NCBI GenBank assembly: GCA_028864885.1
Contig: JAGWLR010000028.1
Span: 1 to 37,447, forward strand
Length of the DNA: 37,447 nt
Direction: 5' to 3'
Origin: Burkholderiales bacterium
GTDB lineage: Bacteria > Pseudomonadota > Gammaproteobacteria > Burkholderiales > Burkholderiaceae_C
Below, piece by piece: positions 1-37,447 of this stretch (position 1 is the first letter of the stretch; the number at the start of each line of letters is the position of its first letter). The translations under genes and the position numbers were made by a program. The notes under the pieces were generated by a model that was not told the DNA's origin, searched no databases, and was given only the letters and a program-made list of their open reading frames with translations.

Positions 1-1
1 G

Positions 2-490
2 GGGGGGGGTGGGGCCTCTCGTGCCCACAGCGTGGCCAATGGCCTGGACGAGTTGCTGGCGCGCGGCGCTCAACCGCACGACTGGGTTCTGGTGCATGAT
101 GCCGCCCGTTGTCTGATCAGCCCACAGTCTGTGGACCGATTGATCGATGCCTGTATGCCGGACGAGGTAGGCGGCATTTTGGCTTTGCCGCTGGCTGACA
201 CCTTGAAGTCGGCGGTTCAGGATCAACACGGTGCCACGCGTGCCACGCAGACAATTGATCGCTCAGGCAAGTGGGCGGCGCAAACCCCGCAGATGTTCCG
301 TCTGGGGTTGTTGCGGCCGGCCTTGATGTTGGGCTTGAGCACGCCCGAGGCGGCCGCAGCCATCACTGACGAGGCCAGTGCCATCGAAGGGCTGGGGCAT
401 CAGCCCCTGCTGGTGCAGGGTGACTTCGAAAACTTCAAGGTGACGTGGCCGGGCGACTTTGCTTTGGCCGAGCGCTTGCTGCGAGTTTGA
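2..490 (+). CDS. ispD: 2-C-methyl-D-erythritol 4-phosphate cytidylyltransferase, 5' truncated by window edge
   Basis: IspD joins CTP to methylerythritol 4-phosphate in the MEP isoprenoid pathway. Only the last 162 codons are present; the frame is open to the window edge, so the GTG at 32 is an internal valine and not a start. Family motifs visible are the R-x-x-S-V-x-N-G-L segment near base 20-46, the H-D-A-A-R segment near 97-111 and the T-D-E-A-S segment near 366-380. The full family length is about 230 residues. The 3' end overlaps the 3' end of the convergent zeta-like toxin gene by 56 bases. The partner gene ispF lies 2.6 kb downstream instead of directly adjacent. The run of G at the very start may be a contig-end artefact. 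Confidence 0.93.
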   Translation, partial: GGGGASRAHSVANGLDELLARGAQPHDWVLVHDAARCLISPQSVDRLIDACMPDEVGGILALPLADTLKSAVQDQHGATRATQTIDRSGKWAAQTPQMFRLGLLRPALMLGLSTPEAAAAITDEASAIEGLGHQPLLVQGDFENFKVTWPGDFALAERLLRV

Positions 491-1142
491 TGGCGGCCAT
501 CACGACCGGCTTGGCCCACTCCGGCGTCTGAGTCAACGCGGTGGGCGTTTGGGGGACGAGTACCTTGGGTACGGCCTTGGGGCCGGTTCGTCGCCAATGC
601 AAAACTGGTTGCAGACGCGGCGCTTGGCCCTGTTGCGGGCTGGCTTCGGCGCTGTTGTCGTACACCCTCAACTCGGTGAGATAGGGCAGCAACTCGATCA
701 ATTGAAGTCGGCTCTGATCAAAGCGGCGTCGCACGTCGGCCTCAGGGATGTCGTGCCCCCCGTGTTGGACCCGCGCCTTGATGCGGGCCAGGTGCAATTC
801 GGGGCTAGCCAGTCCCACGTACCAGATGCGAACCTCGAAACCCGCTTCGGCAGCGTCCTTCAGCAATTTGGCGAAACTGCGTCCACCCAATGTGGTCTCG
901 AAGTTGTAGTCGAGGCCTTCAACGATGGCCCGCTGCAGCAGTCGCTTGCCCTCGTGCCAGGCGGCACTGTTGGCCTGCGTTGGACTCAAGTGAGGTTGCT
1001 CTGCCCGGATGCGCGCAGCGGCCTCATCAGGGTTGAAATAGTGGCCACCACGCGCTCGAATCGTGGCGCCGCCGATGCTGCTCTTGCCGGCGCCGTTGGT
1101 GCCAGCCAGCACAAACAATCTGGGTGCCTGAGACAGGCTCAC
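435..1142 (-). CDS. Zeta-toxin-like P-loop kinase (COG4185-type), toxin of a TA pair
   Basis: This 235-residue protein has a Walker A motif G-T-N-G-A-G-K-S-S at residues 14-22, then an F-N-P-D-E segment and the N-F-E-T-T-L segment typical of zeta-like ATP-dependent kinases, several of which phosphorylate UDP-N-acetylglucosamine. Whether this one does so is inferred only from family. It is the second gene of a minus-strand pair: its ATG overlaps the stop of the Phd-type antitoxin gene by four bases (ATGA), which implies translational coupling. The last 18 or so codons run antisense to the end of ispD. The C-terminal 70 residues are rich in Pro, Ala and Gln and look poorly conserved. It could alternatively be a non-toxic ATPase of the same fold. 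Confidence 0.85.
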   Translation of the reverse strand: MSLSQAPRLFVLAGTNGAGKSSIGGATIRARGGHYFNPDEAAARIRAEQPHLSPTQANSAAWHEGKRLLQRAIVEGLDYNFETTLGGRSFAKLLKDAAEAGFEVRIWYVGLASPELHLARIKARVQHGGHDIPEADVRRRFDQSRLQLIELLPYLTELRVYDNSAEASPQQGQAPRLQPVLHWRRTGPKAVPKVLVPQTPTALTQTPEWAKPVVMAAIKLAASARPKQSRPATSP

Positions 1143-1483
1143 CTTGCGACAGCGGCCAATGCAGCTTGCGCCATCTCGTCAGGCGATGTGTCGAAGGCGT
1201 CGAGCATGGCATCCCGAGCAGCTGAGGTCTGCATGCTGGCCAGCAAGTCATCGAATTCATGACTCAAGCTGGACAGTGGGCGAGATTGCGCATTGATCAG
1301 GGCCTGATAGGCATCCAGCGACAACACCACCGCTGTGGCCCGATCGCGTTTGGTGATGGCCACCATGCCTTGGCTGTATGCCGTGTCCAGGACTCGGCCA
1401 AAACTGTTTTTGGCTTCGGTCGCTGAAAACTCCGGGACTTCAACTTCATCCCCCCGGAAATGGCGCAGGTTCAAGGCAGTCAT
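1139..1483 (-). CDS. Phd/YefM-family antitoxin
   Basis: A 114-residue protein. The central segment from about residue 18 to 65 (E-F-S-A-T-E-A-K-N-S-F-G, then I-T-K-R-D-R-A-T-A-V-V-L-S) is the Phd/YefM fold that binds operator DNA; the acidic, Ala-rich C-terminus is the expected toxin-neutralising tail. A strong Shine-Dalgarno sequence, GGAGGTG, precedes the ATG. It is the first gene of the pair and overlaps the toxin start by four bases. The promoter and a 13-base inverted repeat lie immediately upstream, consistent with autorepression. The pairing of a Phd-type antitoxin with a zeta-like toxin differs from the classical epsilon/zeta and PezAT pairs. Confidence 0.88.
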   Translation of the reverse strand: MTALNLRHFRGDEVEVPEFSATEAKNSFGRVLDTAYSQGMVAITKRDRATAVVLSLDAYQALINAQSRPLSSLSHEFDDLLASMQTSAARDAMLDAFDTSPDEMAQAALAAVAR

Positions 1484-1510
1484 GAGACACCTCCAGCAAA
1501 CAATGCTTGC

Positions 1511-1539
1511 ATTATAGCCAAATTGGCTGATTTGTCCAA
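1511..1539 (-). promoter_or_regulatory. Sigma-70 promoter of the TA operon
   Basis: On the minus strand TTGGAC (1534-1539) is separated by exactly 17 bases from a perfect TATAAT (1511-1516). The predicted start is near 1504, about 20 bases before the antitoxin ATG. The promoter lies inside the inverted repeat at 1514-1548. Confidence 0.85.
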
Positions 1540-1548
1540 TTTGGCTAT
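1514..1548. promoter_or_regulatory. Inverted-repeat operator overlapping the TA promoter
   Basis: Perfect 13-base arms, ATAGCCAAATTGG at 1514-1526 and its reverse complement at 1536-1548, flank a 9-base spacer. One arm covers the spacer/-10 side and the other covers the -35 box, so binding would block polymerase. The Phd-type antitoxin is the obvious candidate ligand; that is inference. Confidence 0.8.
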
Positions 1549-1597
1549 TTGGGGTGAACTGTGACGAGTGGACTGCCTTGCATTCGCTGTAGCCTCG

Positions 1598-2800
1598 TTA
1601 CCAGGACACTTCCTGCTCAGGCGTGGCCTTGATGCGATGCAGCGACAAGTCAGCGCCTTCAAACTCCTCTTCATGAGTCAGGCGCAGTCCTGTCAGCTTG
1701 TGCAGCAGGCCGTACACCACACCGCCGGTTACCAAAGCGAAGGCCAGCACGCAAACGGTTCCCACCAATTGGGTGACGAAGTTGACCCCACCGGCCCCGC
1801 CCAATGCAGTTTGACCAAAGATGCCGGCTGCGATGCCACCCCACGCGCCGCACAGGCCATGCAAAGGCCACACACCCAGCACATCGTCAATCTTCCATTT
1901 GTTCTGCACCAGGGTGAACATGACCACGAAGAGGGCGCCAGCTACCGCGCCAACGACCAAAGCGCCAGCTGGATGCATGATGTCAGAGCCTGCGCACACG
2001 GCTACCAGTCCGGCCAAGGGGCCGTTATAGGCAAAGCCCGGGTCGTTCTTGCCCATCAACACGGCGACCAAGGTGCCGCCGACGAGCGCCATCAGCGAAT
2101 TCACGGCCACCAAGCCGGAGATCTTGTCGATGGTTTGGGCGCTCATCACGTTGAAGCCAAACCAACCCACGGCCAGGATCCACGAGCCCAGGGCCAGGAA
2201 GGGGATGCTGGAAGGCGGGTGGGCCGACATGGCGCCATCCTTGCGATAGCGGTTGCGGCGTGCACCCAGGATCAGCACAGCAGGCAGCGCAATCCAGCCA
2301 CCAAAGGCGTGCACCACCACCGAGCCAGCAAAGTCGTGCAACTGGCCGCCAGTCAGATGCTGCAACCAGTCTTCAAAGCCGAACTTGTTGGCCCAGACTG
2401 CGCCCTCGCACAGCGGGTAGAACAAGCCGACGATGACCGCGGTGGCGATCAATTGAGGGCCAAACTTGGCGCGCTCAGCAATGCCGCCCGAGATGATGGC
2501 CGGGATCGCTGCTGCAAAGGTCAGCAAAAAGAAGAATTTGACCAGCGCATAGCCGTTGTTCTGGGCCAGCGTGCCGGCCCCGCTGAAGAAGTCGACGCCA
2601 TAGGCAACGGTGTAGCCCACGAAGAAGTACACGATGGTCGACACACAGAAGTCGACGAGGATTTTCACCAGCGCATTGACCTGGTTCTTTCCGCGAACGG
2701 TTCCCAGCTCCAGAAAAGCGAATCCTGCGTGCATGGCCAGAACCATGACAGCGCCTAAAAGGATGAACAGCGTGTCGGCGCCTTGTTTGAGTTGATCCAT
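1598..2800 (-). CDS. amtB: Ammonium transporter (Amt family)
   Basis: A 400-residue, highly hydrophobic inner-membrane channel for ammonium/ammonia. The Amt signature D-F-A-G-S-V-V-V-H-A-F-G-G is present around residue 178-190, supplying the first pore histidine, and L-H-G-L-C-G-A-W-G-G around residue 310 supplies the second. The N-terminus starts directly with a membrane segment and lacks the long signal peptide of many proteobacterial AmtB proteins. No glnK gene is adjacent. Upstream DNA carries a sigma-54-type promoter and several NtrC-like sites, so nitrogen-limitation control is expected. The gene sits between the TA pair and the divergent ispF. No good Shine-Dalgarno is seen before the ATG. 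Confidence 0.95.
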   Translation of the reverse strand: MDQLKQGADTLFILLGAVMVLAMHAGFAFLELGTVRGKNQVNALVKILVDFCVSTIVYFFVGYTVAYGVDFFSGAGTLAQNNGYALVKFFFLLTFAAAIPAIISGGIAERAKFGPQLIATAVIVGLFYPLCEGAVWANKFGFEDWLQHLTGGQLHDFAGSVVVHAFGGWIALPAVLILGARRNRYRKDGAMSAHPPSSIPFLALGSWILAVGWFGFNVMSAQTIDKISGLVAVNSLMALVGGTLVAVLMGKNDPGFAYNGPLAGLVAVCAGSDIMHPAGALVVGAVAGALFVVMFTLVQNKWKIDDVLGVWPLHGLCGAWGGIAAGIFGQTALGGAGGVNFVTQLVGTVCVLAFALVTGGVVYGLLHKLTGLRLTHEEEFEGADLSLHRIKATPEQEVSW

Positions 2801-2836
2801 TTGAGTTGTGAGGCTAAGGTCGATTGAAAAACAACA

Positions 2837-2851
2837 GCACCAAATCAGTGC
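2837..2851. promoter_or_regulatory. NtrC-like site in amtB leader
   Basis: GCACCAAATCAGTGC resembles the NtrC dyad GCACC-N5-GGTGC with one arm mismatch. It lies downstream of the predicted amtB start, where occupancy could hinder rather than help transcription. Confidence 0.5.
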
Positions 2852-2897
2852 GAATCAGACTTTGACTTAATTCGGTGCGGCAATAGCACCAAATGTA

Positions 2898-2913
2898 AGC
2901 AATTTGTGTACCA
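2898..2913 (-). promoter_or_regulatory. Sigma-54 promoter of amtB
   Basis: Read on the minus strand the sequence is TGGTACACAAATTGCT. It matches the -24/-12 consensus TGGCACRNNNNTTGCW at all defined positions except one (T for C at the fourth base), with the required GG-N10-GC spacing. The start would fall near 2887, giving a leader of about 87 bases before amtB. Confidence 0.8.
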
Positions 2914-2978
2914 GTATGGTGATTCATGCTGTCTACTGGTGCGGTTAACCTTCTGTTGGCCATTCAAGACAACAAGAT

Positions 2979-2993
2979 GAACCAATATGGTGC
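2979..2993. promoter_or_regulatory. NtrC-like enhancer site upstream of amtB
   Basis: GAACCAATATGGTGC matches GCACC-N5-GGTGC with one mismatch. It is about 95-105 bases upstream of the predicted sigma-54 start and exactly 40 bases from the next site, so the two would face the same side of the helix. Confidence 0.7.
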
Positions 2994-3018
2994 CGATTGG
3001 CGATGTGCGCCTGCAATC

Positions 3019-3033
3019 GAACCACTTTGGTGC
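3019..3033. promoter_or_regulatory. Second NtrC-like site, overlapping the ispF promoter
   Basis: GAACCACTTTGGTGC matches the NtrC dyad with one mismatch. It covers the -35 box of the predicted ispF promoter on the other strand. Confidence 0.7.
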
Positions 3034-3055
3034 ACCAAAGGCAAGGTGGGATAAT
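3027..3055 (+). promoter_or_regulatory. Sigma-70 promoter of ispF
   Basis: TTGGTG (3027-3032), a 17-base spacer and GATAAT (3050-3055). The predicted start near 3062 gives a leader of about 24 bases to the ATG at 3086. Confidence 0.6.
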
Positions 3056-3085
3056 GCGCCCCTTTTCTGGCAGCCGGTGGCGCAT

Positions 3086-3571
3086 ATGCAGATTCGAGTC
3101 GGTGAAGGTTGGGATATCCACGCCCTGGTCGAAGGTCGCCCATTGATCTTGGGCGGTGTTCGCATCGAGCACACGCATGGTCTGTTGGGCCACTCTGATG
3201 CTGATGCTTTGCTGCATGCCATCACCGACGCCGTCTTGGGTGCTGCGGGATTGGGTGACATTGGCCGTCACTTCCCCGATACCGATCCCAGGTTCAAGGG
3301 GGCGGATTCGATGACCCTGCTGGTTGAGGCGGTCGAACGCGTGAAAACCGCAGGTTGGCTGATCGGTAATCTCGACAGCACCATCGTCGCTCAGGCACCG
3401 AAGATGGCTCCCCACATTCCTTTGATGCGCGAGCGCATCGCTCAGGCGCTGGGGTTGAGCCCTGATGCTGTCAACGTCAAAGCAAAAACGGCAGAAAAAA
3501 TGGGACCGGTTGGCCAAGGGCAGGCCATTGAGGCCCGCGCAATCTGCTTACTCAGCAAACGCCCCGACTGA
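3086..3571 (+). CDS. ispF: 2-C-methyl-D-erythritol 2,4-cyclodiphosphate synthase
   Basis: IspF cyclises CDP-methylerythritol phosphate in the MEP pathway, directly after the IspE step that follows IspD. The protein is 161 residues, the normal family length, when started at ATG 3086 ([12 protein letters not shown]). The longer open frame upstream of it has no family similarity. Zinc ligands Asp10, His12 and His44 (in A-L-L-H) are visible, as are the G-H-S-D-A-D segment and the C-terminal T-A-E-K-M-G-P-V-G signature. ispF is normally next to ispD; here the TA pair and amtB intervene, so it has its own promoter. The downstream neighbour is convergent. Confidence 0.96.
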
Positions 3572-3593
3572 GCGCGGCGCGCTTTCTCAACGA

Positions 3594-4922
3594 TCAAGGG
3601 GCTCGCTTGAGCTTGATGTGGGCAATCAGCCCACCATCGGGTGCGTTGGCCAACTCCAGGCCACCGCCCATCCGTTGCAGAGCCTTGTCAACAATCGCCA
3701 AACCCAGGCCAGCTCCCGTCGCGGCTGTGCGCGCCGCATCTCCGCGGAAAAACGGTGTCGTCAGTTGATGCAGCTTCTCGGGGGCCACACCAGGGCCATG
3801 ATCGCGCACCGACAGGATCACCCACGAGCCTGAACGCGTGTAGCTCACCTCCACATTGGTCACGCCGGTGTAGGTGTTGCGACCATAGCGACGAGCGTTT
3901 TCAAACAGATTGGTCAGCACCCGACCCAATTCGGTTTCGTCCGCCATGACCTTGGTGTCGATGGGCAACTTCGCCGAAATGCGGATGCGTTTGGTGTCAC
4001 GGAACTGGCTGATGGCTTTGTCGACCACCGTGGACACATGCACCGGCACCAACTGCACATCACCCGGCCGCGCGTAGTCCATGAACTTGTCGATGATGGC
4101 GTCAAGCTGGTCAATGTCGGCGGCGATGTTGCGCTTGGCCTCTTCGTCCACCACACTCATCTCGGCTTCCAGGCGCACTCGAGCCAATGGTGTCCGCAGG
4201 TCATGGGAAATGCCTGCGAGCATCACAGCGCGGTCCTCTTCTACCTTGGCCAGCTCACGCGCCATCCGGTTGAAGCCCTGATTCACCTCCCGAATCTCAC
4301 GCGTGATCATGGTTTCATCCAAAACCGAGTCGTACTCGCCCTCACGGATGCGGCTGGCCGCAAACGACAGTTCCTTCAGCGGCTGGTTGATCAGTCTGGC
4401 GATGGCGGCCGATCCCAGAATCGTGGCCACAAAGGCAATGCCCACCCAGATGAACCAGGTTTTCCCGGTCATCGGTTCGACCCGACTGCTGTCGGCCTGA
4501 AGCCAATAGTTGTCCCTCTCAATCTGGAAGCCTACCCACAGCCCCGGGGTGCCATTGACACTGCTGGCCACGACCGTAGAGGGGCCGAGCCGGCTGCGCA
4601 ACTCTTCCCCAATGGCCCGCGTGAAGCGGCTGACCTCGAAGGGCTCAAAGCGGTCAGAGGGCTCATGCGGCTTGAGAACGATGGCCTCCTGATCAAACAG
4701 GGTTTTGACCAGGGTCACGCGGTTGATGCTGTCTGCGTAGCGCAGCGCAGCACGGGATAGGTTCACCAAGCTGGCGATCTGTTGGGCAGCCTGAACCGCG
4801 CGAGGTTCAAATTCCAGGGATCGGAATGTCTGAACCCAGGCAACGATTCCTGCTGTCAACAGAACTGCCAACAAAATGAACGTCCGCCAAAACAGGCTCA
4901 GGGCGAAACGTTTTCTAGGCAT
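3594..4922 (-). CDS. EnvZ/RisS-type sensor histidine kinase
   Basis: A 442-residue inner-membrane kinase. Transmembrane segment 1 is at about residues 10-32, a periplasmic sensor loop follows to about residue 152, and transmembrane segment 2 is at about 155-178. The HAMP domain continues to about 230. The phospho-acceptor is His240 in G-I-S-H-D-L-R-T-P-L. The ATP-binding domain shows N-L-F-E-N-A-R-R-Y, D-H-G-P-G-V and G-A-G-L-G-L-A-I-V. It is the second gene of a pair: the response regulator stops just upstream with an 11-base gap, so the two are co-transcribed. The osmo-sensing EnvZ branch is the best fit (RisS in Bordetella); the actual stimulus cannot be read from sequence. Confidence 0.93.
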   Translation of the reverse strand: MPRKRFALSLFWRTFILLAVLLTAGIVAWVQTFRSLEFEPRAVQAAQQIASLVNLSRAALRYADSINRVTLVKTLFDQEAIVLKPHEPSDRFEPFEVSRFTRAIGEELRSRLGPSTVVASSVNGTPGLWVGFQIERDNYWLQADSSRVEPMTGKTWFIWVGIAFVATILGSAAIARLINQPLKELSFAASRIREGEYDSVLDETMITREIREVNQGFNRMARELAKVEEDRAVMLAGISHDLRTPLARVRLEAEMSVVDEEAKRNIAADIDQLDAIIDKFMDYARPGDVQLVPVHVSTVVDKAISQFRDTKRIRISAKLPIDTKVMADETELGRVLTNLFENARRYGRNTYTGVTNVEVSYTRSGSWVILSVRDHGPGVAPEKLHQLTTPFFRGDAARTAATGAGLGLAIVDKALQRMGGGLELANAPDGGLIAHIKLKRAP

Positions 4923-4933
4923 GTGTCACCAAA

Positions 4934-5671
4934 TCAAGCGCCGCCATCCGGCACGAACACATAGCCTACGCCCCACACCGTCTGGATATAACGCGGTTGA
5001 GCGGGGTCGGGTTCGATCATTTTTCGCAATCGCGAGATCTGGACATCCAGGCTGCGATCAAACGGTTCGAACTCTCGCCCACGTGCCAGCTGTGCCAGCT
5101 TGTCGCGTGACAGGGGTTGCCGGGGATGGCGCACCAGCGCTTTGAGCATCGAAAACTCGCCCGTGGTCAGGGCGATAGGCTCGCCATCCTTGCTCAGGCG
5201 TCGCAAAGCCAGATCAAACTCAAACGGCCCGAACTGAACGGTTTGAGCCTCCTTGGCGGGGGCCCCGGGGGCTTCTTGAGCCGGGCGGCGGCGCAGCACG
5301 GCGTGGATGCGGGCCAGCAGTTCTCGGGGATTGAAAGGCTTGGGCAGGTAGTCGTCAGCCCCGACCTCCAGGCCGACGATGCGATCAACATCCTCAACCT
5401 TGGCTGTCAACATGATGATGGGGGTGACATCATTCGCGGCACGCAGGCGGCGGCAGATGGACAGGCCATCCTCGCCAGGCAGCATCAAATCCAGCACAAT
5501 CAGGTCGACCGTTTCACGGGTCAGCAGGCGGTTGAGTGCCTTGGCATCCTCTGCCAGCAATACCTCAAACCCCTCCTGGCTGAGATAGCGACGCAGCAGA
5601 TCTCGAATGCGGGCGTCGTCATCGACCACCAGAACGCGGTCAGGACGCTGCGGTGCGGGCGTCGTAGTCAT
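4934..5671 (-). CDS. ompR: OmpR/RisA-type response regulator
   Basis: A 245-residue response regulator. The receiver domain has the acidic pair in V-V-D-D-D-A, the phosphorylated Asp61 in V-L-D-L-M-L-P-G and the Lys in Y-L-P-K-P-F. A Pro/Ala-rich linker near residue 137-150 leads to a winged-helix DNA-binding domain with the L-T-x-x-E-F-x-M-L-K-A-L segment and the C-terminal V-W-G-V-G-Y-V-F. GAGGA six bases upstream of the ATG is a good Shine-Dalgarno. It heads the operon with the kinase. The upstream intergenic region contains an inverted repeat with OmpR-like GTAACA half-sites, suggesting autoregulation. Confidence 0.94.
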   Translation of the reverse strand: MTTTPAPQRPDRVLVVDDDARIRDLLRRYLSQEGFEVLLAEDAKALNRLLTRETVDLIVLDLMLPGEDGLSICRRLRAANDVTPIIMLTAKVEDVDRIVGLEVGADDYLPKPFNPRELLARIHAVLRRRPAQEAPGAPAKEAQTVQFGPFEFDLALRRLSKDGEPIALTTGEFSMLKALVRHPRQPLSRDKLAQLARGREFEPFDRSLDVQISRLRKMIEPDPAQPRYIQTVWGVGYVFVPDGGA

Positions 5672-5684
5672 GTTCGGTCCTCGT

Positions 5685-5757
5685 TATTTGTAACAGAGCC
5701 GGATTGTGCGCAGTTTGAGCGTACCAAAACCGGGTCATTGACCAGTTGTTACAAATA
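5685..5757. promoter_or_regulatory. Inverted repeat with OmpR-like half-sites between ompR and the SIMPL gene
   Basis: TATTTGTAACA (5685-5695) recurs as its perfect reverse complement at 5747-5757, 51 bases apart, in a 151-base divergent intergenic region. The GTAACA core resembles the GxAAC core of OmpR boxes. Both ompR and the divergent gene could be controlled. No confident -35/-10 pair was found for either gene. Confidence 0.5.
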
Positions 5758-5822
5758 TTGCTGCATCCAGACGTGATCGTCAAGCTGATTGAACCGTTTG
5801 TCATCTTTGGGAGACTTTCACC

Positions 5823-6533
5823 ATGCAAATGCATTCTTTGAAGCAAGGCTGGGCCATCGGCCTCCTTGTGTGCGCAACGGCTTGTGGCGCCGCTACACGC
5901 GAAAACGCCGTCAGCTTTACGTCTACGGCGACCGAAGAACTGGTTCAAGACCAGATGACCGTGACCTTGCAGGTGCTCAAAGAGGGCGCAGTGGCATCCG
6001 ATGTCCAATCGGCCCTGAAGGCTGCCATTGACGGAGCCTTGAAAGAGGCGCGTCAGGCTGTCGAGCCCAATGGCGCGTTGGATGTGAAATCGGGCGGATT
6101 CTCCGTATTCCCGCGGTACAGCAGCACCGGCAAGATTTCCGGGTGGCAGGGCAGTGCGCAATTGATTGTCGAGGGCACGGACATGCCCAGAATCAACCAA
6201 TTGGTCGGGCGGTTGAGTCAGATGAATGTCACGGGGGTGGGGTATGGGCTGTCGCGGCCCTTGCGCGAGGCCAAGGAGTCAGCGCTCACGACCCAAGCCA
6301 TTGCGCGCTTCAAGTTGCGTGCGCAGCAAATGGCCAAAGATTTTGGCTTCAAGTCCTACAGCCTTGGCGAGGTGACGGTGTCATCGACTGATCCGGGGTT
6401 CGAGAACCGCCCGCCTGTGTTGTACGCCATGCGGGCCAAGGCCATGGATGCCGCTGAATCGGCGCTGCCTAGTGAACCGGGCAAGGGAACCTTGTCGGTC
6501 ACGGTCAGTGGCAGCGTGATCCTGCAGCCCTGA
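5823..6533 (+). CDS. SIMPL-domain (DUF541) exported protein
   Basis: A 236-residue protein with an N-terminal signal sequence (about residues 8-24, hydrophobic, then A-C-G-A-A). The rest matches the SIMPL/DUF541 pattern: an early V-S-F-T-S-T-A-T-E-E-L strand, the G-G-F-S-V-F-P-R-Y segment, G-W-Q-G-S-A-Q-L-I-V-E-G and the late A-R-F-K-L-R-A-Q-Q-M-A-K helix. Family members are periplasmic or outer-membrane-associated, with poorly defined roles in oxidative or membrane stress. GGGAGA precedes the ATG. It is divergent from ompR and could be co-regulated. Its stop is 9 bases from the convergent bpt stop. A second ATG two codons in is an alternative start. Confidence 0.85.
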   Translation: MQMHSLKQGWAIGLLVCATACGAATRENAVSFTSTATEELVQDQMTVTLQVLKEGAVASDVQSALKAAIDGALKEARQAVEPNGALDVKSGGFSVFPRYSSTGKISGWQGSAQLIVEGTDMPRINQLVGRLSQMNVTGVGYGLSRPLREAKESALTTQAIARFKLRAQQMAKDFGFKSYSLGEVTVSSTDPGFENRPPVLYAMRAKAMDAAESALPSEPGKGTLSVTVSGSVILQP

Positions 6534-6542
6534 GGCGACCCT

Positions 6543-7334
6543 TCAGGTGCTCAAAGGGGTGGGGGCCGTTGGGGCGAAGCCCGAGGGGCTGCCCTCAGCT
6601 CGCTCGCGCCACCTCCCACCAATTAGCACTTGGTGTGGAATGAACTGAGTCTTGTAGGACATCTTGGGGCTCTGAGCAATCCAGTAGCCCAGGTAAACAT
6701 ATGGCAGGCCCAAGACGCGAGCCTGTTCAATCTGCCACATCACGCCAAAGGTGCCGTAGCTGGCATGGTCATCCGGGTCATAAAACGTGTAGACCGCAGA
6801 CAACCCATCGTTGAGGATGTCCACAATCGACACCATTTTCAGCGCCCCTTGCTGCTGTCCTGGTTGGGGTGGCTCACGGAACTCGACCAGTCGAGAGTTG
6901 ACCCGGCTGTGGAGCAGAAACTGGGTGTATTGGTCCACCGAGTCGTGATCCATGCCGCCGCCCCGGTGGCGACCTGTCTGGTAGCGCAGGTACAGTTGGT
7001 AGTGCTCATTGCTGAAGCACAAACGCAAAACCCTGCTCTCCAGGTGTTCGTGGGCTTTCCAGGCGCGTCGCTGGCTTCGGGTTGCAGCAAAGCGGTCGAC
7101 ACACACCCTCAGTGGCACACAAGCCTGGCATCCGTCGCAATATGGCCGGTAGGTGAACATGCCACTGCGCCGAAATCCGTTGGCCACCAAACCGGAGTAC
7201 ACATCGGCATTGATCAACTGACTGGGCGTAGCCACCTGCGACCGGGCCGACCTGTTTTCCAGGTAGCTGCACGGGTAGGGGGCTGTTGCATAGAACTGCA
7301 ACGAAGCCAGTGGAAGATCTTTGAGGTGTGTCAC
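6543..7334 (-). CDS. bpt: Aspartate/glutamate leucyltransferase (Bpt)
   Basis: Bpt transfers Leu from Leu-tRNA to proteins with N-terminal Asp or Glu, making N-degrons for ClpS/ClpAP. The protein is 263 residues if started at GTG 7334 (V-T-H-L-K-D-L-P). That GTG overlaps the aat stop (GTGA) and matches the usual family start, whereas an ATG 42 bases further upstream would add 14 unrelated residues. Visible family features are the [10 protein letters not shown] start, [19 protein letters not shown] with its Cys cluster, Y-T-F-Y-D-P and Y-L-G-Y-W-I. It is translated coupled to aat, so the two enzymes of the bacterial N-degron pathway form one operon. Confidence 0.93.
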
Positions 7335-8068
7335 TCGGCCAGAACGTAGCGCCAAAGAGAACGATGATAGGACCAATTTTTTGGAGGCGGGAGATCAATC
7401 ACCCCCCCCAAATGAGCTTCGAATTGCTTTCTGGGCCACGGGCGCGCGCCCATTGAGGCCAAGTGCCGTGTTTCCTGCTGGCAATCAATCAGCTCGATCT
7501 GATTGTCGAGGCAAAAGCATACAAGCGCAGCCAACGCGATCTTCGAGGCGTCGGTCTCCCACGCGAACATCGACTCACCGAAAAACATGCGTCCCAGGTT
7601 GACACCATAAAGGCCGCCCACCAGTTGCCCGTTTCGCCACGTTTCAAACGAATGGACCGCGCCTCTCTGGTGCCAGGCTTGGTAAGTGTTTTGGATGTCG
7701 TCCACGATCCATGTGCCAGACTGACCCTCTCGCTCCGTCTGCGCGCAAGCCTGTATCACGACGTCGCAGCGATGGTCGACACGGATCTCGCATGTTGGAT
7801 CGTCTCTGAATTTGCGCAGCGTTTTACGCAGGGATCGAGAGACCTTCAGCTCGGCCGTGGGCAGGACCATGCGAGGATCGGTGGACCACCAAAGGACCGG
7901 CTGACCTGGGCTGAACCACGGAAAGATGCCCCTTCGATAGGCCTGCTCAAGACGCTTGACGCTCAAGCCCTGACTGGCAGCGAGCAAGCCAGGTGCCTCC
8001 GTTCCCGGGCCGAGAGCCTCACGAGTAGGAGGAAAGGGGGCATCAGTCTCCAGCCAGGGGATCATCAT
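7331..8068 (-). CDS. aat: Leucyl/phenylalanyl-tRNA-protein transferase
   Basis: Aat transfers Leu or Phe to proteins with N-terminal Lys or Arg, feeding ClpAP degradation. The 245-residue sequence shows the family pattern: [38 protein letters not shown] and the F-F-G-E-S-M-F signature. Either ATG 8068 or the adjacent 8065 could start it. An intrinsic terminator ends 25 bases upstream of the ATG, so no separate promoter fits between; transcription must read through that hairpin from the phasin side. Confidence 0.93.
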
Positions 8069-8092
8069 GGTGAAAGCAATGAAACCAAAAAA

Positions 8093-8118
8093 AAGCCCGA
8101 TGGCGAGCCATCGGGCTT
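8093..8118 (-). terminator. Intrinsic terminator after phasin, just before aat
   Basis: AAGCCCGATGG and CCATCGGGCTT form a perfect 11-base stem with a CGAG loop. On the minus strand it is followed by eight T. Confidence 0.9.
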
Positions 8119-8212
8119 AAAGGTACCTTAGAAAAGGTTCAAGAGGTACCGAGGAGACAACCTTTCAGGGAGTACCGCTTGTTCAAGGCGGTCACTCTCA
8201 GATTCGGTTCAA

Positions 8213-8277
8213 GGGGCAAAGTTCAGTCGTTTGAGTTGATTTCTTGCAAAGTTCTGTATCAAACGAATGGTTGCCCC
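8213..8277 (-). other. Nested inverted repeats in the phasin 3' untranslated region
   Basis: An outer 7-base pair (GGGGCAA at 8213-8219 with TTGCCCC at 8271-8277) encloses an inner perfect 8-base pair (TCGTTTGA at 8227-8234 with TCAAACGA at 8259-8266). The structure lies between the phasin stop and its terminator and has no T tract. Its function is unknown. Confidence 0.5.
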
Positions 8278-8292
8278 TCTTGCCTCGACGAC

Positions 8293-8847
8293 TTAGGCGG
8301 CCTTGCGAGGAGCCTTGGTTGCAGATTGGGTGGCCTTCACAGCGGTGTTGGTGATGGCTTGGAAGTTGGCTTCAGCGACATCAGCAGCTTGCTTGGCAGC
8401 CTTTTGCACGGTGTCAAAAGCGTTGTTGGCAGCGGCCACAGCAGATTTCACCATCACGACGGCGTTTTCAGTGCCGGCAGGTGCGTTTTTCACAGCGTTG
8501 TCAACCACAGACATGAACTTCTTCTGGGCTTCGGCGATTTGCGATTCAGCCAGCTTGCTCACTTCGGTGCTGGTGCTCGAAGCGATGTCGTACAGGTGAC
8601 GGCTGTAAGCAGCGGCCTTCTCAGCGGAAGGTTGCAGCAGGCTGGTTTGCAGGGCCAGCAACTCTTGAGCGTCTTTCACAGCCAGCACAGCCTTGGTGTG
8701 CTCAGCCACTTCGTCCATCGTGGTCTTGGCGACTTGCAGGTTCAGTTCCAGAACCTTTTCCACGCCTTCAAATGCCTTTTGGCCCAGGTCGAACAGGGTG
8801 GCGACGTTGGCTTTGTGGTTGGCCAGCAGTTGTTCAGCGGTCAGCAT
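8293..8847 (-). CDS. Phasin family protein
   Basis: Phasins coat polyhydroxyalkanoate granules. Started at ATG 8847 (M-L-T-A-E-Q-L-L) the protein is 184 residues, typical for the family, with GGAG upstream; the longer open frame is not phasin-like. It is low-complexity, almost wholly helical and rich in Ala, Lys and Glu, with F-E-G-V-E-K-V-L-E-L-N-L-Q-V near residue 26-40 and a Lys/Ala tail (K-A-P-R-K-A-A). It has its own sigma-70 promoter flanked by TGC-N3-GCA repeats, which resemble PhaR operators. It implies PHA storage in this organism, though no PHA synthase gene is in the window. Confidence 0.9.
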   Translation of the reverse strand: MLTAEQLLANHKANVATLFDLGQKAFEGVEKVLELNLQVAKTTMDEVAEHTKAVLAVKDAQELLALQTSLLQPSAEKAAAYSRHLYDIASSTSTEVSKLAESQIAEAQKKFMSVVDNAVKNAPAGTENAVVMVKSAVAAANNAFDTVQKAAKQAADVAEANFQAITNTAVKATQSATKAPRKAA

Positions 8848-8880
8848 GTCGGATCTCCGTTGGGTGTTGATTGGGTTGTG

Positions 8881-8891
8881 TTGCACTGCAA
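8881..8891. promoter_or_regulatory. TGC-N3-GCA palindrome downstream of the phasin promoter
   Basis: TTGCACTGCAA lies right after the predicted start. It fits the CTGC-N3-GCAG type of site reported for PhaR repressors, as I recall that literature. Confidence 0.55.
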
Positions 8892-8901
8892 CATGAGTCG
8901 T

Positions 8902-8929
8902 AGTATAGGCCGAACGCGGATTAATGCAA
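8902..8929 (-). promoter_or_regulatory. Sigma-70 promoter of the phasin gene
   Basis: On the minus strand TTGCAT (8924-8929), a 16-base spacer and TATACT (8902-8907). The start would be near 8895, about 48 bases before the ATG. Confidence 0.75.
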
Positions 8930-8938
8930 GAGGGTTTT

Positions 8939-8949
8939 GTGCAGTGCAG
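8939..8949. promoter_or_regulatory. TGC-N3-GCA palindrome upstream of the phasin promoter
   Basis: GTGCAGTGCAG lies about 10 bases upstream of the -35 box. Together with the site at 8881-8891 it brackets the promoter, about 58 bases apart. Confidence 0.5.
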
Positions 8950-9089
8950 CAAAACCGTTGCACAAGTGTCAAAAACTTGACGATTGCTCGTGTCGCGTCA
9001 CCGCTCGGCTGCTGGGGTAGCCATCGGCAACGGCCATCGCCTACACTTGTGCGTTCTAAAGAATTTTCACAACTTGTGATCACATCATC

Positions 9090-9626
9090 ATGAGCCTGCT
9101 GCAAGTCAAAGCTGGCGCCAAGGCGCCTGACGTGTTCAACGTCGTCATCGAAATCCCCGCCAACGCCGATCCGATCAAGTACGAGATCGATCATGAAACC
9201 GGCGCTGTGTTTGTGGACCGTTTCATGGGGACCTCCATGCACTACCCATGCAACTATGGGTACGTGCCGCAAACCATTGCAGCAGACGGTGACCCCGTCG
9301 ACGTACTGGTGGTCACTCCTTTCCCACTGCAGCCCGGCGTGGTGATTCCTTGCCGTCCACTGGGGATCCTGAAGATGGAAGATGAGGCGGGCGGCGACTC
9401 CAAGCTGGTTGCTGTGCCTACCGAAAAAATCTGCCCGATGTACAAGGCTATCCAGAAGATGGAGGATCTGCCTGAGTTGCTGGTCAACCAGATCAAGCAT
9501 TTCTTCGAGCACTACAAGGATCTGGAGCCCGGCAAGTGGGTCAAGGTCGTGGGCTGGGATGGCATCGAAGCCGCCAAAGCCGAGGTCACTGGCGGCTTGG
9601 CTGCCTATGCCAAGGATCACGCCTGA
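9090..9626 (+). CDS. ppa: Inorganic pyrophosphatase (family I)
   Basis: Hydrolyses pyrophosphate to two phosphates in the cytoplasm. The protein is 178 residues, normal for bacterial family I. The active-site signature [10 protein letters not shown] is at residues 66-75, with upstream metal and substrate residues in Y-E-I-D-H-E-T-G and [11 protein letters not shown]. It is a single-gene unit divergent from the phasin gene and ends in a strong intrinsic terminator. Confidence 0.97.
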
Positions 9627-9663
9627 TTGGTGTTGGTTTTTTAAATTCCAACCCAAGCGCAAC

Positions 9664-9691
9664 AAAGCCACCGGATGCCCGGTGGCTTTTT
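9664..9691 (+). terminator. Intrinsic terminator of ppa
   Basis: AAAGCCACCGG (9664-9674), loop ATGC, CCGGTGGCTTT and further T. It lies between the convergent ppa and aminotransferase genes and may serve both. Confidence 0.9.
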
Positions 9692-9695
9692 GCTT

Positions 9696-11006
9696 TCAGG
9701 TCAGACGTCTCAGGGCGTTCGACAGGATCTGCCCCATTTCGTGGATTTGCTGTCGCTCAATGATGAGTGGAGGAGACAGGGCGATCGTGTCCCCAGTGGT
9801 TCGCACCAGCAGGCCGGCCTCCCAGCATGACAGGTAGACTTCAAAAGCCCGGCTACCCACCGGTGCCCCCATGCGAGGGGCCAACTCGATGGCGCCAACC
9901 AGACCCGTGTTGCGAATGTCGATCACGAACGGCAAGTCGGCCAGCGAGTGGAGCATGTCTTCCCAATCCGGGCTCATTGAGCTGGCACGGGAGAAGAGAT
10001 TTTCCTCTTCATAAGTGTCTAGCGTCGCCAAGGCTGCTGCGCATGCCAGTGGGTGGGCCGAGTAGGTGTAGCCGTGCGGAAGCTCAATGCCGTGGGGCGT
10101 TGCCCGGATGATGGTTTGATGGATCGTTTGGTGGCAGGCCACAGCGCCCATCGGGACGCAGCCATTTGTGATGCCTTTGGCCATCGTCATCAGATCTGGG
10201 GTGACTTCGTAGTGCTGCGCCGCAAAGGGGGCGCCCAATCGACCGAACCCGGTGATGACCTCGTCGAAGATCAGCACAATGCCATGCTGCGAGCAGATTT
10301 GTCGTAGGCGCTGCAGGTACCCTTGAGGTGGCATCAGGGCTCCGGTCGAGCCAGCCACTGGCTCCACGATGACCGCCGCAATGGTGGAGGCATCGTGGAG
10401 GCTGATCAGACGTTCCAGGTCGTCGGCCAGTTCTGCGCCGTGTTCCGGTTGACCCCGCGAGAAGGCATTGCGACCCAAATCGTGCGTATGGCGAAGGTGG
10501 TCTACACCAGCCATCTGACTGCCAAACCACTTGCGGTTGGGGCCCATGCCACCGACCGCGGTGCCCCCAAAGTTCACGCCGTGGTAGCCGCGTTCCCGTC
10601 CAATCAACCTAGTGCGATGTGCCTCTCCGTTGGCGCGATGGTAGGCCAGAGCGATCTTCAAGGCAGACTCAACCGCCTCTGATCCGGATGTGGTGAAAAA
10701 CACATGCTTCAGCGTCGGTGGCAAGTGTTGGGTCAAGCGTTCAGCCAGCCTGAATGCATCGGCGTGGGCCATCTGAAAAGGCGGGGCATAGTCCATTTTG
10801 GCCGCTTGGGCGGCAATGGCTTGCGTGATCCGCGGGCGAGCGTGCCCCGCGTTCACGCACCACAATCCGGCCGTGCCATCCAGAATGCGCCGCCCCTCAG
10901 GGGTCCAATAATGCATACCCTCAGCCCGCTCAAGCATGCGTGGGGACCGCTTGAAAGCCTGGTTGGAGGTAAAGGGCATCCAGTAGGCGTCTAGGTTGAG
11001 GGGCAT
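9696..11006 (-). CDS. Class III aminotransferase, omega-amino acid:pyruvate type
   Basis: A 436-residue PLP-dependent enzyme. Class III hallmarks are N-terminal W-M-P-F-T, G-L-W-C-V-N-A-G-H, the T-S-G-S-E-A-V-E-S-A phosphate-binding segment, I-F-D-E-V-I-T-G-F-G-R-L-G, and the PLP lysine in T-M-A-K-G-I-T-N-G. The W-M-P-F-T/N start and overall pattern best fit beta-alanine or omega-amino acid:pyruvate aminotransferases; the real amine donor is not determinable. CGGAG eight bases upstream of the ATG is a good ribosome site. It is divergent from aceA, sharing a 161-base intergenic region with a perfect 14-base palindrome. Confidence 0.9.
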   Translation of the reverse strand: MPLNLDAYWMPFTSNQAFKRSPRMLERAEGMHYWTPEGRRILDGTAGLWCVNAGHARPRITQAIAAQAAKMDYAPPFQMAHADAFRLAERLTQHLPPTLKHVFFTTSGSEAVESALKIALAYHRANGEAHRTRLIGRERGYHGVNFGGTAVGGMGPNRKWFGSQMAGVDHLRHTHDLGRNAFSRGQPEHGAELADDLERLISLHDASTIAAVIVEPVAGSTGALMPPQGYLQRLRQICSQHGIVLIFDEVITGFGRLGAPFAAQHYEVTPDLMTMAKGITNGCVPMGAVACHQTIHQTIIRATPHGIELPHGYTYSAHPLACAAALATLDTYEEENLFSRASSMSPDWEDMLHSLADLPFVIDIRNTGLVGAIELAPRMGAPVGSRAFEVYLSCWEAGLLVRTTGDTIALSPPLIIERQQIHEMGQILSNALRRLT

Positions 11007-11072
11007 GGCTGGGCTCCGCGAGGATGTATGGACGTGATGTTCTACCGGAACGCCCCGTGTTTGAAGGGTTAA

Positions 11073-11086
11073 GTCTTATATAAGAC
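11073..11086. promoter_or_regulatory. Perfect 14-base palindrome upstream of aceA
   Basis: GTCTTATATAAGAC is its own reverse complement. It lies about 50 bases upstream of the predicted aceA start and 67 bases from the divergent aminotransferase ATG. A second inverted repeat, CCGTGTTT at 11055-11062 and AAACACGG at 11110-11117, flanks it. The binding protein is not identified. Confidence 0.7.
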
Positions 11087-11094
11087 ACAAGTCT

Positions 11095-11123
11095 TTGGCA
11101 TTTCGGTAGAAACACGGTAGACT
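11095..11123 (+). promoter_or_regulatory. Sigma-70 promoter of aceA
   Basis: TTGGCA (11095-11100), a 17-base spacer and TAGACT (11118-11123). The start would be near 11130, leaving a leader of about 38 bases that ends with GGAGA before the ATG. Confidence 0.65.
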
Positions 11124-11167
11124 TACGGGTTTTCTAGTACCTCCCACTAACCCCCTCGGAGATCGTC

Positions 11168-12484
11168 ATGACGAAACTCACCCGTGAACAGCAAATCGCT
11201 GCCCTGGAAAAAGACTGGGCCGAAAACCCTCGCTGGAAAGGCGTTAAGCGCGGCTACTCCGCTGCTGACGTTGTCCGTCTGCGCGGTAGCCTGCAGCCCG
11301 AGTACACCTTGGCCAAGAACGGCGCTGAAAAGCTGTGGGCGAAGGTCAACGGCGGTGCCAAGAAGGGTTATGTGAACGCTTTCGGTGCTATCACCGCCGG
11401 TCAAGCCATGCAACAAGCCAAGGCTGGCCTGGAAGCTGTGTACCTGTCGGGTTGGCAAGTTGCTGCTGACGGCAACACGTCTGAAACCATGTACCCCGAC
11501 CAGTCGCTGTACGCTTACGACTCCGTGCCTACCATGGTTCGTCGTATCAACAACACCTTCAAGCGTGCAGACGAAATCCAATGGTCGCGTGGCATCAACC
11601 CCGGCGACGAAGGCTTTGTGGACTACTTCCTGCCTATCGTTGCTGACGCTGAAGCCGGTTTCGGTGGCGTGTTGAACGCTTTCGAACTGATGAAGAACAT
11701 GATCGCTGCAGGCGCTGCTGGCGTTCACTTCGAAGACCAACTGGCTGCCGTGAAGAAGTGCGGTCACATGGGCGGTAAGGTTCTGGTTCCCACCCGTGAA
11801 GCCGTTGAAAAGCTGATCGCTGCTCGTTTCGCTGCTGACGTGATGGGCGTGTCCACTATCGTTCTGGCTCGTACCGATGCTGAAGCCGCTAACCTGCTGA
11901 CTTCTGACTACGACGAAAACGACAAGCCCTTCCTGACTGGCGAACGCACTCAAGAAGGTTTCTATCGCGTGAAGAACGGCCTGGAGCAATCCATCAGCCG
12001 CGGCGTGGCTTACGCTCCTTACGCTGACTTGGTGTGGTGTGAAACTGGCGTGCCTGACATCGGCTTCGCCCGTGAATTCGCTCAAGCCGTGCACGCTGCT
12101 TGCCCTGGCAAGCTGCTGTCGTACAACTGCTCGCCTTCCTTCAACTGGAAGAAGAACCTGGACGACAAGCAAATTGCTTCGTTCCAAGACGACCTGTCGG
12201 CTCTGGGCTACAAGTACCAGTTCATCACCCTGGCTGGTATCCATATCAACTGGTTCAACACCTTCCAGTTCGCCCACGCTTACGCCCGCGGCGAAGGCAT
12301 GAAGCACTACACCAACATGGTGCAAGAGCCCGAATTCGCAGCTCGCGAAAAGGGTTACACCTTCGTGTCGCACCAACAAGAAGTGGGTGCTGGCTACTTC
12401 GACGACGTGACCACCGTGATCCAAGGTGGTTCGTCTTCCGTGAAGGCCCTGACTGGCTCGACCGAAGAAGAACAATTCCACTGA
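11168..12484 (+). CDS. aceA: Isocitrate lyase
   Basis: Cleaves isocitrate to glyoxylate and succinate, the first step of the glyoxylate bypass needed on acetate or fatty acids and during PHA use. The protein is 438 residues, close to the E. coli enzyme. The catalytic signature K-K-C-G-H-M-G-G is present with Cys198, along with [13 protein letters not shown] and the C-S-P-S-F-N-W segment. Codon use is strongly biased (Gly GGC/GGT, Leu CTG, Ala GCT, Arg CGT) more than neighbouring genes, the mark of very high expression. It has its own promoter and terminator. Malate synthase is not in the window. Confidence 0.97.
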
Positions 12485-12534
12485 TCTGTTGCCTGAGGTT
12501 CGCTTCGGCGGGCCTCAAGCCAGAAATGGAATGC

Positions 12535-12566
12535 AAAACCCGATGCCGAAAGGCGTCGGGTTTTTT
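12535..12566 (+). terminator. Intrinsic terminator of aceA
   Basis: AAAACCCGATGCC pairs with GGCGTCGGGTTTT (one G-T pair) around a GAAA tetraloop and ends in six T. Confidence 0.92.
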
Positions 12567-12576
12567 ATTGTCAGGC

Positions 12577-12582
12577 TACAAT
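12577..12582 (+). promoter_or_regulatory. Probable -10 box of the thrS transcript
   Basis: TACAAT is a good -10 box, but no matching -35 is seen at normal spacing (the position falls in the aceA terminator). A start near 12589 would place all thrS leader elements in the transcript. Confidence 0.45.
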
Positions 12583-12593
12583 CCCAAGATGTG

Positions 12594-12613
12594 CTGACAT
12601 CGCTATGTGTCAG
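12594..12613 (+). other. Hairpin near the 5' end of the thrS leader RNA
   Basis: CTGACA and TGTCAG form a perfect 6-base stem around an 8-base loop that contains an ATG (12605). It may act as a 5' pause hairpin or RNA stabiliser. Confidence 0.45.
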
Positions 12614-12657
12614 TGGAACGCACACCAAGTAAGGAACGTAGAAAGGCAGTCACGGTT

Positions 12658-12705
12658 ATGACACCGCGAACTTCGACCACCACTTTCACCTCCACCGAGG
12701 TTTAG
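12658..12705 (+). CDS. thrS leader peptide, threonine-rich (MTPRTSTTTFTSTEV)
   Basis: A 15-codon frame with Thr at positions 2, 5, 7, 8, 9, 11 and 13, ending in TAG. It lies 123 bases upstream of thrS and 40 bases before a strong terminator. This is the expected form of an attenuation leader peptide sensing charged tRNA-Thr. GAAAGG at 12641-12646 could be its ribosome site, at the long spacing of 11 bases. An in-frame GTG at 12613 would lengthen it to 31 codons with two more Thr codons. The ATG also overlaps the stop of a short frame at 12605-12661 by ATGA. Confidence 0.75.
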   Translation: MTPRTSTTTFTSTEV

Positions 12706-12771
12706 TCGGCTGGCCGCTGCTTTCGTTTTTCCTGATCTGACCAGAAAGCGCGGCGCCCCCCGCGCTTTTTT
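12693..12771 (+). promoter_or_regulatory. Transcription attenuator of thrS
   Basis: The terminator is AAAGCGCGG (12745-12753) paired with CCGCGCTTT (12760-12768), then T. A competing antiterminator can form between GCCGCTGCTTT (12713-12723) and AAAGCGCGGC (12745-12754), ten pairs with one bulged T. A protector hairpin can form between CCACCGA (12693-12699), at the end of the Thr codons, and TCGGCTGG (12706-12713). A ribosome stalled on the Thr codons would break the protector and favour antitermination. Pairings were found by eye and no energy was calculated. Confidence 0.7.
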
Positions 12772-12827
12772 GTTGCCCGAATGCTTTTGCTTTGGGCGTA
12801 TTCCAAAAAACTCAAGTTGAGACAATC

Positions 12828-14747
12828 ATGATTTCCATTCAATTGCCCGATGGTTCCAAGCGTGAATTTCCGGGCCCCGTGACGGTGGCCGACGTGGCCG
12901 CCTCGATTGGCACGGGATTGGCCAAGGCTGCTTTGGCTGGTCGTGTGGGGCAGGGGGAAGCTGCTCGTCTGGTCGATACCAGTCATCGGATCGATTCGGA
13001 TACCCAGTTGGCCATCATCACCGAGAAGGATGCGGATGGCCTGGACATCATTCGCCATTCGACCGCGCACTTGTTGGCGTATGCAGTGAAAGAGTTGTTC
13101 CCTGAGGCGCAGGTCACCATTGGCCCGACCATTGAAGACGGCTTCTACTACGACTTCGCCTACAAGCGCCCCTTTACGCCGGAAGACTTGGAGGCCATCG
13201 AGAAAAAGATGGCTGAGTTGGCCAAGAAGGACGAGAAGGTTGAGCGTAAGGTGCTGCCTCGTGATCAGGCTGTGTCTTACTTCAAGGGCTTGGGGGAGCA
13301 CTACAAGGCCGAGATCATTGAAAGTATCCCTGCTGATCAGGACGTTTCGCTCTATTCCGAGGGAGCGTTCACCGATCTGTGCCGCGGGCCTCACGTGCCG
13401 AGCACAGGTAAGCTCAAACACTTCAAGTTGATGAAGGTGGCGGGCGCCTACTGGCGGGGCGATCATCGCAATGAGCAGTTGCAGCGAGTGTATGGCACGG
13501 CCTGGACGACCAAAGATGACCTGCAGGCCTATCTGACTCGTCTCGAAGAGGCTGAAAAGCGTGACCATCGCAAGCTGGGGCGTGAGCTCGATTTATTCCA
13601 CATCGACGATCACGCTCCTGGTGTGGTCTTCTGGCACCCGAAGGGGTGGTCGGTGTGGCAGGCGGTGGAGCAGTACATGCGCCAGGTCTACCGTGACAAC
13701 GGGTACCAGGAGGTCAAGGGTCCCCAGATCATCGACAAGACCTTGTGGGAAAAAACAGGTCACTGGGACAAGTACCGTGAAAACATGTTCACGACCGAAT
13801 CGGAAAAGCGTGACTACGCGCTCAAGCCGATGAACTGTCCTGGCCACATCCTGATCTTCAATCAAGGAATCAAGAGCTATCGCGATCTGCCCGTGCGTTA
13901 CGGTGAGTTTGGGCAATGTCACCGCAATGAACCTTCCGGCGGCTTGCACGGCATCATGCGTGTACGCGGCTTTACTCAGGACGATGGCCACGTCTTCTGT
14001 ACCGAAGATCAGATCCTGGCTGAGTGCGTGGCTTTCACGGCCCTGTTGCAGAAGGTGTATCAGGATTTCGGATTCACCGACATCATCTACAAGGTGGCGA
14101 CTCGCCCCGAGCACCGCATTGGCTCGGATGAAGTCTGGGACAAAGCCGAGAGTGCCTTGATGGAGTCATTGCGCGCCACTGGCAGCGAGTTCACGATCGC
14201 GCCGGGGGATGGGGCGTTTTATGGTCCCAAGATCGAGTACACCCTGAAAGACGCCCTCGGACGCCACTGGCAGTGCGGCACGATTCAGGTTGATTTTTCG
14301 ATGCCGCAGCGCCTCGGCGCAGAATACGTGACCGAAACCAGCGACCGCAAGCACCCTGTGATGTTGCACCGCGCGATCCTGGGGTCGCTGGAGCGATTCA
14401 TCGGGATTTTGATCGAGCAACATGCCGGTTCGCTGCCAGTTTGGCTGGCGCCGGTGCAGGCGGTGGTGCTCAACATCACCGATGCGCAGGCTGATTACGC
14501 TCAAGAAATTGCCAAATCACTGCAAAAACAAGGACTTAGGGTCCAGCTCGATTTGCGAAACGAGAAAATCACGTATAAAATCCGTGGGCATTCTTTGCAG
14601 AAGGTGCCTTACTTCATCGTTGTCGGTGACAAAGAGAAGGCCGATGGCACCATCGCCGTGCGCGCCCGAGGGAACCAGAACCTCGGTGTGATGTCGCTCG
14701 AAGATTTCTCCCAGAAGATTTCTCAAGACATCGCCAATAAGGCCTGA
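12828..14747 (+). CDS. thrS: Threonyl-tRNA synthetase
   Basis: Charges tRNA-Thr with threonine. Started at ATG 12828 ([10 protein letters not shown]) it is 639 residues, against 642 in E. coli; the upstream TTG extension is rejected. Domains in order are TGS (about 1-62), the editing domain with H-S-T-A-H-L near 73-78 and C-R-G-P-H near 185, the class II catalytic core from about 245 with [14 protein letters not shown] motif 2 and motif 3 near 525, and the anticodon-binding domain from about 545. It heads the thrS-infC-rpmI-rplT-pheST-ihfA cluster. The leader carries a Thr-rich peptide and a terminator, in contrast to the E. coli gene, which is controlled by an RNA operator bound by ThrRS itself. 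Confidence 0.98.
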
Positions 14748-14753
14748 GGCGGC

Positions 14754-14785
14754 AGCGTGCGTTTCCAGAGTTGGGATCGCACGCT
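14754..14785 (+). other. Stem-loop between thrS and infC
   Basis: AGCGTGCG (14754-14761) pairs perfectly with CGCACGCT (14778-14785), and inner TCC/GGA pairs extend it. It is followed by TTCGTCTT, a weak T tract. It could be a partial terminator, a processing site or part of infC control. Confidence 0.45.
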
Positions 14786-14861
14786 TTCGTCTTGTTACCA
14801 GGGCGCGTGAGTTTGGACTACCGGTGCAGGCCAAGGGGCCTGTGGCCTGAAGGAATTCGAC

Positions 14862-15410
14862 ATCGCTAACTTTTTTGACCGCCGGACGCCCAATGTCGAG
14901 CGTAAGCACCGGCTCAATCGTGAGATCACAGCACCTGAGGTGCGTCTGAACGGGGTTGAGAACGAACCCCTGGGTATCGTCAGCATCCAGGAGGCCTTGC
15001 GCCTGTCTGCAGAGGCTGATGTGGACTTGGTCGAAATCGCGGCTCAGGCGGATCCCCCTGTGTGCCGTCTCATGGATTACGGCAAGTTCAAGTACCAGGA
15101 ACAGAAAAAAGCTCACGATGCCAAGCTGAAGCAAAAGGTCATCGAAGTCAAAGAAGTCAAGTTCCGCCCTGGTACAGATGAAGGCGACTACCAGATCAAG
15201 CTGCGCAATCTGCGACGCTTCCTGGAAGATGGCGACAAGGGCAAGGTGACCCTGCGGTTCCGTGGCCGTGAAATCACCCACCAGGAACTGGGCATGCGGT
15301 TGCTGGAACGTGTACGCGATGATCTGGTCGATTGCTCGATTGTCGAAAACATGCCGAAGTTGGAAGGGCGCCAGATGATCATGGTTCTGGCACCCAAGAA
15401 GAAGAAATAA
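14862..15410 (+). CDS. infC: Translation initiation factor IF-3, AUC start
   Basis: IF-3 binds the 30S subunit and rejects non-standard start codons and wrong tRNAs. Conserved IF-3 sequence begins well upstream of the first ATG/GTG/TTG in frame: [11 protein letters not shown], then [13 protein letters not shown]. There is no usual start codon in that stretch, and AAGGA (14850-14854) sits 7 bases before an ATC at 14862. The start is therefore AUC, giving 182 residues (E. coli 180). E. coli infC uses the similarly rare AUU, which allows IF-3 to repress its own translation. The C-terminal domain ends [17 protein letters not shown]. Confidence 0.9.
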
Positions 15411-15548
15411 CCAATCCGCGCAAGCGGGGCGGTTTGCCAAGGTGGCGGTTTGGTCGCTGCCACCATTGGCTCAAAGTGCCTGTGGGCTATCAAGACACGG
15501 AAGTGGTATCCGTGGCGCCTGGCAGGAACAACTTAGAAGGAGCAGAAC

Positions 15549-15752
15549 ATGCCCAAAATGAAGACCAAGAGCAGTGCGAAGAAGCGTTTTCGCGTGCGTC
15601 CAGGTGGTACCGTCAAGCGCGGTCAAGCCTTCAAGCGTCACATCCTGACCAAGAAGACCACGAAGAACAAGCGTCAGCTCCGCGGCGCTGTGAACGTGCA
15701 TGAGACCAACATGGGCCACATGGCTCAGATGCTGCCCTTCGCAGGGCTGTGA
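15549..15752 (+). CDS. rpmI: 50S ribosomal protein L35
   Basis: A 67-residue basic protein with the L35 pattern [14 protein letters not shown] and [20 protein letters not shown] precedes the ATG. The 138 bases between infC and rpmI contain an imperfect GGTGGC/GCCACC hairpin (about 15441-15466); in E. coli this region hosts the L20 translational operator, but no matching pseudoknot was worked out here. Confidence 0.97.
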
Positions 15753-15823
15753 GCCTGTCCCTGACGGCTGCAAAGCAAACACGTCTCAATCTGGTCCTGA
15801 TATTTACGCCGAAGGAGTAAACC

Positions 15824-16183
15824 ATGCCTCGCGTCAAACGTGGTGTAACCGCCCGCGCTCGTCATAAGAAAGTTCTCGCCCTGGCCAAGGGTTTCCGTGG
15901 TCGCCGTAAGAACGTATACCGCATCGCCAAACAAGCCGTCATGAAGGCAGGTCAATATGCCTATCGTGACCGCCGCGCCAAGAAGCGTGAATTCCGCCGT
16001 CTGTGGATTGCACGTATCAATGCCGGCAGCCGCGCTTTGGGCCTGACCTACAGCAAGTTCATTGCTGGCATCAAGAAGGCTTCGATTGAAATCGACCGTA
16101 AGGTGCTGGCCGACATGGCTGTCAACGATCCCGCTGCTTTTGCCGCCATCGTTGAAAAGGCCAAGGCTCAATTGGCTGCTTGA
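15824..16183 (+). CDS. rplT: 50S ribosomal protein L20
   Basis: A 119-residue, highly basic early-assembly protein of the large subunit, with [14 protein letters not shown] and [13 protein letters not shown] near the N-terminus and R-L-W-I-A-R-I-N-A in the globular domain. GAAGGAG precedes the ATG. In enterobacteria L20 represses the rpmI-rplT message. Co-oriented with infC and rpmI in the usual order. Confidence 0.97.
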
Positions 16184-16254
16184 TGAAAGCACAATGATGC
16201 CGTTTCTGGCCGTTGTTGCGACACTTCGGTGTCTGATGGCGGCTCAGTAACCTG

Positions 16255-16283
16255 AAGGCCAACAGTTTGTTGGCCTTTTTTTT
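16255..16283 (+). terminator. Intrinsic terminator immediately before pheS
   Basis: AAGGCCAACA and TGTTGGCCTT form a perfect 10-base stem with a 3-base loop, followed by T to 16283. It ends 12 bases before the pheS ATG, leaving no space for a promoter, so pheS is reached only by read-through. It may be an attenuator. A UUCG hairpin (GACAC/GTGTC, 16220-16233) precedes it. Confidence 0.9.
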
Positions 16284-16295
16284 CGACACAAGACA

Positions 16296-17333
16296 ATGAA
16301 CGACCTCGATGCACTGGTGCAGGCAAGTCAAGAGGCTTTTGCAGCCGCCGCTACGCCCGCCGATCTGGAAAACGCCAAAGCCCGCTTCCTGGGTAAGTCT
16401 GGCAGCCTGACTGAGTTGCTCAAAGGCATGGCAGCTTTGTCACCCGAGGAGAAGAAAACTCGGGGTGCAGCCATCAACCAGGCCAAGCAACAAGTCGAGG
16501 CTGCTTTGAATGCGCGCCGCCAGGCCTTGGCGGATGCCGAGTTGGCGCAACAACTGCGCGCCGAATCCTTGGATGTGACCTTGCCGGGTCGCCGTCGCGG
16601 TGAGGGCGGTCTGCACCCCGTTTCTTTGAGCATTGAGCGCATCGAAGGCATCTTCGGGTCCATGGGGTTTGATGTGGCCGATGGCCCTGAAATCGAGGCC
16701 GACTGGTACAACTTCACTGCGCTGAATACGCCAGCCGATCACCCCGCACGTTCCATGCATGACACGTTCTATGTGGAAGGTGGCAACTTGCTGCGCACGC
16801 ACACCAGCCCCATGCAGGTTCGCTATGCCATGCAGCATGTGAAGAACCATGCCGAGCAGATCGCCAAGGGCGAGCGCATGCCAGAAATTCGCGTCATCGC
16901 ACCGGGTCGCACGTATCGTGTCGACAGCGATGCCACGCACTCGCCTATGTTCCATCAGTGCGAAGGCCTGTGGATTGGTGAGTCGGTCAGCTTTGCTGAC
17001 TTGAAGGCCGTACTGGGCGATTTCTTCAGCACGTTCTTCGAAACCGACGATCTGGACATTCGTTTCCGGCCGTCGTTTTTCCCCTTCACAGAGCCTTCTG
17101 CTGAAGTCGATATCGCCTTCTCTTCGGGCCCCTTGAAGGGGCGTTGGCTGGAGGTCGGCGGGGCAGGGCAGGTGCACCCGAACGTGGTCCGCAATTTTGG
17201 TCTGGACCCTGAGCAGTACATTGGTTTTGCCTTCGGCTTGGGCCCAGATCGGTTGACCATGCTCCGCTATGGCGTGAACGATTTGCGCCTGTTCTTCGAA
17301 GGCGATTTGCGCTTTCTGCAGCAGTTCCAATAA
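16296..17333 (+). CDS. pheS: Phenylalanyl-tRNA synthetase alpha subunit
   Basis: Catalytic subunit of the alpha2-beta2 class II synthetase. The protein is 345 residues. An N-terminal coiled coil covers about residues 1-85; the core has [18 protein letters not shown], motif 2 in [12 protein letters not shown] and motif 3 in [15 protein letters not shown]. The start follows a strong terminator by 12 bases with only a weak ribosome site. Unusually, pheT does not follow directly: an alcohol dehydrogenase gene lies between. Confidence 0.97.
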
Positions 17334-17362
17334 CGCAGGCTTGTCCTGAAACGGAGAACCCC

Positions 17363-18388
17363 ATGAGCACACGCATTCAATCTTGGGCCGCCATGGCAAA
17401 GGGGCAGCCTTTGTCTCCCTACACCTTTGAGTTCGGGCCTCTCGGTGCGGATGAGGTCGAGGTGGTGGTCGAACATTGTGGGCTGTGTCATTCCGATCTG
17501 TCGGTGATTGACAGCGAATGGGGTGAATCGCCCTACCCTGTGGTGGCGGGTCACGAGGTCATCGGACGCGTTGTGGCGCTGGGCGAGCATGCGCAGGGCC
17601 TCAAACTGGGCCAGCGCGTGGGCATTGGCTGGAACGCTTCCAGCTGTATGCACTGCCAAGTCTGTCTGGGGGGAGAGCATCAGTTGTGCCGTACGGCACA
17701 GCCCACGATCATGGGGCACCACGGCGGCTTCGCTGAACGTGTGCGTGCTCACTGGTTGTGGACCGCGCCGGTCCCTGAGGGTTTGGATGCGGCCAAGGCC
17801 GGTCCCCTGCTTTGTGGTGGCATCACCGTCTTCTCGCCCTTTCTGAACTTCGACATCAAGCCGACGCATCGCGTGGGAGTGGTGGGCATTGGTGGTTTGG
17901 GCCACTTGGCCATCAAGTTCGCGAAGGCTTGGGGTTGTGAGGTCACGGCTTTCACGTCCAGTGAATCGAAGCGTGATGAGGCAATGCAAATGGGGGCTCA
18001 CCGTGTGGTGTCGAGTGTGGACACCGCCTCGATGAAGTCCGTGTTTGGCCAACTCGACATGGTCCTGGTGACCGTGAACGTGATGCTCAACTGGAAGGAC
18101 TTGATGCGCACGCTGCGCCCGAACGGCCGCCTGCACGTGGTGGGGGTGGTTCCTCAGCCCATGGCCATTGAAGCAGGGGTGTTGATCGGTGGTCAACGTT
18201 CGGTGTCGGGCTCGCCTACGGGCTCTCGGCAAGACATTGACACCATGCTGGAGTTTGCCGCCCGACACGGGGTCGTGCCGCAAACCGAACATTTCCCGAT
18301 GAGTCGCATCAACGATGCGCTAGAACATTTGCGCGCTGGTAAAGCGCGCTACCGGGTCGTGCTAGAGGCGGATTTCGCTCAGGCTTGA
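17363..18388 (+). CDS. Zinc-dependent NAD(P) alcohol dehydrogenase (YahK/cinnamyl type), between pheS and pheT
   Basis: A 341-residue medium-chain dehydrogenase. Catalytic zinc residues are in H-C-G-L-C-H-S-D and G-H-E-V-I-G-R-V; the structural zinc site is the four-Cys cluster C-M-H-C-Q-V-C-L-G-G-E-H-Q-L-C. The Rossmann motif G-I-G-G-L-G-H-L-A lies at about residues 175-183, and the overall pattern fits the YahK/CAD branch that reduces aldehydes, often with NADPH. GGAGA precedes the ATG. It begins 29 bases after pheS and ends 33 bases before pheT, in the same direction, so it must share their transcript. It has no known role in translation. Confidence 0.92.
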   Translation: MSTRIQSWAAMAKGQPLSPYTFEFGPLGADEVEVVVEHCGLCHSDLSVIDSEWGESPYPVVAGHEVIGRVVALGEHAQGLKLGQRVGIGWNASSCMHCQVCLGGEHQLCRTAQPTIMGHHGGFAERVRAHWLWTAPVPEGLDAAKAGPLLCGGITVFSPFLNFDIKPTHRVGVVGIGGLGHLAIKFAKAWGCEVTAFTSSESKRDEAMQMGAHRVVSSVDTASMKSVFGQLDMVLVTVNVMLNWKDLMRTLRPNGRLHVVGVVPQPMAIEAGVLIGGQRSVSGSPTGSRQDIDTMLEFAARHGVVPQTEHFPMSRINDALEHLRAGKARYRVVLEADFAQA

Positions 18389-18421
18389 CCCCGTTGACGA
18401 ACAAGAACCAAGGATCCTTTC

Positions 18422-20851
18422 ATGCAATTCCCTGAGTCGTGGCTGCGTAGTTTCTGCAATCCTGATCTGACCACGCAACAGTTGGCCGACCTGCTCACCA
18501 TGGCAGGCTTGGAAGTGGAGGAGTTGGACCCCGTGGCCCCGCCTTTTACAGGCGTGGTGGTCGCCCACGTGCTGGAGGTCAGCAAGCATCCCGACGCCGA
18601 CCGTTTGAACGTCTGCAAGGTCGATGCAGGTACCGGTTCGATCTTGCAGATCGTATGCGGAGCCCCCAACGTACGTCCCGGTATCAAAGTGCCCTGCGCA
18701 ACGGTAGGGGCCGAATTGCCACCTGGCACCGATGGCAAGGTGTTCAAGATCAAACTGGGCAAGCTGCGCGGTGTCGAGAGTCAAGGCATGTTGTGCTCAG
18801 CCCGAGAGTTGGGCATTTCTGAGGAAGCCAACGGCCTGCACATCCTGCCCCATGACGCCCCCTTGGGTCAGAACATCCGCGATTACCTCAAGCTGGATGA
18901 CACCTTGTTCACCCTCAAGCTCACGCCCAATCTGGCGCATTGCCTGAGCGTGCAAGGCATTGCGCGCGAGGTGTCGGCTTTGACCGGCGCGCCGCTGATG
19001 CTGCCTGAAGTCGCGCCCGTGAAGCCCGCGATCGACGTCACCATTCCCGTCAAGGTCGAAGCCGCGAATTTGTGTGGCCGCTTTGTCGGTCGCGTCATTC
19101 AGGGTGTGAATCCCCAGGCGAAGACGCCCGATTGGATGGTGGAGCGCTTGGCTCGTTGCGGCCAACGTTCGGTTTCTCCGCTGGTCGACATTTCGAACTA
19201 TGTGATGTTCGAACTCGGCCAACCCTCGCATGTGTTCGACCTCGACAAGATTCATGGTGGTTTGACTGTGCGTTGGGGCAAGGTGGGTGAGACCTTGAAG
19301 TTGCTCAATGGCCAAACCGTGACGTTGGACGAGCAAGTCGGCGTGATCGCTGACGACAGCCAAGTCGAGTCGTTGGCCGGCGTGATGGGCGGAGACGCCA
19401 CTGCAGTCAGCGACGACACCCGCAATGTGTACTTGGAGGCCGCGTTCTGGTGGCCCTCCGCTATCGCCGGGCGTGCCCGCCGCTACAACTTCTCGACCGA
19501 TGCGTCGCATCGCTTTGAGCGTGGCGTGGACGCTGCGCCTACGGCCGACTACCTTGAACGCATCACCCAATTGATCCTGGACATCTGCGGTGGCCAAGCT
19601 GGCCCCGTGGTCGACCAAGTCGTGGCCCAACCCAAGCGTGAGCCGGTGACGCTGCGCCTGTCGCGCGCGCAACTCGTGATCGGCATGCCTGTGACCTTGG
19701 CCCAGTGTCAACAGGTGTTCCAGCGTCTGGGGCTGAGTTACAGCACCCAGGCGGCGGGTGACGACACCCATTTGATCGTGACACCTCCAAGCTGGCGTTT
19801 CGATCTGCAAATCGAGGAAGACCTGATCGAGGAAGTGGTCCGCGTGATTGGCTTCGAGCAGTTGCCCAAGCGTGCACCCAAGGCGCCTGTGGTGTCTCGT
19901 GTGCGTCCGGAAGCCCAGCGTGGCAGCTATGCCGTGCGCCGTGCGGTCGCACAGCGTGGCTACCAGGAGACCATCAACTTCAGCTTTGTGGAGGAACGTT
20001 GGGAAGCTGACTTTGCAGGCAACACCCAAGCCATTCGCGTGCTGAACCCCATCGCCAGTCAGTTGAGCGTGATGCGTTCCACTTTGATTGGCGGTTTGGT
20101 GGAAGTGTTGCGAACCAATCTGGCCCGCAAGGCTGATCGCGTGCGCGTCTTCGAGTTGGGCCGCATCTTCAAGCGTGATGCATCGGTGCAAGACGGCAAC
20201 CAAACCGTCGCTGGCTTTGATCAACCCGTGCGTGTGTCTGGTCTGGCTTACGGCCCAGCCGATACGCAGCAGTGGGGCGTATCGGCCCGTCAGGTTGATT
20301 TCTTCGATGTGAAGGGTGACGTGGAGGCCTTGTTGGCTCCTCGCCAGGCGACCTTTGTGGCTGCTGATCATCCCGCCTTCCACCCAGGCCGCTGTGCCAA
20401 TGTGTTGTTGGATGGCGCGGTGGTTGGCGTGGTGGGTGAGTTGCATCCGAAGTGGCGCCAAGCTTATGACTTGCCTCAGGCTCCGGTGCTGTTCGAATTG
20501 GACGCACACATGTTGGCCCAACGCAAAGTGCCTGCTTTCACTTCGGTGCCTAAGATGCAATCGGTGTTCCGCGATCTGGCACTGGTAGTGAAGGATGCGG
20601 TCTCGCACGATGCGCTCATTCAATCGATCCTGACTGCGAAAGCCGACGGGCTGGTTCGTGGGGCGCGTTTGTTCGACATCTACAAGCCCAAGGCTGCTGT
20701 CCCTGGGATGGCTGAAGACGAACGAAGCTTGGCCGTTCGGATTGAATTGCGTGACGACGAGCAGAACCTGAACGATGAGCGCATCGAGCTGGCCATCAAG
20801 CAAGTGATCGAGTCCGTCGGGCAAACAGTCGGTGCTCGGATTCGGGCTTGA
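18422..20851 (+). CDS. pheT: Phenylalanyl-tRNA synthetase beta subunit
   Basis: Large subunit of PheRS, 809 residues, with tRNA-binding and editing functions. The N-terminal EMAP-like tRNA-binding domain (about 40-150) shows [10 protein letters not shown] and C-G-A-P-N-V; the B3/B4 editing domain (about 210-390) follows, then the B5 domain, the synthetase-like core with F-E-L-G-R-I-F, and the C-terminal ferredoxin-like anticodon domain (about 715-809). AAGGAT precedes the ATG. The stop overlaps the TTG-started extension of ihfA, so the two genes are tightly spaced. Confidence 0.97.
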
Positions 20852-20868
20852 GGCGAAAGGACGCAGTC

Positions 20869-21228
20869 ATGACGGAAAGTTCGCCTCAACACGGCATCTT
20901 GCTGCCTTCGATCGAAACCCCCACGCTCACGAAAGCCGAGCTTTCCGAGATGCTGTTCGAGCGCTTGGGCTTGAACAAGCGCGAGTCCAAGGACATGGTC
21001 GAGGCCTTCTTTGAGCTGGTGCATGAGCAACTGGTTCAAGGCAATGACGTGAAATTGTCTGGTTTCGGCAATTTTCAGATTCGACGCAAAGCGCCTCGAC
21101 CAGGGCGCAATCCACGCACGGGTGAAGCCATTCCGATTGATGCGCGGCACGTGGTGACCTTCCACGCCAGTCAGAAACTCAAAGGAATGGTGCAGGGAGA
21201 CATTCCCACTGACGAAGACTTGGAGTAA
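20869..21228 (+). CDS. ihfA: Integration host factor alpha subunit
   Basis: DNA-bending nucleoid protein that pairs with IHF-beta; it often assists sigma-54 promoters. Started at ATG 20869 (M-T-E-S-S-P-Q), with AAAGGA 7 bases upstream, it is 119 residues. The HU/IHF pattern is clear: [11 protein letters not shown] near the start, L-S-G-F-G-N-F and the DNA-binding arm signature G-R-N-P-R-T-G-E. An N-terminal extension of about 20 residues before the fold is common in betaproteobacteria. It follows pheT directly, as in E. coli. Confidence 0.95.
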
Positions 21229-21329
21229 AGTCTTAGACCCCGCGGCGATCTCCTTGATTTTCAATAGAAATTTGAAAGAGGGTGATGGCCTGATTGAATT
21301 TGGCGTGTCGGGGCGCCCATGGGTCTTTT

Positions 21330-21860
21330 ATGGATCAAGCAGACAGCGGCTTGCCGCCAATCCCAGCCAAACGCTATTTCACAATCGGTGAAGTCAGTGA
21401 GCTTTGCCTGGTCAAGCCGTACGTGCTCCGCTATTGGGAGCAGGAATTCGTACAGCTCAAGCCGATGAAGCGTCGGGGGAATCGACGCTATTACCAGCAC
21501 CATGAGGTGCTGCTGATTCGTCGCATCCGCGAGTTGCTGTATGACCAAGGGTTCACGATCAGCGGAGCCCGCAATCAATTGGCTGAGCACGGAGCGCGAG
21601 CAGCGATGACGTTGCATGCAGACACAGAGTTGGATGACGATGTGGATGCCTTGGATGACGACGTTGCCATGGTGCCGCCTTCTCGGCCCGTACACGAGGC
21701 CCGAGTGCAGGTCAGGGCGCTTCAAGCCATGACCGTGCAAGCGGCTTCTTCGGCTGAGGCAGGCTGGGGCGCCTTGAGGGTCGATCTTGATCGTTTGAGC
21801 CCGCAGTCCCTCACCGCTTTGAGAGAAGCCTTGTTGGAAATTCGAGACTTTTTGTCTTGA
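21330..21860 (+). CDS. MerR-family transcriptional regulator
   Basis: Started at ATG 21330 the protein is 176 residues; the TTG 36 bases upstream is a less likely start. The winged-helix MerR DNA-binding domain is at about residues 12-80 (F-T-I-G-E-V-S-E-L-C, V-L-R-Y-W-E-Q-E-F, R-R-Y-Y-Q-H-H-E-V-L-L-I-R-R-I). The C-terminal half has an Asp-rich stretch (about 94-110) and a short coiled coil, without Cys ligands of metal sensors, so the effector is unknown. The gene regularly sits between ihfA and tRNA-Pro in Burkholderiales. Ribosome site weak. Confidence 0.88.
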   Translation: MDQADSGLPPIPAKRYFTIGEVSELCLVKPYVLRYWEQEFVQLKPMKRRGNRRYYQHHEVLLIRRIRELLYDQGFTISGARNQLAEHGARAAMTLHADTELDDDVDALDDDVAMVPPSRPVHEARVQVRALQAMTVQAASSAEAGWGALRVDLDRLSPQSLTALREALLEIRDFLS

Positions 21861-21884
21861 AAGACCGCAAAGGCATGCTATAGT
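21857..21884 (+). promoter_or_regulatory. Sigma-70 promoter of tRNA-Pro
   Basis: TTGAAA (21857-21862), a 16-base spacer and TATAGT (21879-21884), 12 bases before the mature tRNA 5' end. The -35 box overlaps the merR stop codon. Confidence 0.8.
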
Positions 21885-21896
21885 TTAAGTCTTCGT

Positions 21897-21973
21897 CGGG
21901 GTGTAGCGCAGCCTGGTAGCGCACTTGCATGGGGTGCAAGGGGTCGCGAGTTCGAATCCCGCCACCCCGACCA
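21897..21973 (+). tRNA. tRNA-Pro, anticodon GGG
   Basis: A complete 77-base cloverleaf with encoded CCA. The acceptor arms CGGGGTG and CACCCCG pair perfectly. The anticodon stem CTTGC/GCAAG encloses the loop ATGGGGT, giving anticodon GGG for Pro codons CCC/CCU. The T arm GCGAG-TTCGAAT is normal. Confidence 0.97.
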
Positions 21974-21982
21974 AAGTTCACG

Positions 21983-22014
21983 AGGGTTAGTAGGTTAGCG
22001 CCTACTAACCCTTT
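21983..22014 (+). terminator. Intrinsic terminator of tRNA-Pro
   Basis: AGGGTTAGTAGG (21983-21994) pairs perfectly with CCTACTAACCCT (22001-22012) around TTAGCG. The 3' arm and following bases recur at 23755-23778. Confidence 0.9.
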
Positions 22015-22025
22015 CGTGTTTCTGG
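22002..22025 (+). repeat. Direct repeat, left copy, flanking hipBA
   Basis: 24 bases covering the 3' arm of the tRNA-Pro terminator and downstream sequence. It matches 23755-23778 with one difference (A for G at the sixth base). The rest of 22026-22153 contains short GGTGCCTG-like repeats (22023-22030, 22043-22050) and no gene. Confidence 0.85.
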
Positions 22026-22153
22026 TGCCTGCAAACGCTTCTGGTGCCTGTAATTTGCAAGCAGTTTGCTCGGTGCCCGCTACAGTGCCTGTTCAACCTA
22101 TCTCCCGCAGATATTGGTTTGAAAAATCTTCGGCCACGCGGCCCATGCTAGCT

Positions 22154-23377
22154 TTAGATTTCCGAGCGAGGACCAAAGGTTTTGGCGTAACGCCGAGCAC
22201 TGGTGCCGATGGCTCGGGTTAGGCCTGTCACTTCATCCGCTAGGTGTTTCAACTCGCGCAAGGTTTCTGTCACAGCCTGCGCAATCTCAAGCACCCGTTG
22301 CGTGGCTTGCTTTTTAGGTATGCGGCACTTGGCCGCGAAATCCAGCAGGTACAAGCTGGCTTGATACAGGCCTTTACTGCCGCCAAGGGTCAAGGCCAGG
22401 CCGTCGTCAGGAATGTAGCAAGTGGTGTTGACGATGTCGAAGGCGGGGGCCAATGTGGCATCCGCACCGTCTGCGTCGACATACAGCAAGCCAAAGTTTT
22501 TGAGGTGCGCATCGCCATTGCCCAAAATGCATGACACCACCACCATGTCAAACAGCTGGGCCAATGATCGTTGCGTGTGCCGGCCTGTGGTGAACAACTC
22601 AATGGTGTTGGCAATGGCCTCGTAAGACCGGTCGTATTTTTGCTGCGCGCCCAGGCCCATCAGCACGGTCATGTCTTCAAAGCCCAGGGCTGTGCCGTTG
22701 GGCAGTCGGTCAAAGCGGCGCATCACGAACAGGCGCCGGTCGTCAGACAAAAAGAACTCAGGCACCGGGATACCAGCGCGGGCTACGGCGCTCATGCAAA
22801 CGTATTCGTTGATGGCCAAGCCGGGGTAGGCATCCAGGCCGGATTTGACGATCAACTCGTTTGTGGTCATGGTGGCCTTGTCTGTTGCCAAGGCGTGTTC
22901 TGGTACCAGCACTTTGGGTTGGACGCCACTCAATGCGCCTCGCCGCAGGTATTTTTGAAAGAGCGCTTCAAACAAGCCCTCGGCGCCCCGGTAGCTCAGC
23001 ATGGTGTGCAGGTCTTCGCCCTCAGCCGGTGCGAGGGCGGTTCGGTGGCCCACGAATACGCGGCCAATGGCCGCTTCGCCGGCAGCGCTGGACAGCAGCA
23101 GCATGGGGTCGAGTGGCGAGTTTTTAGCCAGTAGGTTGCGCAAGCGTTCGAGCAAATACCCCTCAGGCAGATTCATCTGAAAGATGGGGTGCAACTGCGA
23201 GGGGGAGTGATAGGGCTTGGCGCGCACGGGCATGCTCAGCGACACGGCACGACCAGGCTGCTCAATGGGGTGATAGCTGCCCGGATCACACACAAACAGA
23301 TAGCCCAGGTCTGCGCGCGACAGCATGCCCGCAGCGCCTGTGGGGGTGTAGATGGGCAAGTGAGGGCCGTTGCTCAT
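22154..23377 (-). CDS. hipA: HipA-family serine/threonine kinase toxin
   Basis: A 407-residue kinase. HipA of E. coli phosphorylates glutamyl-tRNA synthetase and causes growth arrest. Visible elements are the Gly-rich loop L-S-G-V-Q-P-K with Ser150, at the place of the autophosphorylated serine of E. coli HipA, the ATP lysine near 178 (I-V-K-S-G-L), the catalytic loop G-N-G-D-A-H-L-K-N-F with Asp289, and the metal-binding A-F-D-I-V-N-T with Asp314. All key residues look intact. Its ATG overlaps the hipB stop (ATGA), so it is the second gene of a TA operon. The actual target is unknown. Confidence 0.93.
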   Translation of the reverse strand: MSNGPHLPIYTPTGAAGMLSRADLGYLFVCDPGSYHPIEQPGRAVSLSMPVRAKPYHSPSQLHPIFQMNLPEGYLLERLRNLLAKNSPLDPMLLLSSAAGEAAIGRVFVGHRTALAPAEGEDLHTMLSYRGAEGLFEALFQKYLRRGALSGVQPKVLVPEHALATDKATMTTNELIVKSGLDAYPGLAINEYVCMSAVARAGIPVPEFFLSDDRRLFVMRRFDRLPNGTALGFEDMTVLMGLGAQQKYDRSYEAIANTIELFTTGRHTQRSLAQLFDMVVVSCILGNGDAHLKNFGLLYVDADGADATLAPAFDIVNTTCYIPDDGLALTLGGSKGLYQASLYLLDFAAKCRIPKKQATQRVLEIAQAVTETLRELKHLADEVTGLTRAIGTSARRYAKTFGPRSEI

Positions 23378-23628
23378 GACCGGTTCAACTTTTGCAGCTC
23401 ATCAAGAGTAGGGCGCTTGGCCGGTATCAACCCCACGGATTGGCCCAGTGCGCTGGCGATGGCGGTGTAGTAGCGAACAGCCACCTGCGGGGCCCCTGAT
23501 TCGACTTGGATCACTTTCAGGCGAGGGATGTTGAGCATGCGTGCCAGTTCGTCTTGCGTGTACCCACGCTGTCTTCGGGCCTCACGCAGGCTGTCGCCCA
23601 GGGTTTGAAGCAGGGTATCAGAATTCAT
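23374..23628 (-). CDS. hipB: HipB-family antitoxin, XRE-type
   Basis: Started at ATG 23628 (M-N-S-D-T-L-L-Q) it is 84 residues with a helix-turn-helix at about residues 8-60 (L-R-E-A-R-R-Q-R-G-Y-T-Q-D-E-L-A-R-M-L). The ATG 36 bases upstream would place coding sequence in the operator and add a non-family Cys-rich leader, so it is rejected. No clear ribosome site is seen; the message may be leaderless. Two GTAT-N8-ATAC repeats lie just upstream, in keeping with autorepression by HipB, whose E. coli operator is TATCC-N8-GGATA. Confidence 0.9.
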   Translation of the reverse strand: MNSDTLLQTLGDSLREARRQRGYTQDELARMLNIPRLKVIQVESGAPQVAVRYYTAIASALGQSVGLIPAKRPTLDELQKLNRS

Positions 23629-23635
23629 GCAAATA

Positions 23636-23651
23636 GTATTGCATACGATAC
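23636..23651. promoter_or_regulatory. hipB operator copy 1
   Basis: GTATTGCATACGATAC, of the form GTAT-N8-ATAC, 8 bases before the hipB ATG. Confidence 0.65.
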
Positions 23652-23665
23652 ATATGACGCGCAAT

Positions 23666-23681
23666 GTATTTTTAACGATAC
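23666..23681. promoter_or_regulatory. hipB operator copy 2
   Basis: GTATTTTTAACGATAC shares GTATT and ACGATAC with copy 1 and lies exactly 30 bases from it, close to three helical turns. Confidence 0.65.
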
Positions 23682-23738
23682 GTTTTGATGATTGACTGCT
23701 TTAGGCTTTACCTACTGCGCGCTTATGGAGGGTGAAAA

Positions 23739-23778
23739 CGGAAAGGGGTAGTCGCTACTGACCCTTTCGTGTTTCTGG
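23739..23778 (+). repeat. Partial duplicate of the tRNA-Pro terminator, right edge of the hipBA insert
   Basis: GAAAGGGGTAGT and ACTGACCCTTTC form a 12-base stem with one mismatch and one wobble around a CGCT loop. Bases 23755-23778 repeat 22002-22025. The remainder of 23779-24090 shows no gene and no confident promoter. Confidence 0.75.
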
Positions 23779-24090
23779 CTGCCGCAGATCCTGTCGTTGT
23801 CATTTTTTCGTCAATGTGTGACGAAGTTGACGCACAAGCGCGAGAGGCTGTCGCGTTCTAGGTGGTTCACCTGTAACATCGTGTGTCTAAGTTGATGCAT
23901 GCCAGACCGATTCGTTTGTAGTGGCATGGTTATCAATCGGTGTTCAGGGAATCGAGAGGATCCCGTTTCGGCGATTCTCTCCATGCATGCAGATGATCAC
24001 AGGCGCAAACACAAGCGCGTGGATCATACGGAACGAACCCCTCCCAAGTCGGATCTGACTTGGCGATTGACTGAATCGAGGATGGAATTC

Positions 24091-24684
24091 ATGAAGGTGT
24101 TGAAGGCGTGGACCTTGGTTCTTGGGGTGATGCTGTCTTGGGTGATGGCGATGCCCGCCCATGCGGTGCAGGAAGTGGCGGGCGTGAAGTTCCAGGATTC
24201 CCTCGTATTGGGCGGACAGCCACTGCAACTCAACGGCGCTGGGCTGCGTCGCATGATGATCCTCAAGGTCTACGCTCTGGGCTTGTATGTGCCTCGGCGC
24301 GATGCCAGCCCGTCGGCCATCATGAATCAGCCTGGGCCCAAGAGCATCCAGATCGTGTTGCTTCGAGATGTGGATGCCGGCCGGTTGACCGACGCACTTG
24401 TGGGCGACGTCGAGGCCAACTCAAGCGATGCGGAAATGTTGGCGCTGCGCGGGCGCCTTGATGCCATGGCCAGTAACCTCCGCAAATCAGGCGATGCGGT
24501 GGAGGGCTCGGTGGTTCGGATTGACTACGTCCCCAACCAAGGGACGACCATCAGCAACAACGGCAAGGTCGTGGTACACGATGTGCCCGGCGAAGATTTC
24601 TACCGGGCCTTGCTGCGAATCTGGTTGGGCGAGCACCCAGCAGACAAGAGCCTGAAAAAGCAGTTGCTGGGGCTCGATAACTGA
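24091..24684 (+). CDS. Exported chalcone-isomerase-like protein
   Basis: Started at ATG 24091 (M-K-V-L-K-A-W-T-L-V-L-G), with GAGG upstream, it is 197 residues with a clean signal peptide cleaved after A-M-P-A-H-A. The mature part matches the chalcone-isomerase-like fold seen in bacteria: V-A-G-V-K-F-Q-D-S-L, L-N-G-A-G-L-R-R-M-M-I-L-K-V-Y-A-L-G-L-Y-V-P, and the late N-N-G-K-V-V-V-H-D-V-P-G-E-D-F-Y-R-A-L-L-R-I-W-L-G. Bacterial members are periplasmic and of unknown function; true isomerase activity is not expected. The longer frame back to 23899 lacks family sequence. The 3' end faces ubiE. Confidence 0.87.
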   Translation: MKVLKAWTLVLGVMLSWVMAMPAHAVQEVAGVKFQDSLVLGGQPLQLNGAGLRRMMILKVYALGLYVPRRDASPSAIMNQPGPKSIQIVLLRDVDAGRLTDALVGDVEANSSDAEMLALRGRLDAMASNLRKSGDAVEGSVVRIDYVPNQGTTISNNGKVVVHDVPGEDFYRALLRIWLGEHPADKSLKKQLLGLDN

Positions 24685-24704
24685 TCAGGTGTTGACCGTC
24701 AGGG

Positions 24705-25436
24705 TCAGCACTTGATGCCCATGTGCAGAGCCACGACGCCGCCGGTCATGTTGTGCACATCCACATGACCCAGACCTGCAGTCTTCATCATGGATTTGAG
24801 TGTGGCCTGATCGGGGTGCATGCGAATGGATTCCGCCAGGTATTTGTAGCTGGCAGCATCGCCAGCAACCAACTGCCCCAGGCGTGGCAGCACCTTGAAC
24901 GAGTACCAGTCGTAAGCTTTTTCGAGTGGCTTGGCCACCTTTGAAAACTCAAGGACAAGCAAGCGGCCGCCCGGTTTGAGGACGCGTGTCATTTCGGCGA
25001 GGGCCAGGTCCTTGTGGGTCATGTTTCTCAGGCCAAAGGCCACGCTCACGATGTCAAACGTGCCCGTAGGGAAGGGCAGTTTCTCTGCATCGCACAAAGT
25101 GGTGGGCAGCGCCAGGCCAGTATTGAGCAAGCGGTCTCGACCGGTTCTAAGCATGGCCTCGTTGATGTCGGTGTGGACGACCATGCCGGTAGGGCCGACG
25201 CGTTTGGCGAAGGCCTCCGACAAATCCCCTGTGCCCCCTGCGATGTCCAGAACCTTTTGACCTTCACGTGCTCCGCTGGCTGCGATCGTGTAGGCCTTCC
25301 AGAGGCGATGCAAACCCATCGACATCAGGTCGTTCATGACGTCGTACTTGCTGGCGACCGAATCAAACACCCCGCGAACGCGTTGGGCTTTGCTGGATTC
25401 GTCGACTTGTTCGAAACCGAAGTGTGTGGTGCTCAT
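24705..25436 (-). CDS. ubiE: Ubiquinone/menaquinone C-methyltransferase
   Basis: SAM-dependent C-methylation of the quinone ring. The protein is 243 residues, normal length. UbiE signatures are [16 protein letters not shown] near residue 31-46 and [16 protein letters not shown]; the SAM motif is D-I-A-G-G-T-G-D-L. The C-terminus ends [11 protein letters not shown]. It starts 9 bases after the BaiN-like gene, so both may share a transcript. A 9-base hairpin (24689-24711) without a T tract overlaps the stop codon between the convergent genes. Confidence 0.97.
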
Positions 25437-25445
25437 GGCGTGATC

Positions 25446-26717
25446 TTAACTGGGTTGCTCAGCCTGCCGCAGTGATTGAGCGCAAGCCATGGCGCTGGCC
25501 CAGGCCCAGTGAAAGTTGTAGCCGCCCAGCCACCCCGTGACATCAACCACCTCGCCGATGAAATAAAGACCAGCGACTTTCAGGCTCTCCATGCTTTGAG
25601 AGCTGAGTTCGCGCGTGTCGACGCCGCCTGCTGTCACTTCGGCCTTGGCGTAGCCTTCGGTGCCGCTGGGGATCAACTGCCACGCATTGGCGCTGTGCCC
25701 CAGGGCCTCTAGATCCTTGTCTTTCAGCTCGGCCACGGCAGACTCGGGTCGCAGGTGCGGCAGCGCGAGCTTGGCCTGCTGCAGCCAGGTGTCGGCCAGT
25801 CGGGCTGGGATACTGGCTCCCAATGCCTGAGACCAGGTCGTCGAGAGTTGTTTCTTGGATCCTAGCTTGGCGGCCATCAACTGCTGAGCGAGATCAAGTT
25901 GCGGGGTCAGGTTGATTTGAATGGGGCGTCCTGCCTGCCAGTGACTGGAAATCTGCAACACGGCCGGGCCGCTGAGCCCCCGGTGCGTGAACAGCAGGTC
26001 TTCTGTGAATTGCGCCGCCATCGGGCCCTTGCGTTTGCCGCCTGCGGTGCGGTAGGCCGTTTCCGTTTGGATCGCCACCTCCAACGCGATACCGGCTAAT
26101 TGCGCCCAAGGTTTCCAGGCTTCTGCGTCGAAAGTCAGGGGCACCAAGGCAGGACGCGTGGCAACCACGGTGTGATCGAACTGCTTCGCCACGCGGTAGC
26201 CAAAGTCGGTGGCGCCGATCTTGGGGATCGCCAGACCACCGGTGGCCATGACCAACTGTGGGCTGTGGACCATGCCGCGATCCGTGTCGATCTCGAAACC
26301 CTCAGAGCTTTTGCGTATGGCTGAGACAGCACAAGGTTGCCAGCGTGTGACTCCTCCGATTTCGCACTCTTTGATCAACATCTGGATGATGTCGTCGCTG
26401 CGGTGATCGCAAAATAATTGGCCTTTGTGTTTTTCGTGCCAGGCGATGCCGTGTTGGTCCACCAGGGCGATGAATGCCTGCGGCGTGTAGCCAGCCAAAG
26501 CCGAGCGGCAATAGTGCGGGTTCTCGCTCAAGAAGTTGGCAGGGGTGACTTCGCGGTTGGTGAAATTGCAGCGCCCGCCACCAGAAATTCGGATTTTTTC
26601 TGCCAGCTTGGGGGCGTGATCCACGATCAACACCTTCAATCCGCGTTGGCCCGCCACGCCCGCGCAGAAAAGCCCCGCAGCCCCCGCGCCCACTATCACT
26701 ACATCAAACTTGGTCAT
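25446..26717 (-). CDS. BaiN/HI0933-family NAD(P)/FAD-dependent oxidoreductase
   Basis: A 423-residue flavoprotein. The FAD-binding V-I-V-G-A-G-A-A-G-L is at residues 7-16, followed by the family-specific K-I-R-I-S-G-G-G-R-C-N-F-T-N. The C-terminal pattern A-G-G-V-D-T-R-E-L-S-S-Q-S-M-E-S and G-L-Y-F-I-G-E-V-V-D-V-T-G-W-L-G-G-Y-N is diagnostic for the HI0933/YhiN/BaiN group. Some members reduce bile acids, but the role in most proteobacteria is unknown. It leads the probable two-gene operon with ubiE. The upstream gene is divergent at 77 bases. Confidence 0.92.
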   Translation of the reverse strand: MTKFDVVIVGAGAAGLFCAGVAGQRGLKVLIVDHAPKLAEKIRISGGGRCNFTNREVTPANFLSENPHYCRSALAGYTPQAFIALVDQHGIAWHEKHKGQLFCDHRSDDIIQMLIKECEIGGVTRWQPCAVSAIRKSSEGFEIDTDRGMVHSPQLVMATGGLAIPKIGATDFGYRVAKQFDHTVVATRPALVPLTFDAEAWKPWAQLAGIALEVAIQTETAYRTAGGKRKGPMAAQFTEDLLFTHRGLSGPAVLQISSHWQAGRPIQINLTPQLDLAQQLMAAKLGSKKQLSTTWSQALGASIPARLADTWLQQAKLALPHLRPESAVAELKDKDLEALGHSANAWQLIPSGTEGYAKAEVTAGGVDTRELSSQSMESLKVAGLYFIGEVVDVTGWLGGYNFHWAWASAMACAQSLRQAEQPS

Positions 26718-26794
26718 GACGCGATTGTCGCTGCTACGCGATCGAAGTCAGACACAATGCGCGTTCTCAAGGATCGTTGAAAGAGGAAATCGCG

Positions 26795-27610
26795 ATGGCA
26801 ATGGATGTGGTCGACTATGAGATCAAAGGTTCGGAAATGCAGTTCGTGGAAGTCGAACTCGATCCGGGTGAGGCGGCCATTGGTGAGGCGGGCAGCATGA
26901 TGTTTCTGGACGCGGGCATCGACATGGATACCGTGTTCGGGGACGGCTCTCAGCAGACAGGTGGGTTGTTCGGCAAGCTGTTGGGCGCTGGCAAGCGTTT
27001 GATCACTGGCGAAAGTTTGTTCACGACGATTTTCACCAACCAGTCCAGCGGCAAAAAGCGGGTTGGCTTTGCTGCGCCGTACCCTGGCAAGATCTTGCCC
27101 ATTGACTTGAAGCAACTGGGCGGAACACTGCTTTGCCAGAAGGATGCCTTTCTGTGCGCGGCCCGAGGCGTTTCGCTGGGCATCGCGTTTCAGAAGCGAC
27201 TGGGCGCTGGTTTCTTTGGCGGGGAAGGGTTCGTGCTTCAAAAGCTGGATGGCGATGGCCTGGCCTTCATTCACGCAGGCGGCACCGTGGTGCGTCGCGA
27301 GTTGCAGCCCGGGCAGACGGTGCTGATTGACACGGGCTGCCTGGTGGCCATGACGCCTGATGTCGATTTCGACATCCAATACGTCGGGAAGATCAAGACC
27401 GCGCTGTTTGGCGGCGAGGGCTTGTTCCTGGCCAAGGTCACCGGCCCAGGTCAGGTCTGGCTGCAGAGCCTGCCGTTTTCGCGCTTGGCCTCACGTATTT
27501 TTGCAGCAGCTCCGCAAACCGGTGGTGGCCACCGTGAGGAAAGCTCCCTTCTGGGTGGGCTTGGCGCAGGTGGGCTACTGGGATCGGTGCTGGGCGGCGA
27601 CGACGAGTGA
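26795..27610 (+). CDS. TIGR00266/AIM24-family protein
   Basis: Started at ATG 26795, with AAAGAGGA upstream, it is 271 residues; the TTG at 26777 would overlap the ribosome site. The sequence shows the repeated-beta AIM24 pattern: [46 protein letters not shown], and [15 protein letters not shown]. The Gly-rich end ([17 protein letters not shown]) is typical. Function in bacteria is not established. A co-directional gene follows after 24 bases. Confidence 0.88.
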
Positions 27611-27634
27611 TTTAAGGGCAAAGCAGGAGCAGGC

Positions 27635-28432
27635 ATGGCATTGGGTGTGATCATCATCGGGGATGAAATCCTCAGCGGTCGACGGCAAGACAAGCACTTG
27701 ACTCATGCGATTGAGGCGCTGGCAAAGCGCGGCTTGAGTCTGGCTTGGGCTCGCTATGTGGGGGACAACCCTGCCCGGATCCAAGGCGAGCTGGCATCCG
27801 CGCTTGCCGGGCCTGATGTGGTGTTTTCATTTGGTGGCATCGGTGCCACGCCGGATGACCACACCCGAGCCTGCGCTGCCGCTGCCTGGGGGCGAGAGCT
27901 GAAGTTGCATCCCGAGGCCAGGCAACTCATCCTGGCGCGCAGTCAAGAAATGCTCGCGCAGGAAGCGCGGCCCTTTTCTGAATCGGATCCGGATGTATTG
28001 CGGCGCCTGGAGATGGGCTGTTTTCCCGAGGGGGCAGAAATCATCCCCAATCCTTACAACCGGATTCCGGGCTTTTCGATTGCGCGGCGCCTGCACTTTT
28101 TTCCGGGTTTTCCGGTTATGGCTTGGCCGATGATGGAATGGGTGCTGGATCACTGGCACGCGGATTTGCGCAGTGATGTTCAGGTCCGGGAAAAGTCGGT
28201 GATTGTTCTGGATGGCCTGGAGTCTCGGTTGACGCCACTGATGGTCGCCATCGAGTCGCGTTTCCCGAACGTGAAGGTGTTCAGCTTGCCCAGCGTCGAT
28301 CATCCCGAGTGGGGGCGTCACATCGATTTGGGCGTCAAAGGCAACGCCCCCGAGGTAGACGAAGCTTTTGAGGTTTTGCGAGAGGGGTTGACCAATATTG
28401 GTGCAAAATGCGGCCCAATATTGGTGCGTTAA
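27635..28432 (+). CDS. Molybdopterin-binding-domain protein (CinA N-terminal/MoaB-like)
   Basis: A 265-residue protein whose first 170 residues match the MoCF-biosynthesis fold: I-I-I-G-D-E-I-L-S-G-R-R, D-N-P-A-R-I and F-S-F-G-G-I-G-A-T-P-D-D-H-T-R, with G in place of T in the usual G-G-T-G-P-T. There is no C-terminal amidase domain of full CinA. It is usually annotated as a competence/damage-inducible protein A homologue; neither role is shown. AGCAGGAGCAGG precedes the ATG. Its last 14 codons contain two NtrC-like repeats that belong to the control of glnA downstream. Confidence 0.87.
   Translation: MALGVIIIGDEILSGRRQDKHLTHAIEALAKRGLSLAWARYVGDNPARIQGELASALAGPDVVFSFGGIGATPDDHTRACAAAAWGRELKLHPEARQLILARSQEMLAQEARPFSESDPDVLRRLEMGCFPEGAEIIPNPYNRIPGFSIARRLHFFPGFPVMAWPMMEWVLDHWHADLRSDVQVREKSVIVLDGLESRLTPLMVAIESRFPNVKVFSLPSVDHPEWGRHIDLGVKGNAPEVDEAFEVLREGLTNIGAKCGPILVR
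28391..28404. promoter_or_regulatory. NtrC-like site 1 of glnA
   Basis: ACCAATATTGGT is a perfect palindrome followed by GC, giving a GGTGC half-site. The spacing between ACC and GGT is six, one more than at amtB. It lies inside the upstream coding sequence, about 250 bases before the predicted glnA start. Confidence 0.6.
28414..28427. promoter_or_regulatory. NtrC-like site 2 of glnA
   Basis: CCCAATATTGGTGC repeats site 1 with one change and lies 23 bases away, about two helical turns. Another GCACC half-site is at 28452-28456. The rest of 28433-28620 holds no gene. Confidence 0.6.
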
Positions 28433-28620
28433 TCGGCTTTTACGCCAAATTGCACCATTATAGTTCATTTGGCCGAATGGCCGAGCGGCGTCCTTGTGTT
28501 GTTTGGGCGGCGACAACGAGCTCTGAATGCCCTGAAAATTTGTGATGCGCAGCAACGGTGCGTACCGACAAGCCCCTTTTTGTTCACGAATCCATCTCGG
28601 ATTGATCGAGATCCGGAGAT

Positions 28621-28636
28621 CGGCACGCTTTCTGCT
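28621..28636 (+). promoter_or_regulatory. Sigma-54 promoter of glnA
   Basis: CGGCACGCTTTCTGCT matches TGGCACRNNNNTTGCW except for C at the first and twelfth bases, with GG-N10-GC spacing. The start would be near 28647, about 74 bases before the ATG. Confidence 0.75.
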
Positions 28637-28720
28637 ATTACACTGCGCGCTGTTTCTGATCTGGAAACAGACTCAACTCAACTTCTCGCATTCACTTAAG
28701 CCTTCTGCTAGGAGCATCTG

Positions 28721-30139
28721 ATGGCCAATAAGACCGTCGCCGACGTGATGAAGTTGGTGAAGGACAACGAAGTCAAGTTCGTTGACTTCCGTTTCACCGA
28801 CACCCGTGGCAAAGAACAGCACGTTTCCGTGCCCGTTTCCCACTTCGACGAAGACAAGTTCACTTCGGGCCATGCCTTCGACGGTTCGTCCATCGCCGGC
28901 TGGAAAGGTATCGAAGCATCTGACATGTTGCTGATGCCCGATCCCAACACTGCCAACATCGACCCTTTCTTCGAAGAGCCGACTTTGATCCTGTCTTGCG
29001 ACGTGATCGACCCCACCGATGGCAAGCCTTACGAGCGTGATCCTCGTTCGCTGGCCAAGCGCGCTGAAGCCTATCTGAAGGCTTCCGGCCTGGGTGACGC
29101 CGCTTACTTCGGTCCTGAACCCGAATTTTTCGTGTTCGACTCCGTCCGTTGGGGCAATGAAATGTCTGGCAGCTTCTTCAAGATCGAATCTGAAGAGGGC
29201 GCGTGGAACTCCTCCAAGGAATACGAGCACGGCAACACCGGCTATCGTCCTTCCGTGAAGGGTGGCTACTTCCCCGTACCTCCCGTGGACTCCGGCCAAG
29301 ACATGCGTTCGGAAATGTGCCTGATCCTGGAAAGCATGGGCATTCCAGTTGAAGTGCACCACCACGAAGTGGCCAATGCTGGTCAGATGGAAATCGGTAC
29401 TAAGTTCGCTACGCTGACTCAGCGCGCTGACTGGCTGCAACTGCAAAAGTACATCATCACGAACGTGGCCCATGCCTATGGCAAGACCGCCACTTTCATG
29501 CCCAAGCCTCTGGTTGGTGACAACGGTTCCGGCATGCACGTTCACCAGTCCATCTGGAAAGACGGCAAGAACCTGTTCGCTGGCGACGGCTATGCTGGTC
29601 TGAGCGAATTCGCTCTGTACTACATCGGCGGCATCATCAAGCACGCTCGCGCGCTGAACGCCATCACCAACCCCGGTACGAACTCGTACAAGCGTCTGGT
29701 GCCAGGCTTCGAAGCTCCCGTGAAGCTGGCTTACTCGGCCAAGAACCGCTCGGCCTCGATCCGTATTCCTTACGTCGCGAACCCCAAGGGTCGTCGTATC
29801 GAAGCACGTTTCCCCGATCCTTCTGCCAACCCTTACCTGGCCTTCGCTGCACTGATGATGGCTGGTCTGGACGGCGTGGAAAACAAGATCCATCCGGGCG
29901 AAGCTGCTACGAAGGACCTGTACCATCTGCCTCCCGAGGAAGATGCGCTGGTGCCAACCGTCTGCCACAGCTTGGATCAAGCTCTGGAATACTTGGACAA
30001 GGACCGCGCGTTCCTGACCAAGGGTGGCGTGTTCACCAACGAATACCTTGACGCTTACATCGACCTGAAGATGCAAGAAGTGACTCGCTTCCGTATGGCG
30101 ACTCACCCTGTCGAGTACGACATGTACTACAGCCTGTAA
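28721..30139 (+). CDS. glnA: Glutamine synthetase type I
   Basis: Makes glutamine from glutamate, ammonium and ATP; the main ammonium-assimilating enzyme. The protein is 472 residues, the dodecameric GSI-beta size. Signatures are D-G-S-S-I-A-G-W near 53-60, the N-terminal [11 protein letters not shown]-site [14 protein letters not shown] and R-I-P metal/substrate residues. Tyr401 in D-L-Y-H-L-P-P-E-E is the adenylylation site, so GlnE control is expected. Codon use is strongly biased, as for high expression. TAGGAGC precedes the ATG. Upstream sigma-54 and NtrC sites and downstream ntrBC complete the nitrogen control circuit. A terminator follows. Confidence 0.98.
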
Positions 30140-30167
30140 TCCGCTCAGCGAGTTACAAGCAAGTGGC

Positions 30168-30195
30168 AAAGGGGCGGCTCAGGCTGCCCCTTTTT
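30168..30195 (+). terminator. Intrinsic terminator of glnA
   Basis: AAAGGGGCGGC pairs with GCTGCCCCTTT (one mismatch) and ends in five T. The 120 bases from here to 30315 hold no gene and no clear promoter. Confidence 0.85.
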
Positions 30196-30315
30196 CATTG
30201 TTGTTTTCTGCCGAAGCCCAATACGCCCCTGGTTTTTGCTCATTTGTCCAGCGATTGAATTGAGTCGCTTGCAGGCATACTGAACAATAGAGTCAGTTTT
30301 TGTTGATCACCGCAA

Positions 30316-30861
30316 ATGGACTGGAACATGCGAAGCGTCAAAGCCACCCATCTCGTCGGAACGTTTCTGGGCTACAGCCTTCAGGGCTTGTTTGTCGCCG
30401 GCTTGAGTGCCGTCTTGGTTACCCTGGCCTGGGCTCAGGAAAAGTCGGTGTATCGTTGTCCTGGAAATTTGTACACCGATGCCTTGTCTCCTAAAGAGGC
30501 CTCCGAAAAGGGGTGCAAGACTTTGGAGGGGGCGCCCATCACAGTGATCCAATCGGTCGTGCCGCGAGGTGAGCGAGCAGCGAGGTCGGTGGAGGGGGCA
30601 TCTGGGGCCACTGAACGAGTCTCTTCTCAGGATCAGAAGGCGCGTGACGCCGATGCCAAGAAGATCCTTGAAGCCGAGTTGAAGAAGGAAGAGGATGCGT
30701 TGGCGTCTCTCCAGAAGGAGTACAACAACGGTCAACCCGAGCGCCATGGTGACGAGAAGAACTATCAGAAATACCTAGACCGGGTGGCTGAGTTGAAGGC
30801 TGCGGTGACACGCAAAGAGGCGGACGTGGCAGCGCTGCGGCGTGAGTTGGCCAATAAATGA
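30316..30861 (+). CDS. DUF4124-type exported or membrane-anchored protein
   Basis: A 181-residue protein between glnA and ntrB, a place where Burkholderiales usually carry such a gene. The N-terminal hydrophobic segment (about residues 15-39) ends in A-W-A-Q and is a probable signal peptide. A short DUF4124-like module follows (S-V-Y-R-C-P-G-N-L-Y-T-D-A-L-S-P-K-E-A with a second Cys at G-C-K-T). The last 80 residues are Lys/Glu/Ala-rich and form a coiled coil. The role is unknown. ATG 30328 is an alternative start; neither has a strong ribosome site. Confidence 0.8.
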   Translation: MDWNMRSVKATHLVGTFLGYSLQGLFVAGLSAVLVTLAWAQEKSVYRCPGNLYTDALSPKEASEKGCKTLEGAPITVIQSVVPRGERAARSVEGASGATERVSSQDQKARDADAKKILEAELKKEEDALASLQKEYNNGQPERHGDEKNYQKYLDRVAELKAAVTRKEADVAALRRELANK

Positions 30862-30887
30862 TGCCGTTGGTGGGCTGAGAGGGCGCC

Positions 30888-32024
30888 GTGTCAAAGGGAA
30901 ATCGACCGAGCGCTCCGGTGACGGGGGGCAAAATGTCAGACCCGTCTGCTGTGCAACGCAAGCTGCCGTCTGGCCTGGAGACTTTCGACTACCTGGCCAG
31001 CATGGTGGCGGTGGTCGATCCGCAAGGGCAGTGTCTGTTCGTCAATGCGGCCTTTGAAGAAATCCTGGGCTTGTCGCGGCGCAGCGTGTTGCGGGAGTCC
31101 ATCTACGATTGGTTCACCGATCCTGGTTTGCTGCAAGACATTGTCTGCGCCGTGTCTCGAAACGACTATGCAACCAGTCGGGTCGAAACAGAGCTCAAGC
31201 GGCATCCTCATGTCTTTTCCGAGTCGCTGCATGTGCAAGCCATCGTGACCCGGCTGGAACATGGCAATCTGGTGATCATCGAACTGGTCGAGGTCGAGCA
31301 AAAGACCCGGCAGGAGCGCGAGGAGCGGGCTCTGGATCAGGCGCAGGCCAACAAAGAGCTGATTCGCAACCTCGCGCACGAGATCAAGAACCCCCTGGGC
31401 GGCATTCGCGGCGCGGCACAGTTGCTTCAGATGGAGTTGGAGTCGAAGTCTCTGACCGAATACACCCAGGTCATCATTCACGAGGCCGATCGTCTTCAGT
31501 TGTTGGTCGATCGTCTGCTGGCCCCCCACCGGCGTCCGCATCTGGTGGGCGATGTGAACATCCACGAGGTGTGCGAGCGCGTGCGGTCCTTGATCTTGGC
31601 CGAGTTTCCTAAAGGACTCAAGGTGGCACGCGATTACGATATTTCGGTGCCTGAGTTCAGGGGTGATCGTGAACAGCTGATCCAGGCTGTGCTCAACATC
31701 GCGCACAACGCGGCGCAGGCCTTGGCCGAGCGCATCCAGGTGGGCGACGCGCTGCTGATCATGAAAACCCGGGTGGCGCGACGTGTCACCATCAACCGTG
31801 AATTGCATCGGTTGGCATTGGTCTTGCATATCGAGGACAACGGCCCGGGGATTCCTGAGTCGATCCGCGATCGCATTTTCTATCCCCTGGTTTCAGGGCG
31901 CGAAGGCGGATCTGGCTTGGGGCTGACTCTGGCGCAAACCTTTGTTCAACAGCACCACGGCACCATTGAATGCGAAAGCCAGCCAGGTCAGACGGTCTTC
32001 AAGATCTTGATCCCGCTGCCTTGA
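30888..32024 (+). CDS. glnL: Nitrogen regulation histidine kinase NtrB
   Basis: Cytoplasmic kinase/phosphatase for NtrC, governed by PII proteins. The protein is 378 residues from GTG 30888, which has GAGAGG upstream; ATG 30933 is a shorter alternative. A PAS domain occupies about residues 35-140 (M-V-A-V-V-D-P-Q-G-Q-C-L-F-V-N-A-A-F). The phospho-acceptor is His164 in N-L-A-H-E-I-K-N-P-L-G-G-I. The ATPase domain has N-I-A-H-N-A-A-Q-A-L, D-N-G-P-G-I-P and G-S-G-L-G-L-T-L-A. No membrane segment is present. It is followed by ntrC after 48 bases. Confidence 0.96.
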   Translation: MSKGNRPSAPVTGGKMSDPSAVQRKLPSGLETFDYLASMVAVVDPQGQCLFVNAAFEEILGLSRRSVLRESIYDWFTDPGLLQDIVCAVSRNDYATSRVETELKRHPHVFSESLHVQAIVTRLEHGNLVIIELVEVEQKTRQEREERALDQAQANKELIRNLAHEIKNPLGGIRGAAQLLQMELESKSLTEYTQVIIHEADRLQLLVDRLLAPHRRPHLVGDVNIHEVCERVRSLILAEFPKGLKVARDYDISVPEFRGDREQLIQAVLNIAHNAAQALAERIQVGDALLIMKTRVARRVTINRELHRLALVLHIEDNGPGIPESIRDRIFYPLVSGREGGSGLGLTLAQTFVQQHHGTIECESQPGQTVFKILIPLP

Positions 32025-32072
32025 CGCGGCCTTCCAGTTCAATGACGATGGGGCGTCCAACCATAGGCACAC

Positions 32073-33626
32073 ATGAAACCCATCTGGATCGTTGACGACG
32101 ACCAATCCATTCGCTTTGTGCTTGAAAAGGCGTTAACGCGAGAGGATTTTCCCGTTCGCAGTTTCACCAATCCGCGAGATGTGCTGGCGGCGCTGGATGA
32201 CGAAGAGCCTCAGGTGCTGGTGTCTGACATTCGCATGCCAGGAGGCTCAGGGATCGACTTGCTGAGCAAGGTCAAGGCCAAGTATCCCGGTTTGCCCGTG
32301 ATCATCATGACGGCGTATTCGGATCTGGACAGCGCCGTTTCGGCCTTTCAGGGCGGCGCATTCGAGTATCTGCCCAAGCCTTTTGATTTGCCCAAAGCCG
32401 TTGAATTGATTCGGCGCGCAGTGGAAGAATCGGTCCGCGAGGACGTGCTGGATGAACGGTTGACGCAGATGCCCGAAATGCTGGGGCAGGCGCCAGCGAT
32501 GCAGGATGTGTTTCGCGCCATCGGACGCCTGAGTCAGAGCAATGTCACGGTGTTGATCACCGGGGAATCAGGCGCAGGCAAGGAGTTGGTGGCGCGCGCC
32601 CTACACAAGCACAGCCCCCGGGCCAACGGGCCTTTTGTGGCGATCAACACCGCCGCCATTCCCAAGGATTTGCTGGAATCTGAATTGTTCGGGCATGAAC
32701 GGGGGGCCTTCACCGGGGCCCAGACGATGCGGCGCGGTCGATTCGAGCAGGCCGATGGAGGCACCCTGTTTCTGGATGAAATCGGCGACATGCCGTTCGA
32801 TCTTCAGACGCGGCTGCTGCGGGTTCTCAGTGATGGTCAGTTCTACCGCGTCGGGGGGCATCACCCCCTGAAGAGCAATGTGCGGGTCATTGCGGCAACG
32901 CACCAGAATCTGGAAGATCGGGTCAGGCAAGGCGTGTTCCGTGAAGACTTGTTTCACCGACTCAATGTGATCCGGTTGCGCTTGCCCGCCTTGCGAGAGC
33001 GCCGTGAAGACATCCCAACCCTGGCCAAATATTTCCTGCAAAAGAGCGCGAAAGATTTGGGGGTGGAGGCCAAGCGCATTTCTGACACCGCGCTGGCCAA
33101 ACTCAGTCACTTTGATTTCCCAGGCAACGTTCGGCAGTTGGAGAACATCTGTCACTGGTTGACGGTGATGGCGCCGGCTCAGGTCATCGAGATCAAAGAC
33201 TTGCCGCCCGAATTGTTGGAATCCAGGCTCACGGGTGCGCCGCTTTCTGACGGCCCTGCACCCGCGGCTGTGCCGGTCGCCGCGCTGACGTCGACGCCCG
33301 CGACGCCAGAGCCTGTCGACGATGAAGCAGGCATTAGTCAATCCACTGCCGAAGTGCCTCCGTTGCCGTTTGTTCATAAGATCGACGGGATGGCGACGGC
33401 TGCGTCTGGGCAGGGCTGGATCAAGGATCTGGAGCGCGAGGCCAGGGCGCGGCTGGAATCTGGGCAGACGGATGTCTGGGATGTGTTGACCCGGCAGTTT
33501 GAAGCCAGCCTCATCCACACGGCCTTGGAGTTGACCCGCGGGCGCCGAATCGAGGCTGCGCAGAAGCTGGGCATCGGTCGCAACACGATTACCCGCAAGA
33601 TCCAGGAACTCGGCATCGACGATTGA
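32073..33626 (+). CDS. glnG: Nitrogen regulator NtrC, sigma-54 activator
   Basis: A 517-residue enhancer-binding protein. The receiver domain has D-D-D and the phosphorylated Asp52 in V-S-D-I-R-M-P-G. The AAA+ domain has Walker A G-E-S-G-A-G-K at 164-170 and the sigma-54 contact loop G-A-F-T-G-A at 211-216. A Pro/Ala-rich linker (about 390-425) and a C-terminal Fis-type helix-turn-helix (A-A-Q-K-L-G-I-G-R-N-T-I-T-R-K) follow. It is longer than E. coli NtrC (469) because of the linker. It should act on the sites found near glnA and amtB in this window. Confidence 0.97.
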   Translation: MKPIWIVDDDQSIRFVLEKALTREDFPVRSFTNPRDVLAALDDEEPQVLVSDIRMPGGSGIDLLSKVKAKYPGLPVIIMTAYSDLDSAVSAFQGGAFEYLPKPFDLPKAVELIRRAVEESVREDVLDERLTQMPEMLGQAPAMQDVFRAIGRLSQSNVTVLITGESGAGKELVARALHKHSPRANGPFVAINTAAIPKDLLESELFGHERGAFTGAQTMRRGRFEQADGGTLFLDEIGDMPFDLQTRLLRVLSDGQFYRVGGHHPLKSNVRVIAATHQNLEDRVRQGVFREDLFHRLNVIRLRLPALRERREDIPTLAKYFLQKSAKDLGVEAKRISDTALAKLSHFDFPGNVRQLENICHWLTVMAPAQVIEIKDLPPELLESRLTGAPLSDGPAPAAVPVAALTSTPATPEPVDDEAGISQSTAEVPPLPFVHKIDGMATAASGQGWIKDLEREARARLESGQTDVWDVLTRQFEASLIHTALELTRGRRIEAAQKLGIGRNTITRKIQELGIDD

Positions 33627-33705
33627 CTCTGATTCCTGTCAGCGAATCCTGGCGCCCTGCGTTAAAGTAGTCCCAGTATTCGCGTTCAACAGGAAAAGGT
33701 CTGTC

Positions 33706-34209
33706 ATGAAAGACGCTGCTCGTTCTTGTATTCAAGTGGCTTTGGCGGCTTGCGCGTTGGTGATGGTGTCGGCTTGCTCGACGACCAGTCCCGATGTGAT
33801 CAAACCGGAAGATGCACAACGGCTGTCGCAAGTTCAGGACGCGGTCGTGCTCAATGTGCGGCCGGTGGTGGTCGAGGGAAGCCAAAGCGGCCTGGGCGGG
33901 GCAACCGGCGCCATTGTGGGTGCAGTTGGGGGCAACTCGGCTGTGTCTGGAAACGGGCGTGGATCTGCCGTGGCGGGGGTGCTCGGTGCTGTGGTGGGCG
34001 GTGTGGTCGGCAACGCAGTTGAGCGCTACGGCACGCGCGAAGACGCCATTGAAATCCTGCTGCAGCTCTCCAATGGGGAGCGTCGATCGATTGTTCAGGC
34101 CAAGGGCACAGAAGAGTTCAAGCCTGGCGATGCCGTCATTCTCGTCGTGACTGGTGGGAAGACCCGCGTGATTTTGGCACCCAAGGTGACCGCGCCTGCG
34201 ACCAAGTGA
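33706..34209 (+). CDS. Glycine-zipper outer-membrane lipoprotein (SlyB-like)
   Basis: A 167-residue protein with a lipoprotein signal and a Cys24 lipobox in V-S-A-C-S. The Gly-rich 2TM-zipper stretch is at about residues 62-103 (G-L-G-G-A-T-G-A-I-V-G-A-V-G-G, then G-V-L-G-A-V-V-G-G-V-V-G-N), and a small beta-rich C-terminal domain follows. This fits the SlyB/Pcp family, some of which stabilise outer-membrane protein assemblies under Mg limitation. AGGAAAAGG precedes the ATG. Single-gene unit. Confidence 0.87.
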   Translation: MKDAARSCIQVALAACALVMVSACSTTSPDVIKPEDAQRLSQVQDAVVLNVRPVVVEGSQSGLGGATGAIVGAVGGNSAVSGNGRGSAVAGVLGAVVGGVVGNAVERYGTREDAIEILLQLSNGERRSIVQAKGTEEFKPGDAVILVVTGGKTRVILAPKVTAPATK

Positions 34210-34307
34210 TCGAGGGCTTTTGCTGAGACGGATTGAGTTCGGCCTAAGGGGAACTTAATCTGGGTGGACATACACTCAACCGTATCGTTTCATGCCGGTT
34301 AGGTTGT

Positions 34308-37091
34308 ATGTCCAAATCTTTTCAAGGTCGTCGTACGTGGGTGTGGTTGGCTGTCAGCGCTGTGGTGTGCCTGTCCTCACCCCTGGTTGAAGCCAAGTCT
34401 GTTCGTGCGCCAATTTCGGCGTCTGTTGCCGCGCCGGATGCGGCGCCCGTGGCAGTGCGAACCGTGGAGGGCATCCACGAATACCGTCTGGCCAATGGCT
34501 TGCAGGTGCTGTTGATTCCGGATGATTCCAAGCCGACAACCACGGTCAACATGACCTACCACGTGGGCTCTCGCCAGGAGAGCTATGGCGAGACCGGGAT
34601 GGCGCACTTGCTTGAGCATTTGATGTTCAAGGGATCGCCGAAGCATCCTCAGGTCTGGGCCGAGTTCAACAAGCGTGGGTTCCGTGCCAATGGCAGCACC
34701 TGGTACGACCGCACCAATTACTTCGCCAGTTTTGCAGCCAACGACGACAACCTGAAGTGGTATCTGTCGTGGCAGGCCGATGCCATGGTCAACAGTTTCA
34801 TTGCGAGGAAAGACCTCGACAGTGAAATGACGGTGGTGCGCAATGAAATGGAGATGGGGGAAAACGACCCCGGCCGCGTCTTGATGGAAAAGACCGTGGC
34901 CTCCATGTACGAATGGCACAACTACGGCAAGTCAACGATTGGCGCTCGTGCGGATGTCGAAGGGGTGGACATCAGTCACCTGCAGGCGTTTTACAGAAAG
35001 TACTACCAGCCAGATAACGCCACACTGATCGTTTCAGGCAAATTCAACCCGACGCAGGTGCTGGCGTGGGTGCAGCAGTACTTCGGGGTGATTCCCAAGC
35101 CCACACGCGCCTTGCCTCAGCTGTACACACTCGACCCCGTGCAGGATGGCGAGCACAGTGTGATCGTTCGACGAGTGGGGGGTGTTCCGCTGTTGTATGC
35201 GGGATATCACGTTGCGCCGGGCGCTAGCCCGGACTATGCGGCTGTTGAGATGCTCAGCCTGATTTTTGGCGATGAGCCTTCAGGACGTCTTCACAAGCAG
35301 TTGACCGAGAAGAAACTGGCAGCTGGGGTATTCAGCTTTGCTGAGGGTCTGGCGGATCCTGGCTTCATGCTGTTGGGGGCGCAATTGGGGGCCAACCAGG
35401 ATCCCACCGAAGCTGCCAAAGTCTTGCTGGATACGATTGAATCGGTGTCCAAAGAGCCGATCACCCAGGAAGAGTTGGATCGCGCCAAGGCCAAATGGCT
35501 GAATGATTGGGATGCCGGCTTCACTGATCCGCAGCATGTGGGCGTGGCCCTGTCTGAAGCCGTCGCCCAGGGTGATTGGCGTCTGTACTTCCTGCTGCGG
35601 GATCGAATCAAAGCGATCACCTTGGCCGATGTGCAAAAGGTGGCCAACGAGATCTTTGTCCCTTCGAACCGAACATTGGGCGAATACATCCCGACGGCCC
35701 ATCCGGTTCGGGCCCCCAAGCCCGAACGCGTGAATGTGGCTGATGAGTTGAAGACCTTCAAGCCACAGGTGGCCGCGGCTCAGGCTGAGGCCTTTGACGC
35801 CAGCCCGGCCAATATCGATGCCCGCACCCAGCGTTTCCAGTTGGGGCAGGGGTTGAAGGTGGCGTTGTTGCCCAAGGCCACGCGCGGGCAAGCCGTGAAG
35901 GCGACCTTGACGCTGCATTTTGGTGATGCGAAGTCGCTGGCCAACTGGGGTTCGGTACCCGCTGCGATGGCCGCAATGCTAGACAAAGGCACGGCCACCC
36001 TGAATCGACAACAGATCCAAGACAAATTGGATGCCTTGCAGGCGCAATTGGCAATCAGCTCCGGGCCTGGGGAGTTGACCGTGGCGATTGCGACCAAACG
36101 GGATCATCTGCCTGCTGTGATCGATCTGGTGGCCGACATGCTGCAGCATCCGGTGTGGCCAGCAGAAGCGCTGGATGAAATCCGCCGCCAGTCGCTGGCC
36201 TCAATTGAAGAGCAGCGCAAAGAGCCCGAGGCCGTCTTGGAGGAAGCCCTGGCTCGCCACGATAACCCTTATCCCAAAGGCGACGTTCGTTACGCTCGCA
36301 CGTTTGATGAGTTGGTGAGCGACTGGCAAGCCGTCGATCTGGCGCGCATCAAAGCCTTCCACGACCGCTTCCTGTCGGCCGCCCATGCTGAGTTTGCCAG
36401 CGTGGGGGATTTGGACCCCGTTGCAGTGAAACAAGCCTTGACGCGCTCGTTGGCCGATTGGCATAACGCTGAACCGTACACACGGGTGCCACAGCCACTG
36501 GTGCCCGAAAAGGCAGTGCGGATGCAATTGGCCACCCCAGATAAGCAAAATGCCGCGATGACGGTGACCTTGTCTTTGCCTTTGAATGATCGGCATCCTG
36601 ACTATGCCGCCTTCATGATGGCCAATTACCTTTTAGGCAGTGGTGGTGATTCCCGTTTATGGAATCGCATCCGCGAGAAAGAAGGGCTGTCGTACAGCGT
36701 GTACAGCATGGTGCAATGGAATCCGATCGAGGAAAACTCCCAGTGGGTGGCTTCTGCGATTTTTGCGCCGCAAAACCGTGCCAAGGTAGAAAAAGCTTTT
36801 GGCGAAGTGATTCAATCTGCGTTGTCGCAAGGCTTCACTGAGGCTGAGTTTGAGTCCGGCCGAAAAGGCTTGCTGAGTTTCCGGCAGTTGGCGCGCGCCC
36901 AAGACGGCCGTTTGGCTGCAGCCTGGGCCAGTAACTTGTATCTGGATCGCACGTTTGCAGATTCGGCTCGGGTCGATGCCGAACTGAAGGCGCTGACCCT
37001 CGATCAGGTCAATGCCGCTTTGCGTCGCTATTTGCACCCGGAGCAATTTGTGATGGGCGTGGCAGGCGACTTCAAGGATGCGAAACCCTGA
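34308..37091 (+). CDS. M16 zinc metallopeptidase, two-module form
   Basis: A 927-residue exported protein with a signal peptide (about residues 10-29, ending V-E-A-K). The first M16 module carries the inverted zinc motif H100-L-L-E-H104, with the third ligand Glu181 in V-R-N-E-M 77 residues later, so it should be an active peptidase. The second module (about 510-927) lacks H-x-x-E-H and keeps the R/Y substrate segment in G-S-G-G-D-S-R-L-W-N-R-I-R-E-K-E-G-L-S-Y. Many bacteria encode the two halves as separate adjacent genes; here they are fused. Substrate unknown. A bidirectional terminator follows. Confidence 0.94.
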   Translation: MSKSFQGRRTWVWLAVSAVVCLSSPLVEAKSVRAPISASVAAPDAAPVAVRTVEGIHEYRLANGLQVLLIPDDSKPTTTVNMTYHVGSRQESYGETGMAHLLEHLMFKGSPKHPQVWAEFNKRGFRANGSTWYDRTNYFASFAANDDNLKWYLSWQADAMVNSFIARKDLDSEMTVVRNEMEMGENDPGRVLMEKTVASMYEWHNYGKSTIGARADVEGVDISHLQAFYRKYYQPDNATLIVSGKFNPTQVLAWVQQYFGVIPKPTRALPQLYTLDPVQDGEHSVIVRRVGGVPLLYAGYHVAPGASPDYAAVEMLSLIFGDEPSGRLHKQLTEKKLAAGVFSFAEGLADPGFMLLGAQLGANQDPTEAAKVLLDTIESVSKEPITQEELDRAKAKWLNDWDAGFTDPQHVGVALSEAVAQGDWRLYFLLRDRIKAITLADVQKVANEIFVPSNRTLGEYIPTAHPVRAPKPERVNVADELKTFKPQVAAAQAEAFDASPANIDARTQRFQLGQGLKVALLPKATRGQAVKATLTLHFGDAKSLANWGSVPAAMAAMLDKGTATLNRQQIQDKLDALQAQLAISSGPGELTVAIATKRDHLPAVIDLVADMLQHPVWPAEALDEIRRQSLASIEEQRKEPEAVLEEALARHDNPYPKGDVRYARTFDELVSDWQAVDLARIKAFHDRFLSAAHAEFASVGDLDPVAVKQALTRSLADWHNAEPYTRVPQPLVPEKAVRMQLATPDKQNAAMTVTLSLPLNDRHPDYAAFMMANYLLGSGGDSRLWNRIREKEGLSYSVYSMVQWNPIEENSQWVASAIFAPQNRAKVEKAFGEVIQSALSQGFTEAEFESGRKGLLSFRQLARAQDGRLAAAWASNLYLDRTFADSARVDAELKALTLDQVNAALRRYLHPEQFVMGVAGDFKDAKP

Positions 37092-37115
37092 TTGGCGCAT
37101 TTTGCCCATGCAAAC

Positions 37116-37146
37116 AAAAAGGCCGGCATTCAATGCCGGCCTTTTT
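37116..37146. terminator. Bidirectional terminator between the M16 peptidase and H-NS genes
   Basis: AAAAAGGCCGGCATT and its perfect reverse complement are separated by one base; T tracts exist on both strands. Confidence 0.95.
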
Positions 37147-37162
37147 CATACTGGAAGAAGTA

Positions 37163-37447
37163 TTAAATGGCGAAATCTTCGAGTTTCTTGCCCGAAGCAA
37201 TCGCGGCTTGAACCCATTTGGGTTGCAGGCCACGACCCGTCCAGGTTTCGCCCGTGGCGGCGTTGCGATACTTGGGGGCCACCTTGCGCCCTGCATTGGC
37301 CGAAACACCAGGCGTTTTGCCTGAGCCGGCTTTCAGGCCGAGGTCAGCAACGGTCAGGCCGTGTTCTGCCAAAAGGGATTTGATCTGGTTGATGACGCTG
37401 GCTCGTTCAGCACGACGCGCATCTTGCAATTGTTTTTCCAGGTCAGC
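37163..37447 (-). CDS. H-NS/MvaT-type histone-like protein, 5' truncated by window edge
   Basis: The frame runs open to the window end, so the TTG at 37429 is an internal Leu and the true start lies outside. The visible 94 codons show the end of the oligomerising coiled coil (A-D-L-E-K-Q-L-Q-D-A-R-R-A), a linker, and the H-NS DNA-binding domain K-Y-R-N-A-A-T-G-E-T-W-T-G-R-G-L-Q-P-K-W-V. H-NS proteins silence AT-rich and foreign DNA. Many betaproteobacteria have several paralogues. Confidence 0.92.
   Translation of the reverse strand, partial: ADLEKQLQDARRAERASVINQIKSLLAEHGLTVADLGLKAGSGKTPGVSANAGRKVAPKYRNAATGETWTGRGLQPKWVQAAIASGKKLEDFAI

Follow-up and report, generated by a model that had tools for sequence, protein, structure and literature searches.

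A probable threonine leader-peptide attenuator upstream of thrS in many Burkholderiales

The trp, his and thr leaders of enterobacteria are the classical amino acid operon attenuators. Among the aminoacyl-tRNA synthetases, pheST of E. coli is preceded by the pheM leader and its attenuator, which sense phenylalanine and sit before pheS. The thrS gene of E. coli is not known to carry a threonine leader, and its control involves an operator at which threonyl-tRNA synthetase (ThrRS) binds its own mRNA and represses translation. T-box riboswitches couple synthetase genes to tRNA charging by direct binding of the tRNA. Lopatovskaya et al. (2010), alongside whom Vitreschak et al. (2004) are said to be cited in reference lists, reportedly dealt with attenuation of aminoacyl-tRNA operons. 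Since that study may have predicted a thrS attenuator, we do not claim that such an element is absent from print. Histidine leader peptides have been predicted upstream of hisS paralogues of bacilli (PMC2965389). Among the matches listed, the open-access literature, including the accessible parts of PMC2965389, PMC4833913, PMC3766115, PMC11109978 and PMC10272879, held no description of a thrS leader peptide in Betaproteobacteria.

Here, we analysed 37,447 nucleotides of a Burkholderiales bacterium (contig JAGWLR010000028.1; the whole stretch is called the window below) and consider it highly likely that thrS is governed by a ribosome-mediated transcription attenuator responding to how much charged tRNA-Thr is available. 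Judged from the sequences compared, this RNA switch would probably turn thrS up when charged tRNA-Thr is scarce, and would do so in many relatives.

Layout of the aceA-thrS gap and threonine content of the leader frame

In the window, 343 bases separate the end of aceA (12484; isocitrate lyase by NCBIfam) from the start of thrS (12828). The features of the locus are as follows:

12535-12564: terminator-like hairpin after aceA
12577-12582, forward strand: TACAAT, a likely -10 element for transcription of the thrS leader, as judged from its position and from TANAAT enrichment in relatives
12640-12649, forward strand: leader ribosome-binding site AGAAAGGCAG, segment 1a, also the 5' partner in the probable pairing with segment 2
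12655-12671, forward strand: near-invariant start block GTTATGACACCGCGAAC, segment 1b, from three bases 5' of the ATG through the second base of codon 5
12658-12705, forward strand: leader peptide frame MTPRTSTTTFTSTEV, ATG at 12658 to TAG at 12705
12692-12713, forward strand: small hairpin around the leader stop codon, from RNA folding
12713-12724, forward strand: segment 2, antiterminator 5' strand GCCGCTGCTTTC
12744-12754, forward strand: segment 3, antiterminator 3' strand GAAAGCGCGGC and terminator 5' arm (the arm itself 12744-12753)
12760-12771, forward strand: segment 4, terminator 3' arm with the T tract
12828-14747, forward strand: thrS, threonine--tRNA ligase (TIGR00418, 732.7 bits against a cut-off of 383.65)
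16254-16278: terminator-like hairpin with a T run between rplT and pheS (gap fold z -3.46)

An earlier note on this DNA had described, before thrS, a 15-codon frame with seven threonine codons, a GC-rich terminator with a T tract and a competing antiterminator. This observation was correct, since the frame, the terminator and the stronger antiterminator were all located in the aceA-thrS gap. The leader region folded better than its shuffles (z -2.18; 6 of 200 shuffles were as good).

For comparison with relatives, we used 109 distinct leaders. Removal of identical sequences had reduced the set from 117 to 112, of which 109 were kept for statistics; the rows left out were L030 (thrS start missing) and L113 and L161-L163 (duplicates or unrelated). 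The leaders lie 113-278 nt before thrS (median 145), a nearness that is partly by construction, since matches with at most three mismatches were sought within 330 nt of thrS. L013, which has no terminator, was left out of the pairing tests (n=108), and L009, which has a short upstream region, was also left out of some of them (n=107).

The TANAAT motif occurs between -110 and -25 of the leader ATG in 62 of the 109 leaders (mononucleotide shuffles expect 4.5). No full sigma-70 match was found at TACAAT 12577-12582, and the likely promoter there has no clear -35 element. Purines at -16 to -12 of the leader ATG are conserved in the aligned leaders.

The leader of the window has 15 codons, seven of which encode threonine. 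Threonine-richness alone is weak evidence, because 4 of the 928 short open reading frames of the window (10-25 amino acids, counted by start site) are equally rich, with at least six threonines at 30% or more, the thrS leader included; conservation is what decides. Over the set, threonine accounts for 195 of the 912 codons after codon 5 (0.214); for the other frames the fractions are 0.014 and 0.042. Codon 6 is a threonine codon in 57/109 leaders, all four threonine codons being used there and the third base being nearly free (0.11 bits). Codon 7 encodes threonine in 55/109 leaders, mostly as ACC, and the first two bases of both codons are most often AC. The in-frame enrichment together with the free third base speaks for selection on threonine content in a frame that is translated. 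There are 24 block-bearing leaders among the 109 that lack threonine after codon 5 and thus have at most two threonine codons each; 16 of them come from families other than that of the window. These leaders count against the threonine-sensing model, which leaves them unexplained.

The start block and the distribution of the leader

From -3 to +13 around the leader ATG, the 109 leaders are almost fixed, silent sites included, and the edges of this block are sharp; its apparent invariance is inflated by the fact that leader rows were picked by resemblance to it. Wherever codon 2 encodes threonine (106 leaders) it is ACA, and codon 5 is ACT or ACG. The invariance of silent sites across families seems to exceed what pairing or the peptide needs, and the attenuation model does not require it.

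The block is widespread in the family of the window. GTTATGACACCGCGRAC was found with at most one mismatch in 226 of 299 family genomes (reversed-pattern control: 7), and 73/299 lacked it. In eight of the genomes the matches were located relative to thrS by eye, and all were roughly 115-180 nt upstream. The 18-mer GGTTATGACACCGCGAAC was present with at most four mismatches in 72 of the 110 thrS upstream regions first examined, that of the window included. In the order sample it was found at one mismatch in 46/399 genomes (control: 1), and all 45 matches outside the window's genome lay 113-280 nt before thrS, though the search ignored thrS. The class sample yielded a match in 3 of 185 genomes (control: 5), two of the three being from the window's family. 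The third, L163, was considered as a thrS leader and discarded: by eye it has no thrS context and looks like a TonB-receptor gene; the match seems to be due to chance. In the window's own genome the 18-mer has one exact match and two with three mismatches; the reversed control also gave two, and second copies were discarded since these matches are no more numerous than those of the control.

Threonine leaders also occur without the block. In 80 upstream regions, hand-picked at 1-5 per family from 36 families of the order besides that of the window, a CGA codon followed by a threonine codon (CGA-ACN) was present in a short ATG or GTG frame in 25 (shuffles: mean 2.5, largest 8). At least two threonines in the seven codons after CGA-ACN were found in 18/80 regions from 13 families (shuffles: 0.5) and at least three in 12/80 (shuffles: mean 0.03, largest 1). 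Examples are MFRTSTTTQS, MVYFRTGTTSGRNIH, MSFRTTTTGTLNLG and MFKRTTTTRISR. The remaining 55 of these 80 regions had no CGA-ACN leader. Families f3, f8, f10, f17, f35 and f47 were left out of this sample as their loci were already in the set, and f2, f9, f16, f27, f31, f41, f42 and f45 as they had no listed match or none that was picked. Of the best 29 order loci besides the window, 16 carry a CGA-ACN leader, and four of the other 13 best-scoring loci have variants beginning MTPLT or MRPPTT. Outside the order, none of 28 upstream regions, taken from the best-scoring extra-family genomes of 114 searched, had a CGA-ACN leader before thrS; two of the 28 were shorter than 200 bases, and this search covered the CGA-ACN type of threonine leader alone.

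Several of the block-less leaders lie between tRNA-Val(GAC) and thrS. In 29/29 loci run in ARAGORN (picked by eye, L196-L265), this tRNA gene precedes thrS in the same orientation, whether a leader lies between them or not. A further observation made by eye concerns L010, L011, L015, L019, L022, L025 and L111, which have a terminator-like hairpin before thrS but lack a leader frame; in most of them a promoter-like box is seen as well.

Taken across Burkholderiales, the alignment that the earlier note had proposed as a check showed leader, threonine codons, antiterminator and terminator to be conserved in many relatives, though not in all (exceptions 73/299, 55/80 and 24/109 as given above). 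The lack of conserved threonine codons or pairings that the note had named as refuting was not seen. Both the terminator-like hairpins without a leader in several relatives (by eye) and the 55/80 regions of other families without CGA-ACN count against the attenuator.

Pairing arms, proposed switch and rival explanations

A terminator finder passed 108 of the 109 leaders, against 3.7 expected from shuffles, and the GC-rich terminator of the window ends at 12771 as had been claimed. The antiterminator was recovered with slightly different borders from those first given, as 12713-12724 (GCCGCTGCTTTC) with 12744-12754 (GAAAGCGCGGC); it comprises 11 pairs with one bulge at -19.7 kcal/mol, and the terminator hairpin alone is weaker (-15.6 kcal/mol). 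Over the set (n=108), segments 2 and 3 paired with better energy than their shuffles (mean z -1.29, p=3e-15), the window reaching z -3.48, and singly 31/108 leaders had p<0.05. When the arms were swapped between species, the native combination was better in 70/108 leaders (-11.66 against -10.79, p=1.3e-4). An upstream control stretch gave 49/108 (p=0.29) and the terminator arms, as expected, 106/108 (p=2e-19). Thus, the arms of both pairings co-vary, with the reservation that all these pairing p values ignore the kinship of the sequences. The block-less leaders gave a similar picture: in 20 of them (the 25 CGA-ACN leaders minus L193, L201, L207, L208 and L240, which were chance-like or had one threonine) pairing of segments 1 and 2 exceeded shuffles at p=0.009 and that of segments 2 and 3 at p=0.0004.

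The pairing that would compete with the antiterminator was not the one anticipated. The earlier note had assigned this role to a protector hairpin following the frame. Such a hairpin exists (12692-12713), and we rejected it as the switch because it adjoins segment 2 and can coexist with the antiterminator. The competitor is more probably the leader ribosome-binding site and, over the set, codons 3-6 as well. When the window is folded as untranslated RNA, the terminator is present and segment 2 lies base-paired to AGAAAGGCAG at 12640-12649. Pairing of the ribosome-binding site with the stretch after the stop codon was 0.553 against 0.397 in shuffles (p=4e-11, n=107; window 0.69 against 0.56), and that of codons 3-6 with the stretch just 3' of the stop codon 0.42 against 0.31 (p=1.5e-7, n=108). 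The codon pairing was singly significant at p<0.05 in 12/108 leaders (window p=0.125), and in a longer fold the codon part of the window paired below shuffles (0.09 against 0.18). A first duplex test of the whole leader against the post-stop region gave no signal (mean z 0.08, p=0.13).

From these parts we infer a promoter, translation of the leader, stalling and a direction of response as follows. A transcript starting near 12590, as suggested by the -10 box, would carry the 15-codon threonine-rich leader. Segment 1 would consist of the leader ribosome-binding site and, in many relatives, of the first codons, and segment 2 follows the stop codon. When Thr-tRNA is scarce, the leading ribosome would stall in the threonine-rich stretch (codons 5-13) and block pairing of segment 1; segment 2 would then be free to pair with segment 3, no terminator would form and thrS would be transcribed. 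With Thr-tRNA plentiful, the ribosome would reach the stop codon, mask part of segment 2 and depart, whereupon segment 1 would take up segment 2, the terminator (segments 3 and 4) would form and transcription would end near 12771. If no ribosome is present at all, segment 1 would likewise hold segment 2 and the terminator would form. When a ribosome was placed on the stop codon of the window with 12 bases masked, RNAfold slightly preferred a partial antiterminator (-16.1). According to this modelling, the terminator would form in the window only if slightly more of the RNA were masked, or if release of the ribosome were followed by pairing of segments 1 and 2. The logic of amino acid operon attenuation, which had been put forward for this gene before, is supported; the dependence on threonine itself is what we infer.

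The invariance of the start block invites other readings. The block might itself be a sensor, on which a ThrRS-like factor or a special initiation step acts at GTTATGACACCGCGRAC, so that the element would read tRNA-Thr charging and a second signal. We regard this as unlikely; if it were true, the second signal would have replaced the first in those lineages where just two threonine codons remain in the leader. Those same leaders, in which the block is kept, together with its conservation at silent sites (ACA as codon 2 in 106/106 leaders with threonine there), would also fit autoregulation as in E. coli, in which the synthetase binds the invariant block and stops leader translation or read-through. 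Such a system would sense free ThrRS and not charging. We hold it to be very unlikely, since threonine codons are enriched in frame beyond the block, with a free third base in codon 6, and the block forms no local hairpin: almost nowhere along it does pairing, within itself or with the 5' flank, exceed that of shuffles. A mimic of the anticodon arm in the block was looked for and is not seen, because there is no local hairpin and the 5' flank is variable.

A general sensor of leader translation, responding to initiation or to slow codons such as CCG-CGA and not specifically to threonine, would accommodate the 24/109 leaders without threonine after codon 5 and the participation of the ribosome-binding site in the pairing network. 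The enrichment of threonine in most leaders and in the block-less leader types makes this quite unlikely. It is hardly credible that the hairpin simply terminates transcription from aceA or from an upstream tRNA-Val, that thrS is reached by read-through and that the short frame is incidental. In some relatives a terminator-like hairpin is indeed seen by eye without a leader, accompanied by tRNA-Val (confirmed by ARAGORN) or by a promoter-like box, but a separate terminator-like hairpin follows aceA at 12535-12564, the likely -10 box lies 3' of it, and leader, threonine codons and antiterminator are conserved. Attenuation by charged tRNA-Thr is the reading we carry forward.

Downstream genes and comparison with known systems

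Downstream of thrS lie infC, rplT, pheS and pheT by NCBIfam, and a 67-codon frame is read from its sequence as a putative rpmI. The start codon of infC (14862-15410) is most likely ATC, which is rare, and between pheS and pheT there is a gene for an Ahr-type aldehyde reductase (17363-18388, NF047908, above cut-off). As to the extent of control, it had been proposed that low charging raises infC-pheST together with thrS. That the thrS attenuator also governs pheST is doubtful because of the second terminator-like hairpin, at 16254-16278 between rplT and pheS. A counterpart of this hairpin was seen by eye in 18 of the 18 relatives' gaps that could be delimited (20 were fetched), with a T run directly behind it in 16. 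The case for this hairpin rests on conservation, because in a plain terminator scan of the whole region the 9 hits did not exceed the 9.9 expected from shuffles. No phenylalanine-rich leader was found in the rplT-pheS gap of the window.

Rfam 15 returned no family at gathering score for the leader of the window (Thr_leader, other leaders and T-box included) and otherwise weak unrelated matches; for 20 relatives it gave tRNA matches alone, with no leader family and no T-box.

By analogy, the thrS element would work like a classical leader-peptide attenuator. It shares with these systems a T tract, a short leader in which the sensed amino acid is frequent, and an antiterminator and a terminator as alternative structures. 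It differs from them in that a tRNA synthetase and not a biosynthetic operon would be controlled, and in that segment 1 includes the leader ribosome-binding site and a near-invariant start block. A leader peptide preceding synthetase genes is known elsewhere from pheM, with which the thrS case has in common leader-peptide attenuation of a synthetase and the neighbourhood thrS-infC-rpmI-rplT-pheST, whereas here a threonine leader stands before thrS. The E. coli thrS operator controls the same gene, likewise at the mRNA leader, but by protein binding and translational repression. T-boxes also tie synthetase genes to tRNA charging, and no T-box match was found here. If the attenuator is real, it would add, for Betaproteobacteria, a third way of thrS control beside the E. 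coli operator and the T-boxes, and would be present in many families of one order. Among predicted systems, the hisS paralogues of bacilli come close: they share predicted leader-peptide control of synthetase-family genes and differ in amino acid, phylum and sequence (PMC2965389).
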